Below, in pieces: positions 1 to 64,000 of a DNA stretch of 64,000 bases; within the stretch, counting starts at the first letter, position 1; each line of letters starts with the position of its first letter. Source of the stretch: Amycolatopsis sp. 195334CR (GTDB taxonomy: Bacteria; Actinomycetota; Actinomycetes; Mycobacteriales; Pseudonocardiaceae); assembly GCF_017309385.1 (NCBI RefSeq), contig NZ_JAFJMJ010000001.1, forward strand, positions 3,906,001 through 3,970,000, read 5' to 3'. Under the pieces are notes generated by a model that saw only the letters and a list, made by a program, of their open reading frames with translations, was not told the origin of the DNA and did no database searches. The position numbers and the translations under genes were made by a program.

Positions 1-2504
1 TGATGGGCGCGCCGACCGGTACCCGCTTCGTGCTGGTGCAGCAGGGACTCGGCGCCTCCGGCCTGGCCAAGACGCTGCGCCTGGAGGATCCCTCGATCCG
101 CACCACGATCGTCGACCTGCCCGACGCCGCGGCCACCAACCCGCTGGCCGTCGAGGAGGCGATGGGCTTCGTGGTCAGCGAGGTCGCCTCGACCATCGAC
201 TTCGCCGAGGCCCGCTACGACGCGGGCGGCAACCGCTGGGTGCCGGTGCTCAAGCCGCTGCCCGCGCCGCCGGAGGACCCCGGCCCGTCGCCGCTGTCCG
301 CCGGGGACGTGCTCCTGGTCACCGGTGGTGGCAAGGGCATCACCGCGGAGAGCGCGCTGGCCATCGCCAAGGAGTCCGGCGCGAAGCTGGCGCTGCTCGG
401 CCGCAGCCTGCCCGAGTCCGACACCGAACTGGCCGAGAACCTGGACCGGATGACCGCGGCGGGCATCGACTTCCGCTACGAGTCGGCCGACGTCACCTCG
501 GCCGAGCAGATCAAGGACGCGGTCGAGAAGATGCAGGCCGAACTCGGTGCGGTCACGGCGATCCTGCACGGCGCCGGGCGCAACGAGCCGAGCGCGTTGT
601 TCAGCCTCACCGAGGACACCTTCCGCAAGACGCTCTCGCCGAAGATCGACGGCCTCCGCGCGGTGCTCGCCGCGGTGGACGAGGACAAGATCAAGCTGCT
701 GGTCACCTTCGGCAGCATCATCGGCCGCGCCGGTCTCCGCGGTGAGGCGCACTACGCCACCGCGAACGACTGGATGACCGAGCTGACCCTGCGCTTCGGC
801 CGGGAACACCCGAACGCCAAGGTGCTCGCGCTGGAGTGGTCGGTCTGGTCCGGGGCCGGCATGGGCGAGAAGCTCGGCGTGGTCGGCGCTCTGATGCGCG
901 ACGGCATCACGCCGATCCCCACCGAGAACGGCATCGAGATGCTGCGCCAGGTGCTGGCCGACCCGGACTCGCCGCCGGTGCTGGTGGTCTGCGGGCGGAC
1001 CGGTGGCCTGGCCACCCTGCCGGTGGAGCGCCAGGAACTGCCGCTGACCCGGTTCGTCGACCGCGCGGTGGTGCACTACCCGGGCGTCGAGCTGATCACC
1101 GAGGCCGACCTGTCCGCGGGCAGCGACCCGTACCTGGCCGACCACCTGCTCGACGGCGACCTGCTCTTCCCCGCGGTGATCGGCATGGAGGCGATGACCC
1201 AGGTGGCCGCCGCGGTCACCGGGCAGAACGGCCCGCCGGTGCTGGAGAACGTCGAGTTCCTGCGGCCGATCGTGGTCTCGCCGGGCGGCTCGACCACCAT
1301 CCGGCTGGCCGCGCTGGCTCGCAGCGGCGAGGCGGTCGACGTGGTGATCCGCAGTGAGGACACCGGGTTCAGCGCCGACCACTTCCGGGCCCGCCTGCGC
1401 TTCCCGCGGCCGGACCTGGGTGCCCAGCCGGGTGCCTTCGCCGACCTGAACAACCCGCTGCCGCCGGTCCCGGTCGACCCGGTGACCGAGCTCTACGGCA
1501 CGGTCCTGTTCCAGGGCAAGCGGTTCCAGAAGCTGACCGGTTACCGGCGGGCGAGCGCCCGGCACGCGGTGGCCGAGGTGTCCACCGACAGCGGCCACTC
1601 GTGGTTCGCGCCCTTCCTGCCGCAGCAGAAGCTGCTGGCCGACCCGGGCACCCGCGACACGATGATGCACGCGATCCAGTGCTGCGTCCCGGACGCGACG
1701 CTGCTGCCGCAGGGCATCGAGCGGCTGTTCCTGGCCGACCCGGCCGACCAGGACGTGGAGTACGTGGTGCTCGACGCCCGCGAGCGGTCGCAGGACGGCG
1801 ACACCTACGTCTACGACCTCGACATCCGCGAGCCGGGTGGCGATCTGGTGGAGCGGTGGGAAGGGCTGTCGCTGCGGGCGGTCCGCAAGCGCGACGGGGC
1901 GGGCCCGTGGACGCCGTCGATGCTGGGTTCCTACCTCGAGCGGGCGTGTGAGCGCGTGCTCGGCGGCACCCGCGCGGTGGTGGTGGAGCCCGATCCCCTC
2001 GGCGTGGACGTCGGTGCCACCCCGGAGCGGCGGGCGCAGACCAGGCTGGCGCTGTCCAGGGCGATCGGCCGTCCCGCCGAGGTGCAGTACCGCCCGGACG
2101 GCAAGCCGGAGACCGACGGCTTCGAGATCTCCGCTTCGCACAGCTCGCGGCTGACCCTCGCGGTGGCCGGGTTCGGGCAGCTCACCTGCGACGTGGAAAC
2201 CGTAGTCGAGCGCACCGACGACGACTGGGCCGGCCTGCTCGGCAGTGAACTGCTGGCGGTCCGCGACCTCCTCGCCGCCGAAACCGGCGAGTCCGTGGCG
2301 GCGGCGAGCACCCGGGTGTGGAGCGCGCTGGAGTGCATCCGCAAGACCGGCGAGATGACCCAGGCGCTGACCGTGCAGCAGGTGCACCCCGACGGGTGGG
2401 CGCTGCTGTCCAGCGGCGAGGCCCGCATCGCGACCTGGGCCACCACGATCGAAGACCGGCCGGACCCCGTGGTCTTCGCGGTACTCGAGGGAGAGGAAAG
2501 CTGA
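1..2504 (+). CDS. pksE: Enediyne iterative type I polyketide synthase, 3' part (KR-DH-PPTase)
   Basis: This is the C-terminal 833 residues of a PKS; the reading frame is open to the window edge, so KS, AT and ACP lie upstream. Seen in order: a ketoreductase with the NADPH loop TGGGKGIT (about residue 108) and the Ser/Tyr/Asn set in GSIIGRAG...HYATAND (about 237-255); a dehydratase with DHLLDGDLLFPA (about 380); and a phosphopantetheinyl transferase with SASHSS, CDVE (about 730) and WSALECIRKTG. A PPTase fused at the C-terminus after KR-DH is the hallmark of enediyne PKSs, which build the polyene precursor and activate their own ACP. The next gene is the cognate thioesterase, which supports the call. 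Confidence 0.93.
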   Translation, partial: MGAPTGTRFVLVQQGLGASGLAKTLRLEDPSIRTTIVDLPDAAATNPLAVEEAMGFVVSEVASTIDFAEARYDAGGNRWVPVLKPLPAPPEDPGPSPLSAGDVLLVTGGGKGITAESALAIAKESGAKLALLGRSLPESDTELAENLDRMTAAGIDFRYESADVTSAEQIKDAVEKMQAELGAVTAILHGAGRNEPSALFSLTEDTFRKTLSPKIDGLRAVLAAVDEDKIKLLVTFGSIIGRAGLRGEAHYATANDWMTELTLRFGREHPNAKVLALEWSVWSGAGMGEKLGVVGALMRDGITPIPTENGIEMLRQVLADPDSPPVLVVCGRTGGLATLPVERQELPLTRFVDRAVVHYPGVELITEADLSAGSDPYLADHLLDGDLLFPAVIGMEAMTQVAAAVTGQNGPPVLENVEFLRPIVVSPGGSTTIRLAALARSGEAVDVVIRSEDTGFSADHFRARLRFPRPDLGAQPGAFADLNNPLPPVPVDPVTELYGTVLFQGKRFQKLTGYRRASARHAVAEVSTDSGHSWFAPFLPQQKLLADPGTRDTMMHAIQCCVPDATLLPQGIERLFLADPADQDVEYVVLDARERSQDGDTYVYDLDIREPGGDLVERWEGLSLRAVRKRDGAGPWTPSMLGSYLERACERVLGGTRAVVVEPDPLGVDVGATPERRAQTRLALSRAIGRPAEVQYRPDGKPETDGFEISASHSSRLTLAVAGFGQLTCDVETVVERTDDDWAGLLGSELLAVRDLLAAETGESVAAASTRVWSALECIRKTGEMTQALTVQQVHPDGWALLSSGEARIATWATTIEDRPDPVVFAVLEGEES

Positions 2505-2506
2505 GA

Positions 2507-2998
2507 ATGTCGGGCTACTACGAGATCCGCCACACGGTCGGGTTCGAGGAGACCAACCTCGTCGGCAATGTCTACTACGTCAACTACCTGCGCTGGCAGG
2601 GGCGGTGCCGCGAGATGTTCCTCAAGGAGAAGGCGCCCGCGGTGCTCGAGGACGTCCGCGACGACCTGAAGCTGTTCACGCTCAAGGTCGAGTGCGAGTT
2701 CTTCTCCGAGATCACCGCCTTCGACGAGCTGTCCATCCGGATGCGGCTGGAGGAGCTGACCCAGACCCAGATCCAGTTCAGCTTCGACTACGTCCAGGTC
2801 ACCGGCGGCCAGGAGAACCTGGTGGCCCGCGGCCGCCAGCGGATCGCCTGCATGCGCGGGCCCAACACGAACACCGTGCCCTCACGGGTGCCGGAGCAGC
2901 TGCGCGAGGCGCTCGCGCCGTACGCCGAAGGTCCGAAAGCCGCGGCCGCCGTCAAGGACACTGCCGCAGCGGCGGCGGCCAGGAGCAAGGGGGTCTGA
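2507..2998 (+). CDS. Enediyne hot-dog thioesterase (E10/CalE7 type)
   Basis: The 163-residue protein begins SGYYEIRHTVGFEETNLVGN and continues VYYVNYLRWQGRCREMFL, the characteristic start of the 4-hydroxybenzoyl-CoA-thioesterase-like enzymes paired with enediyne PKSs. By family knowledge it releases the nascent polyene from the PKS ACP. The ATG lies 2 bases after the PKS stop with AGGAAAG as ribosome site inside the PKS end, so the two are translationally coupled. The C-terminal 25 residues are an Ala/Lys-rich tail (AAAAVKDTAAAAAARSK) beyond the catalytic fold and look disordered. Confidence 0.93.
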   Translation: MSGYYEIRHTVGFEETNLVGNVYYVNYLRWQGRCREMFLKEKAPAVLEDVRDDLKLFTLKVECEFFSEITAFDELSIRMRLEELTQTQIQFSFDYVQVTGGQENLVARGRQRIACMRGPNTNTVPSRVPEQLREALAPYAEGPKAAAAVKDTAAAAAARSKGV

Positions 2999-3000
2999 CC

Positions 3001-3609
3001 GTGTCGGAAACCGTGCAGGCAGAGTCAGCGGAGCAGGCCGGCAGGCCCGCTCCGGTGGCGCCGCTGAAATCGCTGTCGGTGCTGCCGTCGCAGCGCCGCA
3101 AGCGGTTGTCCACCCCGACCACGCTGCGCGAGGTCATGTCCCAGTTCGCCACCGGGATCACGGTGATCACCGCCGGTGGCGAGCGGGGGCACGGGATGAC
3201 CGCCAACGCGTTCAGCTCGGTGTCGCTGGATCCGCCGATGGTGCTGTGCTGCGTGTCCCGCGCGGCCAGGATGCACGACGCGATCCTGTCGGCGAAGGCG
3301 TTCGCGGTGTCCATCCTGGGCGCCGAGCAGCGGGAGATGGCGCGGTACTTCGCCGACTGGCGGCGGCCGCGCGGGCTGGCCCAGTTCGACGCGGTCGACT
3401 GGTTCCCCGGTCCGCACACCGGCTCCCCGCTGCTGTCCGGTTCGCTGGCCTGGGTCGAGTGCAACCTCGCCGAGGTCTACGAAGGCGGGGACCACTCGAT
3501 CTTCCTCGGCAACGTGGTCAGCTCGAAGCGGGGCACCGGCCCGCACGCCCTGACCTTCTTCGGCGGCGACTACCACCAGGTCGGTCCGGATGTCCGCGCC
3601 TCGGCCTAG
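3001..3609 (+). CDS. Flavin reductase-like protein (enediyne E6-type partner)
   Basis: A 202-residue protein. After about 40 disordered residues it shows the flavin reductase/FMN-binding split-barrel: REVMSQFATGITVITAG, the loop GMTANAFSSVSLDPPMVLCCV and SIFLGNVVS...LTFFGGDYH. Such enzymes use NAD(P)H to reduce FMN or FAD for a partner monooxygenase. The GTG at 3001 is chosen because it follows the thioesterase stop by 2 bases and has AAGGGGG upstream; a longer in-frame extension would overlap the thioesterase. Enediyne clusters usually carry one such gene (E6), so an auxiliary role in enediyne oxidation is inferred. Confidence 0.85.
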   Translation: MSETVQAESAEQAGRPAPVAPLKSLSVLPSQRRKRLSTPTTLREVMSQFATGITVITAGGERGHGMTANAFSSVSLDPPMVLCCVSRAARMHDAILSAKAFAVSILGAEQREMARYFADWRRPRGLAQFDAVDWFPGPHTGSPLLSGSLAWVECNLAEVYEGGDHSIFLGNVVSSKRGTGPHALTFFGGDYHQVGPDVRASA

Positions 3610-4660
3610 GTTGCTGGTCACCGTGACGGGTGGCACCGGGTTCGCCGGTGCCCACTCGGTCGCGGCGATCGTCGCCCGCGGGCACCGCGTGCGGCTGCTG
3701 GCGCGGGACCCGGCTTCGGCCGGTCCCGCGCTGGAACCGCTGGGCGTGGACCCCGCCGCGGTCGACGTGGTGGCGGGCGACGTCACCGACGAGGCCGCGG
3801 TGACCGCCGCGGTCCGCGGTGCCGACGCCGTGCTGCACGCGGCCGCGGTCTACTCCTTCGACAGCCGTCAGCGCGCGGTGATGCGGGCGGTCAACGAACG
3901 CGGGACCGAGGTCGTGCTGAGCGCGTCGCGGCGGGCGGGCGTCGGCCGGATCGTGCACGTTTCCAGCGTGGCGGCGTTGTTCCCGTCGAAGGAGCCGCTG
4001 GGCCCGGCCTCGCCGGTCGGGACACCGCGCGAGACCTACATGGCGACCAAGGCCGCCGCGGAGGCCGTCGCGCGGCGGCACCAGGCCGAGGGCGTGCCGG
4101 TCGTGATCAGCTACCCGCCCGCCATGCTCGGCCCGCACGACCCGAAGCTCGGCGACCAGAACGCCAGGCTGCGCAACGTGTTGCGCGGGCTGATGCCGTT
4201 CTGGCCGCGGGGCGGGCTGCCGATGGGCGATGTCCGCGACACCGCCGCACTGCACGCGCTCGTGGTGGAGAACCCCGGCCCCAACCGGGTTTTCGGCCCG
4301 GGCCGGGCAGTGTCCACACGCGACTACGTGGCGGCGGTGCGCGCGGTGACCGGCCGCGCGCTGCCCGCCCTGTTCCTGCCGCCCGCCGCGCTGGTGCCGG
4401 TCGGCAGGCTGGCCGACCTCGCCCAGCGGGGGTGGCCGTGGCGGATCCCGGCGGAGTACGGCGCGATCTACGCCTGCGCGTGCGACGCGCGGGTCGATCC
4501 GGCCGCACCCAGTGCTGGGCTGAGCCCGCGGCCGCTGGCCGCGACCCTGACCGACACGGTGCGGTGGTTGCACCGCACCGGTTTTCTGTCCGATCGGCAG
4601 GCTGGCGTGCTCGGCACGCCGGTGCCGATTCCGTTGTTAGCAGGAAGGGCTGTCCGATGA
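3590..4660 (+). CDS. NAD(P)-dependent epimerase/dehydratase-family (extended SDR) protein
   Basis: A 356-residue extended SDR. It has the N-terminal dinucleotide motif TGGTGFAGAHS, a DVTDEAAV acidic segment, HVSSVAALFP, and the catalytic YMATK (Tyr-x3-Lys), followed by a substrate-binding C-terminal half. It resembles dihydroflavonol-4-reductase/3-beta-HSD-like proteins. The ATG at 3590 overlaps the flavin reductase by 20 bases and has no strong ribosome site; a TTG at 3611 just after the upstream stop is an alternative and would remove only 7 residues. The ATGA overlap with the next gene indicates one operon. The substrate is unknown; tailoring of the enediyne or of a side chain is inferred. 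Confidence 0.8.
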   Translation: MSAPRPRLLVTVTGGTGFAGAHSVAAIVARGHRVRLLARDPASAGPALEPLGVDPAAVDVVAGDVTDEAAVTAAVRGADAVLHAAAVYSFDSRQRAVMRAVNERGTEVVLSASRRAGVGRIVHVSSVAALFPSKEPLGPASPVGTPRETYMATKAAAEAVARRHQAEGVPVVISYPPAMLGPHDPKLGDQNARLRNVLRGLMPFWPRGGLPMGDVRDTAALHALVVENPGPNRVFGPGRAVSTRDYVAAVRAVTGRALPALFLPPAALVPVGRLADLAQRGWPWRIPAEYGAIYACACDARVDPAAPSAGLSPRPLAATLTDTVRWLHRTGFLSDRQAGVLGTPVPIPLLAGRAVR

Positions 4661-4896
4661 GCGCCGAATCCGTTCCCCAGCCGGCCGAGCCGGAGACCGA
4701 CCAGCCGATCCCGCTGTTCGGCCGCGCCGAGCCGCCCGCCGCCGCGGCGGACGCGCAGGACGCGCCGGACCCCCGGTGGCTCAGCGGCCCGCCGTACCCC
4801 TCGGTGCCGCGCCTCGGCCGCGGGCTGCGCTGGAGCGACCTGGTCGCCCAGATGGAGGCCGACCACGCCGAACGAGAGGCCAGGAGGGCGGCGTGA
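4657..4896 (+). CDS. Small hypothetical protein between SDR and acyl-CoA carboxylase genes
   Basis: A 79-residue protein, not recognised. The first 45 residues are Pro/Ala/Glu-rich and probably disordered; the second half (PDPRWLSGPPYPSVPRLG, then WSDLVAQMEADHAEREARRAA) ends in a predicted helix. The start is fixed by an ATGA overlap with the upstream SDR, with AGGAAGG eight bases before it, and its own stop overlaps the GTG of the carboxylase beta subunit, so it is clearly translated as part of the operon. A carboxylase accessory subunit is possible but unproven. Confidence 0.7.
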   Translation: MSAESVPQPAEPETDQPIPLFGRAEPPAAAADAQDAPDPRWLSGPPYPSVPRLGRGLRWSDLVAQMEADHAEREARRAA

Positions 4897-6641
4897 GCGA
4901 GCGGACGGACGCCAACGCCTACGCGTTCGACCGCGGCCCGGCGGCCCCCGCCGGACCCGCGGCGGCCGAGCGCGCCGTGGGGGGTGACGACGTCGTTGTG
5001 CCCTTCCCGCGCCACCGCACCGAAGAAGGCAGGCGGGGCCGCGCCCCGGGCGGCGGGCGCCAGCGCTCCGTCCGCGAGCGCGGCCGCGACTACGCCGCGT
5101 CGCGCACCATGGACGGCCTGCGCGAGCGGCTCGGCGAACAACGCGCCAAGATCGTCGAAGGGCAGCCGGAGCGCCAGCACAAGCTCGGCAAGCTGACCGC
5201 GCGCGAACGGCTCGACCTGCTGCTGGACGAGGACTCGTTCACCGAGGTCGAGCTGTACCGCAGGCACCAGCTGAGCGGGCCGAAGCTGGGGGACAACCGG
5301 CCGTTCACCGACGGGGTGGTGGCCGGTTCCGGCACCATCGAGGGCCGCCGGGTCTTCGTCTACTCGCAGGACTTCGCGTTGTTCGGCGGTTCGCTCGGGC
5401 AGGCGCACGCGGCGAAGATCCACAAGGTGATGGACCTGGCGCTGGCCACCGGGTCGCCGCTGATCGGGCTGAACGACAGCGGTGGCGCCCGGATCCAGGA
5501 GGGCGTCGAGGCGCTGCACGGCTACGGCGGCATCTTCCGCAGGCACGCGGCCGCGTCCGGGGTGATCCCGCAGATCAGCGTGATCCTCGGGCCGTGTGCC
5601 GGTGGCGCGGCCTACTCGCCGGCACTGGCCGACTTCACCTTCATGGTCCGCGACACCGCCCGGATGTACCTGACCGGGCCGGATGTGGTCGAGGTGGTCA
5701 GCGGCGAACGGGTCAGCCACGACGAACTGGGCGGCGCCGACGTGCACGGCGAGCTGTCCGGCTCGGCCGCCGTGGTGCACGACGACGAGGAGAGCTGCCT
5801 CGCCGACGTGCGCTACCTGGTGTCCATGCTGCCGCGCAACAACCTCGAACCGGCACCCCGCACGGTGGGCAGCGGTGCCGGGCAGGAGGTGCGGCCCCGG
5901 CTGGCCGAGATCGTGCCGGTGGAGCCCAACCAGCCCTACGACATCCGCGAGGTGATCGCCGAGGTCGTCGACGACGAGGACTTCTTCGAGATCCACGAGC
6001 TGTGGGCGCGCAACGTGGTGTGCGCGTTCGGGCGGATCGACGGCGAACTGGTCGGGGTGGTCGGCAACCAGCCGATGGTGCTGGCCGGCGTGCTGGACCG
6101 GGAGGCCTCGCAGAAGGCGGCGCGGTTCGTCCGGTTCTGCGACGCGTTCAACATCCCGCTGATCACCCTGGTCGACGTCCCCGGCTTCCTGCCGGGCACC
6201 GAGCAGGAGCACAACGGGGTGATCCGGCACGGCGCGAAGCTGCTCTACGCCTACTGCGAGGCGACCGTGCCGCGGATCCAGGTGGTGCTGCGCAAGGCCT
6301 ACGGCGGCGCGTACATCGTGATGGACTCGCGGTCCATCGGCTGCGACCTGTCGCTGGCCTGGCCGACCAACGAGATCGCCGTGCTCGGCGCCGAGGGCGC
6401 GGTCAACGTGCTGTTCCGCAAGGAGCTGGCGGCCGAGACCGACCCGGAGCCGCTGCGCCAGGAGCTGATCGGGGCCTACACCGAGGAGTTCCTCGACCCG
6501 GCCTACGCCGCCGAGCGCGGCCTGGTCGACGACGTGATCGATCCGGTGGACACCCGGGCGGCGATCGCCCGCGGGCTGGCCATGCTGCGGGACAAGCGCA
6601 CCGAGCGACCCCGCCGCAAGCACGGGAACGTGCCGCTGTGA
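4893..6641 (+). CDS. Acyl-CoA carboxylase beta (carboxyltransferase) subunit, AccB/PccB family
   Basis: A 582-residue carboxyltransferase that transfers CO2 from biotin to an acyl-CoA. Visible motifs: KLTARERLDLLLD, the oxyanion-hole segments SGGARIQEG and GPCAGGAAYSP, and the C-terminal half with FCDAFNIPLITLVDVPGFLPG and GGAYIVMDSRS. The residue after GGAY is Ile, as in the broad-specificity S. coelicolor AccB, not the Asp of propionyl-specific PccB (established for that pair). The first 65 residues are a low-complexity Ala/Arg/Gly extension not usual in the family. The GTG start overlaps the previous stop (GTGA). The matching epsilon subunit follows; no biotinylated alpha subunit is in the window. 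Confidence 0.92.
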   Translation: MSERTDANAYAFDRGPAAPAGPAAAERAVGGDDVVVPFPRHRTEEGRRGRAPGGGRQRSVRERGRDYAASRTMDGLRERLGEQRAKIVEGQPERQHKLGKLTARERLDLLLDEDSFTEVELYRRHQLSGPKLGDNRPFTDGVVAGSGTIEGRRVFVYSQDFALFGGSLGQAHAAKIHKVMDLALATGSPLIGLNDSGGARIQEGVEALHGYGGIFRRHAAASGVIPQISVILGPCAGGAAYSPALADFTFMVRDTARMYLTGPDVVEVVSGERVSHDELGGADVHGELSGSAAVVHDDEESCLADVRYLVSMLPRNNLEPAPRTVGSGAGQEVRPRLAEIVPVEPNQPYDIREVIAEVVDDEDFFEIHELWARNVVCAFGRIDGELVGVVGNQPMVLAGVLDREASQKAARFVRFCDAFNIPLITLVDVPGFLPGTEQEHNGVIRHGAKLLYAYCEATVPRIQVVLRKAYGGAYIVMDSRSIGCDLSLAWPTNEIAVLGAEGAVNVLFRKELAAETDPEPLRQELIGAYTEEFLDPAYAAERGLVDDVIDPVDTRAAIARGLAMLRDKRTERPRRKHGNVPL

Positions 6642-6841
6642 CCGGCGAGGAGCCACTGGTGCGGGTGGTCCGCGGTGCGCCCGACGACCACGAGCTGGCC
6701 GCGGTCACCGTGGTGCTCGCGGCGTTGCTGGCCGCGGAACCGGCCGCACCGGTGGTTCCCGCGCCCCGGTCCGGCTGGGCCGATCGGTCCCACTCGCTGG
6801 GAATTCCGGCCCAGCATGCCCCGGGAGCGTGGAATTCCTAG
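6638..6841 (+). CDS. Acyl-CoA carboxylase epsilon subunit
   Basis: A 67-residue protein with the epsilon-subunit core VRVVRGAPDDHELAAVTVVL at residues 8-27 and a following Trp (SGWADRS), the pattern seen in actinobacterial AccE/PccE proteins that stimulate the beta/alpha complex. Its GTG start overlaps the beta-subunit stop by two bases. It is too short and Ala/Pro-rich to be detected by length alone; the call rests on the motif and on adjacency to the carboxyltransferase. The stop at 6839-6841 ends the co-directional operon. Confidence 0.82.
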   Translation: MTGEEPLVRVVRGAPDDHELAAVTVVLAALLAAEPAAPVVPAPRSGWADRSHSLGIPAQHAPGAWNS

Positions 6842-6938
6842 GGAATCCCTCCCGAATCGAGGTGCGTGAGAGTCAGAATTTAGTGACCCAGGGCACACTG
6901 GGACAGGTAGTGCGCAGTTCGGCAACGGAGGTCCGCTG

Positions 6939-7103
6939 ATGGAGTACTCGAACCACGGGGAGAACCCGGTCGCCACCACGCTGGCGCCGGACCTCATCGA
7001 GGAGGCCTTCGGCGTGGACCCGGCGGCCGAGGCGTCCGCGGTGCCGCCGCCGCGGAAGCACCGCGAATACGTCGAGGGCCCGATCGTGCTCGGTTACAAC
7101 TGA
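6939..7103 (+). CDS. 54-residue orphan peptide gene
   Basis: The peptide begins MEYSNHGENPVATTLAPDLI and ends EYVEGPIVLGYN. It is not recognised. It is likely real: a strong GGAGG (6927-6931) lies 7 bases before the ATG, nearly every codon ends in G or C, and the gene sits directly after the enediyne operon on the same strand. It has an acidic N-terminal two-thirds and a short aromatic/hydrophobic C-terminal end, which recalls a leader-plus-core RiPP precursor, but no Cys and no modifying enzyme is adjacent, so this is only a possibility. Confidence 0.6.
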   Translation: MEYSNHGENPVATTLAPDLIEEAFGVDPAAEASAVPPPRKHREYVEGPIVLGYN

Positions 7104-7124
7104 TCGCTGGCTAGGCTCGCTCGC

Positions 7125-7592
7125 ATGGGTGAGCTCGAGGGCACGATCGGGGTGGTGGCCGGCCTCGTGCGGTCGGCCTTCCTGGTGAACGCGGTGTACG
7201 CCGAGTCAGGACGCGAGCACGGGATCACCCCGCAGCAGGGGCAGTTGCTGTGCGTGCTGATGGGCGGCCCGCGCGGGATGAGCGAGCTGGGCGCGATGCT
7301 CGGCCTGGCCAAGTCCAGCCTGACCGGGCTGGTCGACCGCGGTGAGCGCAACGGCCTGACCCGGCGTGAACCGGATCCGGCGGACACGCGCGCGGTCCGG
7401 GTCGCGCTGACCGAGGACGGCGCGGTGCTGGCCGCGGAGTTCTACGCCGAAACCTGCCGTCGCGTCGAACGGCTCACCGACGGGCTCGGGGACGCCGACC
7501 GGGCGGCGCTGGGCGAGCTGCTCGGCCGGGTGGTGCGGGACAACGAGGTGCCGGAGGTCTTTCTCGAGGTTGCAGTTCGTGATGCGAACTAA
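7125..7592 (+). CDS. MarR-family transcriptional regulator
   Basis: A 155-residue protein with the winged-helix MarR fold: HGITPQQGQLLCVLMGG, GMSELGAMLGLAKSSLTGLVDRGERNGLTRREPDPADTRAVRVALTEDG (recognition helix and wing, about residues 50-98), and a C-terminal dimerisation helix. A TAGGCT hexamer 7 bases before the ATG suggests a leaderless transcript. Twin inverted repeats overlap its stop codon and precede the downstream monooxygenase gene, so it probably represses that gene and perhaps responds to a phenolic or similar ligand (inference). Confidence 0.9.
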   Translation: MGELEGTIGVVAGLVRSAFLVNAVYAESGREHGITPQQGQLLCVLMGGPRGMSELGAMLGLAKSSLTGLVDRGERNGLTRREPDPADTRAVRVALTEDGAVLAAEFYAETCRRVERLTDGLGDADRAALGELLGRVVRDNEVPEVFLEVAVRDAN

Positions 7593-7612
7593 TATAGTTC
7601 GTGGCACGAACT
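7574..7612. promoter_or_regulatory. Two tandem inverted repeats, probable MarR operators
   Basis: Site 1 (7574-7590) is AGTTCG-TGATG-CGAACT and site 2 (7596-7612) is AGTTCGTG-G-CACGAACT, a perfect 8-bp palindrome about one base. The two sites share half-sites and start 22 bp apart, two helical turns, so two dimers could bind the same face. They overlap the marR-like stop and lie just before the LLM monooxygenase ATG at 7631. MarR-family palindromes of this length and position normally act as repressor operators. Confidence 0.7.
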
Positions 7613-7630
7613 CAATTTCTGGGGGAACTC

Positions 7631-8545
7631 ATGAACGTGCTCTTCGGCTTCGGGACCGTGCACGACGTCGCTGACCGCGCGGCCCTCCTGGGCAGCGTCG
7701 AGCAGGCCGACCGCGACGGGCTGGACCACTTCTCGATGAGCGATCACCCGTACCTCGGCGCGCGGCTGGACGCCTACGCCACGGTCGGGTTCGCGCTCGG
7801 CCGCACCGAGCGGATCTCCGGGTTGGTCAACGTCACCAACCTGCCGACCAGGCCGGCGCCGATGCTCGCGCGCACGGTGACCTCGCTGGCCGCGCTGTCG
7901 GAGGGGCGGCTCGTGCTCGGCATGGGCGCGGGCGGGCTCTGGGACCGGATCGCCGACCTCGGCGTGGCGCCGCTTTCGCCGGGTGAGGCGGTGGACGCCT
8001 TCGAGGAGGGCATCACGCTGATCAGGAAGCTCGCCGGTGGCGGACCCGCGATCACCCACGACGGACGCCACTACCGGGTGCGCGAGATCGAACCGGCGCC
8101 GTTCGCGGCCCCGCCGGTGTGGACTGGTTCGGTCGGCCGGAAGTCGCTCGCCGCCACCGGCCGGGTGGCCGACGGCTGGATCCCCGGGCACGCGGCGGAC
8201 TGGCTCAGCAAGCGGTACCGCGAGTCGCGCCCGGTGATCGACGAGGCGGCGGTGTCCGTCGGCCGCGACCCGAGCGAGATCCGCACGGTCTACAACCTGC
8301 CCGGGCGGATCACCGCGGAGCCGCTGGCGGCCACGCGTGATCGCGAGGGTCGCTGGCTCGGCGGCTCGCCCTCGCAGTGGGTCGAGGAACTGACCGGCGC
8401 GGTACTGGACCACGGTGCTTCGGGCTTCACGCTCTTCGGCCCGTCCGGCGGCTCGCCGGACCCGGTCACGCTGAGCCGGTGGGCTTCGGAGGTCGCCCCG
8501 GCGGTCCGTGAGGCGGTCGCCCAGCGCTCAGGGCTTCTCGGCTGA
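7631..8545 (+). CDS. LLM-class flavin-dependent oxidoreductase
   Basis: A 304-residue luciferase-like (F420/FMN-dependent) TIM-barrel monooxygenase or reductase. Family features: VLFGFGTVHD start, LDHFSMSDHPY, LVNVTNLPTRPAPMLARTVTSLAALSEGRLVLGMGAGG and PPVWTGSVGRKSLAATGRVADGWIPG. The ATG at 7631 is preferred over an in-frame GTG at 7601 because GGGGGA lies 4 bases upstream and the GTG falls inside the operator palindrome. The stop overlaps a convergent methyltransferase gene by 18 bases. The substrate is unknown; regulation by the adjacent MarR protein is inferred from the operators. Confidence 0.88.
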   Translation: MNVLFGFGTVHDVADRAALLGSVEQADRDGLDHFSMSDHPYLGARLDAYATVGFALGRTERISGLVNVTNLPTRPAPMLARTVTSLAALSEGRLVLGMGAGGLWDRIADLGVAPLSPGEAVDAFEEGITLIRKLAGGGPAITHDGRHYRVREIEPAPFAAPPVWTGSVGRKSLAATGRVADGWIPGHAADWLSKRYRESRPVIDEAAVSVGRDPSEIRTVYNLPGRITAEPLAATRDREGRWLGGSPSQWVEELTGAVLDHGASGFTLFGPSGGSPDPVTLSRWASEVAPAVREAVAQRSGLLG

Positions 8546-9235
8546 GACGAGCAGGAAGTTCGGCAGGCGCACGTATCCGGTGAGCCCGGGTTCGTGCACC
8601 TCCGCCGGGTCCAGTCCGGGTTCGGCGACTTCGCGCAACCGGCACCCGAGCGCGGCGAGTTCGTTCAGATAGGCCGAGAGCGGCCGGTGGAAGTCCGTCG
8701 CGGCCGGGCCAGGGATCTCGTACTCGACCAGGTACTCGCGCACGCGGTACTCGCCGTGCTCCCGCCACGAGCGGTACAACTGCTCGAACGCGGGGTGCAC
8801 CACGGCGAACACGAAGAGCCCGCCGGGCCGCAGCGCGTCCACGCAGGCGCGCATGGCGGGCCGCCAGTCGGGGATCGCCATCAGGACCATGCTGCACACC
8901 ACGGCGTCGAACTCCTCGCCGAGCTCGGGCAGCCGGGTCAGGTCCGCCTGGTGGTAGGTGACCCCTTCGCCCTGCTCGCGGGCGAACTCGACCATGCGCG
9001 CCGCGGGCTCGATCCCGACCACCCGTGCCCCGCGCCCGGCGAGCATCCGGCTGAAGTAGCCGTTGCCGCAGCCCGCGTCCAGCACCAGCCGGCCGCGCAC
9101 GTCACCCAGCAACCGCAGCAGTTCCGGGTTCACCAGGTGCCGTTTGGCGAAGTCCCCGTCCCGGGCCGTGGCCGTCATCCCGGCTCGGGTGGCGGAAGCG
9201 TTCCACTGCCTGATCGCGGCCTCGTTCGCGGTCAT
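8528..9235 (-). CDS. SAM-dependent methyltransferase (class I)
   Basis: A 235-residue Rossmann methyltransferase. Motif I is VLDAGCGNGYFSRML (about residue 51), followed by the acidic VVGIEPAARMVEFAR, FDAVVCSMVLMAIPDW (motif IV) and LRPGGLFVFAVVHPAFE. The general form fits small-molecule methyltransferases of the Methyltransf_11/25 group; the substrate cannot be told. The start codon overlaps the stop of the upstream dinB-like gene (ATGA), so both are in one minus-strand operon. Confidence 0.88.
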   Translation of the reverse strand: MTANEAAIRQWNASATRAGMTATARDGDFAKRHLVNPELLRLLGDVRGRLVLDAGCGNGYFSRMLAGRGARVVGIEPAARMVEFAREQGEGVTYHQADLTRLPELGEEFDAVVCSMVLMAIPDWRPAMRACVDALRPGGLFVFAVVHPAFEQLYRSWREHGEYRVREYLVEYEIPGPAATDFHRPLSAYLNELAALGCRLREVAEPGLDPAEVHEPGLTGYVRLPNFLLVSAEKP

Positions 9236-10269
9236 CGGTCCTCCGGTGGGGTGAATTCGGCGCGCACGCCCAGCAGGCGCACCGGCCGCCCCAGCTCGAA
9301 GCGGCCGAACACCTCCAGCGCCGCCTCCTCCAGTTCGGCGCCGTCGGTGGTCGGGGCGGGCAGCGTCTTGCTGCGCGTGTGGGTGAGGAACGGGGCGAAC
9401 CGCACCTTCACCGCGACCCGCACCGCCGGGCGGCCCTCCGCCAGCACGTCCTGGGTGACGCGCGCCGCGAGCTTCCGGATCTCCTCGGCCAGTTCACCCG
9501 GATCGGTGAGGTTCTGCTGGAAGGTGGTCTCCCGGCTGCGCGAACGCGCCACCCACGGAGTGCTGGTCACCTCGGTGTCGCCGACGCCCAGCGCCAGGAT
9601 CCGGTACCACGGCCCCATCGTCGGGCCGAAGCGCGCGGCCAGCGCCTTCGGGTCCGCCGCGGCGAGTTCGGCCACTGTGGACACATCGAGCTCGGCGAGC
9701 TTCTTCGCCGTCTTGCGGCCGATGCCCCAGAGCGCCTCGGTCGGGCGCTCGTGCATCACCTCGGCCCAGTTCGCCGCGGTCAGCCGGAAGACCCCGGCCG
9801 GTTTGGCGAAGCCGGTGGCGAGCTTGGCCCGCAGCTTGTTGTCCCCGATGCCGACCGAAGAGGACAGTCCGGTCCGCTCGGTGATCGCCGCGCGGACGCG
9901 GTTCGCCAGTTCCTCGGGGTCGTCGGTCTCGGCGCCGATGAAGCCTTCGTCCCAGCCCATCACCTCGACCACCACCGGGAACTCCCGCACGGCGGCGAAC
10001 ACCCGCTCGGAGACCTCCTCGTAGGCGGGCGCGTCGGTCGGCAGGAACACCGCGTCCGGGCAGCGCTTGGCGGCCAGCCGCAGCGGCATGCCCGAGTCGA
10101 TGCCGAAGGCGCGCGCCTCGTAGGAGGCGGTGGCCACCACCGCGCGCTCGGCCGGATCGCCGTTGCCGCCGACCACCACCGGTCGTCCGCGCAGCTCGGG
10201 GTGCCGCGCCACCTCCACCGCGGCGATGAACTGGTCGAGATCCACGTGCAGGACCCAGCTTTCCGGCAT
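9232..10269 (-). CDS. dinB: Y-family DNA polymerase IV, DinB2-like
   Basis: A 345-residue translesion polymerase. It has the first catalytic motif HVDLDQFIAAVE, PVVVGG, VVATASYEARAFGIDSGMPLRLAAKRCPDAVFLP, the second carboxylate region VMGWDEGFIG (the family SIDE/xDE motif), a helix-hairpin-helix (LWGIGRKTAKKLAEL) and a little-finger domain. The steric-gate position (residue 15, after DLDQF) is Ile instead of Tyr or Phe. Mycobacterium smegmatis DinB2 carries Leu there and incorporates ribonucleotides (established). The ATG at 10269 is preferred; a GTG at 10284 would add 5 residues. No SOS box was seen upstream. Confidence 0.88.
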   Translation of the reverse strand: MPESWVLHVDLDQFIAAVEVARHPELRGRPVVVGGNGDPAERAVVATASYEARAFGIDSGMPLRLAAKRCPDAVFLPTDAPAYEEVSERVFAAVREFPVVVEVMGWDEGFIGAETDDPEELANRVRAAITERTGLSSSVGIGDNKLRAKLATGFAKPAGVFRLTAANWAEVMHERPTEALWGIGRKTAKKLAELDVSTVAELAAADPKALAARFGPTMGPWYRILALGVGDTEVTSTPWVARSRSRETTFQQNLTDPGELAEEIRKLAARVTQDVLAEGRPAVRVAVKVRFAPFLTHTRSKTLPAPTTDGAELEEAALEVFGRFELGRPVRLLGVRAEFTPPEDR

Positions 10270-10296
10270 CTGCCCAGTGTGCACGCCGAACCGGGG

Positions 10297-10326
10297 TTGA
10301 CATGTGACCTTTTGGTCACATAACCT
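10297..10326 (+). promoter_or_regulatory. Promoter with 20-bp palindromic operator
   Basis: TTGACA (10297-10302) and TAACCT (10321-10326) are separated by 18 bp. Filling this spacer is a perfect palindrome, ATGTGACC-TTTT-GGTCACAT (10302-10321). A repressor bound here would block polymerase directly. The downstream gene is the SRPBCC protein at 10386; genes of that type are often controlled by ArsR or TetR repressors, but none is next to it, so the regulator is unknown. Confidence 0.65.
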
Positions 10327-10385
10327 GCCGTGGACAGGCGGTACAGCAGGCGCGGCGAGCCCGAAAACGAGCTGGAGGACAACCC

Positions 10386-10880
10386 ATGAGCACCGAGACC
10401 ACGCAGATCCACCGCGTCTACATCAAGGCGACCCCGGAGCGGGTCTGGGAGGCCATCACCTCGCCGGACTGGAACGGCAAGTACGGCTACGGCGCGCCCG
10501 CGAAGTACGACCTGCGCCCCGGCGGCAAGTACGAGGCCTACACCAACGACCAGATGAAGGCCTACGACCCGAACCTCGGCGACATCGCGGTGGACGGCGA
10601 GGTGGTCGAGGTCGATCCGCCGCGCAAGCTGGTGCAGACCTGGCGGATGTGCATGGACCAGGGCATGAAGGAAGAAGGGTTCACCCGGCTGACGTGGCAG
10701 ATTGATCCCAGTGTCGACGGCGTGTGCAAGCTGACCGTGACCCACGAGCTCACCGGTGCGCCGAAGCTGGCCGACATGGTCGACGGCGGTCAGGAACACG
10801 TCGGTGCCGGTGGTGGCTGGGCGTTCGTGCTCAGCGACCTCAAGTCGCTGGTGGAGACCGGGGCGCCGCTGGCCGGCTGA
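10386..10880 (+). CDS. SRPBCC / AHSA1-family (START-like) protein
   Basis: A 164-residue hydrophobic-pocket protein. It begins IHRVYIKATPERVWEAITSPDWNGKYGYG, has YDLRPGGKYEAY, GEVVEVDPPRKLVQTWRM and TRLTWQIDP...KLTVTHELTG, and ends with GGGWAFVLSDLKSLVETGAPL, the order typical of activator-of-Hsp90-like SRPBCC proteins. These bind small hydrophobic ligands; the ligand is unknown. GGAGGA precedes the ATG, and a strong operator-bearing promoter lies 60-90 bases upstream. Confidence 0.88.
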   Translation: MSTETTQIHRVYIKATPERVWEAITSPDWNGKYGYGAPAKYDLRPGGKYEAYTNDQMKAYDPNLGDIAVDGEVVEVDPPRKLVQTWRMCMDQGMKEEGFTRLTWQIDPSVDGVCKLTVTHELTGAPKLADMVDGGQEHVGAGGGWAFVLSDLKSLVETGAPLAG

Positions 10881-10935
10881 ACCCGCGGCGGCCGGGACCC
10901 CTCCCGGTGGCCGCCGACCTGCGAGGACGGAGATC

Positions 10936-12330
10936 ATGGACCTGCGCTCGAGGAGGTGGGGCAGGGCGCTGGTGCTGGTGGTCGTCCTGCTCGCCGGCCT
11001 GTTCACCGCTGCCCCCGCGACCGCGGCCGGGCGGCAGACCCACACCGGGGTGATCGGCGGTGCGGCCTTCCGGGTGGAGACCCCGGAGCGCTGGAACGGC
11101 ACGCTCGTGCTGTACAGCCACGCCTACTTCAGCGACGGGCTGCCGATCCCGCCGGAGGTCTGGCTGGCGAACCGCAAGGAAACCGAGAACTGGTTGCTGG
11201 CCAACGGGTACGCGCTGGCCGCGTCCGACTACGATGGCCGGTTCGGGTTCGCCGTGGAACCGGCGTTGCGCGACCAGGTGGCGGTGCTGGACTGGTTCGA
11301 GCGCAACGTCGGCAAGCCGCGGCGGACCGTCGCGAGTGGAATGTCGATGGGTGGCGGCATCGCGGTGCTGCTGGCCGAGCGGAACCCGCGGCGGATCTCC
11401 GGGGTGGTGGCGACCTGCGCGGACATCGACCACCTGGCGCCGTACAACATGTCGCTGGACGTGACCTTCGCGATCCGCACGCTGCTGGCGCCCGGTGAGG
11501 ACATCGACCTGGTGCTCGCGGACGACCCGGCGGCCAGCACGCAGGCGCTGCTGGCGGCGGTCGAACGCGCACTGTCCACTCCGGAGGGTCGCGCGCGGCT
11601 CACCCTGGCCGGTGCCTTCGGCAACCTGCCGCCGTGGAAGCACGCGCACCACGCGCCGCCGGTCGAGCTGGTGGAGCGGATCAAGCAGCAGGCGGGCTGG
11701 GCGCAGAGCTCGTCCTCGGCGCTGGGGCCCGCGGGGCGCGCCGACCTGGAACGCCGGGCGGGCGGGAATCCGGCCTGGAACGCAGGCGTCGACTACGGAC
11801 GGCAGCTGGCGGCTTCGAGCCAGCGGGGCCTGGTGGAGGAGGCGTACCGGGCGGCGGGTCTCGACCTGGGGGCGGATCTGGCGCGCCTCGCGGTCGAGCC
11901 GCGCATCGCGCCGGACGCGTCGGCCGTCGGGTACATGTACCGGTACGCCATTCCGCGGGGGATCACGCCCGCGCCGGTGCTGACCCTGCACAACACCGGG
12001 GACGGCGGGGCTTCGACGGACCAGGAGCAGTGGTACGCGGCGCAGGTCGCCCGGAGCGGTGATCCGGACCGGGTGCGCCAGGTCTTTTCGGCGCGGGGCA
12101 ACCACTGCGCGTTCAGCGGGGCCGAGGAGATCGTGAGCCTGCGGACGATGTTCGACCGGGTGGAGACGGGGCGCTGGCCGGACACCTCGCCCGCCGCGTT
12201 GAACACGGCGGCGGCGGCTTTCGGGCCGGAGTACCACGTGGTGACGAACTTCGGTGACTTCGCGGATGCTGTGCTGGCGCCGTCGTTCGTGGAGCACGCG
12301 CCGGCTCGGTTGCAGCGTCCGTCACGCTGA
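10936..12330 (+). CDS. Secreted alpha/beta hydrolase
   Basis: A 464-residue exported protein. An Arg-rich N-terminus and a hydrophobic core (ALVLVVVLLAGLFTAAPATAA) form a signal peptide with probable cleavage after ATAA. The nucleophile elbow is SGMSMGGG (about residue 137), with a later acid/His region near NTGDGGASTDQE and RGNHCAF. It resembles tannase/DUF6351-like secreted esterases in layout, but the substrate is not evident. The ATG at 10936 is chosen because longer in-frame ORF sequence runs into the SRPBCC gene; GAGGACGGAG lies upstream. A hairpin follows the stop. Confidence 0.8.
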   Translation: MDLRSRRWGRALVLVVVLLAGLFTAAPATAAGRQTHTGVIGGAAFRVETPERWNGTLVLYSHAYFSDGLPIPPEVWLANRKETENWLLANGYALAASDYDGRFGFAVEPALRDQVAVLDWFERNVGKPRRTVASGMSMGGGIAVLLAERNPRRISGVVATCADIDHLAPYNMSLDVTFAIRTLLAPGEDIDLVLADDPAASTQALLAAVERALSTPEGRARLTLAGAFGNLPPWKHAHHAPPVELVERIKQQAGWAQSSSSALGPAGRADLERRAGGNPAWNAGVDYGRQLAASSQRGLVEEAYRAAGLDLGADLARLAVEPRIAPDASAVGYMYRYAIPRGITPAPVLTLHNTGDGGASTDQEQWYAAQVARSGDPDRVRQVFSARGNHCAFSGAEEIVSLRTMFDRVETGRWPDTSPAALNTAAAAFGPEYHVVTNFGDFADAVLAPSFVEHAPARLQRPSR

Positions 12331-12342
12331 CCGCAAAACGAA

Positions 12343-12372
12343 TGTGGCTTTCCTGGCGTCAGGAAAGCCACA
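12343..12372. terminator. Stem-loop after the hydrolase gene, interrupted by the IS110 insertion
   Basis: TGTGGCTTTCCTG pairs perfectly with CAGGAAAGCCACA over 13 bp around a GCGT loop. It starts 12 bases after the hydrolase stop and would terminate transcription. The stem would continue with AACGAATG (12337-12344) if joined to CATTCGTT found beyond the insertion element at 13724-13731, so the original hairpin was longer and the element sits in its right arm. Confidence 0.7.
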
Positions 12373-12389
12373 GTGATGATGGTGTGTAT

Positions 12390-12570
12390 GGACGGGGGCT
12401 GCCCGGGGGCTTGGCCCGGAAAGCCACTGATGCCCTGGCCGGGGTTGTCTTGCGAATGATCTGCCGGTTCCGGGGTGGTCTCCGTTCGTGCACGTCACCA
12501 GGCCAGGGGATGTGACTTGATAGGAGCCTGTGCCACCAGGACACCCATCACTGTGCTGTCCACCCCTGCT
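12390..12570 (+). ncRNA. Candidate bridge RNA of the IS110 element
   Basis: The boundaries are approximate. Four short segments in order match the recombination sites. GGAAAGCCAC (12418-12427) repeats the left target half at 12362-12371. CGAATGAT (12453-12460) is complementary to the right junction ATCATTCG (13722-13729). ATAGGAGC (12520-12527) repeats the element's right end (13714-13721). CATCACTGTG (12546-12555) is complementary to the left junction CACAGTGATG (12369-12378). These fit left-target, right-target, left-donor and right-donor guides. CCCTGGCC (12433-12440) and GGCCAGGG (12501-12508) can form an 8-bp helix between the loops. Expression and fold are untested. Confidence 0.7.
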
Positions 12571-12625
12571 GGCCCGGTACGTGCCCTCCCTGACCACTGA
12601 ACACCACGGGACGGCAGAGACCAGG

Positions 12626-13708
12626 ATGACTGATCAGCACGGCATCGTCGACACTGCCCAGCACACCGCGGTGATCGCCGGGGTCGATACCCATAAAGAC
12701 ACCCACACCGCCGCCGCGCTCGATCCTGTCGGCCGGGTACTGGGCACGCACACCTTCCCGGCCACCACCGCCGGCTACACCGCGCTGGGCACCTGGCTGG
12801 CCGGGTTCGGCACGGTGTCCGCGGCCGGGGTGGAGGGCACCGGTTCCTACGGCGCGGGCCTGGCCCGCTACCTGGCCGGCGAGGGTGTCACGGTGGTGGA
12901 GGTCAACCAGCCCGACCGGCATGCCCGCCGCCGCAAGGGAAAGACCGACACCCAGGACGCGATCAACACCGCCCGCGCCGTCCTGGCCGGCCACGCTGAG
13001 GCCACCCCCAAAGCCGGCACCGGGCCCGCCGCCGCGATCACCGCCCTGCGCACCGCGCTGACCAGCGCGGTCAAATCCCGCACCGCCGCGCTCAACCAGC
13101 TCCACGCCCTGATCGTCACCGCCCCCGCCCCGCTACGCGAATCCTTGTCCGGCCTGACCGGCACAACCCTGATCAGGGCCTGCGCCCGGCTGCGCCCCGG
13201 CACCGACCTCACCAGCCCCGTCAACGCCACGAAAACCGCGCTCCGCCGCCTCGCCCGGCGCATCACCGACCTCACCACCGAGATCACCGACGCCAAAACC
13301 GACCTGAACACCCTGACCCGCCAGGTCCTGCCCGCCACCACCGCCGTGTTCGGCGTCGGCCCCGACACCGCCGCCCAGCTCCTGGCCACCGCCGGAGACA
13401 ACCCCGACCGCATCACCACCGAAGCCCAGTTCGCCCACCTCTGCGGCACCGCCCCGATCGACGCCAGCAGCGGCCGCAACAACCGCCACCGCCTCAACCG
13501 CGGCGGCGACCGCCACGCCAACGCCGCCCTCCACCGAATAGTGATCGTCCGCCTGCGCCACTGCCCCCGCACCCGCGCCTACCTCGAACGACGCACCCGC
13601 GAAGGCCTCCCCAAACGACACATCATCCGCTGCCTCAAACGCTACGTCGCACGCGAAATCCACCGAACCATCACCACAGACATAGCCAACCTCGCAACAA
13701 CCCCTTGA
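12626..13708 (+). CDS. IS110-family transposase (bridge-RNA-guided recombinase)
   Basis: A 360-residue protein. The N-terminal RuvC-like DEDD domain shows GVDTHKDTHTAA, GVEGTGSYG and KTDTQDAINTARAV; a coiled-coil-prone middle follows (SAVKSRTAALNQLHALIV, LTTEITDAKTDLNTLTRQ); the C-terminal Tnp_20 domain has VGPDTAAQLLATAGDNP, FAHLCGTAPIDASSGRNNRHRLNRGGDRHANAALH, where the Ser of DASSG corresponds to the catalytic serine region. Length is normal. The ATG at 12626 (CCAGG upstream) is preferred to an upstream in-frame extension, which would be translated from bridge-RNA sequence. The gene appears intact. Confidence 0.95.
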   Translation: MTDQHGIVDTAQHTAVIAGVDTHKDTHTAAALDPVGRVLGTHTFPATTAGYTALGTWLAGFGTVSAAGVEGTGSYGAGLARYLAGEGVTVVEVNQPDRHARRRKGKTDTQDAINTARAVLAGHAEATPKAGTGPAAAITALRTALTSAVKSRTAALNQLHALIVTAPAPLRESLSGLTGTTLIRACARLRPGTDLTSPVNATKTALRRLARRITDLTTEITDAKTDLNTLTRQVLPATTAVFGVGPDTAAQLLATAGDNPDRITTEAQFAHLCGTAPIDASSGRNNRHRLNRGGDRHANAALHRIVIVRLRHCPRTRAYLERRTREGLPKRHIIRCLKRYVAREIHRTITTDIANLATTP

Positions 13709-13742
13709 CCTCAATAGGAGCATCATTCGTTGCAGGTGAAGA

Positions 13743-14285
13743 TCAGTCCAGTAGGGTGGCGAGGCCGGTGTAGCCGCCGTCGGCCAGGCGTTTGCCCGAG
13801 ACGGCGAAGTAGTCCGGGGAGGATTCCACGCCGAGGCCCTCCACCATGCGGTTCATGAAGTTGAACAAAGCGCACACCAGCACCGCGTCGTGCAGGGCCT
13901 TTTCGTCCCAGCCGGCGGCGTACACGGCTTCCGCGTCCGCCTCGGTCATACGCGCGGGGGTGCGCGTCAGCTTGCCGACATAGGCCAGTACCGGCTTCAT
14001 CCGCGCCTCCACCGGGGAAGCGTCGAGATCGGTCAACGCCGCCACCAGCAGGCCTTCCGGCACGCCGAACTGCTCGGCCGTCACCGTGTGCACACCGTGG
14101 CAGTAATCGCAGCCGTTGAGCCCCGAAACATAGGCGGCGATCAGTTCCCGTTCACCCGCCGAAAACGGGGAAGGGGAGCGCATCACCAATTCGTGGTAAT
14201 CGAGCAGCGGGCGCGCGGTTTCCGGGAACTTCCGGAAAACCGAGAGCAGCGCCGAATCCGTGCCCAATGACTTCAGGAAAGACAT
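13743..14285 (-). CDS. Carboxymuconolactone decarboxylase / AhpD-like protein
   Basis: A 180-residue protein with the AhpD-fold active site CDYCHGVH (Cys-x2-Cys-x3-His, about residue 61), preceded by SAGERELIAAYVSGLNG and followed by long helices (ARMKPVLAYVGKLTRTPARMTEADAEAVYAAGW). It fits the peroxidase-related alkylhydroperoxidase subgroup, which works in antioxidant defence or as an accessory enzyme. The ATG at 14285 has AAGGA eight bases upstream; a longer ORF start would overlap the preceding gene. It is the last gene of a minus-strand run, next to the IS110 right end. Confidence 0.85.
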   Translation of the reverse strand: MSFLKSLGTDSALLSVFRKFPETARPLLDYHELVMRSPSPFSAGERELIAAYVSGLNGCDYCHGVHTVTAEQFGVPEGLLVAALTDLDASPVEARMKPVLAYVGKLTRTPARMTEADAEAVYAAGWDEKALHDAVLVCALFNFMNRMVEGLGVESSPDYFAVSGKRLADGGYTGLATLLD

Positions 14286-14296
14286 CGGCGAATCCT

Positions 14297-14719
14297 TCAG
14301 GAAGAGTGACGGTCGATTTCCTCGCGCCGCAGCCAGCACGCGGCCAGATAGGCCACTGTGGACGGTCCGGCCTCGCCGAGGTCGCAGTCGCCCAGCAGGC
14401 GGAGGGTTTGCTCCCAGGCGAGCCGCAACGAGGCGGCATCCGGGGCCGGGCCGCCGCCGGCGGCGAGGGCGTCGCGGGCGGCCAGCCAGCGACTGGTGCC
14501 CGCGGCCACCAGGGCGTCGAGCGAGAACTGCAGTGGTGCGTCGTGCCGGGCGTGGTCCACCGCCAGGGTGACCTGCCCGGGATCGTCGAACAGGGACGCG
14601 AGCCCGAGCCCGGCGAGCAGCCGCCGGGCGTCGAGCCCCATCAGGATCACGCCGACCTCGGCCGACGCCGAACCGTCCACCGACGGCAGCGAGAACAGGG
14701 TGTCACGCGGACTAGACAC
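14297..14719 (-). CDS. Hypothetical protein, 140 residues
   Basis: Not recognised. It is Leu/Ala-rich and probably all-helical (LDARRLLAGLGLASLFDD, STVAYLAACWLRREEIDRH). The GTG start overlaps the upstream FAD monooxygenase stop by 8 bases and the stop lies 11 bases before the AhpD-like start, so it is translated in the same operon. It could be a small partner of the monooxygenase; there is no direct evidence of function. Confidence 0.65.
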   Translation of the reverse strand: MSSPRDTLFSLPSVDGSASAEVGVILMGLDARRLLAGLGLASLFDDPGQVTLAVDHARHDAPLQFSLDALVAAGTSRWLAARDALAAGGGPAPDAASLRLAWEQTLRLLGDCDLGEAGPSTVAYLAACWLRREEIDRHSS

Positions 14720-16031
14720 CGGCGACCGCCTTCGTCGTCAGCAGTGGTTCACCGCGTTGCACGCCGTGCGCCACGGCCGCCGCGACGCGCGCGGTGGCCA
14801 CCCGGTGGCCGTCGATGTTGCGCGCCGCCGGGCCGAGTGCCATGCCCGCCGCCGCACCGACCGCGAACACCCGCGGCGCCCGGCAGTAGGCCAGCGACCG
14901 CTCGTCGAGGTCCGGCCAGCCGTTGCGCTCGCCGACGAGCTCCTCCGGCATCAGCTGGTCCCCGATCCACGGCACCGTGCCCAGCGCCAGCGCGATGTGG
15001 TCACCACGCACCACCGAGCCGTCGGCCAGCCGGACCTCACCGGTGCGGACCCCGGTCACCTGCTGCCCGCGGTGCACGACCAGCCTGCCGTCCGCCTCCG
15101 CCCGCTCCAGCCCCGGCCGGAACTCGAACATCACCGACGCCCGCCGGAACATGCCCATCAGCCCGAGCCGGTCCTCCCAGCTCACGCTGTCGAACCGGTT
15201 GCGGCCCTCGGGGCGGAAGAACGACGAGTTCACGTCCGCGCACTGGTACCGCTCGCCGGTCTCCCGGAACACCCAGTGCACCTTGGCGCCCCGGGCGAGC
15301 CCGTTCGAGATCAGGTGCGCGGCCGACAACCCGGCCCCCACCACGATCAGCTCTTCGGTCCCTTCAGGTGCCCGTTCGTCCCAATACCGGACACCCTCCG
15401 GAGTTTCCAGGCCGGACCACCAGCCACCAGGTGCCTGGCGCCGCTCCTCGCCGGTGCACAGCACCACGAACCGCGCCGACACCTCGTGCTCGCCCGCCCG
15501 CACGGTGACCGAGTTCTTGCCCGGCAGCACCGCGTGGACGTTGGCCTGCCAGGTCCGTTCGGTCACCCGGTGGGTCGAGGCGACCTGGCGGCAGTAGGCC
15601 TCGAACACGTCGACCGGGACCACCGACCGGTGCCCGGCCTGCGCCATCCGGACCTCACGGCGTTCCACCGGGGTCAGCCGCGCCCAGTTCAGCCGCGCGA
15701 AGTCGAGCAGTTCGCAGTCGCGGTACCCCTCCGCGCCGGGGTGGTGCTCGTAGGGGGAGCGCAGCACGCGCTGGCCGAGGGTGTCCACCCGGTCGAAGAA
15801 CCGGCCGCACGGGCGGGTCCCGCGATCGAACAGGACGAGGTCGCGCACTCCGTGGTGCCAGAGCGCGGCGGCGACCGCCAGGCCGGCCGGGCCGGCCCCG
15901 ACGATCACCGCGTCGGCGGTGCGAGGGGGCTCGTCGAGCCTCGCCGCACCGCCGAGAGCGGCGGGGAGCGGCCAGTCACGGCCGCGCGGGGAGTCCAGGA
16001 GGTGGGGCTCCGGGACGAAGACGGTCGGCAC
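14712..16031 (-). CDS. FAD/NADPH-dependent monooxygenase-like oxidoreductase
   Basis: A 439-residue two-dinucleotide flavoprotein. ADAVIVGAGPAGLAVAAAL (about residue 39) binds FAD; ELIVVGAGLSAAHLISNGLARG (about residue 228) binds NAD(P)H; a C-terminal FAVGAAAGMALGPAARN closes the FAD site. The layout resembles flavin-containing and lysine/ornithine N-monooxygenase-type proteins. It lies in a run of unrecognised proteins, three bases after the previous stop, and is the only clear enzyme there apart from the AhpD-like protein, suggesting oxidation of a shared, unknown substrate. Confidence 0.82.
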   Translation of the reverse strand: MPTVFVPEPHLLDSPRGRDWPLPAALGGAARLDEPPRTADAVIVGAGPAGLAVAAALWHHGVRDLVLFDRGTRPCGRFFDRVDTLGQRVLRSPYEHHPGAEGYRDCELLDFARLNWARLTPVERREVRMAQAGHRSVVPVDVFEAYCRQVASTHRVTERTWQANVHAVLPGKNSVTVRAGEHEVSARFVVLCTGEERRQAPGGWWSGLETPEGVRYWDERAPEGTEELIVVGAGLSAAHLISNGLARGAKVHWVFRETGERYQCADVNSSFFRPEGRNRFDSVSWEDRLGLMGMFRRASVMFEFRPGLERAEADGRLVVHRGQQVTGVRTGEVRLADGSVVRGDHIALALGTVPWIGDQLMPEELVGERNGWPDLDERSLAYCRAPRVFAVGAAAGMALGPAARNIDGHRVATARVAAAVAHGVQRGEPLLTTKAVAGV

Positions 16032-16034
16032 GAA

Positions 16035-16592
16035 TCACCCGACGATGGTCACGGGCACGATCAGCTCGACCACCTGGCGCTGCGGCATGCCGTTGGTGAT
16101 CAGGCCGTCGAGCGTCTCGGCCGACTTCTCGGCGCTGTCGGTGGCGATCGGGCTGTAGCGGGAGTAGGCGTAGGCGGGGTTCGTGCCGCCGGTCTCCAGC
16201 GTGTACACCTTCAGCACCGCTTCGCCGGGCCGGACCTCACCGTCGTAGAAGGTCACCCGCCGCTGGTCCGGGGTCATGAAGGTCTTCGAGAACTGGCGCG
16301 ACATCAGCATGGTGTCGGCGTCGTTGACGATGGTGGAGTCCTCGTCGGTGGTGACCTGCATGGCCACCCAGGTCTTGTCGGTCAGGTTGGTCTCGGACTT
16401 GATGATCTGCCACCGGCCGGGCTCGGGCAGGTTCACCGTGACCGACACGTCGTGGTCGGTGGTGTCGATCGCGCCGGTGATCATCAGCACCCGGCGGGCC
16501 ACGTCGGCCACGCCCGCCATTTGAATGTCACGCGCGCGCACGCGGCCCGAAACGTCGAGGCCGGGAAATTCCGGGTTTTCCGGTGAATCCAT
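16035..16592 (-). CDS. Hypothetical protein, 185 residues
   Basis: Not recognised. The sequence is beta-strand-rich: DHDVSVTVNLPEPGRWQIIKSETNLTDKTWVAMQVTTDEDS, RRVTFYDGEVRPGEAVLKVYTLETGG and a C-terminal QRQVVELIVPVTIV, with no signal peptide or Cys. The ATG at 16592 is fixed by AGGAG 8 bases upstream and a TTGACA promoter at 16672-16677. The 5' end and leader are noticeably AT-richer than neighbours. It is followed after 3 bases by the FAD monooxygenase, so it probably belongs to the same pathway. Confidence 0.7.
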   Translation of the reverse strand: MDSPENPEFPGLDVSGRVRARDIQMAGVADVARRVLMITGAIDTTDHDVSVTVNLPEPGRWQIIKSETNLTDKTWVAMQVTTDEDSTIVNDADTMLMSRQFSKTFMTPDQRRVTFYDGEVRPGEAVLKVYTLETGGTNPAYAYSRYSPIATDSAEKSAETLDGLITNGMPQRQVVELIVPVTIVG

Positions 16593-16648
16593 TTTATTTA
16601 CTCCTCGCAATTCCCGGCGAAGAACGCCCCATTTGTCAACCGAAACAA

Positions 16649-16677
16649 AGAGTTTCACACGGTCAGGGGGCTGTCAA
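16649..16677 (-). promoter_or_regulatory. Promoter for the 16.6-13.7 kb minus-strand operon
   Basis: On the minus strand TTGACA (16677-16672) is followed after 17 bases by AACTCT (16654-16649). The predicted start of transcription is near 16642, about 50 bases before the ATG of the 185-residue protein. A second TTGACA on the same strand (16639-16634) may be a competing site. The surrounding 120 bases hold no gene. Confidence 0.45.
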
Positions 16678-16783
16678 GGAGTCGGTTATAGGTGTGATTG
16701 GACCTCATGTGGAAATGTGAAATCCTCATCCCGGAACGGCCGCGACTGGTCCATTCGGCCGATGGGCGGCGCGGCGGTTCGGG

Positions 16784-17092
16784 CTAAGCCGCGGCCGGCG
16801 GTGCCTCGGGGGGAGCCTCCGGCAGCCCGGCGTCCTCGGGCGTGCCGATGAACACCACGCCGAACGAGTCGAAGTGGTGCAGCCTGATCTTGACCAGCAG
16901 CTTGGGCCGGACCCGGACGTAGAACTCCTCGGCCCGGTCCTCGTCGTCGATGATCTCGTAGGTGCGGAAGACCGATCCGTCCAGCACCGTGAACAGCGCC
17001 GTGTACAGCGCGTTCTTCTCCGCCTGGTACGCCTCGGCGGCCCAGTGCTCGATCACCCGGATCCCGGACCGCAGTCTCGCGCTCATGGTCAT
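16784..17092 (-). CDS. Hypothetical protein, 102 residues
   Basis: Not recognised. It is a small alpha/beta protein: RLRSGIRVIEHWAAEAYQAEKNALYTALFTVLDGSVFRTYEIIDDEDRAEEFYVRVRPKLLVKIR and FDSFGVVFIGTP, ending in a Pro/Glu/Ala tail. The ATG at 17092 follows GGAGG by 10 bases; a second ATG lies 2 codons later. It is separated by about 190 bases from the operon downstream and 160 from the next gene upstream, so it may have its own promoter, though the composition and orientation match the neighbouring unknown genes. Confidence 0.6.
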   Translation of the reverse strand: MTMSARLRSGIRVIEHWAAEAYQAEKNALYTALFTVLDGSVFRTYEIIDDEDRAEEFYVRVRPKLLVKIRLHHFDSFGVVFIGTPEDAGLPEAPPEAPPAAA

Positions 17093-17254
17093 CTGGCCGG
17101 CCTCCTCCAACGGGCTCCAGCCGATCCTGACAAAGGAGCACAGCGACGCACGCCCCGAAGCCACCCACTCCCGACCCCACCCGCGTGCACCTACCCATGG
17201 TGCTCCACCGGTCACCGGGAGTCTTCTTCGATCTTGCGTGCTTCCGGCACGGCT

Positions 17255-17716
17255 TCAGCACATGCGGACCTCCACCGGCGGGCTGAACCGGGTCCGCTTG
17301 GACCAGCCCTGCTCGGCGCCGATGGAAAGAATGAGGCTGCGGTCCGACGGTGCCCAATAACCGATGCGCTGGAAATAGGTTTCCATCGTGCACAGCTTTT
17401 CGCAGGTGCGTTTCCCGCTGATCAGGTCCCAGCCCCATTGGCGGCCGCTGGCCTCACCGCCGTTGCGCCGGACGAACATGCGCGGATTGCCGATTTCGCG
17501 GTAGTAGGCGTGCCCGGCGACGATCCGCAGCCTGCCGTCGATCAGGTAGCTGTGGTTGTCGTTGTACAGGCTGAGCAGGCCGGCGATCTCGAACTCCACG
17601 CTGCCGCTCTTCGGGCCGGTCAGCGTCCAGCGCAGGCGGAAGTCCTTGATGCCGTCGTCGTCTTCGGCCGCAGCCTGGCTGCCCGTCGCGTTTTCCGGTG
17701 CCGTGCTCGACGACAT
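17255..17716 (-). CDS. Hypothetical protein, 153 residues
   Basis: Not recognised. After a disordered, acidic N-terminus (residues 1-25) it is beta-rich with many aromatics: FRLRWTLTGPKSGSVEFEIAGLLSLYNDNHSYLIDGRLRIVAGHAYYREI, then QWGWDLISGKRTCEKLCTMETYFQRIGYWAP. The ATG has GGGAGG 6 bases upstream. It leads a group of minus-strand unknown genes ending at the IS110 element. The strand-rich, Tyr-rich make-up would suit a ligand-binding or structural protein; there is no evidence beyond that. Confidence 0.65.
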   Translation of the reverse strand: MSSSTAPENATGSQAAAEDDDGIKDFRLRWTLTGPKSGSVEFEIAGLLSLYNDNHSYLIDGRLRIVAGHAYYREIGNPRMFVRRNGGEASGRQWGWDLISGKRTCEKLCTMETYFQRIGYWAPSDRSLILSIGAEQGWSKRTRFSPPVEVRMC

Positions 17717-17831
17717 GTCCGCCTCCCGTCCAAGACCGTGGATGTCCGATTTTTACGGTATTGCCGCTGAACGGAAACGCAATGCGGGCCGGGGGATTTC
17801 ACTCGAAGAGGTAGGACGAATTCTTTTCGCG

Positions 17832-18224
17832 TTACCGATCGGCTAGTGCGATCAGGTACCACCACTGACCACCCTCGCGGAGGAATCTGCTGTTCTCCCG
17901 TAACTCGCCGTCATGCCCGTGCGCCCGGTACCGCGCCACGAATTCCACCGTGCCTTCGGTGTGCAGCAGGCCGCCGCCGGTGCGCCCGAGTATTTCCAGC
18001 GAGGTCCACCGCTGCGCCGGATCGAACTCGATCGAGGCCGGGCGGGTGTCCGGGTGCCAGGTGCGCAGCAGGTAGTCCGCGTCGGCGACGGCGAACGCGC
18101 TGAACCGCGACCGCATCAGCTGCTCGGCGGTGGCCGCGGTGGCTTCGCCGTCGTGCAGGCGGCCGCAGCAACCGGGGTACGGCTCACCCGATCCACACGG
18201 GCAGGGGCGGCTCTTTCGCGACAT
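17832..18224 (-). CDS. YchJ-like (UPF0225) SEC-C motif protein
   Basis: A 130-residue protein with an N-terminal zinc-binding SEC-C motif, RKSRPCPCGSGEPYPGCCG (Cys-x-Cys-x8-Cys-Cys), followed by the NTF2-like YchJ domain: TAEQLMRSRFSAFAVADADYLLRTWHPDTRP and GTVEFVARYRAHG...ENSRFLREGGQWWYL. The ATG at 18224 starts directly before the zinc motif; the longer upstream ORF is low-complexity. The cellular role of this widespread family is not well defined. Confidence 0.9.
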   Translation of the reverse strand: MSRKSRPCPCGSGEPYPGCCGRLHDGEATAATAEQLMRSRFSAFAVADADYLLRTWHPDTRPASIEFDPAQRWTSLEILGRTGGGLLHTEGTVEFVARYRAHGHDGELRENSRFLREGGQWWYLIALADR

Positions 18225-18258
18225 GCGGTGATTGCACCACAGCGCGCTCCCCGGACCA

Positions 18259-19608
18259 TCAGTAGTCCGGGCGGTCCTCCTCCGTCGGGGGCGGGTCGAG
18301 CACGTTGGCCAACGCCCGCCCGGCGTGGGCGTCCCCGGCCTCGGCGCGGTCGGCCAGCTCCTGGAACAGGCGTTTCCGCACCAGCACCCGGGCCAGGTGG
18401 TGGGCCACGCCCGCATGCCCGGCCTCGACCAGCGACCGGAGTTCGTCGTCGCGGCCCTGCTCCTCCAGCGCGTCCAGGTAGTTGATCCACGCGCCGTTGC
18501 CGCCGCCGTTCAGCGCGCGGGCGCGGTAGGTGTCGAGATCCGGCTTCGGCGGCGGTGGTTTGCGCGCGGCTCGGCGAGCCCGGTTGGCGAGTTCGCGCTG
18601 CGCCACTTCGGAGCCGGATTCGGCGTACCGGCGCAGGTCCTCGTCACGCCCCTGCTCGCGGAACAGCTGGACCAGCGCCTGCTCGGCCAGCTCCCCGCCC
18701 TCGTCCGCCAGCCGGCGCAGCGTTCGCTCGTCACCCCGTTCACGGAAGGCGGTGATCCAATAGATCTTGGCCCACGCGTGGCCCGCTTCGGCGTACGGCC
18801 GCAGTTCGTCGGTCAGCCGCAGCCTGCCCAGCACGTCGATCAGCAGGTCCCTGGCCTTGAGGTCCCCGGCGTCGGCGAACTCGCGCAACCCGGCCACGTC
18901 CTTCTGCCTGGCCAGCAGCTCGAGCAGTTCTCGATGGGCGTTCCGGCTGGTGGTGGCGAGGGCGCGCAGCTCGTCGGTGCGGCCGAGGGCGCCCAGCAGC
19001 CGCTCCCGCGTCGAATCACCCCCGGGACCCGCCCAGGTCAGTGCTTCGAGCGCCTTTTCGAGTTCGCCGTTCTTTTCGTAGTGGTACGCCAGGGTGCCGG
19101 CCACACTCGTGTCGCCGGCGCGGGCCAGGCGTTCGACCTCGGCGGGTTCGCCGGCGCGCAGCAGGTGCCGGACGTAGGCGGACCTGCTGGCCCAGTCGCC
19201 CGCTTCGGCGTCCGCGCGCACCTCGTCCAGCCTGCCGAGCCGGATGAGCAGCCAGGGCAGTTCCGTGGCGGCGTGGTACGACCCGGCGGCCGCCCTGGCC
19301 CGCAGTTCGCCGATCGCCTCCTGCGCGACCAGCCGTCGGACGAGGATCTCCTCCGACGGCCGGTGCCCCTGGTCGGCCAGCGCGCGCAGGCCGGTCAGGT
19401 CGTCGTCGAACGAGCGCTGCACGGCCATCCGCCGGATCGCGTAGGCGTTGCCCGCGGCTTCGAGCGCGGGCAGTTCGTTCTCCCAGCCGAGCAGGGCGCC
19501 CAGGTCGTCGTACAGTTCCGCGGCGAAGGTGCTCCCGGCGTACGCGCGGTCCCGCAGTTCCGCGAACGAACCCGAGACGACCAGCTCGCGGACATCGTCA
19601 CTCCCCAT
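18259..19608 (-). CDS. Helical-repeat protein, 449 residues
   Basis: Not matched to a named family. It is built of about a dozen degenerate helix-pair repeats of roughly 33 residues, each with a signature like ELRxxAEAGDxxA (examples: LRALADQGHRPSEEILV, VRADAEAGDWASRSAYV, LREFADAGDLKARDLLI, LRPYAEAGHAWAKIYWI, LRRYAESGSEVAQREL, LRSLVEAGHAGVAHHLA). This resembles SEL1/TPR-like solenoids, so a protein-protein interaction role is likely. There is no signal peptide or membrane segment. It lies 35 bases upstream of, and probably is cotranscribed with, the YchJ-like gene. Confidence 0.75.
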   Translation of the reverse strand: MGSDDVRELVVSGSFAELRDRAYAGSTFAAELYDDLGALLGWENELPALEAAGNAYAIRRMAVQRSFDDDLTGLRALADQGHRPSEEILVRRLVAQEAIGELRARAAAGSYHAATELPWLLIRLGRLDEVRADAEAGDWASRSAYVRHLLRAGEPAEVERLARAGDTSVAGTLAYHYEKNGELEKALEALTWAGPGGDSTRERLLGALGRTDELRALATTSRNAHRELLELLARQKDVAGLREFADAGDLKARDLLIDVLGRLRLTDELRPYAEAGHAWAKIYWITAFRERGDERTLRRLADEGGELAEQALVQLFREQGRDEDLRRYAESGSEVAQRELANRARRAARKPPPPKPDLDTYRARALNGGGNGAWINYLDALEEQGRDDELRSLVEAGHAGVAHHLARVLVRKRLFQELADRAEAGDAHAGRALANVLDPPPTEEDRPDY

Positions 19609-19652
19609 GGTGCGACGGTACGGTGAAGATCAAGCCGACGAGGGGGTTTTCG

Positions 19653-20018
19653 ATGGACAAGCCGGTGTTCGACAGGCGAGCGCAGTACGAGCAGATCGTC
19701 AGCGGGTTGCTGGAGGGGGAGAAGGTGATCGCGGTCTACGACGCCATCGGCGCGGGCACCGGGTTCATCGGCATCACCGACCGGCGGGTGATCGTGCAGG
19801 ACAAGTCGTTCGTCGGCAAGAAGACCGCGCTGGTCTCGCTGCCGTACGCGAAGATCACCAGCGTCGCGGTGGTGTCGAACAAGAGCTGGACCGGCGGCTT
19901 CTTCAGCACCAGCTCGATCGCGGTGACCGCGGGCGCGAGCGTGCACGAGGTCGAGTTCCGCGGCCACGACAAGGCCCACCACGCGCACAACGCGATCCTC
20001 TGGCACATCACCCGCTGA
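19653..20018 (+). CDS. Bacterial PH-domain-like protein
   Basis: A 121-residue protein with the small PH-like barrel seen in YdbS/bPH families: LLEGEKVIAVYDAIGAGTGFIGITDRRVIVQDKSFVGKKTALVSLPYAKITSVAVV, then the C-terminal strand and helix ASVHEVEFRGHDKAHHAHNAIL. The ATG at 19653 is preferred to a GTG at 19623 because GAGGGGG lies 7 bases upstream. Function is unknown; such domains bind lipid or protein partners. It lies 100 bases upstream of the lanthionine-synthetase-like gene on the same strand. Confidence 0.78.
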   Translation: MDKPVFDRRAQYEQIVSGLLEGEKVIAVYDAIGAGTGFIGITDRRVIVQDKSFVGKKTALVSLPYAKITSVAVVSNKSWTGGFFSTSSIAVTAGASVHEVEFRGHDKAHHAHNAILWHITR

Positions 20019-20119
20019 CCCACCGGTGTTATTCGTCAGGTCCGTGTTGGACCGTTCGGCGCCTGGACTGCCCCTTCCCGATGTGCGGGAATTCCGGGGA
20101 GAGGGGGCAGCACGCCGAA

Positions 20120-22444
20120 ATGACAGAAGAAGTGCTCGACCGGCTCGGGGAAATCGCCGCCGGGCGGCGGATCACCGTGCGCGGGAACTGGGCCGGGGTG
20201 CGCGGTCGCGGCACGATTCCCGCGCAGGGCTGGAAGATCCACGTCTCGGCCCGCCCGGTCACCCTCGGCCAGACCCTCGAACTCGCGCTGCCGATCCTGC
20301 TCTCCGCCGACTGCGAGTTCCGCGTGGTGCGCTCGCCGGGCGTGCTGCGCGAGCTGAACGCCGGTGACCCGGCCACCACCGGCCACGCGCTGGTCGTGCA
20401 CGCCGCCGACGAGGTGGCGGTCCGGCTGGCGGCCGACCTGGCCGCCGCGCTGACCGGACTGGCCGCCCCCGAAGTCCCCGGGGCACGGCGGTTCCGGCCG
20501 GACGCGCCGGTGTACTACCGCTTCGGCGCCTTCGCCCCGCAGTTCGATGTGGACGAATACGGCGACCTCCGGCCGGTGGTGCGTGAACCGGACGGCGTGC
20601 CGGACCCCTTCCCCCGCAACGATCCGGTGGCCGAGCCTGGGCGGATCGGCCGCTACCGCGTGGTTTCCGGGCCGTCCGGGAACATCTACCGCGCGCTGGG
20701 CCCGGGTGGTGACGCCGTGGTGCTCAAACGGGCCGCCGCCTTCGTCGGGGAGAACGAGGAGGGCATCGACCTGCGCTGGCAGCTGCGCAACGAACGCCGG
20801 GTGCTCCAGGCGCTGGCCGGGGTCGACGGCGTGCCGAAGCTGCTCGACCACTTCCGCATCGACGAGAACGAGTACCTGGTCACCAGCGACGCCGGTGCGA
20901 AGAGCCTCGCCGAAACCGGCCGGGTCCGGCGCATCGGGCCGCTGGCCGCGCAACTGGTCGCCGTGCTCGACGCGGTGCACGAACGCGGGGTGGTGGTCCG
21001 CGACCTGTCCCCGAAGAACATCGTGCTGGCCGAACGCGGCTGCACGCTGGTCGACTTCGGCACCAGCCGGTACGACGGCTACCAGCTGCCCGGCTGGACC
21101 CCCGGCTACAGCGTGCCGGACCAGCACAGCGATCGCGCGGCGGTGCCGGAGGACGACTACTTCTCCCTCGGCGCCACGCTGTTCTTCGCCGCCACCGGAC
21201 TGGAACCGGTGACCGCCGACCCGGACCCGCTGCGGAACCTCGACCGCACGCTGCTGGCGTACCGGCGGGTGGAGTCCGGCGGCCTGGTGCCGCGGTTGCT
21301 CAGCCTCGACCCGGCCGAGCGCGTGGCCGCGGTGAAGGACGTCCGCGCCGGGCGACGCCGTCGCGCGAGCCCGCTCCAGGCCGCCGAGCCGGAGATCACC
21401 GGCGACCTGCTGGAGTCGGCGATCGAGAGCACGGTGGCCGCCTGCGTGCGCCACGCCGTACGCGCGCTGGAGGACGAGCCGCTCGCCACGAACGTCTACC
21501 GCGGGGCCGCCGGGCTCGGCATGGAGTTGCTGCACCACACCGCCGGCGTGCCGGTCGCGCGGGAGCTCGCGCGCCGGATCACCGAGCACCCGCCCCCGGT
21601 CCCCCCGCCGAACGGCCTGTTCTCCGGGCGCACCGGCACCGCGTTGTTCCTGGCCACCGCCGGGCTGCCGGGGCCGGCGCTCGAACTGGACGGCCACGAG
21701 CCCGCGGACTACGTGCACGGCGTGGCCGGGATCGGCATCGGTCACCTGCTGCTGCAGTCGGTCGCCGAGCGGTCGGAGAACTTCACCGTCGCCGACGAAT
21801 GCGCGCGCCGCGCCTTGACCGATACCGGTACCGAGCGTGGTTTCGCCCGCGGCCAGGCCGGGATCGCCGCCTTCCTGCTCGCGCACCACCGCGCCACCGG
21901 CGATCCGGCCACCGGCGCCGCGGCGGTCCGGTTGTTCGAGCGGCTGCGGGCCGAGGTGGCCGAGCGGACGCGGGTGCTGCGCCGCCGGACCGCGCCCGCG
22001 AGCGGGGCGGACTGGTGGCAGGGCGTGGCCGGACTGGTCCCGCCGCTGCTGGCCGCCGCGCGGGCCTACGGCGAGGACCGCTACCTCGAACTGGCCAAGG
22101 AGGGGGCGCGGGCCTGCCTGACCGCGGCACCGCGCGTGCCCTCGGTTTCGCAGGTCCACGGGCTGGCCGGGATCGGCGAGACGCTTGCCGACGTCGCGCT
22201 GGCCACCGGGGACGAGGAGTTCTGGGCCGGGGCCACCCGGATCGCCGAGCTGATCCTGCTGCGCTCCGGCGGGCGCTACGAGAAGCCGGTTCTCCCAGGT
22301 GGGGCGGGATGGGGCGACGGCGCCGCCGGCGTGCTCAGCTTCCTGCGCAGACTTCACGGGCGGGCGGGGGCCCGGCCGTGGAGCCCGGAGTGGTCGCCGC
22401 CCCCGCGATCACTCCGGGTCACCCCGAATCGCGATAGCGTGTGA
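20120..22444 (+). CDS. Class III/IV lanthionine-synthetase-like protein (kinase-cyclase)
   Basis: A 774-residue protein with the LanKC/LanL layout. Residues 1-180 resemble the lyase-like domain (WAGVRGRGTIPAQGWKIHVSA, PDAPVYYRFGAF). Residues about 190-420 form a Ser/Thr kinase with intact VLK, VVRDLSPKNIVL and LVDFGTS. Residues about 450-770 form the alpha-toroid cyclase with GFARGQAGIAAFLL, WWQGVAGLVPP, VHGLAGIGETL and GDGAAGVLSFL. The class IV zinc ligands are absent: the expected CHG is VHG. No LanA-like precursor was seen within several kb. It may act on a distant precursor or be a signalling kinase. Confidence 0.82.
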   Translation: MTEEVLDRLGEIAAGRRITVRGNWAGVRGRGTIPAQGWKIHVSARPVTLGQTLELALPILLSADCEFRVVRSPGVLRELNAGDPATTGHALVVHAADEVAVRLAADLAAALTGLAAPEVPGARRFRPDAPVYYRFGAFAPQFDVDEYGDLRPVVREPDGVPDPFPRNDPVAEPGRIGRYRVVSGPSGNIYRALGPGGDAVVLKRAAAFVGENEEGIDLRWQLRNERRVLQALAGVDGVPKLLDHFRIDENEYLVTSDAGAKSLAETGRVRRIGPLAAQLVAVLDAVHERGVVVRDLSPKNIVLAERGCTLVDFGTSRYDGYQLPGWTPGYSVPDQHSDRAAVPEDDYFSLGATLFFAATGLEPVTADPDPLRNLDRTLLAYRRVESGGLVPRLLSLDPAERVAAVKDVRAGRRRRASPLQAAEPEITGDLLESAIESTVAACVRHAVRALEDEPLATNVYRGAAGLGMELLHHTAGVPVARELARRITEHPPPVPPPNGLFSGRTGTALFLATAGLPGPALELDGHEPADYVHGVAGIGIGHLLLQSVAERSENFTVADECARRALTDTGTERGFARGQAGIAAFLLAHHRATGDPATGAAAVRLFERLRAEVAERTRVLRRRTAPASGADWWQGVAGLVPPLLAAARAYGEDRYLELAKEGARACLTAAPRVPSVSQVHGLAGIGETLADVALATGDEEFWAGATRIAELILLRSGGRYEKPVLPGGAGWGDGAAGVLSFLRRLHGRAGARPWSPEWSPPPRSLRVTPNRDSV

Positions 22445-22516
22445 GTCGAGCCGGGCTGAGGAATTTCTCGACGCCGGGATGGGCACAATGTCCGGTAGCG
22501 AAGACTGGAGGCGCCG

Positions 22517-22711
22517 ATGAAGATCACGATCGACCGGGACCGCTGCTGTGGTGCGGGCCAGTGCGTGCTCGCCGCACCGGACGTGTTCGACCAGGACGAC
22601 GAAGAGGGCCTGGTCGTGGTGCTGGAGGAGTCGCCGGCGCCCGAGCACCACCAGGCGGTCCGCGAGGCGGCGTCGGTCTGCCCGACCGCCACGATCGAAG
22701 TCACCGAGTGA
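22517..22711 (+). CDS. Small [3Fe-4S]-type ferredoxin
   Basis: A 64-residue ferredoxin. The ligands CCGAGQC (residues 10-16) and VCPTATIEV (Cys near 56) give the three-to-four Cys pattern of P450-partner ferredoxins (CxGxGxC...CP). Acidic residues between them suit docking to redox partners. GGAGG lies shortly before the ATG. The stop overlaps the reductase start (GTGA), so electrons pass from NAD(P)H through the next gene's product to this protein. No cytochrome P450 gene is in the window. Confidence 0.9.
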   Translation: MKITIDRDRCCGAGQCVLAAPDVFDQDDEEGLVVVLEESPAPEHHQAVREAASVCPTATIEVTE

Positions 22712-23904
22712 GCGTTGTCGTTGTCGGCGCTTCGGCCGCCGGTTTCGCCACGGCCGAAGGACTCCGCCGCAACGGCTACGACGGCGCGCTGACCCTGGTC
22801 GGCGCCGAACCGGAACTGCCGTACGACCGCCCGCCGCTGTCGAAGCAGGTGCTCACCGGGCAGTGGGACGCCGAGCGGATCCGCCTGTGCGGGCAGGACA
22901 AGGCCACCGAACTCGGCCTCGACCTGCGTCTCGGCACCCCGGCCGCGGGGCTGGACACGGCGGCCAGGCGGGTGAGCCTGGCCGACGGCACCGAGCTGCC
23001 GTACGAGCAGCTGGTGCTGGCCACCGGCGTCGGGCCGCGCCCGCTGCCCGGTACCGAGGGCCTGCGCGGCGTGCGCATGCTGCGCAGCCTCGAGGATTCC
23101 TTGGCGCTGCGTGCCGAACTCCGCCCCGGCACGCGGCTCGTGGTGATCGGGGCCGGGTTCCTCGGCACCGAGATCGCCGCCGCCGCGCGCACGATGGACG
23201 CCGAGGTGTGGCTGGTCGAGCCTGAGCCCGTCCCGCTCGGCATCGCCGTCGGTGCGGAGGTCGGCGAGTTCGTCGCCGGACTGCACCGCGAGCGCGGGGT
23301 GCACCTGCGCACCGGTCCCGGTGCCGCCGTCCGCGACTTCAAGGCCAACGCGGGCCAGGTCGAGGCGGTGGTGCTCGACGACGGCACGGAACTGCGGTGC
23401 GACCTGGTGGTGGTCGCCATCGGCTCGGTCCCGTCGACCGGCTGGCTGGCCGGTTCGGGGCTCACCCTGGGTGACGGGATCCAGTGCGATTCCCGGTGTT
23501 CGGCCGCACCGGGCGTGTACGCCGCCGGTGACGTGGCGTCCTGGTTCCACGAGCACGCGGGCGTCCGCGTGCGCCTGGAGCACCGCACCAACGCCACCGA
23601 ACAGGGGCTGTACGTGGCCAGGGCCCTGTTGGGCCAAGCGGGCGAACCCTTCACCCCGGTGCCGTACTTCTGGTCGGACCAGTACGACACCAAGCTCACC
23701 GCCTTCGGCCTGCTCCGCGGTGCCGACGAGATCAGGGTGGTCGAGGGATCGATCGCCGAGGGTGCGTTCGTTGCCTTGTACCGCAAGGGAAGCCGGCTGA
23801 CCGGGGTGCTCGGCGTGCGCCGCGCGAAGTCCGTGCGGCAGTGGCGCGCGCTGCTCGCCGCCGGGTCCGGTTGGGACGAAGCACTGGCTGATAGTCCTCA
23901 ATAG
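22708..23904 (+). CDS. NAD(P)H:ferredoxin reductase (FAD, putidaredoxin-reductase type)
   Basis: A 398-residue oxidoreductase. FAD site VVVVGASAAGFATAEGLRRNG at the N-terminus; LPYDRPPLSKQVLTG; NAD(P) site LVVIGAGFLGTEIAAAARTM (about residue 150); and GVYAAGDVASWFHE for the second FAD segment. This is the family that reduces P450 ferredoxins. GTG at 22708 overlaps the ferredoxin stop. The C-terminal reductase domain includes FWSDQYDTKLTAFG. The terminal acceptor enzyme must be encoded elsewhere. Confidence 0.92.
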   Translation: MSVVVVGASAAGFATAEGLRRNGYDGALTLVGAEPELPYDRPPLSKQVLTGQWDAERIRLCGQDKATELGLDLRLGTPAAGLDTAARRVSLADGTELPYEQLVLATGVGPRPLPGTEGLRGVRMLRSLEDSLALRAELRPGTRLVVIGAGFLGTEIAAAARTMDAEVWLVEPEPVPLGIAVGAEVGEFVAGLHRERGVHLRTGPGAAVRDFKANAGQVEAVVLDDGTELRCDLVVVAIGSVPSTGWLAGSGLTLGDGIQCDSRCSAAPGVYAAGDVASWFHEHAGVRVRLEHRTNATEQGLYVARALLGQAGEPFTPVPYFWSDQYDTKLTAFGLLRGADEIRVVEGSIAEGAFVALYRKGSRLTGVLGVRRAKSVRQWRALLAAGSGWDEALADSPQ

Positions 23905-23986
23905 ACTTGTCCGCAATCGGACAGCTCTGGCGGCGTTTCTTGCCCCGGCCTGCCCCGGCTCGGTAATGTCTGCTCCCGCTGGCCTT

Positions 23987-24000
23987 TGAAAGCGCTTTCA
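23987..24000. promoter_or_regulatory. cre-like palindrome (LacI-family operator)
   Basis: TGAAAGCGCTTTCA is a perfect 14-bp palindrome with the central CG typical of LacI/GalR-family operators (consensus TGnAAnCGnTTnCA). It lies 23 bases before the TTG start of the secreted sugar-dehydrogenase-like gene and after the ferredoxin reductase stop, so sugar-responsive repression of that gene is inferred. No LacI-family gene is adjacent. Confidence 0.65.
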
Positions 24001-24023
24001 CGACGTCGTGGGAGGTAGCTGAG

Positions 24024-25481
24024 TTGAGCGGACGCTTCAGGCCGGCGCGCTGGTTGCTCACCGTGTTCACGGTGCTGTCGCTGGCCGCGCCGCCCGCACT
24101 CGCGCAGGACGACGACCCCATCCTCGATCCGTTCCCGGCGGACCCGGCGCTGGCCGATTTCGGCCTGGTGCTCGAGGAAATGACGCAGATGCCGAAAACC
24201 GAGGCGGTGCCGCCGACCCCGGACGACCGGATCAAGCGCCACGCGCGGATCAACTACGTCGGTGAGGTCCCCGACGGTTCCGGACGGCTCTACGTGCCGG
24301 ACCTCAACGGCAGGATGTACTTGCTGCAGAACGGCGTGCCGCAGGTCTACCTGGACGTGGGCGCGACCTTCGAACCCGATTTCTGGTCGCACCGCGGCCT
24401 CGGCAGCGGGTTCGGCTTCGTCGCCTTCGACCCGGAGTTCGCCGAGAACGGTCGGTTCTACACCACCCACACCGAGGCCGACGCGGCGCTGACCACCAAG
24501 CCGCCGGACCTCTGGGCGCAGCCGAAGACGGTGATCCACAGCGTGATCACCGAGTGGACGGCCGACGACCCGGCCGCCCCGGTGTTCACCGGCAAGAAGC
24601 GGGAAGTGCTGCGGCTCGGCTTCATGAGCTACATCCACGCGATCCAGCAGATCGGCTTCAACCCGGTGGCGAAGCCGGGTGACCAGGACTACGGCCTGCT
24701 CTACCTCGCCGTCGGTGACGGCGGGCGTGGCGTGAGCAGCGACGACCCGCAGAACCTCGCCGTACCGCAGGGAAAGATCCTGCGCATCGATCCGCGCGGG
24801 ACCGACAGCCAGAACGGGAAGTACGGCATCCCGGCGGTGAACCCGTTCGTGGGCAAGGAAGGCGCGCTCGGCGAGATCTACGCGTACGGCTTCCGCGACC
24901 CGCACCGGTTCAGCTTCGACACCGGCGGCCGCAACCGGCTCTACGTCGGCAGCATCGGCGAGCACGAGATCGAGTCCATCTACGACGTGCGCGCCGGGGA
25001 CAACCTCGGCTGGGGCGAGCGCGAAGGTCCGTTCGTGTTCAAGCGGTCCGACAAGTGCAACCTCTACCCGCTGCCCGCCGACGACGCGAAGTACCGCTAC
25101 ACCTACCCCGTGGCCGCCTACGACCACGACCCGCCGCCGGGCCTGCCGTGCGGGGCCGACAGCGGGCACGCGGTGGCCGGTGGTTTTGTCTACCGCGGCG
25201 ACAACATCCCGTTCCTGCAAGGGAAGTACCTGTTCGGCGACCTGGTGGACGGCCGGATCTGGTACACCGACTCCGGCGAGATGCGCCACGGCGCCAGGAA
25301 GCTGGCCACCATGCACCAGCTGCGCCTGTTCGACACCGACGGCAACGAGAAGACGATGGCCGACTTCGCCGGGGACGACCGCATCGACCTGCGGTTCGGC
25401 GCCGACGGTTCCGACGAACTCTTCGTACTGGCCAAGGCGAACGGCAAGATCTGGCGCGTCAAGGACGTGAAGCATGTCTAG
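24024..25481 (+). CDS. Secreted PQQ-dependent glucose/sorbosone dehydrogenase-like beta-propeller
   Basis: A 485-residue exported protein. Signal peptide: PARWLLTVFTVLSLAAPPALAQ (cleavage near residue 29). The six-bladed GSDH propeller shows GLGSGFGFVAFDPEFAENGRFYTTHT, LLYLAVGDGGRGVSSDDPQNL, QGKILRIDPRGTDSQNGKYGIPAVNPF, YAYGFRDPHRFSFD, YVGSIGEHEIESIYDVRAGDNLGWGEREG and GGFVYRGDNIPFLQGKYLFGD. TTG start at 24024 follows GGAGG by 8 bases. Oxidation of a sugar or sorbosone-like compound outside the cell is the family role. The stop overlaps the LamG gene by 8 bases, and a cre-like site lies upstream. Confidence 0.87.
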   Translation: MSGRFRPARWLLTVFTVLSLAAPPALAQDDDPILDPFPADPALADFGLVLEEMTQMPKTEAVPPTPDDRIKRHARINYVGEVPDGSGRLYVPDLNGRMYLLQNGVPQVYLDVGATFEPDFWSHRGLGSGFGFVAFDPEFAENGRFYTTHTEADAALTTKPPDLWAQPKTVIHSVITEWTADDPAAPVFTGKKREVLRLGFMSYIHAIQQIGFNPVAKPGDQDYGLLYLAVGDGGRGVSSDDPQNLAVPQGKILRIDPRGTDSQNGKYGIPAVNPFVGKEGALGEIYAYGFRDPHRFSFDTGGRNRLYVGSIGEHEIESIYDVRAGDNLGWGEREGPFVFKRSDKCNLYPLPADDAKYRYTYPVAAYDHDPPPGLPCGADSGHAVAGGFVYRGDNIPFLQGKYLFGDLVDGRIWYTDSGEMRHGARKLATMHQLRLFDTDGNEKTMADFAGDDRIDLRFGADGSDELFVLAKANGKIWRVKDVKHV

Positions 25482-26406
25482 GCGCCTGCTGGCGGGCGCG
25501 TTGGCGGTGCTCGGCTGCCTGTCGCTCACCACGCCCGCCTCGGCGGCCGGTGAGTACGTCCTGCCCTCGCTCGAACCGGACCTCGTCGCGTACTACGACT
25601 TCGAGCACCCGGCTCCGGGCGATCCCGCGCGGGAGCTGGACCAGGGCTTCTCCGGCACCACGCTGGACCTGGTCAACGGCGGCCAGGAGATGCGCGTCCC
25701 CGGTGGCGCGCATCCGGCCAGCGGAACGCACCTGCGGACCAAGCAGGTCGCGCCGGAGACCGCGGGCAACGACGACTGGAAGGCCGGGCTGTACTCGCCG
25801 ACCGGGGTGCCGAGCATGCGCGCGTTCAACGCGGTGCGCGAGACCACGGTGATGGGCTGGTTCCGGATGTCCGCCGCCAACCCGGCCCCCAACTCCAACA
25901 CGCCGGCGACGGGTGACTTCTACAACGCCGTCGGCCTCGCCGGTGTGCTCTCCGGCACATCCGACGGCCACGGCGTGCGGGCGCTGCTGGAGCTGATCCA
26001 GGTCAACGGGGAACTGAAGGTGGTCGCGCTCGGCCGCCGCCTCGACAGCGGAGCGTCACAGACCTTCGCCGCCGAGCAGGACTGGCGGAGCATCCTGCCG
26101 CCGGACGAGTGGGTGTTCCTGGCCGCCACCTTCGACTTCGACACCGGGAAGATGGCGCTCTACCGCAACGGCAGGCCGTTGCCGGGCACCTACGTCACCC
26201 CGGGTGATCCCTGGGAGCTGGACGGGCCCGGCCCGCACCTCAGCTCGCCGACCGATCCGCGCGGGATCAAGATCGGCGGCAGCTTCCCGCAGGACACCCG
26301 GGAGGCGAACCCGTGCGACTGCGGGTTCGACAGCCTGATGTTCCTGGACCGCGCGGTGACGCGCTGGGAGGTCCTGGCGCAGTACCATCGCGCCGTGCGC
26401 GGGTGA
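25474..26406 (+). CDS. Secreted LamG/concanavalin-like domain protein
   Basis: A 310-residue exported protein. The signal peptide is RRLLAGALAVLGCLSLTTPASAAG. The single jelly-roll domain has LVAYYDFEHPAPGDPARELDQ, TTVMGWFRMSAANPAPNSNTP, WVFLAATFDFDTGKMALYRNGRPLPG and a C-terminal GFDSLMFLDRAVTRWEVLAQYH, the pattern of LamG-type carbohydrate-binding modules. A Cys pair (CDCG) sits near the end. The gene overlaps the preceding dehydrogenase by 8 bases, so the two proteins are probably made together and may act on one polysaccharide or glycan. Confidence 0.82.
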   Translation: MSRRLLAGALAVLGCLSLTTPASAAGEYVLPSLEPDLVAYYDFEHPAPGDPARELDQGFSGTTLDLVNGGQEMRVPGGAHPASGTHLRTKQVAPETAGNDDWKAGLYSPTGVPSMRAFNAVRETTVMGWFRMSAANPAPNSNTPATGDFYNAVGLAGVLSGTSDGHGVRALLELIQVNGELKVVALGRRLDSGASQTFAAEQDWRSILPPDEWVFLAATFDFDTGKMALYRNGRPLPGTYVTPGDPWELDGPGPHLSSPTDPRGIKIGGSFPQDTREANPCDCGFDSLMFLDRAVTRWEVLAQYHRAVRG

Positions 26407-26429
26407 TCCTGGGCTCTCCGACCTGACAC

Positions 26430-26469
26430 GCGGGCACCCTCGACCGAACATATGGTCGGGGGTGCCCGC
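26430..26469. terminator. Strong stem-loop before parE
   Basis: A 16-bp stem (left arm 26430-26445, right arm 26454-26469, one G-T wobble) encloses the loop GAACATAT. It begins 24 bases after the LamG gene stop and ends 90 bases before the parE start, so it should separate the two transcription units. There is no strong U-tract, as is common in actinomycetes. Confidence 0.75.
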
Positions 26470-26560
26470 TAGTCTCGAGTAGGGTGAGACGCCGCCGCGC
26501 GCCGCCGCCCATGTCGAGATCAGGCGTGCCTCGCACGCCGTGAGCTGGGAGAACGACCCT

Positions 26561-28618
<2,058 letters not shown>

Positions 28619-28644
28619 CCCCGCGTCGATCGACTAGGAGAGAA

Positions 28645-31131
28645 ATGGCTCGCCGCAAGGGAACCACGACCAAGATCGACCCGTCGGCCTTCGACCGCGC
28701 CGGGGCGAACGTGTACGACAACTCGATCAAGACCGAGATCGAGGACTCGTACCTGGAGTACGCCTACTCGGTGATCCACTCCCGCGCGCTGCCCGACGCG
28801 CGCGACGGGTTGAAGCCGGTGCACCGCCGGATCCTGTTCTCCATGAACGAGAACGGCTACCGGCCGACGCACGCGTACGTGAAGTCGTCGCGGGTGGTCG
28901 GTGACGTGATGGGCAAGTACCACCCGCACGGCGACACCGCGATCTACGACGCGATGGTCCGCATGGCGCAGGACTTCTCGATGAACGTGCCGCTGGTCGA
29001 CGGGCACGGCAACTTCGGCAGCCCGGACGACGGCCCGGCGGCCAGCCGGTACACCGAGGCGCGGATGTCGCGCGAAGCGATGCTGCTGGTCGGGGAACTC
29101 GGCGAGGACACCGTCGACTTCCGGCCCAACTACGACGGTTCGCTGGCCGAGCCGTCGGTGCTGCCCGCGGCGTACCCGAACCTGCTGGTGAACGGGACCT
29201 CCGGGATCGCCGTCGGCATGGCGACGAACATGATCCCGCACAACATGTTCGAGGTGATCACCGCCGCGCGCTGGCTGATCAACCACCCGAACGCCACGCT
29301 GGACAAGCTGATGGAGTTCGTGCCGGGGCCCGACCTGCCCACCGGTGGCCTGCTGCTCGGCCTGGACGAGGTGCGCAAGGCGTACGAGACCGGGCGCGGC
29401 GTGGTCCGCATGCGCGCCAAGGTAGAGACCGGCCCGCTGGAGGGCAGCCGCGGCCGCCAGGCGATCACCGTCACCGAACTGCCCTACGGCGTCGGCACCG
29501 AGCGGATCATCGAGAAGATCACCGACGAGGTCAACAAGTCCAAGCGGCTCACCGGCATCGCCGATGTCAAGGACCTCACCGACCGCGAGAACGGCACCCG
29601 GCTGGTGATCGAGTGCAAGGTCGGGGTCAACCCGCAGGCGCTGCTGGCCGACCTGTACCGGCTCACCCCGCTCGAGCAGTCCTTCGGCATCAACAACCTG
29701 GTCCTGGTCGACGGGCAGCCGCGCACGCTCGGGCTGAAGGCGCTGCTGGAGGTGTTCCTGGCGCACCGGTACGAGGTGGTCACCCGGCGGACGCGGTACC
29801 GCCGCCGCAAGCGCGAGGAACGGCTGCACCTGGTCGAGGGCCTGCTCAAGGCGCTGCTGAACATCGACAAGGTGATCCGGTTGATCCGGAACAGCGAGAA
29901 CGCGCAGGAGGCCAAGGACGGCCTGATGTCGCAGTTCAAGCTGTCGGAGATCCAGGCCACCTACATCCTGGACACCCCGCTGCGCCGGCTGACCAAGTAC
30001 GACCGGCTGGAGCTGGAGGCCGAGCAGGACCAGTTGCGCGAGGAGATCGCCGAGCTGACCAAGATCCTCGAGGACGAGTCCGTGCTGAAGAAGGTGGTCT
30101 CCAGCGAGCTGGGCAAGATCGCCAAGGAGTTCTCCAGCGAGCGCCGGACCGCGTTGATCGACGGTGACCTCAAGGAGGTGCTCGCCGCCTCGAAGCCGGC
30201 CGGCCCGCTGGAGGTGGCCGACGACCCGTGCCAGGTGATCCTGTCCGCCACCGGGCTGGTGGCGCGCACCGCGGCCGAGTCGGAGGAGGTCTCGGAAGGC
30301 CGTCGCCGCAACGGCCGCGCCCGGCACGACGCGGTCGCCGCGGTGGTCCACTCCACCGCGCGCGGGCAGATCCTGCTGATCACCAGCAGCGGGCGGGCGT
30401 TCAAGACCGACGTGCTGCCGTTGCCGGTGCTGCCGGAACAGGTGGGCACGGTCTCGTTGCGCGGCGGCATGGCGGCGAGCGAGCTGGTGCCGTTGGAGAA
30501 GGGCGAGCGGGTGATCGGCGTGGCGCCGCTGGGCGAGCAGGCCGCCGGTTCGCCGGGGCTCGCGCTCGGCACGCGCAACGGGGTGGTGAAGGTCTGCGCG
30601 CCGGAATGGCCGGTGCGGTCCGACGAGTTCGAGGTGATCTCGCTCAAGGACGGCGACGAGGTGGTCGGCGCGACCTGGCTGACCGACGGTTCGGAGACGC
30701 TGGCTTTCCTGACCTCGCAGGCTTCCCTGCTGCGGTACGCGGCTTCACTGGTCCGGCCGCAGGGCCTCAAGGGCGGCGGTATGGCGGGGATCAACGTGGG
30801 CGCGGACGCCCGCGTGGTCTTCTTCGGCGCGCTGCGGACGGATGACGGTGAACACGGCGAGCCGATGGTGGTCACCGCGACCGGGCAGAGCGTGAAGGTG
30901 ACGCCGTTCGAGGAGTACCCGGCGAAGGGCCGGGGTACCGGCGGGGTGCGGACGCACCGGTTCCTGAAGGGGGAGACGGGGTTGGCCGTCGGCTGGATCG
31001 GCCCGCGGCCCGCGGGTTCCTCGTCCAGTGGTTCGCCGGTGGAACTGCCCGAAGTGGACCTGCGGCGGGACGGTTCCGGTGCGGCTCACCCGGGACCGGA
31101 CGTGGTCGGCCACCTCATCGAACGCGGCTGA
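28645..31131 (+). CDS. parC: Type IIA topoisomerase subunit A (topoisomerase IV ParC / GyrA-like)
   Basis: An 828-residue DNA cleavage-reunion subunit. The quinolone-determining region is [20 protein letters not shown]; the catalytic Tyr is in [11 protein letters not shown]; then [14 protein letters not shown], a coiled-coil gate ([27 protein letters not shown]) and a C-terminal beta-pinwheel ([21 protein letters not shown]). The pinwheel lacks a clear GyrA box (QRRGGKG-like); REGGMA-like [11 protein letters not shown] occurs instead, which supports ParC over GyrA. AGGAG precedes the ATG. It follows parE by 26 bases and is cotranscribed. Confidence 0.94.
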
Positions 31132-31147
31132 GCTCCGTCCCCGGACA

Positions 31148-31186
31148 TGGCTTTCGGGGCGCGCGTGGTGCGCGCCCCGAAGGCCA
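31148..31186. terminator. Bidirectional stem-loop between parC and the trypsin gene
   Basis: A 17-bp stem (31148-31164 with 31170-31186, one G-T wobble) around a GTGGT loop fills the 63-base gap between the convergent parC and serine protease genes. The arms are almost pure G+C at the loop side and begin with TGGCTTTC, the same 8-mer as in the hairpin at 12345-12352, suggesting a shared family of terminator repeats in this genome. Confidence 0.8.
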
Positions 31187-31194
31187 CTGGAGTG

Positions 31195-32307
<1,113 letters not shown>

Positions 32308-33342
32308 CTACACGCGGATGATCCGCTTGTACGACACGGAGAGCACCCGCGGGCGGTCGTGGCTGCCGGACCGGCCGCCGGTGTACTCGCTCGCGTTCAC
32401 CGTCGGATCGGCCGCGTACCGCGTGAGTTCGTTGTCCCGCCCAGGATTCGCCCTGAAGCGGCCCTCCTCGACGCGGCCGAGGAGGGCGTCGGTGCCGAAC
32501 GCCTCCGACGAGATGTAGACCTCCCCGTTGGGGTACAGCACCACGCGATCACCGTCGGCGTAGAAGCTGCCCGCCGCGTGCGGGTGGTACTCACCTGACG
32601 CGCACAGCGCCCGGTACTCGGCTTCGCTGACGAACAACGGCGGATACCGCACGCGGAGGTCACCGTCGTCCCGGGCGAGTCCGCGCAGCCGTGCGCAGGC
32701 TTCGGCCCAGTGGTCCGGGCCGACCACCAGTTCGGGGTGCGCCAGTGCGTTTCCCATGGGCGACACCAGGTGCAGGTTCAGCAGGCGGACGCCGAGTTCC
32801 CGGCACAGCGCGAGCATCGACGGGAGTTCGTCCACGGTGGGCCGCGTGACCGTGTGCGTGATCTCCACGGTCCAGCCGCGGTCGACCAGCCACCGGATGT
32901 TGGCGCTGGTCCTGGCGAAGGTGCCGGCACCACGGACCGAGTCGTGCGGTTCGGCGCTGTGGCCGTCCAGGCTCACCGCGACGAGGAAGTCCGACGGCTC
33001 GGCCTTCGCCGAGTCGAAGTGGAAGAAGCCGGTGAGGTTGGTGGTGACCCGCAGTTCACCGACGCCGAGCGCGGTCAGGCCGCCGAGCACCTCGTTGATC
33101 CCCCGGTACAGGAACGGTTCCCCACCGAGCACGGTGACCCGGCGCAGGCCGGGGAAGCTCGCGGCGAAGGCGACCAGATCCGGGGCGTGGTAGCTCTCCG
33201 CCGCGTCGAGCAGTCGATCGCCGACGTAGCAGTGCTGGCAGCGCAGGTTGCAGGCGGAATTGACGTAGAGCACCAGCTCCCGCGGTCGCAGGCCCAGCCG
33301 CCTCAGTGAACCGGCGACCTCGGGGGAGACGGTTCTGGGCAC
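32308..33342 (-). CDS. Radical SAM protein, 344 residues
   Basis: It has the [4Fe-4S]/SAM motif CNLRCQHC (Cys-x3-Cys-x2-Cys, residues 31-38), the GGEP motif LGGEPFLYRG, VAVSLDGHSAEPHDSVRG and a barrel completed by LHLVSPMGNALAHPELV. The C-terminal half resembles a SPASM-type linker (DRVVLYPNGEVYISSEAFG) but lacks the extra Cys, so no auxiliary cluster is expected. GTG at 33342 has AGGAG upstream and lies 10 bases after the previous stop. It is coupled to an unrecognised protein rather than to a visible RiPP precursor; the substrate is unknown. Confidence 0.85.
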   Translation of the reverse strand: MPRTVSPEVAGSLRRLGLRPRELVLYVNSACNLRCQHCYVGDRLLDAAESYHAPDLVAFAASFPGLRRVTVLGGEPFLYRGINEVLGGLTALGVGELRVTTNLTGFFHFDSAKAEPSDFLVAVSLDGHSAEPHDSVRGAGTFARTSANIRWLVDRGWTVEITHTVTRPTVDELPSMLALCRELGVRLLNLHLVSPMGNALAHPELVVGPDHWAEACARLRGLARDDGDLRVRYPPLFVSEAEYRALCASGEYHPHAAGSFYADGDRVVLYPNGEVYISSEAFGTDALLGRVEEGRFRANPGRDNELTRYAADPTVNASEYTGGRSGSHDRPRVLSVSYKRIIRV

Positions 33343-33352
33343 GGCGGCGCTC

Positions 33353-34363
33353 CTATCGCGGCGCCACCAGCACGGACTCCGCCTCCGACACGGTCCGGTC
33401 GATGTCGGCGAGGTAATTCATGAACGGATGGTACCCGGTTTCCAAGGTCCACCCCAGAACCATTGCCTCGTTCCGGAAGCTGGGCGTGTTCGGAATGGGG
33501 AGCAGAACCAGCCGGTCGTCGGAGACCACCGCGTCGTAGTTCGAATGCGCGATCGGAACGTAGACCAGTCGCTGTTCGCCGATGGCCCGGGCGATCACCG
33601 GCAGTTCACCGTGCGCGGTGGCCGGGTCGAAGACGAACCGTTCGAAGAAGTGCTTGGTCTGCGCGATGACCACCTGGTCGTCGCGCGAGACTATTTTGAC
33701 CTGGCCACCGTCGGCCAGTATCCGGCGCATCGCCTCGCCGAGCGCCGTGGATTGCTCACTGCTCTTGCTGAACCACGATTTGTTCGTGCCGCCGACCAGG
33801 TAGAACCTCTTCCGCGCGGAAAAGCACAGGTCGTTCCAGAAGCGGTACACGTCGGGCATGGCGAATTTGGTGGCGTAACAGGTCGGTGCGAAAACCGGGT
33901 TCTCCTCCGGCGCGTCGGCGACCCGAGCGGGCGACGCGGTGGTGCCACCGCTTTCGGCGGGTTCGCGGGCCAGTGCGCGCAACACCATCATCAGATCCCG
34001 GTCGAGCGGTTCCTTGCGGTAGTTGCTCTCCCAGGTCCAGTGCTGGTCACGGAGCTTGGCCACGGCCGCCCGCCGATCACGGGCGGGCACCCCGGCCCAG
34101 TCGTCGAGCGCGAAGAGCATTTCCATCGCGGCCCGGTCGTTCTTCACCAACCTGGCCGTGACCACCCGTTCGAAGATCTCGATGAACCGGCGCGCTTTGG
34201 CGTTCGGTGAGGCGGACGCCCCGGTCGCGCCGGTGACCACCGGGAGTTCGAGCAGTGGTGAGGTCTCCAGTTCGGCGGCGTACAGCCCCGGCGGGATGAG
34301 CGCTTTCAAGGCACCGAGGTACTGCTTGAGCTGTTCCGGTTCCCGGGTGCGCTCTGCGGCCAA
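33353..34363 (-). CDS. Hypothetical protein, operon partner of radical SAM
   Basis: About 336 residues, not recognised. An N-terminal helical region (LVKNDRAAMEMLFALDDWAGVPARDRRAAVAKLRDQHWTWESNYRKEP, about 85-135) is followed by an Ala/Pro linker and an alpha/beta domain (FAMPDVYRFWNDLCFSARKRFYLVGGTNKSWFSK, ADGGQVKIVSRDD, KHFFERFVFDP, RLVYVPIAHSNYDAVVSDDRLVLLPIPN) with a layout vaguely like phospholipase-D-type or effector domains. The TTG at 34363 has AGGGGA 7 bases upstream; a GTG at 34387 would add 8 residues. It is divergent from a cyclase-like gene. Confidence 0.65.
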   Translation of the reverse strand: MAAERTREPEQLKQYLGALKALIPPGLYAAELETSPLLELPVVTGATGASASPNAKARRFIEIFERVVTARLVKNDRAAMEMLFALDDWAGVPARDRRAAVAKLRDQHWTWESNYRKEPLDRDLMMVLRALAREPAESGGTTASPARVADAPEENPVFAPTCYATKFAMPDVYRFWNDLCFSARKRFYLVGGTNKSWFSKSSEQSTALGEAMRRILADGGQVKIVSRDDQVVIAQTKHFFERFVFDPATAHGELPVIARAIGEQRLVYVPIAHSNYDAVVSDDRLVLLPIPNTPSFRNEAMVLGWTLETGYHPFMNYLADIDRTVSEAESVLVAPR

Positions 34364-34545
34364 CGTGATTCCCCTCGTTTCGTGCACCGGCGGTTCACGA
34401 CATCAATCGGACGGTTCCCGGCGGTTTCCGACCTTCTTCGACCGAACGGGTGAGACTCGACGGAACCGGGCGGAGTTCGGCGCCCGGTTCGGCGTCCGGG
34501 CGGCGCAGACTCGGGGCACGCCGGGTGCGTGAAGGAGTAACCGCC

Positions 34546-35286
34546 ATGCCCAACACCCTTGCTCGCCGGATCAAACCGTGTGCCGCTCGCCTGTTCCCCG
34601 GCACACCGTACCGCCGGTCGGCGGGCCGCGGCGGACCGCGGCACCGGTCGATCATGGTGCTGGACCTGACCGGGTTCGGTGGCTGGGACAACCGCGCGCA
34701 ACTGCGTGCGCGGGCGGTGCTGCGGGGTGCGGTGCGATCGGCGTTCCGCGCTTCGGGGGTGCGCTGGTCGCGGTTGTCGGTGGAGGACCGGGGCGACGGG
34801 CTGATCGTGCTCGTGCCCGCCACCGTGTGCAAGGTCGCGCTGATCGATCCGTGGCTGGCGGAGCTGACCTCGGCGTTGGAGGTGGCGAACGCGGGTGTGC
34901 GCCAGGAGAACCGCCTCCGCCTGCGGGTCGTGCTGCACGCCGGTGAAGTGCACCGGGATCGCGCGGGATGGGCGGGCAGCGATCTGAACCTGGCTTGCCG
35001 CCTGGTCGGCAACGCACACGCTTACCGGCTCCTGCGCGACCTGCCGGAGACGACCGTGGCGCTGACCGTTTCGCCGGTGATCTACGACGGCGTGGTGCGG
35101 CACGGGTACCGGCGGATCGATCCCCGCGAGTACCGGCGCATCCGGGTGGTCGCCAAGGAGGTCGATACCGCGGCCTGGTTACGCGCAGGCGGCGGCCAGC
35201 GCGCGGATTCGGCTGGTTTCGCCGGAGGTGAGCCAGACCAGGCCCCAGTGCACCGGGGGTGCGTGCCGGAACGGGATGAAGCGTAG
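34546..35286 (+). CDS. Class III nucleotidyl cyclase-fold protein
   Basis: A 246-residue protein. Residues about 35-200 match the adenylate/guanylate cyclase core: IMVLDLTGFGGWD (first metal Asp), VEDRGDGLIVLVP (second Asp in GDG), LRLRVVLHAGEVHRDRAGWAGSDLNLACRLVGN (with Asn and Arg of the transition-state region). So it may be catalytically active, although the substrate-specificity residues cannot be assigned. ATG at 34546 has GGAG 9 bases upstream. The last 36 codons overlap the convergent LysR gene, which is unusual. Actinobacterial proteins of this type often accompany signalling or conflict genes. Confidence 0.7.
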   Translation: MPNTLARRIKPCAARLFPGTPYRRSAGRGGPRHRSIMVLDLTGFGGWDNRAQLRARAVLRGAVRSAFRASGVRWSRLSVEDRGDGLIVLVPATVCKVALIDPWLAELTSALEVANAGVRQENRLRLRVVLHAGEVHRDRAGWAGSDLNLACRLVGNAHAYRLLRDLPETTVALTVSPVIYDGVVRHGYRRIDPREYRRIRVVAKEVDTAAWLRAGGGQRADSAGFAGGEPDQAPVHRGCVPERDEA

Positions 35287-36045
35287 GGAGGGGCGGGCGA
35301 AGTAGTCCGCGGCGTGGGCCGCCAGTGGGCAGATGCCGGTGCCGGTGGCGACGGCCGAGAGCAGTTCCTGGAAGGTGCGGACCGGCTCGCCCCGGTGCAC
35401 CGGGTGGCCGTCCGGGGTGAGCCACGGGTCGTCCTGCCAGTACGGTGCCGGTGGGTGCGCGGCCCGCAGGACGGTGTCGCGGGCCAGATCCTCCAGGGTG
35501 ACGAACTCCTTGGCGGCCAGGGGATGCCGGGACGACACCGCCAGCACCATTTGTTCACTGTGGACACTCGGGCCGGTGGTGATGTCCGGCTCGTCGGCCG
35601 GGAGCAGGGTGATCAGGGCGTCCACCTCGCCGTCGCGCAGGAGGGCGAAGGGATTGGCGAAGTCGGCTTCGCGGATTCGTACCACGCACCCGGGATTCTC
35701 GCTTCGGAAGATGTCCAAAGTGGACGAAATTAGTTCCGCGACCCCGGGCGCCTCGAAACCGAGGCACAGTTCGCCGGTGACGCCGCGACCGGCGGCCTTC
35801 GCCCGCGCGAGCCCTTCCTCGATCCGGCGGTAGGCCGGCCGCAGGTCGTTGCGCAGCCGCTCGCCGATCGGGGTCAGCGCGACCCGGCGGCTGGTCCGCT
35901 CGAACAGCGGGGCACCGATCTGCCGCTCCGCCTTCCTGATCGACTGGCTCACCCGCGCCTGCGACACCCGCAGCCGCTCGGCGGTGTGGCCGAAGTGCAG
36001 CTCCTCGGCCAGCACCAGGAAGATCTCGATCTCGCGCAACTCCAC
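35179..36045 (-). CDS. LysR-family transcriptional regulator
   Basis: A 288-residue LTTR. The winged helix is MELREIEIFLVLAEELHFGHTAERLRVSQARVSQSIRKAERQIGAPLFERTSRRVALTPIG; the effector domain has GELCLGFEAPG, LLRDGEVDALITLLPADEPD and AVATGTGICPLAAHAADYF. It is divergent from the cupin gene at 36145, with a palindrome between them, so it probably controls that gene and itself. Its 3' end overlaps the convergent cyclase-like gene by 108 bases. Confidence 0.93.
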   Translation of the reverse strand: MELREIEIFLVLAEELHFGHTAERLRVSQARVSQSIRKAERQIGAPLFERTSRRVALTPIGERLRNDLRPAYRRIEEGLARAKAAGRGVTGELCLGFEAPGVAELISSTLDIFRSENPGCVVRIREADFANPFALLRDGEVDALITLLPADEPDITTGPSVHSEQMVLAVSSRHPLAAKEFVTLEDLARDTVLRAAHPPAPYWQDDPWLTPDGHPVHRGEPVRTFQELLSAVATGTGICPLAAHAADYFARPSLRFIPFRHAPPVHWGLVWLTSGETSRIRALAAACA

Positions 36046-36048
36046 GGA

Positions 36049-36070
36049 TCGATAATACTGAGGTTATCGA
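36049..36070. promoter_or_regulatory. LysR-type operator between regulator and cupin genes
   Basis: TCGATAA (36049-36055) and TTATCGA (36064-36070) form a perfect inverted repeat with 8 bases between, containing the T-N11-A core expected of LysR sites. It starts 4 bases upstream of the LysR start codon and lies about 75 bases before the cupin ATG, placed to repress the regulator and activate the divergent cupin gene. Confidence 0.65.
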
Positions 36071-36144
36071 GCGTTGCGCCGATCGTCGTTGTTCCGCCTG
36101 CTCAGCGCCACAACACTGGAGTCATCACCGAAGAAGGAGCAACG

Positions 36145-36621
36145 ATGAACCACCACCTGGTCCGCGCCACCGAAGCCGAAACCCTGACCGGCGACCCCGG
36201 GGCGCTGATCGAGCTGCTCGCCGACACCGGCACCACCGGCGGCGCGCTCACCGCGAACCGCACGATCTTCCGCACCGGCGCCGACGGTGCGCCGCCGCAC
36301 TTCCACACCAAGGCGTCCGAGCTGTTCTTCGTGCTCGACGGCGAGCTGGAGGTCCTGCTCGGCGAAGAGGTCGTCATCCTCAAGAAGGGCGACCTGCTGG
36401 TGGTGCCGCCGCGCACCCCGCACGCGTTCGGCGCGGTCGAAGGCAAGGAGGCCGACGTGCTCTTCGTCTTCGCGCCGGCCATGGGCCGTTTCGACTACTA
36501 CCGCCTGCTCGACCGCGTGCACCGCGGCGAGACCGAGCCGAAGGAGATCGGCGCCTCGCAGGAGCGCTTCGACAACCACTACGTCGACAGCCCGGAGTGG
36601 CGCAAGGCCCGGTCACACTGA
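36145..36621 (+). CDS. Cupin-domain protein
   Basis: A 158-residue single-cupin protein. Metal motif 1 is PPHFHTKASELFFVLDGELEVL (His-x-His-x4-Glu-x6-Gly) and motif 2 is GDLLVVPPRTPHAFGA. A C-terminal helix follows (RFDYYRLLDRVHRGETEPKEI). It may be a quercetinase-like dioxygenase or an isomerase; the substrate is unknown. GAAGGAGC precedes the ATG. Divergent LysR control is likely. The stop overlaps the convergent hydrolase stop by 9 bases. Confidence 0.87.
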   Translation: MNHHLVRATEAETLTGDPGALIELLADTGTTGGALTANRTIFRTGADGAPPHFHTKASELFFVLDGELEVLLGEEVVILKKGDLLVVPPRTPHAFGAVEGKEADVLFVFAPAMGRFDYYRLLDRVHRGETEPKEIGASQERFDNHYVDSPEWRKARSH

Positions 36622-37794
36622 GATGAGCCTGCCGAGGACGAGCCGGGCGGTGAGCAGCCTGCCGAGCACCTTGCCCGGACCCCGGCGCGGCAGCGCGGCG
36701 AGCCGCGGCGCCAGTCGCGGCAGCCGCCGGTGCCCGCCGTCGGCGACGATCCTGGCCGCGGTCAGCGCGGCCCGCCGGTGCGTGTCGAGCGCGCTGTGCC
36801 CGGTGTCCGCCAGCGGCACCAGCACCCCGTCCGGTGCCAGCGAAGCGATGCGGGCGGCGATCGAGCGCGGGGTGCGGATGTCGTTGTCGCCGGACAGCAC
36901 CGCCACCGGCCAGTGGAACCGGCGCAGCGCGGTGGTCAGGTCGAACGGCTCCCCGCGGAACGGCGGGTACCGCGGCGCCAGATCGGCGAAGTAGAGGTTC
37001 ACGTCGAGCGGTTCACCGTCGGGCTCCGGCGCGAAGCCGAGCTCACCGAAGGCGATCGCGCCGACCAGGTCGAACTCCATCACGAACCGGTTCACCTTGG
37101 TGGTCTCCAGCTCGCCGAGGCCGTGCAGCCACCGCCACACCCCGGCGCCGCGACCGCTGGCCATCAGCGCCAGCAGCCGCTCGACCTGCTGTTTCCCGCC
37201 GAACTCGTGCACCACCTGGAGCACCTGCCCGGTCTCCTCGGCCGCCACGATCCCGGCGTCGATCAGGCCGGTCAGCGGGCCGCCGAGGTACAGCTCGCGC
37301 AACGCGGCGCGCTGCGCGTGGTCGTCGTCCGCGGACAGCATCGGCGAATCGAGCACCATCGACCGGACGCGGCCGGGGTGCCGCACGCCGAGCCCCTGCG
37401 CGAGGTACGTGCCGTACGACGAGCCGTACACCACCGCCCACCGCACCCCGCAGTCGTCGAGCACGGCGGCCAGGTCCTCGACCACCTGCTCCACGGTCAG
37501 CGCGGAGAACGGCAGGTCGTCACCGTTGTCGTCGGTGCGCGACAGCCCGACGCCCCGGTGCTCGACCATCACCACGTCGAGCCCGCGTGCGGCGGCCTCC
37601 CGGCGCAGGTGGTGGTACGGCAGGACCGACGCCAGTCCCGGTCCGCCCGGCACGACCAGCAGCGGGCAGTCGCTCGGCGGCCCGGCGCGCACGTAGTGCA
37701 GGTCGAACGAACGCCCGTCGCCGAGGGGACGGCGCAGCCGGTGCACCCCCGGCATGGCGGCGACCCGGGCGCGCAGGGCTTCCCCCTTGATCAT
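36613..37794 (-). CDS. Alpha/beta hydrolase, S33 proline-iminopeptidase-like
   Basis: A 393-residue hydrolase. Oxyanion-hole segment VVPGGPGLASVLPYHHL, VMVEHRGVGLS, nucleophile VYGSSYGTYLAQ (Ser of GSSYG, about residue 137), acid near SGDNDIRTP and His in LADTGHSALD. The large lid insertion and PGGPG motif fit the S33 peptidase group, but amide and ester substrates cannot be told apart. ATG at 37794 follows GGAGG by 7 bases; the longer frame to 37818 lacks a site. There is no signal peptide. The C-terminal 45 residues are basic (RRLPRLAPRLAALPRRGPGK). Confidence 0.87.
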   Translation of the reverse strand: MIKGEALRARVAAMPGVHRLRRPLGDGRSFDLHYVRAGPPSDCPLLVVPGGPGLASVLPYHHLRREAAARGLDVVMVEHRGVGLSRTDDNGDDLPFSALTVEQVVEDLAAVLDDCGVRWAVVYGSSYGTYLAQGLGVRHPGRVRSMVLDSPMLSADDDHAQRAALRELYLGGPLTGLIDAGIVAAEETGQVLQVVHEFGGKQQVERLLALMASGRGAGVWRWLHGLGELETTKVNRFVMEFDLVGAIAFGELGFAPEPDGEPLDVNLYFADLAPRYPPFRGEPFDLTTALRRFHWPVAVLSGDNDIRTPRSIAARIASLAPDGVLVPLADTGHSALDTHRRAALTAARIVADGGHRRLPRLAPRLAALPRRGPGKVLGRLLTARLVLGRLISV

Positions 37795-37835
37795 CGTCGA
37801 CCTCCTGCGGTCGAACATAGCAAGGGAGCAGGGGG

Positions 37836-39662
37836 TTACCGCAGGTGCGAAAGAACGAGAGCGGCCATCACCACCGGATCGCCGTCCTCCGGGCGCAGCA
37901 CCAGTTCCGGCTCGGCCGGGGCCTCGTACGGGTCGTCGATGCCGGTGAACCCGGTGATCTGCCCGGCGCGCGCCTTGGCGTACATGCCCTTCGGGTCGCG
38001 GTCCTCGCAGATCTCCAGCGGCGTGTCGACGAAGACCTCGATGAACGGCAACCCGGCGAGTTCGTGCGCGGCCCGGACCTTCGCCCGGTCGGCGGTGTAC
38101 GGGCTGATCAACGACACCACGGCGACCACCCCGGCGTCGGCGAACAGCTTCGCCACCTCGCCGGCCCGCCGCACGTTCTCCGCGCGGTCCTCGGCGCCGA
38201 AGCCGAGCCCGGCGTTGATGCCGGTGCGCAGGTTGTCGCCGTCGAGCAGGTACGCGGGGCGCCCGGCGTCGACGAGCAGCCGTTCGATTTCCACCGCCAC
38301 ACTCGACTTGCCGGAGCCGGACAGGCCGGTCAGCCAGATCGTGGCGCCGCGCGTGCCGCGTTCCTCCCTGGCCACCGCGGTCGCCTGCCAGACCACGTCG
38401 GCGGTGCCGCCCGGCGCGAGCACGGTACCGGCCGCGACCGTGCCGCCGGTCTGCTCGTCGATCAGGATGAACCCGCCGGTGGCCCGGTTGCGGCGGTACT
38501 CGTCGAAGAAGAGCGGCTCCTGGGTGCGCAGGCTGATCCGGCCGATTTCGTTGATTTCCAAGGAATCCGCGTGCTCGTCGCGGTGCAGGGTGGTGATGTC
38601 CAGCCGGTAGTCGACCGCGCGCACCAGCGTCCGGGTGCTGCGCGTGGTGTGCTTGATGAGGTACTTCGTGCCGGGGGTCAGCTCGGTGCGATCGGTCAGC
38701 CAGCAGACCATCGCGTCGATTTCCTGGCTGACGTGCGGTTGGTTGCGCGGGCGGCAGATCAGGTCGCCGCGGCCGACGTCCAGCTCGCCGTCGAGTTGCA
38801 CGGTGACCGCCTGGGGCGGGAACGCCTCGGCCAGCGGTTCACCGCCGGGGCCGGTGATCGCCGAGATGGTGGTCTTGGTGCGCGACGGCAGCACGAGCAC
38901 CTCGTCGCCGGGTTTGAACACGCCGCCCGCGATCGTGCCCGCGTACCCGCGGAAGTAGCCGTCCTCCTGCTGGCGGCGGATCACGTACTGCACCGGGAGC
39001 CGCGCGTCGATCAGGTTCCGGTCCGAGGCGACGTGCACCTCTTCCAGGTGGTGCAGCAGCGAAGTTCCTTCGTACCAAGGCATCGCGGCGCCGCGGTGCA
39101 CCACGTTGTCGCCGGTGAGCGCGGACATCGGGACGAAGGTCAGGTCGTGCACGTCCAGCTTGGCGGCGAACCGGCCGAACTCGGCGCGCAGTTCGTCGAA
39201 CCGGTCCCGCGACCAGTCCACCAGGTCCATCTTGTTCACGCACAGCACGAGGTGCGGAATTCCCAGCAGTGAAGCCAGGAACGCGTGGCGGCGCGACTGC
39301 TCGACGATGCCCTTGCGCGCGTCGACGAGGATGAGCGCGAGGTCCGCGGTGGAGGCGCCGGTGACCATGTTGCGCGTGTACTGGATGTGGCCGGGGGTGT
39401 CGGCGATGATGAACTTGCGCCTGGGGGTGGCGAAGTAGCGGTGCGCGACGTCGATGGTGATGCCCTGCTCGCGTTCGGCGCGGAGGCCGTCGGTGAGCAG
39501 CGCGAGGTTCGGCTGGTCCTCGCCGCGCTCGCGGCTGGTGCGCTCGACGGCGGCGAGCTGGTCGGTGAACAGGGCTTTCGAGTCGTAGAGCAGCCTGCCG
39601 ATGAGCGTGGACTTGCCGTCGTCCACGCTGCCCGCGGTGGCGATCCGCAGCAGTTCGGTCAT
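37836..39662 (-). CDS. cysNC: Bifunctional sulfate adenylyltransferase subunit 1 / APS kinase (CysN-CysC fusion)
   Basis: A 608-residue fusion. Residues 1-420 are the GTPase subunit: GSVDDGKSTLIGRLL (P-loop), DVAHRYFAT, DTPGHIQYTRNM and NKMDLVDW. Residues about 435-608 are APS kinase: IWLTGLSGSGKSSVAVEIERLL, LLDGDNLRTGINAGLGF, VFVDTPLEICEDRDPKGMYAKARAGQITGFTGIDDPYE. With CysD it makes APS from sulfate and ATP, then PAPS. The start overlaps the cysD stop by ATGA. A longer apparent frame beyond 39662 is a shadow of cysD. Confidence 0.95.
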   Translation of the reverse strand: MTELLRIATAGSVDDGKSTLIGRLLYDSKALFTDQLAAVERTSRERGEDQPNLALLTDGLRAEREQGITIDVAHRYFATPRRKFIIADTPGHIQYTRNMVTGASTADLALILVDARKGIVEQSRRHAFLASLLGIPHLVLCVNKMDLVDWSRDRFDELRAEFGRFAAKLDVHDLTFVPMSALTGDNVVHRGAAMPWYEGTSLLHHLEEVHVASDRNLIDARLPVQYVIRRQQEDGYFRGYAGTIAGGVFKPGDEVLVLPSRTKTTISAITGPGGEPLAEAFPPQAVTVQLDGELDVGRGDLICRPRNQPHVSQEIDAMVCWLTDRTELTPGTKYLIKHTTRSTRTLVRAVDYRLDITTLHRDEHADSLEINEIGRISLRTQEPLFFDEYRRNRATGGFILIDEQTGGTVAAGTVLAPGGTADVVWQATAVAREERGTRGATIWLTGLSGSGKSSVAVEIERLLVDAGRPAYLLDGDNLRTGINAGLGFGAEDRAENVRRAGEVAKLFADAGVVAVVSLISPYTADRAKVRAAHELAGLPFIEVFVDTPLEICEDRDPKGMYAKARAGQITGFTGIDDPYEAPAEPELVLRPEDGDPVVMAALVLSHLR

Positions 39663-40564
39663 CAGAAGTACCCCTCCCGCTTGCGGTCTTCCATGCCCGC
39701 CTCGGAAATCCGGTCGTCGGCGCGGGTGGCACCGCGCTCGGTGACCCGGCTCGCGGCGACTTCGGCGACCACCGCCTCGGGGGTGGCGGCGGTCGAGGCC
39801 ACGCATCCGGTGCAGGTCGCGTCGCCGACCGTGCGGAAGCGGACCAGGGCTTCGTAGGGTTGCTCGTCGGCGCGCGGGCTGAGGTGCGGGCCGACGGCGA
39901 GCAGCATGCCGTCGCGTTGGAAGACCTGGCGGCGGTGCGCGTAGTACAGCGGCGGGAGTTCGATCTCCTCGTCGGCGATGTACTGCCAGATGTCGAGTTC
40001 GGTCCAGTTGGAGAGGGGGAAGACGCGGATGTGCTCGCCGGGGCGGTGCTTGCCGTTGTAGAGGTTCCAGAGTTCGGGGCGCTGGTTGCGGGGGTCCCAC
40101 TGGCCGAACTCGTCGCGGAAGCTGAACACGCGTTCCTTGGCGCGGGCCTTTTCCTCGTCGCGCCGGGCGCCGCCGAAGACGGCGTCGAACCTGTTCTCGC
40201 TGATCGCGCGGAGCAGCGTGGTGGTCTGGAGGCGGTTGCGACTGGCCTCGTCGGCGACGCGGCCGGCGTCGATGTCGTCCTGGACGCGGGCTACGGCCAG
40301 CCGGACGCCGAGCTTGGCGACCGTGCGGTCGCGGAACTCGAGGACCTCGGCGAAGTTGTGGCCGGTGTCCACGTGCAACACGCCGAAGGGGAGTGGGGCG
40401 GGCCAGAAGGCACGCGCGGCCAGGTGGAGGAGGACCACGGAGTCCTTGCCCCCGGAAAAGAGCAGCACGGGGCGCTCGAAGGTGGCCGCTACCTCGCGGA
40501 GGATGTGGACCGCTTCGGCTTCGAGTGCTCGCAGGTGGGTCAGCTGGTAGGTGCCCGCCGCCAT
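39662..40564 (-). CDS. cysD: Sulfate adenylyltransferase subunit 2
   Basis: A 300-residue PAPS-reductase-fold enzyme. PP-loop motif VLLFSGGKDSVVLLHLA (about residue 34), LHVDTGHNFAEVLEFRDRTV, FGGARRDEEKARAKERVFSFRDEFGQWDPRNQRPELWNLYNGK, SNWTELDIWQYI and the C-terminal RFRTVGDATCTGCV. It adenylates sulfate, driven by the CysN GTPase encoded next. GGAGGAG precedes the ATG, with a palindrome further upstream. Confidence 0.96.
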   Translation of the reverse strand: MAAGTYQLTHLRALEAEAVHILREVAATFERPVLLFSGGKDSVVLLHLAARAFWPAPLPFGVLHVDTGHNFAEVLEFRDRTVAKLGVRLAVARVQDDIDAGRVADEASRNRLQTTTLLRAISENRFDAVFGGARRDEEKARAKERVFSFRDEFGQWDPRNQRPELWNLYNGKHRPGEHIRVFPLSNWTELDIWQYIADEEIELPPLYYAHRRQVFQRDGMLLAVGPHLSPRADEQPYEALVRFRTVGDATCTGCVASTAATPEAVVAEVAASRVTERGATRADDRISEAGMEDRKREGYF

Positions 40565-40588
40565 CGACCACGCTCCTCCGCCGTCGGG

Positions 40589-40602
40589 TAGAACGTGTTC
40601 TA
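40589..40602. promoter_or_regulatory. Palindrome upstream of cysD
   Basis: TAGAAC-GT-GTTCTA, a perfect 6-bp inverted repeat 25 bases before the cysD ATG. It fits the TetR-type pattern TnnAACnnGTTnnA known for KstR-like repressors, but the gene's function suggests a sulfur-responsive regulator instead. No regulator gene is adjacent, so the binder is unknown. Confidence 0.45.
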
Positions 40603-41137
40603 ATTTGCCACCGGGGAGGCGCCCCGGTCAATGGGCAGGCTTCGCGCGAAGGGTTGGCATCGCGAGATGGCGCGACTTCGCGGCCAGTGTGGGGCGGCGT
40701 GCCGCCGCGCGGGCTCAGCACCGCGCCGGCTGGGCGCTCCGTGGCCTGGGCGCTGCGCGACTTGGTTGCGCCGGGTGGTGCGCACCACCCGGGCCGGGCG
40801 CCGTGCGGGCTGACTTCGCCAGATGGCGGGCGCCGTGCGGGCCGAGTGCCGTGCGAACCGGGCGTTCCGCGGGCTGGTTCGCCGAGCGGCGGGCGGCGCG
40901 CCCTGAGCGGTGGCGCGCGGGCTGCTTCGGCGAAGCGCCGTGCAGGCTGAGCGCTGCGCGGGTTGGTTGCGCCGGGTGGTCTGCGCCGTGCGGGCTGGGC
41001 GCGCCGCGCGGGTTGGTCTCGGCGGGCGGCTTGCGGCGTGCGGCCTGAGCGCCGTGCAGGCTGGCTTCGCCGAGTGCCCGGTAGAGCCGCTCGGCGGCGC
41101 GCGGCGGAGGCCGTGCCCCGGATTCAGTTGTGAGAGG
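40603..41137. repeat. Intergenic region of degenerate short repeats
   Basis: No credible gene lies here. A 15-mer close to GCGCCGTGCGGGCTG occurs at 40798, 40830, 40935, 40983 and 41049 (0-2 mismatches, irregular spacing). A 25-base unit (GCGCGnnTTGGTTGCGCCGG plus GTGGT) occurs at 40755 and 40956, with a weaker third copy near 41007. The top strand is strongly G-rich over C for about 400 bases. Open frames through it encode only Arg/Gly/Ala-rich low-complexity sequence and disagree with normal codon bias. Confidence 0.65.
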
Positions 41138-41764
41138 TTATCGGACTCCTCTCGGGCGGAATTGGATGCTGATCCTCGGGCCCACCGCCTTGCTCGTTTT
41201 CGGGATGGCGTGTTCCCAAGTGCGCTGACAGGAACCACCCATCACGATCAGGTCCCCGTGCCCCAACGGCCGCTTCACGACCTCGCCGCCGCCGCGCGGG
41301 CGGAGGGCCAGGGTTCGTGGCGCCCCGACGGACACGATCGCCACCATTGTGTCCTCGCTGCTCCCGCGGCCGATCGTGTCCCCGTGCCACGCGACGCTGT
41401 CCCGCCCGTCGCGGTAGTAGCAGAGCCCGGCCGTCCGGAACGGCTCGCCGAGTTCCGCCGCGTAGTGCGTGCTCAGCTCCTGCCGCGCCGACGCGAGTAC
41501 GGCGTGCGGAAGCGGCTGCGACTCCTCGTAGAAGCACAACAACCGCGGCACGTCGACGATCCGCTCGTACATCCACCGCTGCTCCCCGTGCCAGGGCACC
41601 TCGTGCACCAAGCGGTCGAACAGCTCGCTCGCCCCGGTGAGCCAGCCGGGCAGCACGTCGATCCACGCGCCGTCGCCGAGCGTGGTGCGCTCGATGCCGT
41701 TGAGCGGGCGCAACCCGATCTCGGCCGCGGTGTCGAAAAGAGACCCCTGGAGCTCGGTGGACAT
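41138..41764 (-). CDS. AlkB-like 2-oxoglutarate/Fe(II) dioxygenase
   Basis: A 208-residue DNA/RNA demethylase-family protein. It has CYYRDGRDSVAWHGDTIG (His-x-Asp iron ligands), the distal His in TWEHAIPK and the 2-oxoglutarate Arg in RISIQFRPR, with NGIERTTLGDGAWIDVLPGWL at the front. The order matches bacterial AlkB repair enzymes that remove alkyl lesions. ATG at 41764 is chosen by alignment of the family's QGSLFD start; an ATG at 41776 would add four residues. A probable SOS box precedes it, supporting a DNA repair role. Confidence 0.9.
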   Translation of the reverse strand: MSTELQGSLFDTAAEIGLRPLNGIERTTLGDGAWIDVLPGWLTGASELFDRLVHEVPWHGEQRWMYERIVDVPRLLCFYEESQPLPHAVLASARQELSTHYAAELGEPFRTAGLCYYRDGRDSVAWHGDTIGRGSSEDTMVAIVSVGAPRTLALRPRGGGEVVKRPLGHGDLIVMGGSCQRTWEHAIPKTSKAVGPRISIQFRPRGVR

Positions 41765-41785
41765 GCCGCCAACCATACACGAAGA

Positions 41786-41801
41786 TCGAACACCTGTTCT
41801 A
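41786..41801 (-). promoter_or_regulatory. Probable LexA (SOS) box upstream of the alkB-like gene
   Basis: The plus-strand sequence TCGAAC-ACCT-GTTCTA matches 10 of 12 fixed positions of the actinobacterial SOS box TCGAAC-N4-GTTCGA. It lies 10-22 bases upstream of the possible alkB-like start codons and overlaps the stop of the response-regulator gene. DNA damage induction is inferred. Confidence 0.6.
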
Positions 41802-42458
41802 CTCTTCGAGTCGGTAACCCACGTTCCGCACGGTGTGGATCAGCGGGGGCTGCCGCAGCTTCCGGCGCAGCTGGCCGATCAGCACGTCCAGCACGTTCGA
41901 CGCCGGATCGGCCATCTCGTCCCACGCGCTCCTGATCAACTCCGCCCGCGGCACCGGCTGCCCGTCCGCCGCCAGCAGCAGCCGCAGCACGGTGAACTCC
42001 TTGCCGGTCAACGTGAGCAGCACCCCGCCGCGGCGCACCTCGTGCCGCCCGGTGTCCAGTTCGAGATCACCCCGCCGCAGCACGGGCGGCGGACCGGACC
42101 CCAGCCGGCGGCACAGGCTCCCCACCCGCGCCACCAGCTCCGGCACGGCGAACGGCTTGACCACGTAGTCGTCCCCGCCGTCGCGCAGGCCGGCGATCCG
42201 TTCGGACACCGCGTCCATCGCGGTCAGGAACAGAACCGGGACCGCCCAGCCCGACCCCCGCCGCGCCCGGACGTAGTCGAGCGAGTCTCCGCCGGGCAGC
42301 TTCCGGTCGAATACCACGCAGTCGTAGGAATTGACGTACAGCGCCTCGTCCGCGGCCGGGAGGTCGGCCACCGCGTCGACCGCGAAACCGGTGCCGCGCA
42401 AGGCGGCGGCCACCGCCGTCCGGAGATCTTCATCGTCCTCGACCACCAGCACACGCAC
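41799..42458 (-). CDS. OmpR-family response regulator (no adjacent kinase)
   Basis: A 219-residue regulator. Receiver domain with VVEDDEDLR, phospho-acceptor in VVFDRKLPGGD, LFLTAMD and VVKPFA; winged-helix output LTLTGKEFTVLRLLLAADGQPVPRAELI...VLDVLIGQLRRKLRQPPLIHTVRNVGYRLEE. It is clearly paralogous to the regulator at 44857, which does have a kinase neighbour; this copy may share that kinase. The start is GTG at 42458. Confidence 0.9.
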   Translation of the reverse strand: MRVLVVEDDEDLRTAVAAALRGTGFAVDAVADLPAADEALYVNSYDCVVFDRKLPGGDSLDYVRARRGSGWAVPVLFLTAMDAVSERIAGLRDGGDDYVVKPFAVPELVARVGSLCRRLGSGPPPVLRRGDLELDTGRHEVRRGGVLLTLTGKEFTVLRLLLAADGQPVPRAELIRSAWDEMADPASNVLDVLIGQLRRKLRQPPLIHTVRNVGYRLEE

Positions 42459-42496
42459 CCACCGATACTAGTGGTCACGATCGGCGGATCCACCGA

Positions 42497-43111
42497 TTAC
42501 CCCGACGGACTGCCGACCGCAACCACTAGGTGAGCGGCTTCCCCCACGCCGGCGGGCAGCCAGCCCCGGTCCGCCGCTCGTGCTCCCGCCTGGAACCGGC
42601 TCCGCGCGCCGAGTCGCAGCATCAGGTCCGCCGCGGTCCGCCGGACGGTGCGCACCGAGACACCCAGCCGCAGCGCCGCCGACTCGTCGGTGATCCCGCT
42701 GGACAACAGCGCCAGCAGCTCGCGCTCCCGCTCGGACGGCAGTTCCTCCCCGCGGGGCGCTGAAACCGCCCAGATCCGTTCGAACAGCTCGACCGTCGTG
42801 CCGATCACCCCGGGCAGTTCGAACACGGCGAACCCGTTGCGCTCGGCCGGGAGCACGGCGAACCGGCGGTCCACCACCAGCGCGTCCGTCGGCACCTCGG
42901 GCGCGGTGCGGATCTCCGCACCGGGCGGCAGCGCGAACTCACCGGGGCACAGCACGCGGTAGGCGACCCCGCGCCGCAGGTTGTACCGGTCGATCTCACG
43001 CGGCCTGGCCAGCGCCAGCGACCCGGTGCTCAGCACCAGCACCTCGCTCGTCGCGGTGGCCAGCAGAGCGGTCAGTTCCCGGTTCCCCCGGGTCAGGACA
43101 GCGACCCCCAT
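42497..43111 (-). CDS. LuxR-type HTH regulator
   Basis: A 204-residue protein. The N-terminal 130 residues form an unknown sensor-like domain (VLVLSTGSLALARPREIDRYNLRRGVAYRVLCPGEFALPPGAEIRTAPEVPTDALVVDRRFAVLP), similar in order to the PLD-like region of TrmB/LuxR regulators of actinomycetes. The C-terminal HTH is SERERELLALLSSGITDESAALRLGVSVRTVRRTAADLMLRLGA. Its ATG overlaps the stop of the SARP gene by one base (TGATG), so the two are coupled. Confidence 0.85.
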   Translation of the reverse strand: MGVAVLTRGNRELTALLATATSEVLVLSTGSLALARPREIDRYNLRRGVAYRVLCPGEFALPPGAEIRTAPEVPTDALVVDRRFAVLPAERNGFAVFELPGVIGTTVELFERIWAVSAPRGEELPSERERELLALLSSGITDESAALRLGVSVRTVRRTAADLMLRLGARSRFQAGARAADRGWLPAGVGEAAHLVVAVGSPSG

Positions 43112-44796
43112 CACGCCACCCTGGCCGGGAGCCCGGTGGCGGCCACCGACCGGACCGCCGGGTGACAGGCGTAGACCTCACCGGCGCGGGGATCGAGCAG
43201 GTGCCGGTCGGCCAGCGCCTCCAGCGCCCGCATCGCCTCCGCGCGGCTCAGCCCGGCCAGCTTCGCGGCCAGTTGCACGTCCACCTCGGCGTACCGGCCC
43301 AGTCCGGCGAACAGGCGCCGCTCCGGTTCGGCGAGCCGCCGGTAGCTCGGTTCGAGCAACTCGGCCATGCCCGGCAGGCCGTCGGCGGCGAGCCGCGCGG
43401 CCAGCCTGCCCACAGTCCACAGTGGACGCGAGCGCAGTCGGGCCGCGGCGGCGCGGAGCACGGCGGGCAGGCCCCCGCACAACCCGACGAGTTCCGCCAC
43501 CGCCGCGGGTTCCGCGTCGGTGCGCCAGTCGCCGACCCCGGTGCGGAACATCTCCGCCGCCGACCACGCGTCCAGCGGCGTGAGGGTCAGCCCCCGGGTG
43601 TCTTCCACGGCCAGCGCCCGGTTCCGCGTGGTCACCAGCACCAGGCAGCCCGCGGTGCCCGGCAGCAGCGGCGTGACCTGGGCCGCGTCCGCCGCGTCGT
43701 CGAGCACCAGCAGCACCCGGCGCCCGGCCAGTTCGCCGCGCCACAGCGCCGCGCGCTCGTCCAGATCGGCCGGGATCGCCGAATCCGGCACCCCCACCGC
43801 GCGCAGCAACCGAGCCAGCGCGTCCGAAGCCGACAGCGGGGCGTGCGCCCGCAGGTCGACGAACAACCGCGCGTCGGGGTAGTCCGCGGCGACCTCGTGC
43901 GCGAACCGCACGGCCAGCGCGGTCTTCCCGACGCCGGGCATGCCGTCGACCACCAGCACCGGCACCGGCCCGCCATGCCTCCGCTGTGCCCGCAGCGCGT
44001 CCAGTTCGGACTCGCGTCCGGTCAGCGTTGGCAGGTCGCGGGGCAGGTCGTCGCACCGGCGACGGCCACCGGGTTCCAGCGCCTCGGTGAACGCGGCGTT
44101 CAGTTCGGGGCCGGGTTCGATCCCCAGTTCCGCGGACAGCAGGGTTCGCGCCCGGCTGAAGGCGGACACGGCCTCCTCGCGCCTGCCCGCCCGGTGCAGC
44201 GCACGCACCAGCCGAGCCCACGCGCCCTCGCGCAGCGGGTCCTCGTCGACCAGTTCGTGCAGCAACGCGATGGCGTCGGCGAAGCGGTTACCGGCGAGCC
44301 ACACGTCGGCGAGGCCGAGCCGCAGTTCGTGGCGGAGTCCCTCCAGCCGGGTGAGCACCGGCTCGGCGAACTCCGTGGCCAGCCCGTCGAACGGGCGGCC
44401 GCGCCACTGGACCAGCGCCTCGGTGTACCGGCGCGCGGCTTCGTCCGCGTTGCCGTCGGCCAGCGCCTGCCTCGCCGCCGGGACCGCCGCGGTCACCAGG
44501 TCGGTGTCGAGTTCGCCGTGGTCGACGCGCAGCCGGTAGCCGCCCGGCCTGCTCTCGATCCGGTCGCCGGGCAGCACCCGCCGCAACTGCCAGATGTAGG
44601 TCTTGAGGTTCGCCTCGGCCGAGGCGGGCACGGCCTGTTCATGCCAGGTCGCGCCGATCAGCTGAGCCACACTGGTCCAGCCGTTAGGGTTCAGCAGCAG
44701 GGTGGCCAGCACCGTGGTCGGTTTCCTGGCCCCCAGCTCGAGCACGGCCCCCGCCGGTGTTCGTGCCTCGAGCGGCCCCAGCACCCGGAACAGCAC
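43111..44796 (-). CDS. SARP/AfsR-family regulator with NB-ARC ATPase domain
   Basis: A 561-residue activator. OmpR-like DNA-binding domain (VLGPLEARTPAGAVLELGARKPTTVLATLLLNPNGWTSVAQLI, LKTYIWQLRRVLPGDRIESRPGGYRL), bacterial transcriptional activation domain (WRGRPFDGLA...RRAGRREEAVSAFSRARTLLSAELGIEPGPEL), then NB-ARC with VDGMPGVGKTALAVRFAHEVA (Walker A) and VLLVLDDAADA (Walker B). It lacks the TPR tail of full AfsR. GTG at 44796 has AGGAGGT five bases upstream; a much longer open frame exists but is a shadow of the divergent gene. These proteins activate secondary metabolism. Confidence 0.92.
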   Translation of the reverse strand: MLFRVLGPLEARTPAGAVLELGARKPTTVLATLLLNPNGWTSVAQLIGATWHEQAVPASAEANLKTYIWQLRRVLPGDRIESRPGGYRLRVDHGELDTDLVTAAVPAARQALADGNADEAARRYTEALVQWRGRPFDGLATEFAEPVLTRLEGLRHELRLGLADVWLAGNRFADAIALLHELVDEDPLREGAWARLVRALHRAGRREEAVSAFSRARTLLSAELGIEPGPELNAAFTEALEPGGRRRCDDLPRDLPTLTGRESELDALRAQRRHGGPVPVLVVDGMPGVGKTALAVRFAHEVAADYPDARLFVDLRAHAPLSASDALARLLRAVGVPDSAIPADLDERAALWRGELAGRRVLLVLDDAADAAQVTPLLPGTAGCLVLVTTRNRALAVEDTRGLTLTPLDAWSAAEMFRTGVGDWRTDAEPAAVAELVGLCGGLPAVLRAAAARLRSRPLWTVGRLAARLAADGLPGMAELLEPSYRRLAEPERRLFAGLGRYAEVDVQLAAKLAGLSRAEAMRALEALADRHLLDPRAGEVYACHPAVRSVAATGLPARVA

Positions 44797-44856
44797 GCCG
44801 CACCTCCTCGTTCGATGATCTGCGGCCCACCTTCCAGCAGCACACATGAGGATTCG

Positions 44857-45531
44857 ATGACAGCAACAGGCCAGGCGCGGGTGATGGTCGTCGAGGACGA
44901 CGAGGATCTGCGGGTCGCGGTCGCGGCCGAGCTGCGCGCGGCCGGGCTCGACGTGGTGGTGGCGGGCGATCTGGCCGCCGCCGGGCAGGTGCCGCCGCCG
45001 CTCGCCTGCGCGGTGTACGACCGGATGCTGCCCGACGGCGACGCGATCACCCACGTGCACCAGCGGCGGCTGACCGGCTGGGCGGTGCCGGTGTTGTTCC
45101 TGACCGCCCGCGACTCCCTCGCCGACCGCGTCGACGGCTTCGCCCACGGCGGGGACGACTACCTGGTCAAGCCGTTCGCGCCGGGGGAGCTGACCGCGCG
45201 GGTGCTGGCGCTGTGCCGCCGTGCGGGTGCCGGGCGCCCGTCGGTCCTGCGGCACGCCGACCTCGAAGTGGACTGCGCGCGCCGCGAAGTCCGCCGTGGC
45301 GGGGTGCTGCTCACGCTCAGCGGCAAGGAGTTCGCCGTGCTCGAATACCTGGCCGCCCGCCCGGACCAGGCGGTGCCCCGCGCCGAGCTGCTGGAGCACT
45401 GCTGGGACGCCGAGGCGGATCCGATGTCCAACGTGGTCGACGTGGTGGTCCGGCGGTTGCGGCGCAAACTGCGCGAACCCGACCTGATCCACACCGTGCG
45501 CGGGCGCGGTTACCGGCTGGCGGACTCGTGA
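44857..45531 (+). CDS. OmpR-family response regulator with cognate kinase
   Basis: A 224-residue regulator. Receiver with VVEDDEDLR, CAVYDRMLPDGD, LFLTARD and LVKPFAPGEL; output LTLSGKEFAVLEYLAARPDQAVPRAELLEHCWDAEADPMSNVVDVVVRRLRRKLREPDLIHTVRGRGYRL. GAGGA lies 5 bases before the ATG. The stop overlaps the kinase start (GTGA). It is divergent from the SARP gene with only 60 bases between, so the shared region may be controlled by it. Confidence 0.94.
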   Translation: MTATGQARVMVVEDDEDLRVAVAAELRAAGLDVVVAGDLAAAGQVPPPLACAVYDRMLPDGDAITHVHQRRLTGWAVPVLFLTARDSLADRVDGFAHGGDDYLVKPFAPGELTARVLALCRRAGAGRPSVLRHADLEVDCARREVRRGGVLLTLSGKEFAVLEYLAARPDQAVPRAELLEHCWDAEADPMSNVVDVVVRRLRRKLREPDLIHTVRGRGYRLADS

Positions 45532-46769
45532 AGAGCGTCTCCGCCGAGCGTCTCCGCCGGCTGCGCGTGCTGCTGACCCTGTTGTTCACCACGCTGAACG
45601 CGGCCGGGTTGATCCTGCTCGCGTGGCTGGTCGTGCAGTCCGACAGCGCGTACGGCGAGCAACTGCTGGACGGCGAGCTGAACCGCGTCACCTCCACCTC
45701 CGCCCGGCTGGTCCAGTACGGCGACGGCATCGTCACCGACTACATCGGCAAGGACGTGCTGAGCGACCAGTGCCCGCAGTTCGCCGTGCTCCCCGGTGGG
45801 GCCACGCCGTTTTCGCCGTACTACAGCGCGCGCAACTGCGTCGAGGTGGACCGCGCCGTGCTCGACCAGCTCGCGACGCAGACCGTCACGACCAACCGCG
45901 TGCTGCACACGTACGTGAACGACGGGGACGCGCGGGTGCGCACCGAGGCGTTGCGCAACGAATCCGGCCAGAACATCGGGGCCGTGGTCGCCTGGAGCGA
46001 CGCGCGGCAGGTCGCCGCCGACCACCAGCAGCTGGTGCTGAGCGTGGCGGGCGGGTGCCTGGTGCTGGTCGCCGCGGTCGCGCTCGCCGGGCACGCGCTG
46101 GCGGGCCGGGCGCTGCGACCCGCCGCGGCCGCGCTCGAACAGCAGGAGGTGCTGCTCGCCGAGACCGCGCACGACCTGCGGACCCCGGTCGCCGCGCTCC
46201 GGGCACTGGCCGAGACCGCGCTGCGGCACCCCGACCAGCGCGCCGAACTGCTGCCGCGCACGGTCCGGCTGGCCGGGCGGATGGGCGGCATCATCGACGG
46301 GTTGCTGGTCCGCGCGCGGCTCGCGGCCGGGGTGGAGCAGCTGGCGATCCAGCCGGTGTGGCTCGACCAGTTGGTCACCGCCCTGGTCGAGGAAACCCCG
46401 CACGAGGGCGCCCGCGTCACGGTCACCGCGGCGGCGACCAAGGTCTCCGCCGATCCCGCGCTGCTGCAACGGGCCATCGGCAACCTGCTGGACAACGCGC
46501 TGCGGTACGGGAAACAACCCGACCAACCGGCGATCGTGCACATCACGGTGGCGGGCGGCCGGGTCACCGTGGCCGACCACGGACCGGGGATCGACGCGTC
46601 GCTGACGGACGACGCCTTCGACCGGTTCAGCAGCGGTGGTGGTTCGTCCGGGCTCGGGCTGGCGATCGTGAGCTGGGTGGCGCAGTCGCACGGCGGCACG
46701 CTCACCGTCTACAACGCGGAGGAGGGCGGCGCGATCTTCGAACTGGCGCTGCCGGTCCTCCGCGGCTGA
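45528..46769 (+). CDS. Sensor histidine kinase
   Basis: A 413-residue membrane kinase. TM1 about 13-35 (LLTLLFTTLNAAGLILLAWLVV), an extracytoplasmic sensor of about 125 residues with a Cys pair (SDQCPQF, ARNCVEV), TM2 about 165-190 (LVLSVAGGCLVLVAAVALAGHAL), then H-box AETAHDLRTPVAALRALAE, N-box IGNLLDNALRYG, G1 VADHGPGID and G2 GGGSSGLGLAIVSW. GTG start coupled to the response regulator. The signal is unknown; a disulfide-containing sensor suggests an exposed ligand or redox cue. Confidence 0.93.
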   Translation: MKSVSAERLRRLRVLLTLLFTTLNAAGLILLAWLVVQSDSAYGEQLLDGELNRVTSTSARLVQYGDGIVTDYIGKDVLSDQCPQFAVLPGGATPFSPYYSARNCVEVDRAVLDQLATQTVTTNRVLHTYVNDGDARVRTEALRNESGQNIGAVVAWSDARQVAADHQQLVLSVAGGCLVLVAAVALAGHALAGRALRPAAAALEQQEVLLAETAHDLRTPVAALRALAETALRHPDQRAELLPRTVRLAGRMGGIIDGLLVRARLAAGVEQLAIQPVWLDQLVTALVEETPHEGARVTVTAAATKVSADPALLQRAIGNLLDNALRYGKQPDQPAIVHITVAGGRVTVADHGPGIDASLTDDAFDRFSSGGGSSGLGLAIVSWVAQSHGGTLTVYNAEEGGAIFELALPVLRG

Positions 46770-46774
46770 ATGTA

Positions 46775-46795
46775 CCGGTAATGGACCGTTACTGG
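46775..46795. promoter_or_regulatory. Imperfect palindrome in front of the fn3-protein operon
   Basis: CCGGTAA (46775-46781) and TTACTGG (46789-46795) pair with one mismatch around 7 bases. A TATTCT -10-like hexamer lies at 46807-46812, about 10 bases before the GTG/ATG, suggesting a leaderless transcript for the downstream five-gene locus with an operator overlapping the -35 area. Confidence 0.35.
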
Positions 46796-46821
46796 ACCGG
46801 TTGGCCTATTCTCGCTGTGTG

Positions 46822-48608
46822 ATGGCGCGGGGTCGGGGCCGGTGGCGTGGTCGTTCACCGATGGTGATCACCGTGGTCGCGGTCGCGACCGCGGTGGGGG
46901 TCGCCGTGTCCGGTGCGGCGAAGCCCGACGGCGGCATCGACTTCTTCCAGTCCGGGCACTGGGTGTTCAGCAATCTGCTCGGCACCGTGTTCCACATCGA
47001 CGGCGCCAGCCGCAACGTCGACGCGCAGCTGGCACTGCCCGGCGCCGATCCCGGCAGCCAGGTGGTCCAGGGCGAAACCGGCGGATATGTGGTCGGTGGC
47101 AACCGGATCATCGAGTTCGGCAAGTCCGATCTGGCCGTGGAGAAGACGATCTCCCCGCCGGCCGACGAGCGGCCGGTGGCGCTGGAGGTCGCGGGTGGCC
47201 CGTACCTGGTGTACCGGCAGGCCGGGCAGATCGTCCGCCTCGGTGACGACACGCTGACCGTGTCCGCCGGGGGCAAGCTGGGCGAGCCGGTCGCCACCAC
47301 CGGTGGTGACATCTGGTTGCACCACACCGAAAGCAACGCGATCTGCGAACTGGCGCGCGACGCCGACCGGCTCGAATGCCCGACGAACGCACCCAGCGGG
47401 CACACCGGCGGGCTGACCGTCGTCGCCGATCGCCCGGTGTTCGTGGACACCTCCACCGACACCGTGCACGCGATCGACGGCAAGAACCTCGGCCCCGGCA
47501 CCGCACTAGGTGTCGACGCGCCGCCGAACGCGCGCCTCGCCTCGACCGACGTCGGCGGCCGGATCGCCGTGCTCGACGGGCCGGGCAAACGCATGCACCT
47601 GGTCGACACCACACCCGCGAAGGCCAACCCGGTCACCGTCGACCTGCCCGACGGGGACTACGCCGACGTCGCGTCCTCCGGGCAGTCCGTGGTCCTGCTG
47701 GATCGCGCCAAGAACAACGTGCTCACCTACGACCGCGACGGCAATCCGCGCAAGACCACCCCGGTCCCGCCGAGCAAACCGCGGCTGTCCAGGGGCGAGG
47801 ATTCCCGGGTCTACGTCGACAGCGACGACGGCGGGCACGTGCTGGTGGTGGACAACGACGGCGCGGTCAACCCGGTCGACGTGGCGCGTGAGCGGCAGCC
47901 CACGCCGCCGCCCGTGCCGGTGCAACCGCAGCAACCGCCCCAAGCCCAGCCGCAGCAACCACCGCAACAGCGCACCCCGCCGCCGGCGAAGCCGAAACCC
48001 CCGTCGCAGCCGGAAAAGCCGGCTCCGCCCCCGGCGAAACCGGCCAGCCCGCCGGGCGCGCCGCCCGGGGTCAAGGCCACCGCCGGGAACGCCGCGGTCA
48101 CGGTCAACTGGGGTGCCGCGTCCCCGAACGGCGGCGCGATCTCGAACTACCACGTCTCCTGGACCTCCAGCTCCGGCAGCGGCGAGAAGACCGTCGGCGG
48201 TGGCGTCCGCTCGACCTCGCTCAGCGGCCTGACCAACGGGACCACCTACGTGGTCACGGTGACCGCGCAGAACTCCGCCGGACGTGGTCCCAGCGCCAGT
48301 TCCGCCGGGGTGACGCCCTCCGCACCGAAGTCGATCACGATTTCGCGGGGTACCCCGGAGGCGTACAACGACGAGTGCTCGCTGCCCGACTGCGCGTTGA
48401 TCCGGGTGGTGGCCAAGGGGTTCGAGCCGGGCACCCGGGTCAGGTTCGTCCCGCACGCCAACTCGTCGTACACCAACGAGGGCAAGACCATGGAAATCGA
48501 TCCGGACGGCACGGAGTCCTTCGAGGCGTTCCACTTCGGACAGGTGGGGCGCACGGTGTGGGTCACCGCGGACGGCGTCGAATCGAATCGAATCGTGTGG
48601 GAGGAAGG

Positions 48609-48612
<4 letters not shown>
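46822..48612 (+). CDS. Membrane-anchored beta-propeller/fibronectin type III protein
   Basis: A 596-residue protein. An uncleaved or signal-anchor segment at about 14-33 (PMVITVVAVATAVGVAVSGAA); a repeat-rich propeller-like domain to about 360 (RIAVLDGPGKRMHLVDTTPAKAN, NNVLTYDRDGNPRKTTPVPP, GGHVLVVDNDGAVNPVDVA); a Pro/Gln-rich linker about 365-425; one fn3 domain (GVKATAGNAAVTVNWGAASPNGGAISNYHVSW); and a C-terminal beta domain with CSLPDC. ATG at 46822 is likely; GTG at 46819 is possible. It heads the MoxR/DUF58/transglutaminase operon and probably works at the envelope. Confidence 0.8.
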
Positions 48613-49568
<956 letters not shown>

Positions 49569-49572
49569 CCTG

Positions 49573-50691
49573 GTGCGCCTGACCCGGCGCGGGGTGGCCG
49601 TGCTGGTGCTCGCCGTGGTGCTGCTCGGCGCCGGGATCTGGGCCGGGCACCCGATGCTGCGCGCGCTCGGCGGGATCTGCGCGGGCGCGGTGCTGGTCGC
49701 CGTGCTGCTGGTGGGGCGCAGCCCCAAGGTCGCGGTGTCGCGGGCGGTCTACCCGGATCGCGTCGAACGCGGCCGCCCGGCGCTCGCGCGGCTGCTGGTG
49801 CGCAACGAAGGCACGCGACGGCAGGCGGGGTTCACCGCGGGCGACCGCGTCGGGTCCGGGGTGCGCGCGGTCGGCGTGCGGGCGCTGGCTCCCGGTGCGG
49901 AAGCCGTGTACCACTACGAACTGCCGACCGAGCAGCGTGGCAAGTTCGAGGTCGGACCGCTGGTGCTGGAGCGGTCGGATCCGCTCGGCCTGGCCAGGAA
50001 CCGGCTCGCCAGCGGGGATCCGGTGACGTTGTGGGTGCACCCGCGCCGCCACCCGGTGCGCGCGGTCTCCGGCGGGCAGCCCCGCCACCACCACGAAGGC
50101 CGGGCTGCCGACGACGCGCTGCACGGCTCGCTCGACCTCCGCGACGTGCGCGAGTACGTGCCCGGTGACGAGGTGCGCCACCTGCACTGGAAGGCCACCG
50201 CGCGCACCGGCAGCCTGATGGTGCGCGAGTTCGCCGACCCGGACCAGCCGCGGCTGACCCTGGTGCTGGACACCAGGGCCGAACGCGGGTTCGAGGACGC
50301 CGTCGAAGTCGCCGCGTCGATGCTGAACGCCGCCGCGTTGTCCGGGCACCGCTGCCGCCTGGTCACCCCGGCCGGGCTCGACGTGTCCACTTCGGACGGT
50401 CCGCAGGGAGCGCGGCGGCTGCTGGACGAGCTGTGCGTCGCCCAGGCCGAACCGGCGCAGATCTCGTTGGTACCGAAGGCGTTGACCAGGTCGCGGTCGC
50501 GCGGGGGTGCGCTGGTGGTGGTCGCCACCGGGCCGTCCGACCCGGCGGAACTGGCGCGGTTGCGGCCGTTCTACCCGGTGTTCACCGTGTTCTCCCTCGG
50601 TGGCCGGATGGCCGCGGTGCCCGGCGCGCGCCTGCTCGAAGGACCGTCGGCGACGGGGCTGCTCCAGCGGTGGAACACGGTGGTCAAGTGA
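49573..50691 (+). CDS. DUF58-domain membrane protein
   Basis: A 372-residue protein. Two N-terminal membrane helices (VAVLVLAVVLLGAGIWAGHPML and ALGGICAGAVLVAVLLVG), a beta domain (YHYELPTEQRGKFEVGPLVLERSDPLGLARNR), then the DUF58 motif LHGSLDLRDVREYVPGDEVRHLHWKATARTGSLMVREFADPDQPRLTLVLDTRA, a VWA-like segment. It normally works with the preceding MoxR ATPase and the following transglutaminase-like protein. GTG at 49573, four bases after the MoxR stop. Confidence 0.93.
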   Translation: MRLTRRGVAVLVLAVVLLGAGIWAGHPMLRALGGICAGAVLVAVLLVGRSPKVAVSRAVYPDRVERGRPALARLLVRNEGTRRQAGFTAGDRVGSGVRAVGVRALAPGAEAVYHYELPTEQRGKFEVGPLVLERSDPLGLARNRLASGDPVTLWVHPRRHPVRAVSGGQPRHHHEGRAADDALHGSLDLRDVREYVPGDEVRHLHWKATARTGSLMVREFADPDQPRLTLVLDTRAERGFEDAVEVAASMLNAAALSGHRCRLVTPAGLDVSTSDGPQGARRLLDELCVAQAEPAQISLVPKALTRSRSRGGALVVVATGPSDPAELARLRPFYPVFTVFSLGGRMAAVPGARLLEGPSATGLLQRWNTVVK

Positions 50692-52784
50692 AGCTCAGGG
50701 TGGAAACCGCGGGTGTGCTGCTCGCCGGTGCGGTGGCCGGGGTGCTCTTCGCCCCGGTGTTCGGGTTCGGCGTGCTGGTGCTGCCGATCGTGGTGGTCAG
50801 CCTGGTCACCTTCGGGGTGGCGGAACTGGCCACCAGGAAGCCGTCGCTGGAACCGTGGCGGCCACTGCTGGTCGCACTCGCCGGGCTGCTCGGGCTGATC
50901 GAATCGGCGTTGTTCCCGACCACCGCGGGCGGGCTGCCGACCGGGGAGACCTTCGGCGCGTTGTCGGCCGGGCTCACCGAATCCTGGCGGCTCGCGCTGC
51001 AGTCCACCTGGCCGACGCGGCCCGAGGCGCAGCTGTTCCTGTTCGTGCCGCTGGCCGTGCTGGCCGCCGCGGTGCTCGGCATCGAACTGCTGCACCGCAC
51101 CCGGAAACCGTTGCTCGCCCTGCTGCCGAGCTTGGCGGTGTTGTGCCTGAGCCAGCTGTATTCGGCGGCGCCGGGCTCATCGGCGGTGCCGGGCGCGCTC
51201 GGGTACGCGGCGGCCGCGGCCATCGCGCTGGCGGCCGGGGCGCGCTGGTCGAAGACGGCGGTCGCGGCCATCGCGGCGCTGGTCGTGGTGGCGGTCGGCG
51301 GCGCGTCCGCGGCGGCGGTGTTCGACCCGGCGGGCAGGCCCGCGTATTCGTTGAAGGAGAACGAATCCGCGCCGATCCCGCCGGCCAGGGTGGCCAGCCC
51401 GCTGGCGGAGATCGGGGCCCGGCTCGCCGCGCCGGAGGTGCCGCTGTTCCGGTACACCGCGAACGCCCCGGTCGACCGGTGGTCGCTGGTGGTGCTGGAC
51501 ACCTTCGACGGGGTGAACTGGAAGCCCGGCGGGGAGTTCCGGCGGCTCGGCGTGGAGATCCCGCCGGGTCCGGGCCTCACCGCGCCGGTGATCAAGCGCG
51601 AGGCGACGGTCAGCACCGGTGGGTTGAGCGGGCCGTGGCTGCCCAGTCAGGCGTGGCCGGCGTCGGTGACCGGCGCGGAGCCGTTCGTCGGGGAGGGGCG
51701 CGGCACGCTGCTCGGCACCGGCGCGCCGACCGGCTACCAGCTGAGCTGGTGGGAGGCGCAGGTCAGCGGCAATCTCCCGGTCGACACGATGATCGACCCC
51801 CACGCGCCAGGCGGTCTCGGCGGCGTCGGCGCGATCCCGCCCGGCATCAGCGAACTGGCGAACCAGGCCACCGGCGGGCAGCGCCCGTCGTTCCAGTCGG
51901 CGTTGCTGCTGGAGCGCTTCCTCAGCGACAACTACCGCGCGGTCACCGGTGCGGACCGGCCGACCGGGCATTCCTGGCCGCAGCTGCGGCACTTCCTGCT
52001 GGAGAGCAAGGAGGGCACCAGCGAGCAGTTCGCCGCCGCCTACGTCGCGCTCGCGCGGATCGAGGGCATTCCGGCGCGGCTGGTGGTCGGCTTCCAGTCG
52101 CCCGCGCTGCCCGGCCCGGACGGCGCGTTCCAGGTGCGCAACGCCGACGTGCTGGCGTGGCCGGAGGTGGCGGTCGCCGGGGTCGGCTGGGTGGCGCTCG
52201 ACCCGACCGGTACCGCGGCGAAGAGCCGGGGCGGTGGCGGGCTGGGCGAGGTCACCGCGCAGGCCCGCGATCGCCTGCCCGACCCCGAAGCGCTCGACGG
52301 TCCGGAGGCCGACGAGGACACCTCCGCGCCCACGGAACCGGAGGCGACCGAGGACGGCGGGCTGCCGCTCGCCCTGTTGCTGGCCCCGGTGCTGGTGGTG
52401 CCGCTCGGCTGGCTCGGCGGAGTGCCGTTGCTCAAACGGATCCGGCGGCGTCGTCGGCGTCGTGCGGCCGGGAACGGCGCGGTCGCCGGTGCCTGGGCCG
52501 AGGTGCGTGACCGCCTTCGGGCGCACCGGGTCCCGGTGACCAGCGGGATGACCGTGCGCGAACTCGCCGACGCCACCGCGAAGGTGGCCGACCCGTCCAC
52601 TGTGGAGGGAGTGCGGGTGCTGGCCGGTGCGGTGGACGCCGCGCTGTGGTCCGGCGCGCGGACCAGCCCGGAGCTGGCCGACTGGGCCTGGCGGGCGGAA
52701 GCCGAAGTCCGGAAAGGACTGTCACGGCGCCCGCTGCGGGACCGGGTGCGTGCCGCGCTCGACCCGCGCGGCCTGCGGTCCTAG
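50688..52784 (+). CDS. TgpA-like transglutaminase-fold membrane protein, catalytic residues lost
   Basis: A 698-residue protein. Six or so N-terminal membrane helices (to about residue 215), a periplasmic-side domain, the transglutaminase core at about 440-515, one more helix near 565-585 (LPLALLLAPVLVVPLGWLGGVPLL) and a DUF4129-like cytoplasmic tail. The core reads GTSEQFAAAYVALARIEGIPARLVVGF and NADVLAWPEVAVAGVGWVALDPT. In active relatives the first segment has Cys where Ser occurs (GYCEQFA) and the second has His where Leu occurs (DxHAWPEV). The protein is therefore predicted to be non-catalytic. GTG start overlaps the DUF58 stop. Confidence 0.88.
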   Translation: MKLRVETAGVLLAGAVAGVLFAPVFGFGVLVLPIVVVSLVTFGVAELATRKPSLEPWRPLLVALAGLLGLIESALFPTTAGGLPTGETFGALSAGLTESWRLALQSTWPTRPEAQLFLFVPLAVLAAAVLGIELLHRTRKPLLALLPSLAVLCLSQLYSAAPGSSAVPGALGYAAAAAIALAAGARWSKTAVAAIAALVVVAVGGASAAAVFDPAGRPAYSLKENESAPIPPARVASPLAEIGARLAAPEVPLFRYTANAPVDRWSLVVLDTFDGVNWKPGGEFRRLGVEIPPGPGLTAPVIKREATVSTGGLSGPWLPSQAWPASVTGAEPFVGEGRGTLLGTGAPTGYQLSWWEAQVSGNLPVDTMIDPHAPGGLGGVGAIPPGISELANQATGGQRPSFQSALLLERFLSDNYRAVTGADRPTGHSWPQLRHFLLESKEGTSEQFAAAYVALARIEGIPARLVVGFQSPALPGPDGAFQVRNADVLAWPEVAVAGVGWVALDPTGTAAKSRGGGGLGEVTAQARDRLPDPEALDGPEADEDTSAPTEPEATEDGGLPLALLLAPVLVVPLGWLGGVPLLKRIRRRRRRRAAGNGAVAGAWAEVRDRLRAHRVPVTSGMTVRELADATAKVADPSTVEGVRVLAGAVDAALWSGARTSPELADWAWRAEAEVRKGLSRRPLRDRVRAALDPRGLRS

Positions 52785-54001
52785 GGCTTGCAGGTCGCGC
52801 CGCGGATCGGCCGCGGCGGGGTTTCCACCGTCTGCGCGCCGTTCGTGCCCTGGATGGCGAAGCAGTAGGGGACGCCGGGCGACACCGGCACCTCGAAGGA
52901 GTGCTTGCGCTCGGCGTAGATCGTCTTGTTGGGCTGGTCAGCCGGTGCGACGACCACCGCGAAGTCCAGCACCTCCGGACTCGACCAGGTCAGCTTCACC
53001 TTGTCACCGAGATCGACCGGCTCTTCGAGCATCAGCTGCGGCGGCTTGGACGGCGTGGGCACCAGCGGCGCGATCGGGGCCGAGCCCGCCTCCGCGGGTG
53101 GTGTGGAGCCCGAACGCTGGGACAGCAACAAGATCGGCGCCGCGGCGAGCAGGGCGAGGGCCGCGGCGATGCCGAGGATCAGGCCGAGCTTGCCCTGCCG
53201 GTCCGCGGGCGCCGCCCGTTTCACCGGGGTCGGCCCGATCACCTTGATCGGCGTGCGCGGCAGTTCCGGTTCGCGCAGCCACGACAGTTCCTCGGTGACC
53301 GCGGCCGCGTTGTCCGGGCGGCCGGCGGGATCCTTGGCCAGCAGGCGCCCGATCAACGCACCGAGTTGCTCGTCGTCCACCGGTTCCGGGTCCTGGTGCA
53401 GCACCTTGAGCACGCGCTCGCCGTCCTGTTCACCGGCCTGGAAGCGGAACGGCGCCGCACCGGTCAGCGCGAACCGCAGCACCGCGCCGAGGCCGTACAG
53501 GTCGGCGGCTTCGTCGGCGGTGCCGTCGCGCACGGTTTCCGGTGCGGTGAACTCCAGTCCGGGCAGCACGGGCCGCGGGAAGGCGGCCCGCAGCACCACG
53601 CCGAAGTCGGTGACCAGCGGTTCACCCGTCTCGCGGAAGAGCAGGTTGCCGGGGTGCACGCCGCCGTGGACGATCCCGGCCTGGTGCGCGGTGGCGAGCG
53701 CGGCCGACAGCGTCAGCCCGATGGTGACGGTGTCCTCGGCCGACAGCGGGCCGTTGCGCTCGACGAGCTGGGCCAGCGACTGCGCGCACCGCTCCATCCG
53801 CAGCGCGGGCCTGCCGTCGGGCAGCACCTCGACGCCGTCGGGCACCAGGATCGGCCGGGCGTCCCGGAGGGTGCGGAGGGTGGCCAGCTCGCCGTCCAGG
53901 TCCGCGCGGGTCTGCCGGTCCAGCGGCGCCGGGAAGGTCTTCAGCGCGCTGCCGCCGTCGGCGTACACCACCGCGACCGGTCCCTCGCCGATCGTCTCCA
54001 T
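52781..54001 (-). CDS. Membrane Ser/Thr kinase-like protein, probable pseudokinase
   Basis: A 406-residue protein. The kinase fold keeps the beta-3 Lys (SALKTF), DFG (VTDFGVV) and APE (FTAPETV), but the catalytic loop is GIVHGGVHPGNLL: HRD has become HGG, so the catalytic Asp is missing, and the glycine loop GEGPVAVVYA is weak. A single TM helix (GLILGIAAALALLAAAPILLLS, about 259-281) leads to an exported fn3-like domain (VKLTWSSPEVLDFAVVVAPA) with a Cys pair. The stop shares a CTAG with the convergent transglutaminase-like gene. GTG at 54007 is an alternative start. Confidence 0.85.
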   Translation of the reverse strand: METIGEGPVAVVYADGGSALKTFPAPLDRQTRADLDGELATLRTLRDARPILVPDGVEVLPDGRPALRMERCAQSLAQLVERNGPLSAEDTVTIGLTLSAALATAHQAGIVHGGVHPGNLLFRETGEPLVTDFGVVLRAAFPRPVLPGLEFTAPETVRDGTADEAADLYGLGAVLRFALTGAAPFRFQAGEQDGERVLKVLHQDPEPVDDEQLGALIGRLLAKDPAGRPDNAAAVTEELSWLREPELPRTPIKVIGPTPVKRAAPADRQGKLGLILGIAAALALLAAAPILLLSQRSGSTPPAEAGSAPIAPLVPTPSKPPQLMLEEPVDLGDKVKLTWSSPEVLDFAVVVAPADQPNKTIYAERKHSFEVPVSPGVPYCFAIQGTNGAQTVETPPRPIRGATCKP

Positions 54002-54008
54002 GGGCACA

Positions 54009-54623
54009 CTATTCCGGGTCGGGGGCCGCCTTGGCCACCACGCGTCCGGTTGTTGCCGGGGTGACGCGGTCGACCAGCGTCTCGATCAGCGCGTCCAGCG
54101 GAAAGGGGGCGAGCACCTCCGGCAGCGTCAGGTGTTCCACCACCAGGCCGGTCATCGCCAGGTAGAGCAGGAGCACCGTGTCGCGGTCGCCGGGCAGCCC
54201 GGCGTCCAGGTGGAAGCCGATGTTCTCGGCCAGGTTCGCCTTGAGCGTCTCGGTCAGCGTGGCCTGCAGTTCGGGGCGGCGGGTCGCTTCGAGGCGGAGT
54301 TCGAGGAGCGCGAGGTAGTTGACCCGGCCGTCGGAGAGCCGCCGGACGATGTCGTGCATCAGGCGGGTCACCAGCGCGCGATCACGCGGCGCGCGCATGA
54401 TCTCGTCGATCTCGTCGGCGCCGGGGCCGAGTCTGAGGTGGATGCGCTGGCCCGCCTGGGTGAGCAGGTCGTCGCGGTTGGCGAAGTAGTTGGACGCGGT
54501 GCCGACCGGGACGCCGGCTGCCGCGTCGACCGCGCGGAAGGTCAGCCCGCGAGCGCCCTCGCGCGCCAGCACCTCGATGGTCGCGTCGACGAGGGCAGCT
54601 CGCCTGGCCTGGTTGCGCCGCAT
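54009..54623 (-). CDS. TetR-family transcriptional regulator
   Basis: A 204-residue repressor. HTH: RRAALVDATIEVLAREGARGLTFRAVDAAAGVPVGTASNYFANRDDLLTQAG. The ligand domain is Leu/Ala-rich (LLELRLEATRRPELQATLTETLKANLAENIGF). ATG at 54623 is chosen as the longer frame overlaps the divergent promoter. It is divergent from the ABC exporter genes, with a palindrome in their promoter, so it is likely the exporter repressor. Its stop is one base from the pseudokinase start region. Confidence 0.9.
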   Translation of the reverse strand: MRRNQARRAALVDATIEVLAREGARGLTFRAVDAAAGVPVGTASNYFANRDDLLTQAGQRIHLRLGPGADEIDEIMRAPRDRALVTRLMHDIVRRLSDGRVNYLALLELRLEATRRPELQATLTETLKANLAENIGFHLDAGLPGDRDTVLLLYLAMTGLVVEHLTLPEVLAPFPLDALIETLVDRVTPATTGRVVAKAAPDPE

Positions 54624-54682
54624 GAGCCGGAGACTACTACGCCTGAAGTGGTCAAGCCAGTGGGCCGTGCCTCGCCGCCCTT

Positions 54683-54714
54683 TTGCCAATCGAACCGTAT
54701 GCTGTACGGTACAG
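54683..54714 (+). promoter_or_regulatory. Promoter and palindromic operator of the ABC exporter
   Basis: TTGCCA (54683-54688) and TACGGT (54705-54710) are 16 bp apart. CTGTAC-G-GTACAG (54702-54714) is a perfect 13-bp palindrome over the -10, and ACCGTA-TGCTG-TACGGT (54695-54711 region) is an overlapping second inverted repeat. This is where the divergent TetR protein would bind. Confidence 0.6.
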
Positions 54715-54732
54715 TGCACGGAAGGGAGTCCG

Positions 54733-55689
54733 ATGAGTTCTGACGAGTTCGCCGTCCAAGCCGACGGCCTGCGCAAGCACTACGGCGACAAGCGCGCCCT
54801 GGACGGCTTCGACCTGCGCGTACCCCGCGGTTCGGTCTGCGGTCTGCTGGGCCCGAACGGGGCGGGCAAGACCACCTCGGTGCGCATCCTCGCCACCCTC
54901 GTCCGCCTCGACGGGGGACAGGCGCGCGTCGGCGGGTTCGACGTGGCGACCGAGCCACACCGCGTGCGCCGCACCATCGGGCTGGTCGGTCAGCACGCGG
55001 CGGTCGACGAGGTGCTCAGCGGTCACCAGAACCTGGTCATGTTCGCGCGCCTGCACCACCTGGACCGGCGCGCCGCGCAACGGCGGGCCGCCGAGCTGCT
55101 CACCCGGTTCGGCCTCGCCGACACCGGGACCAAGCCGGTCAAGTCCTACTCCGGCGGCATGCGGCGACGGCTGGACCTGGCGGCGAGCATGATCCTCGCG
55201 CCGGCCGTGCTGTTCCTCGACGAACCCACCGTCGGGCTGGACCCGCGCGGGCGCAACGAGGTCTGGGAGGCCGTGCGCGAGCTGGTCGCCGACGGCACCA
55301 CGGTCCTGCTCACCACCCAGTACCTCGACGAGGCCGACCAGCTCGCCGACCGCATCGCGGTGATCGACCACGGCCGCGTCATCGCCGAGGGCAGCCCGGG
55401 CGAACTGAAGTCGCGGATCGGCGGCGACCGGATCGACGTCATCCCGCACCACGCGGCCGACCTCGCCAAAGCCGCCGAGGCGCTGAAAACCCTGCTCGGC
55501 GGCGAACCGGACGTCGATCCCGACACGCGCCGGATCAGCGTCCGCGTCACCGGGCACGCCGCCGCGCTGCCCGGTGTGGTGCGCGCGCTCGACGACGCCG
55601 GGGTCCGCCTCGACGACCTCGCCCTGCGCCTGCCCACGCTCGACGAAGTGTTCCTGCAGCTCACCGGCCGGACGGAGGCAACGGTATGA
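54733..55689 (+). CDS. ABC transporter ATP-binding protein (DrrA-type)
   Basis: A 318-residue ATPase. Walker A GLLGPNGAGKTTSVRILATL, Q-loop GLVGQHAAVDEVLSG, signature YSGGMRRRLDLAASMI, Walker B AVLFLDEPTVGLDP, H-loop LLTTQYLDEADQ, and the C-terminal DrrA regulatory region (LPTLDEVFLQLTGR). DrrA proteins power drug efflux with a DrrB permease, which is next. GGGAG before the ATG; a TetR operator lies upstream. Confidence 0.95.
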   Translation: MSSDEFAVQADGLRKHYGDKRALDGFDLRVPRGSVCGLLGPNGAGKTTSVRILATLVRLDGGQARVGGFDVATEPHRVRRTIGLVGQHAAVDEVLSGHQNLVMFARLHHLDRRAAQRRAAELLTRFGLADTGTKPVKSYSGGMRRRLDLAASMILAPAVLFLDEPTVGLDPRGRNEVWEAVRELVADGTTVLLTTQYLDEADQLADRIAVIDHGRVIAEGSPGELKSRIGGDRIDVIPHHAADLAKAAEALKTLLGGEPDVDPDTRRISVRVTGHAAALPGVVRALDDAGVRLDDLALRLPTLDEVFLQLTGRTEATV

Positions 55690-56489
55690 CCACGACCGAC
55701 CACGGGGTTCGCTGGCTGCTCGCCGACAGCTGGACGCTGACCCAGCGCGGGTTCGCGCACTGGGCGCGCAATCCCGGGCCGATCATCTTCGGCCTGCTGT
55801 TCAACGTGCTGATCGTGCTGATGTTCGCCTTCCTGTTCGGCGGCGCGATGCGGGTCCCCGGCGGCGGGGACTACCGGGAGTTCCTGATGCCCGGCATGTT
55901 CGTGATGACCATGCTCTTCGGCGTCGGCATGACCGCCACCGCGGTGCTCGCCGACGTCGAACGCGGGGTCACCGACCGGTTCCGGGCGATGCCGATGGCC
56001 TCGGCCTCGGTGCTGGTCGGCCGGGCGGTGGCGGATCTGGTGCTGGCGGCGGTCACCCTGGTGGTGATGGTGCTGGCCGGGCTGGCCATCGGCTGGTCGG
56101 TGCACGGCACGCCGGCCGAGGCGGTGACCGCCTTCGGGCTGATCCTGTTGCTGCGCTTCGCGTTGATCTGGGTGGGTGTCTACATCGGACTGACGTTGCG
56201 CGGGCCGGAGGCGATGACCGGGGTGCACACCCTGGAGTTCCCGGTGGGTTTCCTGTCCAGCGCCTTCGTCTCACCGGACACCATGCCGGGCTGGCTCGGC
56301 GCGATCGCCGAGTGGAACCCGCTCTCGGCCACCTCGGCCGCGATCCGCGACCTGTTCGGGAATCCCGGTGTGACCGGGGATTCGTGGGTGGTCCGGCACG
56401 CCGCGGAAATGGCGGTGGTCTGGCCGCTGGTCCTGCTCGCGGTGTTCCTGCCGCTGTCGATCCGGGCGTACCGGCGGCTCAGCCGGTAG
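55686..56489 (+). CDS. ABC-2 type transporter permease (DrrB-type)
   Basis: A 267-residue permease with six predicted membrane helices, e.g. IIFGLLFNVLIVLMFAFLFGG, EFLMPGMFVMTMLFGVGMTATAVL, LVLAAVTLVVMVLAGLAIGW and LILLLRFALIWVGVYIGL. The segment GVTDRFRAMPMASASVLVGR is typical of DrrB/ABC-2 proteins. ATG overlaps the ATPase stop (ATGA). It forms the exporter with the preceding protein. The stop region overlaps a convergent DUF2993 gene by 11 bases. Confidence 0.93.
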   Translation: MTTTDHGVRWLLADSWTLTQRGFAHWARNPGPIIFGLLFNVLIVLMFAFLFGGAMRVPGGGDYREFLMPGMFVMTMLFGVGMTATAVLADVERGVTDRFRAMPMASASVLVGRAVADLVLAAVTLVVMVLAGLAIGWSVHGTPAEAVTAFGLILLLRFALIWVGVYIGLTLRGPEAMTGVHTLEFPVGFLSSAFVSPDTMPGWLGAIAEWNPLSATSAAIRDLFGNPGVTGDSWVVRHAAEMAVVWPLVLLAVFLPLSIRAYRRLSR

Positions 56490-57207
56490 ACCGCAGCACC
56501 CAGCCCAGCAGGTCGAGCAACGGCACCCGCGCCAGCCGCTCCGGCCACTGGGCGGCGGCGAGTTCGAGCACGAGTTCGCCGGGCCGCACCGCGATCCCGG
56601 TCAACCGCAGGCCTTCCGGGAATTCCGGCAGGTCGAGCGTGATCGGGTCGACGCGGGTTGGCAGGCGCAGACCGGCGACGCGGAGTTCGCGGGGGACGAG
56701 GACCACCGCGTCGCCGGTCAGCGTGGGCACCAGGTCGAGGTGACCGAGCCGCGGTGCCTTCGCCCAGCGGACGCGGCCGAACCCGTCGGCCAGTTCCGCG
56801 ACCAGATCCGGGCGGAGTTCCGCGATCCGCTCGGCGACCACCTCCGCCGCGACCCTGACCTCCAGCTCCACCGAGGCCGGGGTCGCGGTGATCGCGGGCA
56901 GCGACCGGATCCGCACGTCCCGCCCGACCACGGTGACCCGCCGCAGCGGGACCTCCGCCCAGTTCACCCGATCGGCGACCAGCCGGACGTCCCCGAGCCT
57001 GCCCGCGGCCAGCCGCAGCGTGTCCGCTTCGTAGTCCAGTTCGGTCACGGTGAATTCGACGTCACGGCCGTCGACCCGCACGGCGAGCCGCCGCCCGGTC
57101 ACCCGTTCCGCGGCCGTGCGCAGGATCGCCGCCGGGCTGAGCGCCGTTCCCGGCACCAGCGCCGCGGCCAGTCCGGCCAGTTCGCCGAACAAGTTCCCGC
57201 CGTCCAT
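56479..57207 (-). CDS. DUF2993 (LmeA-like) phospholipid-binding protein
   Basis: A 242-residue protein with the DUF2993 layout: VRVDGRDVEFTVTELDYEADTLRLAAGRLGDVRLVADRVNWAEVPLRRVTVVGRDVRIRS and a C-terminal LDLPEFPEGLRLTGIAVRPGELVLELAAAQWP. Mycobacterial relatives (LmeA) bind phospholipid and support lipomannan elongation. No signal peptide is visible here, although the first 40 residues contain an amphipathic Leu/Ala stretch. It is divergent from the DUF4132 gene. Confidence 0.78.
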   Translation of the reverse strand: MDGGNLFGELAGLAAALVPGTALSPAAILRTAAERVTGRRLAVRVDGRDVEFTVTELDYEADTLRLAAGRLGDVRLVADRVNWAEVPLRRVTVVGRDVRIRSLPAITATPASVELEVRVAAEVVAERIAELRPDLVAELADGFGRVRWAKAPRLGHLDLVPTLTGDAVVLVPRELRVAGLRLPTRVDPITLDLPEFPEGLRLTGIAVRPGELVLELAAAQWPERLARVPLLDLLGWVLRSTG

Positions 57208-57309
57208 CCCCCCAGTGTGAACCAGCGAAAAACCCCGAATCCCGTCAACCCCCCAGTTCTGTCAGACCCCCACCCTAACCTCCCCCCACCAGCACCCAAG
57301 GGGGAAAAA

Positions 57310-60300
57310 ATGCACCACACCGACCCAGCCGAGCACACCTTCACCCAGCCCGCCCACTGGCGCCGCCTGCTCCACCCCCGCCGGGGCGGCCTCCCCGGCC
57401 CGTCCCCGCACCCCGGCAGACAGGCGCTCACCCTCCTGGAACCACTCCTGCCCGCCCTGCGCGACGCCGTGCACCACCCGCGCGGCGAACCCGCCCCGGC
57501 CAAGGCGGCGCTGGCTTTCCTGGACGGTGAGCCCACCCCGCCCGGCGCCGCCGCGCTGGCCTCGATGGTGGCCGTGAAACCAGGCACAGCCCCGAAAAAG
57601 AGCCACCTGGAACGGATCGCCGATCTCTGGCTGCTCGATCACGGCCCCGCCTTCGCCGCCGAAGCCGCCACCTGCCTGCCACTGCTCTCCGCCGGTTTCG
57701 ACGCCGACGGTTTCCACGTGCGCGAAGCGATCCCGCCACCGCGCAACTGCGGCCTGCCCGCCGATCCGGTGGTGCACCGCCTGCGCGCCCACCTGGCCGA
57801 AGCGTCCGAAGTGGACTATCGAACCGCGGTCGGGGTGCTGGCCGGGCACCGGCACACCCCCGGACAACGTGGTGTCGCCGCCTTTCTCGCGCCAGGGGAA
57901 GCGGAATGGGCCGAGGAGTTCGTGGCCGAAGCGCTCGCGCTCGGCCATCGCGCCCCGGCCGAAGCGGTGTTGTGCACGCTGGGCACCGGCGCCCAGCTGG
58001 CCGCGGCGTGCGCGGCCGACACCCTGGCCTGGGCGTTGCGCAATCCGCGGGTGATCCCGACCCTGGTGGACGGTGTCGGCGTGGCGGCGGTACCGGCCCT
58101 GGCCACGTGGGCGACGTACTACGGCGCCGAAACCACCAAGCGGGTGGCCGAGGCGCTGGCCGTGCTCCCGTCCGACGACGCCTTCGAAAGCCTGCTCGAC
58201 CTCGCCGACCACCGACCGGCTCGCGAGGCGTTACCCCTTGCGATGAAACGGTTTCCGGTGCGTTCGCTGCGCCTGCTCGCCCGGCGCTGCGCCGGGCCGT
58301 CGAAACCGGCGAGGTTCGCCGAACGCCTGCTGAGGGCACGGGTATTGGTCGATCCGGTGGTGGTCGACGAAGCCCTGCCCACGCTCGACGAGCAGACTAG
58401 GACGGTGGTCGAGCGGGTACGCGCCGAGAACCGCCCGTTCCCCGAAGCGCCCGAGGACGCCTTGCCCCGGGTGCTCGTCGTGCCACCGTGGGCGAAACCA
58501 CGCGCGATCACCGAGCAGGTCGTGCTCGACCTCGATCCCGGCAAACCACAGGTGACCTGGGCTCCCGGCGAGCGCGAGGCGTGGCGCGCCGCGAAGACGT
58601 GGGCCTTCCAGCAGCCCGACGCCCTGGAAAAGGCCGTCGGCCAACTGCGGGCCGGCGTGCTGGACGCCCACCTGACCGGCCAGCTCCTCGCGCACGGCCC
58701 GGACGAGGTGAGCGGGCCGCTGCTGGAGCGGTGGCGGCCCGCCGATCTCTGGTTCGCCGAATCCTGGCTGCCGCCCGCACTGGCCCGCCACGAACTGGCC
58801 GCGCTACCGCTCGCCCTGCACGTGGCCAGGGCGATCCCGCAGGCCGCGGGCGAATTCCTGGCCCCCTTCGCCAGTGCCGAAGTCGCCGCCTTGATGGCCG
58901 ACTGGCTGGCCCGGCTGAAAGGCCGCGCGCGCGAGGTCGCGCTGGCCTGGCTGGACCGGCACGCCACCACCGCCGCCCGCCTGCTGATCCCGGTCGCGCT
59001 GGGCGAACCGGGCCGGACGCGGTCCGCCGCCGAGGCCGCCGTCGACCACCTCGATCCGGCCATTGTGGACAGAGCCGCCCAGGCGCACGGCCCGGCCGCG
59101 GCCGCCGCGATGTCCCGGTTCCTGGCCACCGACCCGCTCGACGTGCTGCCCGCCCGCATCCCGGAACTGCCGGACTGGGCCGACCCGGCCTCGTTGCCCC
59201 CACTGCTGCTCCCCGACCAGCGAGCGCTCCCGACCGCCGCGGTCCGGTACTTCCTCACCATGCTGGCGATGTCCCGGCCCGGTGAACCGTACGCGGGCGT
59301 CACGATGGTCACCGATCTGCTCGATCGCGGTTCGCTGGCGCGTTTCGGCTGGGAGTTGTTCGAGGCCTGGCAGGCCGTCGGCTCACCGAGCGCGCACGGC
59401 TGGCCGCTCAGCGCGCTGGCCTGGCTCGGTGACGACGAAGTGGCCCGTGAACTCGCGGTGGTCATCCGCGCGCTGCCGGGCGAAGGCGGGCACATCCGGG
59501 CCGTGCTCGGCCTGGACGTGCTGGCCGAGCTGGGCACCGACACCGCGTTGATGCAGCTGCACGCCATCGCGCAGAAGGTGAAGTTCAAGGCGCTCAAGGC
59601 CCGCGCCACGGACAAGATCACCGAGGTGGCCACCGGGCTCGGGCTGACCGCCGAGCAACTGGCCGACCGGCTGGTCCCCGGGTTCGGCCTGTCCGCCGAG
59701 GGCAAGCTCCGGCTGGACTACGGGCCGCGCCAGTTCCTCGTCGGGTTCGACGAGCAGCTCAAGCCGTTCGTCACCGATACCGACGGCAAACGCCGCCGCG
59801 AGCTGCCCAAACCCGGGGTCCGCGACGACGCCGACCGGGCCACGGCCGCCCGGAAGCGGTTCGCCGCCTTGAAGAAGGACGTGCGCACGGTCGCCGCCGA
59901 CCAGGTCCGCCGCCTCGAACGCGCCATGGTGCACGGTCGCGAGTGGACGGTCGACGAGTTCCGGCGGCTGTTCGTCGAGCACCCGCTGCTCTGGCACATC
60001 GCCCGCCGCCTGGTCTGGCTGGCCGATTCCGGGGACGGGGTGCGTGCGTTCCGCATCGCCGAGGACCGCACGTTCGCCGACGTGGCCGACAACCCGTTCC
60101 GCCTGACCGACGGCGACACCGTCCGGATAGCCCATCCTGTGCACCTCGGCGAGACCGTGGCCGCCTGGGCGGAACTGTTCGCCGACTACGAGATCCTGCA
60201 ACCCTTCCGCCAGCTCGGCCGCGAGGTGCACAAGCTGACCGCGGCCGAACGCGCGCACCACCGGCTCGACCGGTTCGCCGACCACACCGTGCCCGCCGGA

Positions 60301-60594
60301 AAGCTGTTCGGCCTCGGCCGGTCCGGCTGGGAGCGGTCCGCCGCGCAGGACGACGGCATGCGGCCGTGGCTGTTCCGCCGGGTCGGCGAGGCGAGCGCGG
60401 TGGTCATCGGCCTCGATCCCGGCATCCCGTTCGGGCTGGTGGACGAGCTCCCCGAGCAGCGGATCACCGCGGTCTGGCTGAACGACCGGCCGGAGGGCGC
60501 GCTGATGCCGCGGGTCTCCGGCCTGAGCTTCGGTTCGCTCGACCCGGTGACCGCCTCCGAGGTGCTCGCCGAACTCACCGAGCTGATCCGATGA
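57310..60594 (+). CDS. DUF4132-domain protein (YehI-like)
   Basis: A 1094-residue protein. Most of it is helical-repeat-like (Ala/Leu-rich segments such as LASMVAVKPGTAPKKSHLERIADLWLLDHG and AAMSRFLATDPLDVLPARIPELPDW). The C-terminal third has the DUF4132 pattern: ARKRFAALKKDVRTVAADQVRRLERAMVHGREWTVDEFRRLFVEHPLLWHIARRLVWL, then DYEILQPFRQLGREVHKLTAAERA and RFADHTVPAGKLFGLGRSGWERS. There is no N-terminal WGR domain. ATG at 57310 has GGGGGA upstream. It heads the DUF4132-MoxR-DUF5682-VWA operon, as in E. coli yehI/yehL/yehM/yehP. Confidence 0.87.
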   Translation: MHHTDPAEHTFTQPAHWRRLLHPRRGGLPGPSPHPGRQALTLLEPLLPALRDAVHHPRGEPAPAKAALAFLDGEPTPPGAAALASMVAVKPGTAPKKSHLERIADLWLLDHGPAFAAEAATCLPLLSAGFDADGFHVREAIPPPRNCGLPADPVVHRLRAHLAEASEVDYRTAVGVLAGHRHTPGQRGVAAFLAPGEAEWAEEFVAEALALGHRAPAEAVLCTLGTGAQLAAACAADTLAWALRNPRVIPTLVDGVGVAAVPALATWATYYGAETTKRVAEALAVLPSDDAFESLLDLADHRPAREALPLAMKRFPVRSLRLLARRCAGPSKPARFAERLLRARVLVDPVVVDEALPTLDEQTRTVVERVRAENRPFPEAPEDALPRVLVVPPWAKPRAITEQVVLDLDPGKPQVTWAPGEREAWRAAKTWAFQQPDALEKAVGQLRAGVLDAHLTGQLLAHGPDEVSGPLLERWRPADLWFAESWLPPALARHELAALPLALHVARAIPQAAGEFLAPFASAEVAALMADWLARLKGRAREVALAWLDRHATTAARLLIPVALGEPGRTRSAAEAAVDHLDPAIVDRAAQAHGPAAAAAMSRFLATDPLDVLPARIPELPDWADPASLPPLLLPDQRALPTAAVRYFLTMLAMSRPGEPYAGVTMVTDLLDRGSLARFGWELFEAWQAVGSPSAHGWPLSALAWLGDDEVARELAVVIRALPGEGGHIRAVLGLDVLAELGTDTALMQLHAIAQKVKFKALKARATDKITEVATGLGLTAEQLADRLVPGFGLSAEGKLRLDYGPRQFLVGFDEQLKPFVTDTDGKRRRELPKPGVRDDADRATAARKRFAALKKDVRTVAADQVRRLERAMVHGREWTVDEFRRLFVEHPLLWHIARRLVWLADSGDGVRAFRIAEDRTFADVADNPFRLTDGDTVRIAHPVHLGETVAAWAELFADYEILQPFRQLGREVHKLTAAERAHHRLDRFADHTVPAGKLFGLGRSGWERSAAQDDGMRPWLFRRVGEASAVVIGLDPGIPFGLVDELPEQRITAVWLNDRPEGALMPRVSGLSFGSLDPVTASEVLAELTELIR

Positions 60595-61676
60595 CGGCAC
60601 CGAAAGCGCCGAGCGAGGTCCAGCGCCCGCCAGCCGAAGTGCGCCACGCCGAGGAACTGGCCCGGCTGCGCGAGACCGATCACGATCCGCGGCCGCCGGG
60701 CTGGGCACTGAGCCTGCGTGCCGCCCGCCGGTTCATCGTCGGTGACGAACAGGCGGGCGTGCGCGGGAAGTTCGTCGGCGATCCATCCCTTGTGGACAGA
60801 GCGCTGGTGGCACTGGCGACGAACCGCGGGCTGTTGCTGCTCGGCCGCCCGGGCACGGCGAAGTCCCTGCTGTCCGAACTGATCGCGGCCGCGATCAGCG
60901 GTGATTCCACGCTGACCGTGCAGGGCGGTGCGGCCACCACCGAGGACCAGATCAGGTACTCGTGGAACTACGCGATGCTGGTCGCCGAGGGCCCGTCGCC
61001 GCGGTCCCTGGTTCCCGCGCCGATGCTGCGCGGGATGCGCGAGGGCCGCGTGGTGCGGTTCGAGGAGTTGACCCGCTGTCCGCTGGAAGTCCAGGACTGC
61101 CTGCTTTCCCTGCTGTCGGAACGGGTACTGGCGATTCCCGAGCTGTCCGGCGAGCACGCGGCGGTGTTCGCCGCGCCGGGCTTCAACGTCATCGCCACGG
61201 CCAACACCGACGATCGCGGGGTCAACGAGATGAGCACCGCGCTCAAACGGCGGTTCACCTTCGAGACGGTGTTCCCGATCGCCGATTTCGACACCGAGCT
61301 GGAGTTGGTCCGCGCCGAGGCCGCCGCGTTGCTCGACCGGTCCGGCGTCGGCGCGGCGCCGGACCGCGATCTGCTCTCCGTGCTGGTCACCACCTTCCGC
61401 GAGCTGCGCGAGGGCACCGGTGCGGAGCGCCCGTCGGCCGTGCTGAGCACCGCGGAGGCGGTTTCGGTGGCGCACGCGGTCGGCGTGCGCGGCTGGTACC
61501 TGCGTGGTGAACCGGGCACTGCGGCGGATCTGGTCGAATGCCTCGCCGGGACCGCGGTGAAGGACAGCGAGCCGGATCTGACCCGGCTCCGCCGTTACCT
61601 GGAGCACCAGGTCCCTCGTAAGCAGGGCGCGTACTGGCGCGCGCTGCACGAGGCTCGCGATCGGCTGCCGGGCTGA
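60591..61676 (+). CDS. MoxR-like AAA+ ATPase of the DUF4132/VWA operon (YehL-like)
   Basis: A 361-residue ATPase distinct from the one at 48609. Walker A LLLLGRPGTAKSLLSELIAAAI, Walker B REGRVVRFEELTRCPLEVQDCLLSLLSE, sensor segment FNVIATANTDDRGVNEMSTALKRRFTFETVF, and a C-terminal helical lid (LSTAEAVSVAHAVGVRGWYL). The GxPGTAKS form is typical of the YehL/RavA-type group rather than classical MoxR. The ATG overlaps the DUF4132 stop (ATGA), and the next start overlaps its stop. Confidence 0.92.
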   Translation: MTAPKAPSEVQRPPAEVRHAEELARLRETDHDPRPPGWALSLRAARRFIVGDEQAGVRGKFVGDPSLVDRALVALATNRGLLLLGRPGTAKSLLSELIAAAISGDSTLTVQGGAATTEDQIRYSWNYAMLVAEGPSPRSLVPAPMLRGMREGRVVRFEELTRCPLEVQDCLLSLLSERVLAIPELSGEHAAVFAAPGFNVIATANTDDRGVNEMSTALKRRFTFETVFPIADFDTELELVRAEAAALLDRSGVGAAPDRDLLSVLVTTFRELREGTGAERPSAVLSTAEAVSVAHAVGVRGWYLRGEPGTAADLVECLAGTAVKDSEPDLTRLRRYLEHQVPRKQGAYWRALHEARDRLPG

Positions 61677-63862
61677 TGGCCGCCACCTTTCTCGGGGTCC
61701 GCCACCACAGCCCGGCGTGCGCGCGGCTGGCCGGCTCCGTGATCCACCGGCTGCGACCGGCGCACGTGCTGGTCGAGGGCCCGGCCGAGCTGAACGGCAG
61801 GCTGGGCGAGTTGCTGCTCGGGCACCAGCTGCCGATCGCGGTCTTCAGCCACTACCGCGACGCCCGGCGCACCCTGGCGTCCTGGAGCCCGTTCTGCGAG
61901 TACTCGCCGGAGTGGGTCGCGCTGACCACCGGGCTGGCGGTGGGCGCGCAGGTGCGGTTCATCGACCTGCCCGCGTGGCATCCCGCGCTGGCCACCCGGC
62001 GCAACCGCTACACCGACGCCGAAGACCGGTACGCCGACGCCGTGGCCCGGCTCTGCGCGACCTTCGCCGTGGACAACGCGGATTCGTTGTGGGACAGGCT
62101 GTTCGAGGTCGAGCCACCGGACGGTTTGCCCGAGCGGCTGACCGCCTACTTCGACCTGCTGCGCGGTGAATCCGAAGCGAGTGAGGACGACGCGGCACGT
62201 GAGCGCTACATGGCGTCGTGGGTGCGGGCCGCGGTCGCCGACGCCGGTGCGGCGCCGGTGGTCGTGGTCACCGGCGGTTTCCACCGGCCCGCACTGGAAC
62301 GCCTGGCCGCGGGCGAATCCGACGGCTGGCCGGAGGTCCCGGCCCCGCCGCCGGGCGCCACCGGGGAGAGCTTCCTGGTGCCGTACTCGTTCCGGCGGCT
62401 GGACGCGTTCACCGGCTACCAGTCCGGCATGCCGTCGCCGGAGTATTACCAGCTCCTGTGGGAAGGCGGGCCGGAAGCGGCGGCGGCCGGGTTGATCGAA
62501 GCCGTGGTGACCCGGCTGCGCCGCCGTGGCCTCCCGGTCTCCACCGCGGATCTGGTCACCGCGCACGCGCTGGCTGCCGGGCTGGCGAACCTGCGCGGGC
62601 ACCCGCGTCCCGCGCGCGCCGATATCCTCGACGCGCTCGCGAGCACGTTGATCGCGGACGACCTCGAGCAACGGCTCCCGTGGAGCACCCGAGGGCCGCT
62701 GCGGGCGGGCGCGCACCCGGCCGTGGTCGAGATGGTCGCCGCGCTCAGCGGGGACCGCACCGGCCGTCTGCACCCCGACACCCCGGCGCCACCGCTGGTC
62801 CGCGCGGTCACCACCGAACTGGCCGAACTCGGGCTCGACGGCGACGGTCCGGTCCGCCTCGATCTCGGTCGCGACGGGCGGCGCAGCCGCGTCCTGCACC
62901 GGTTGCGCGTACTGGAGATCCCGGGTTTCGAACGGCAGCGCGGCCCCGGCTCGGGCGCCGATCCGGTGTGCACCGAACAGTGGCGGCTGACCGTGACGGA
63001 GCTGCGCCTGCCCATGTTGATCGAGGCGGGCGCGTACGGCGGCACCCCGGCCGACGCGGCCGCCGCGGTGCTCGCCGAACGCGCTGCGGGCGCGGAGGTC
63101 GGCGAGTTGGCCGGTGTGCTGTTCGACGCGGTGCTGTGCGGGGTGGTCGACCTCGCCGAACAGCTCACGGCCGAGTTGCGGACCGGCCTGGCTGCCGCGG
63201 CCGATCTCGGTGCGCTGGGCCGGGTGCTGGCGGTGGTGCTCGGCCTGTGGCGGCATGGTGACCTCTGGCAGACAGCGGGCAGCGATGCGCTGGCCGAGGT
63301 GCTGACCGCCGCCGTGCCCAGGCTGTTGTGGCTGGCCGAAGGCGTGCGCGGTGGTCCGGCGCCCGCCGACGCCGATCGGCTCGACGCGATGGTGGCCCTG
63401 CGCGACGCCCTGCGGTACGCCACGCCGATGCTCGATCCGGCGGCCGTGCTCGCGGCGTGCCGTCGGATAGCCGCCGATCCGGGCGCGCCACCCGATCTGC
63501 GCGGTGCGGCCTCCGGTCTCGTCTGGTCTTCAGGGGCAGGCGATCCGGTCGGCGCGATCCCCGGCGGACCGCACACCGTCGGCGATTGGCTGGCCGGGCT
63601 GTTCGCGGTGGCCAGGGCGCAGGTGCTCGCCGGGAACCAGGTGCTGACCGTGCTCGACGAGCTGGTCGGCGGGATGGCGGACGAGGAGTTCCTGGTCGCG
63701 TTGCCCGCGCTGCGCCAGGCGTTCGCCTACTTCCCGCCGTACGAACGCCGTCAGCTCGCCGCCGCACTGCGCCGCGAACCACCGGCGGCGCCACCGGTGC
63801 CCGCCGACCCGTCCATCGAGTCCACAGTAGACGCTTTACTCAGAGCGGAGGGCCTGTGCTGA
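61676..63862 (+). CDS. DUF5682-family protein (YehM-like)
   Basis: A 728-residue protein recognised by its start ATFLGVRHHSPACARLAGSVIHRLRPAHVLVEGPAELN, the following PIAVFSHYRDARRTLASWSPFCEYSPEWVAL, and IDLPAWHPA; this front region resembles TraB/haem-binding-like folds with conserved His and Glu. The rest is helical repeats (GTAADADRLDAMVALRDALRYATPMLD...RIAADPGAPPDLRGAASGLVWSSG). Family function is unknown; it accompanies MoxR and VWA genes. ATG overlaps the previous stop (TGATG). Confidence 0.88.
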   Translation: MAATFLGVRHHSPACARLAGSVIHRLRPAHVLVEGPAELNGRLGELLLGHQLPIAVFSHYRDARRTLASWSPFCEYSPEWVALTTGLAVGAQVRFIDLPAWHPALATRRNRYTDAEDRYADAVARLCATFAVDNADSLWDRLFEVEPPDGLPERLTAYFDLLRGESEASEDDAARERYMASWVRAAVADAGAAPVVVVTGGFHRPALERLAAGESDGWPEVPAPPPGATGESFLVPYSFRRLDAFTGYQSGMPSPEYYQLLWEGGPEAAAAGLIEAVVTRLRRRGLPVSTADLVTAHALAAGLANLRGHPRPARADILDALASTLIADDLEQRLPWSTRGPLRAGAHPAVVEMVAALSGDRTGRLHPDTPAPPLVRAVTTELAELGLDGDGPVRLDLGRDGRRSRVLHRLRVLEIPGFERQRGPGSGADPVCTEQWRLTVTELRLPMLIEAGAYGGTPADAAAAVLAERAAGAEVGELAGVLFDAVLCGVVDLAEQLTAELRTGLAAAADLGALGRVLAVVLGLWRHGDLWQTAGSDALAEVLTAAVPRLLWLAEGVRGGPAPADADRLDAMVALRDALRYATPMLDPAAVLAACRRIAADPGAPPDLRGAASGLVWSSGAGDPVGAIPGGPHTVGDWLAGLFAVARAQVLAGNQVLTVLDELVGGMADEEFLVALPALRQAFAYFPPYERRQLAAALRREPPAAPPVPADPSIESTVDALLRAEGLC

Positions 63863-64000
63863 CCGAACCTTCCCGCTGGCGGCTGGTCCTCGGCGAACCA
63901 GCCGCCCCGCACACCTGCCCGCTCGACGCCGAGGCCGCCGAGCGCGACGCCGCACTGGATTGGCTGTACGGCCGGGATCCGGCGCGGGCCGAACGCGGCG
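63856..64000 (+). CDS. VWA-domain protein, 5' part (YehP-like), cut by window edge
   Basis: 48 residues are visible: LTEPSRWRLVLGEPAAPHTC then PLDAEAAERDAALDWLYGRDPARAERG. The pattern RWRLVLG...LDWLY is the usual N-terminus of the VWA protein that ends DUF4132-MoxR-DUF5682 operons, where the VWA domain itself lies further on. GTG at 63856 overlaps the previous stop by 7 bases. The call depends on context as the VWA domain is outside the window. Confidence 0.7.
   Translation, partial: MLTEPSRWRLVLGEPAAPHTCPLDAEAAERDAALDWLYGRDPARAERG

Follow-up and report, generated by a model that had tools for sequence, protein, structure and literature searches.

A bridge RNA predicted in an IS110-family element, with handshake guides in both loops and a core of perhaps one base

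The locus described here raises the question of where an insertion sequence that seems to carry its own guide RNA begins and ends, and with which bases of target and donor its guides would pair. In the preliminary description of the window (that is, the whole stretch of 64,000 nucleotides that was analysed), the element was assigned to IS110 and a bridge RNA was placed at its left end, with guides in the order left target, right target, left donor, right donor, and with core CA, left half GGAAAGC and right half TCATTCG. The comparison of copies, empty sites and relatives indicates that the element very probably belongs to the IS110 family of insertion sequences, that a bridge RNA can be predicted from its left end, and that its ends and core have to be placed elsewhere.

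The ends were fixed within this genome (G000), which contains seven full copies of the element and two short partial matches (54 and 24 bases). All 7 of the 7 full copies have the same ends and are inserted at one identical point of one palindrome, reading ..GAAAGCCAC up to the left joint and AGGAGCATC^ATTC across the right one (^ marks the joint). The 15-mer of the corresponding empty site, GTGAAAGCCACATTC, is found 266 times in this genome, and its reversed control 0 times. Moreover, the same locus is empty in G054, where the flanks joined at C12371 and A13725 align gap-free at the joint (GAAAGCCGCATTCG in G054); in G027, the alignment reached the left gene only. From the seven copies, the empty 15-mers and the empty locus in G054, it follows that the element occupies 12372..13724 of the plus strand (1353 bp, with the shared C counted once, at the right end). 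That is to say, as judged from the aligned sequences, the two junctions share C (12371 on the left and 13724 on the right, both on the plus strand), or CA at most should the cut fall one base further on, and strands would be exchanged directly 3′ of C12371. The ends first proposed are off by two or three bases, and the core CA with its halves GGAAAGC and TCATTCG is contradicted by the copies and the empty sites, which place the joint at C12371/C13724.

Between the window copy and each of the other six there are differences at 7 to 11 of the 1353 positions. At 12405, 12641, 12642, 12644 and 12645 the window copy stands alone against all six, and at 13684 and 13694 it disagrees with five of them; therefore, it is a slightly separate lineage. 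Its insertion hairpin lies between convergent ORFs, one ending at 12330 (plus strand) and the other at 13743 (minus strand); the hairpin may be their shared terminator, and the window copy seems to disrupt no gene. In another genome, a left end with its RNA (L012, G015:C78), 85% identical over 217 of 253 bases, runs on into other sequence where the recombinase would be, apparently a truncated remnant that still carries the guide RNA.

The recombinase (360 aa, 12626..13708, plus strand, from the presumed start codon) contains the domains PF01548 (DEDD_Tnp_IS110, 2.4e-24) and PF02371 (Transposase_20, 8.3e-18), both above cut-off. The DEDD residues (D21, E70, D108 and D111) and the SSG motif (281-283) are invariant among 10 aligned sequences, which gives the arrangement of the IS110 family, namely a DEDD RuvC-like N-terminal domain and a Transposase_20 C-terminal domain with the conserved Ser. 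The protein also matches the PDB chains of IS621 (phmmer 2.5e-11) and ISCro4 (6.4e-11). With the same presumed start codon, the non-coding ends measure 254 bases on the left (12372-12625) vs 16 on the right (13709-13724), and the longer end upstream of the recombinase is that of the IS110 group, not of IS1111. Insertion is site-specific and without duplication beyond the core (7/7 copies and the clean empty locus), as in the IS110 family. An Rfam search of the window matched no family, and a single-protein scan of the genome contigs gave 70 pattern-matching stretches and 0 relatives. The assignment to IS110 with a left-end RNA is borne out by the protein family and by covariation of the RNA.

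The predicted bridge RNA (12387..12578, plus strand) was drawn from an alignment of 22 relatives and their consensus fold, its start being taken from the circle-junction promoter and its end from the closing donor stem. Its first loop would contain the left target guide GAAAGCCAC (12419..12427), to which G12418 adds a match at the window copy only, the right target guide CGAATG (12453..12458), which covers the core C plus ATTCG here, shortened to ATTC in the other six copies, and a handshake guide AT (12459..12460), which after exchange would pair with the donor AT at 13722-13723, the last two bases before the core. In the second loop are the left donor guide ATAGGAGC (12520..12527), identical to 13714-13721, the right donor guide CATCACTG (12546..12553), which covers the core C plus AGTGATG, and a handshake guide TG (12554..12555), which after exchange would pair with the target CA at 12369-12370, again the last two bases before the core (all on the plus strand). 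The other six copies read GTGAAAGCCAC and ATTCAC where the window copy matches the guides; because of these differing flanks, the guide bases 12418 and 12453 find a match here only.

The four matches of the preliminary description were recovered as it had given them: 12418-12427 (GGAAAGCCAC) is the same as 12362-12371, 12453-12460 (CGAATGAT) is complementary to ATCATTCG at the right junction, 12520-12527 repeats the right end at 13714-13721, and 12546-12555 (CATCACTGTG) is complementary to CACAGTGATG at the left junction. The strings themselves were read correctly, but the last two bases of each 3′ guide are handshake guides. In IS621, each loop has two handshake bases that, once the strands have been exchanged, pair with the strand coming from the other DNA (PMC11208158). 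In finished junctions the handshake-paired bases adjoin the core; since the guides had been compared with finished junctions, the two post-exchange bases of each 3′ guide were misread as core or target. In 2000 dinucleotide shuffles of 12386-12575, the observed match length was reached 0 times for the left target, 32 times for the right junction, 11 times for the right end and 4 times for the left junction. The claim that four such matches exceed chance therefore stands for the set, which is strong, but the right-junction match taken alone is weak by these shuffles.

In the consensus fold, the target-binding loop (12402..12475, plus strand) is closed by the stem 12402-12415/12463-12475 and has an inner hairpin at 12429-12433/12444-12449, so that the first part of the RNA runs stem, left target guide, hairpin, right target guide and stem. 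The donor-binding loop stem (12497..12578, plus strand) is formed by 12497-12501/12574-12578, 12506-12507/12566-12567 and 12511-12516/12558-12562, and the second part runs stem, left donor guide, right donor guide and stem. Across 22 element types the fold has 32 pairs, 22 of them with changes on both sides, and 90.7% of cells are paired vs 78.6% in shuffles; 0 of 500 shuffles reached any of five measures, although the pairing measures favour the structure because it was derived from the same alignment. Target-loop helices 1 and 2 are paired in 89.7% and 98.1% of cells, with both sides changed in 14 of 18 pairs. The consensus pairs of the 22 types gave no support for a donor hairpin between the donor guides, and the minimum-energy fold of the window RNA alone did not stand out from shuffles (z −0.78), 49 of 200 shuffled sequences folding as well. 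The helix 12433-12440/12501-12508, formerly thought to link the loops, is a perfect 8-bp match here, yet in the 22 relatives only 56.2% of its cells are paired vs 53.7% when shuffled, so that it is not supported. By complementarity and consensus fold, the predicted RNA has two internal loops with guides for both strands of target and donor, as a bridge RNA does.

Relatives were collected by a genus search (20/80 genomes at 1e-40) and a family search (26/297 at 1e-85). From them, 22 element types were chosen by hand, on condition that the right end read exactly AGGAGCATC, that a TAGGAGC guide was present and that the left junction could be located via the right donor guide; rows excluded for missing one of these criteria include L065, L066, L087, L098, L102 and L116-L118. 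A held-out set was made of the best 80 of 476 loci from an alignment-based scan, mostly from Actinomycetota (Streptomyces, Micromonospora, Nocardiopsis and others). Of these 80, 33 passed the filter, the failures being due to an inexact right end (31), the guide (8) or the left junction (8), and the 33 were reduced to 25 types once near-duplicates had been removed.

In both sets the guides follow the flanks of their own element. Among the 22 types, the right target guide matches 3.64 bases of its own flank vs 0.69 when permuted, and the left target guide 6.82 vs 3.93 (0/20000 permutations as high for either); in the 25 held-out types, the corresponding values are 2.36 vs 0.91 and 7.48 vs 5.06 bases (again 0/20000 for either). 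The donor-loop handshake agrees at 41/44 bases in the 22 types (permuted mean 1.20 per 2; 0/20000) and at 49/50 bases in the held-out types (6/20000 as high), one base being mismatched in 3/22 and 1/25 types. The right-target match extends over at most 2 bases beyond the core in 9/22 types and in 17/25 held-out types (two at contig ends). The permutation tests ignore the relatedness of element types. In a tree built from 47 recombinases, full agreement between target pair and donor-loop handshake is seen in 43; the target pair changes at least 12 times and the handshake at least 9 times, with only 4 independent pairs on well-supported branches, a number too small to reach significance. The covariation of guides with flanks in related copies, named at the outset as a check, and the guide order put forward there are thereby supported in the first and in the held-out set.

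A test of the target-loop handshake was possible through those held-out right ends that read AGGAGCTTC. With near-duplicates included and with a landmark that did not depend on the letters of the guide, 42/80 held-out loci were scored, and the pairs were AT/AT in 33/33, TT/AA in 8/8 and GT/AT in 1/1 (G-U), that is, exactly complementary in 41/42; the other 38/80 had no right end (13), were ambiguous (11) or were without the guide landmark (9) or the target-loop landmark (5). Another scoring covered 35/80 loci, 34 exact and 1 G-U. As for the donor guides, they are nearly constant in this clade. In three held-out loci (L146, L171 and L176) the left donor guide has changed with the right end, TAGAAGC standing in both; the stretch at the guide landmark is unequal to the right end in 3/42 scored loci (L180, L202 and L203). 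Hence, among relatives, guides covary with both target and donor, as would be expected of a bridge RNA.

Since A follows C at both junctions in this genome, a core C and a core CA are indistinguishable within it, and the relatives have to decide. The left and right junctions read AAAGCCAC^AGTGATG and GCATC^TTTC in G020 (6 copies), GCCAC^TGTGAGG and GCATC^ATTGGG in G068 (4 copies), GGAC^AGTGA and GCATC^CG in G341 (6 copies), and TGAC^AGAGAGG and GCATC^TCATTC in G031 (2 copies). The joined (empty) strings have 18, 9, 3 and 6 hits, respectively, elsewhere in the collected DNA, counting overlapping loci and both palindrome strands, and 1 of the 3 for G341 lies within G341. The base after C differs between the junctions in 18/22 types and 20/24 held-out types, and the base before C is alike on both sides in 2/22 and 0/24. 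Instead of a shared dinucleotide core paired by all four guides, as in the IS621 type, only C is shared across the 22 and 24 element types, and the left donor guide of the window stops before the core. The simplest reading of the relatives is a cut directly after C.

An IS621-like core CA at 12371-12372/13724-13725, cut after A, was placed second because the relatives carry different bases after C. It would suit this genome equally well, and it would agree with IS621, whose cut follows a two-base core (PMC11208158); the differing relatives would then be products of mismatched-core repair. However, the relatives keep the donor's base at the left junction and the target's base at the right, so that repair would need the same direction in every one of them, and the same base stands on both sides in only 4/22 and 4/24 types, about the level of chance. 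This reading is thus rather unlikely, and a core CA two bases earlier on the left and three on the right is far more so. With the core at 12369-12370/13721-13722 and all matches formed before strand exchange (target GGAAAGC-CA-TCATTCG, donor ATAGGAG-CA-CAGTGATG), as originally supposed, all four strings do match, but the implied empty site GAAAGCCATCATTC has 0 occurrences in this genome vs 266 for the other form, its extra base is absent from the orthologous empty locus (G054), and the palindromes and transposase motifs at the relatives' sites fit joining at C; hardly any credence is left to it.

Two other readings concern what the RNA does. It could be that the first loop alone matters, a short processed seekRNA picking the target and the protein recognising the element ends, as the IS110-type ISEc21 is reported to use a 74-nt seekRNA (PMC11187229), and the almost constant donor guides within the clade would agree with this. 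We regard it as improbable: bases of the donor loop vary together with the target and those of the target loop with the end of the donor, a changed right end is matched by its left donor guide in the three loci named above, and the donor stem is conserved with compensation. It is scarcely conceivable, moreover, that no guide RNA is involved and that the protein makes use of the matches as repeats in the DNA; the unremarkable single-sequence fold would be in keeping with such repeats, but the compensatory base pairs and the guide/flank covariation in the known bridge-RNA order speak against them.

We lean, with modest confidence, towards a widespread actinobacterial IS110 clade in which target and donor share one base, the cut falls right after it, both loops carry a two-base handshake and small guide changes retarget the element to the REP palindromes of its hosts. 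In the same reading, target and donor would need almost no shared sequence because RNA, not DNA homology, stabilises the swapped strands. In the literature on IS110 and bridge RNA (open literature, largely without full texts), no one-base core and no actinobacterial handshakes were found.

With the outline taken from the IS621 work (PMC11208160, PMC11208158), the following course may be proposed. The excised circle would join ..ATAGGAGCATC to AGTGATG.. and thereby create a promoter, formed by a -35-like TTGACC read in the right end (13705..13710, plus strand) and, 17 bases away in the predicted circle, a -10-like GATGAT (12375..12380, plus strand), which would be in place only there and shares bases with the right donor sequence. 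The linear stretch 12300-13800 gave no promoter-like site; TTGAC is present in nearly every right end displayed, and L095 has TAGAC. The predicted circle junction ATAGGAGCATC^AGTGATG takes the place of ATAGGAG-CA-CAGTGATG, which was wrong. From this promoter a bridge RNA of roughly 190 nt would be transcribed, and in complex with the recombinase its first loop would bind the palindrome arm GAAAGCCAC^ATTC and its second loop the circle junction. The top strands would presumably be cut directly after C, the sole shared base, and swapped, whereupon the handshake bases would pair with the incoming strand (donor AT in the target loop, target CA in the donor loop), and resolution would leave a clean insertion without duplication. 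The element ends, empty site, guides, handshake covariation and RNA fold come from the comparison of sequences; transcription, the position of the strand cut and the order of the steps are our inference.

The palindrome itself is REP-like. The left part of the target hairpin (TGTGGCTTTCC..AGGAAAGCCAC) lies at 12344..12371, and the intact arm reads ..CCAC^ATTCG; the whole hairpin consists of 12344-12371 plus 13725-13729, and among the first 100 of the 266 arms many are paired, with starts 28 bases apart. The exact 15-mer arm is present in 6/80 genus genomes and absent from 74/80, with counts of 266 in G000, 147 in G027, 11 in G054 and 1 each in G003, G034 and G072; G027 has 147 arms, yet no copy of the element was found there in the genus searches. 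The relative in G020 is inserted in GTTGCGAAAGCCACTTTCGCAAC, and a single base separates its right target guide from that of the window (TTGCGAAAG in G020 vs TTGCGAATG in the window), the left guide GGAAAGCCAC being common to both.

Other relatives occupy other kinds of site. When joined at C, the sites of L064, L097, L103 and L123 read the in-frame transposase motif GDCYD^NAMMES, and those of L062 and L063 the in-frame transposase motif NGKV^ERYNR; we take the former transposase to be of IS3 type and the latter of IS481 type. Many actinobacterial relatives (L055, L061, L084, L130, L131, L154 and others) sit in ..CTGAC^, in some cases at an apparent TGA stop codon, and a gene-end guide may therefore be common. 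Targeting of REPs is known for the IS110 family (PMC1525189), as is natural retargeting, and targeting of IS3 has been published for ISEc21 (both PMC11187229).

The locus thus offers a bridge-RNA system from high-GC actinobacteria whose guides, ends and empty site are fixed by comparison, together with evidence from nature that distant relatives keep the IS621 handshake step on both loops. The corrected junction replaces the one that circle PCR would have used. If the core is truly one base, programmable bridge recombinases would be free of the shared-dinucleotide requirement.

Among known systems, the IS621 papers (PMC11208160, PMC11208158) describe the same left-end RNA with two loops ordered LTG, RTG, LDG, RDG, two-base handshake guides just before the core, a REP target, a DEDD/Ser recombinase and a circle-junction promoter, the last being only predicted here. 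IS621 differs in having a CT core cut after T (PMC11208158), where the present element has a one-base C with exchange probably right after it, and a discontiguous right donor guide, which is contiguous here; the protein similarity is distant (phmmer 2.5e-11). Like ISEc21, some relatives of the present element lie in codons that apparently belong to IS3 transposases. ISEc21 with its seekRNA (PMC11187229) is likewise of IS110 type, with an upstream non-coding RNA in which the bottom-strand match precedes the top-strand match, with insertion without duplication and with natural retargeting; its RNA is a target-selecting one of 74 nt, whereas here the donor loop is supported as well. ISPa11, ISPpu9, ISPpu10 and ISRm19, also of the IS110 family, have 6/6, 7/7, 7/7 and 4/4 of their listed copies in REPs (PMC1525189), in other bacteria and other palindromes, and a guide RNA is not mentioned in the accessible part of that paper. 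IS117 is an actinobacterial family member that integrates from a circle; its crossover is given as AG or TAG (PMC2194683), not as a single C. The bridge-RNA kind is already known, and what is new consists of the ends as corrected here, a handshake in both loops and the probable core of one base.
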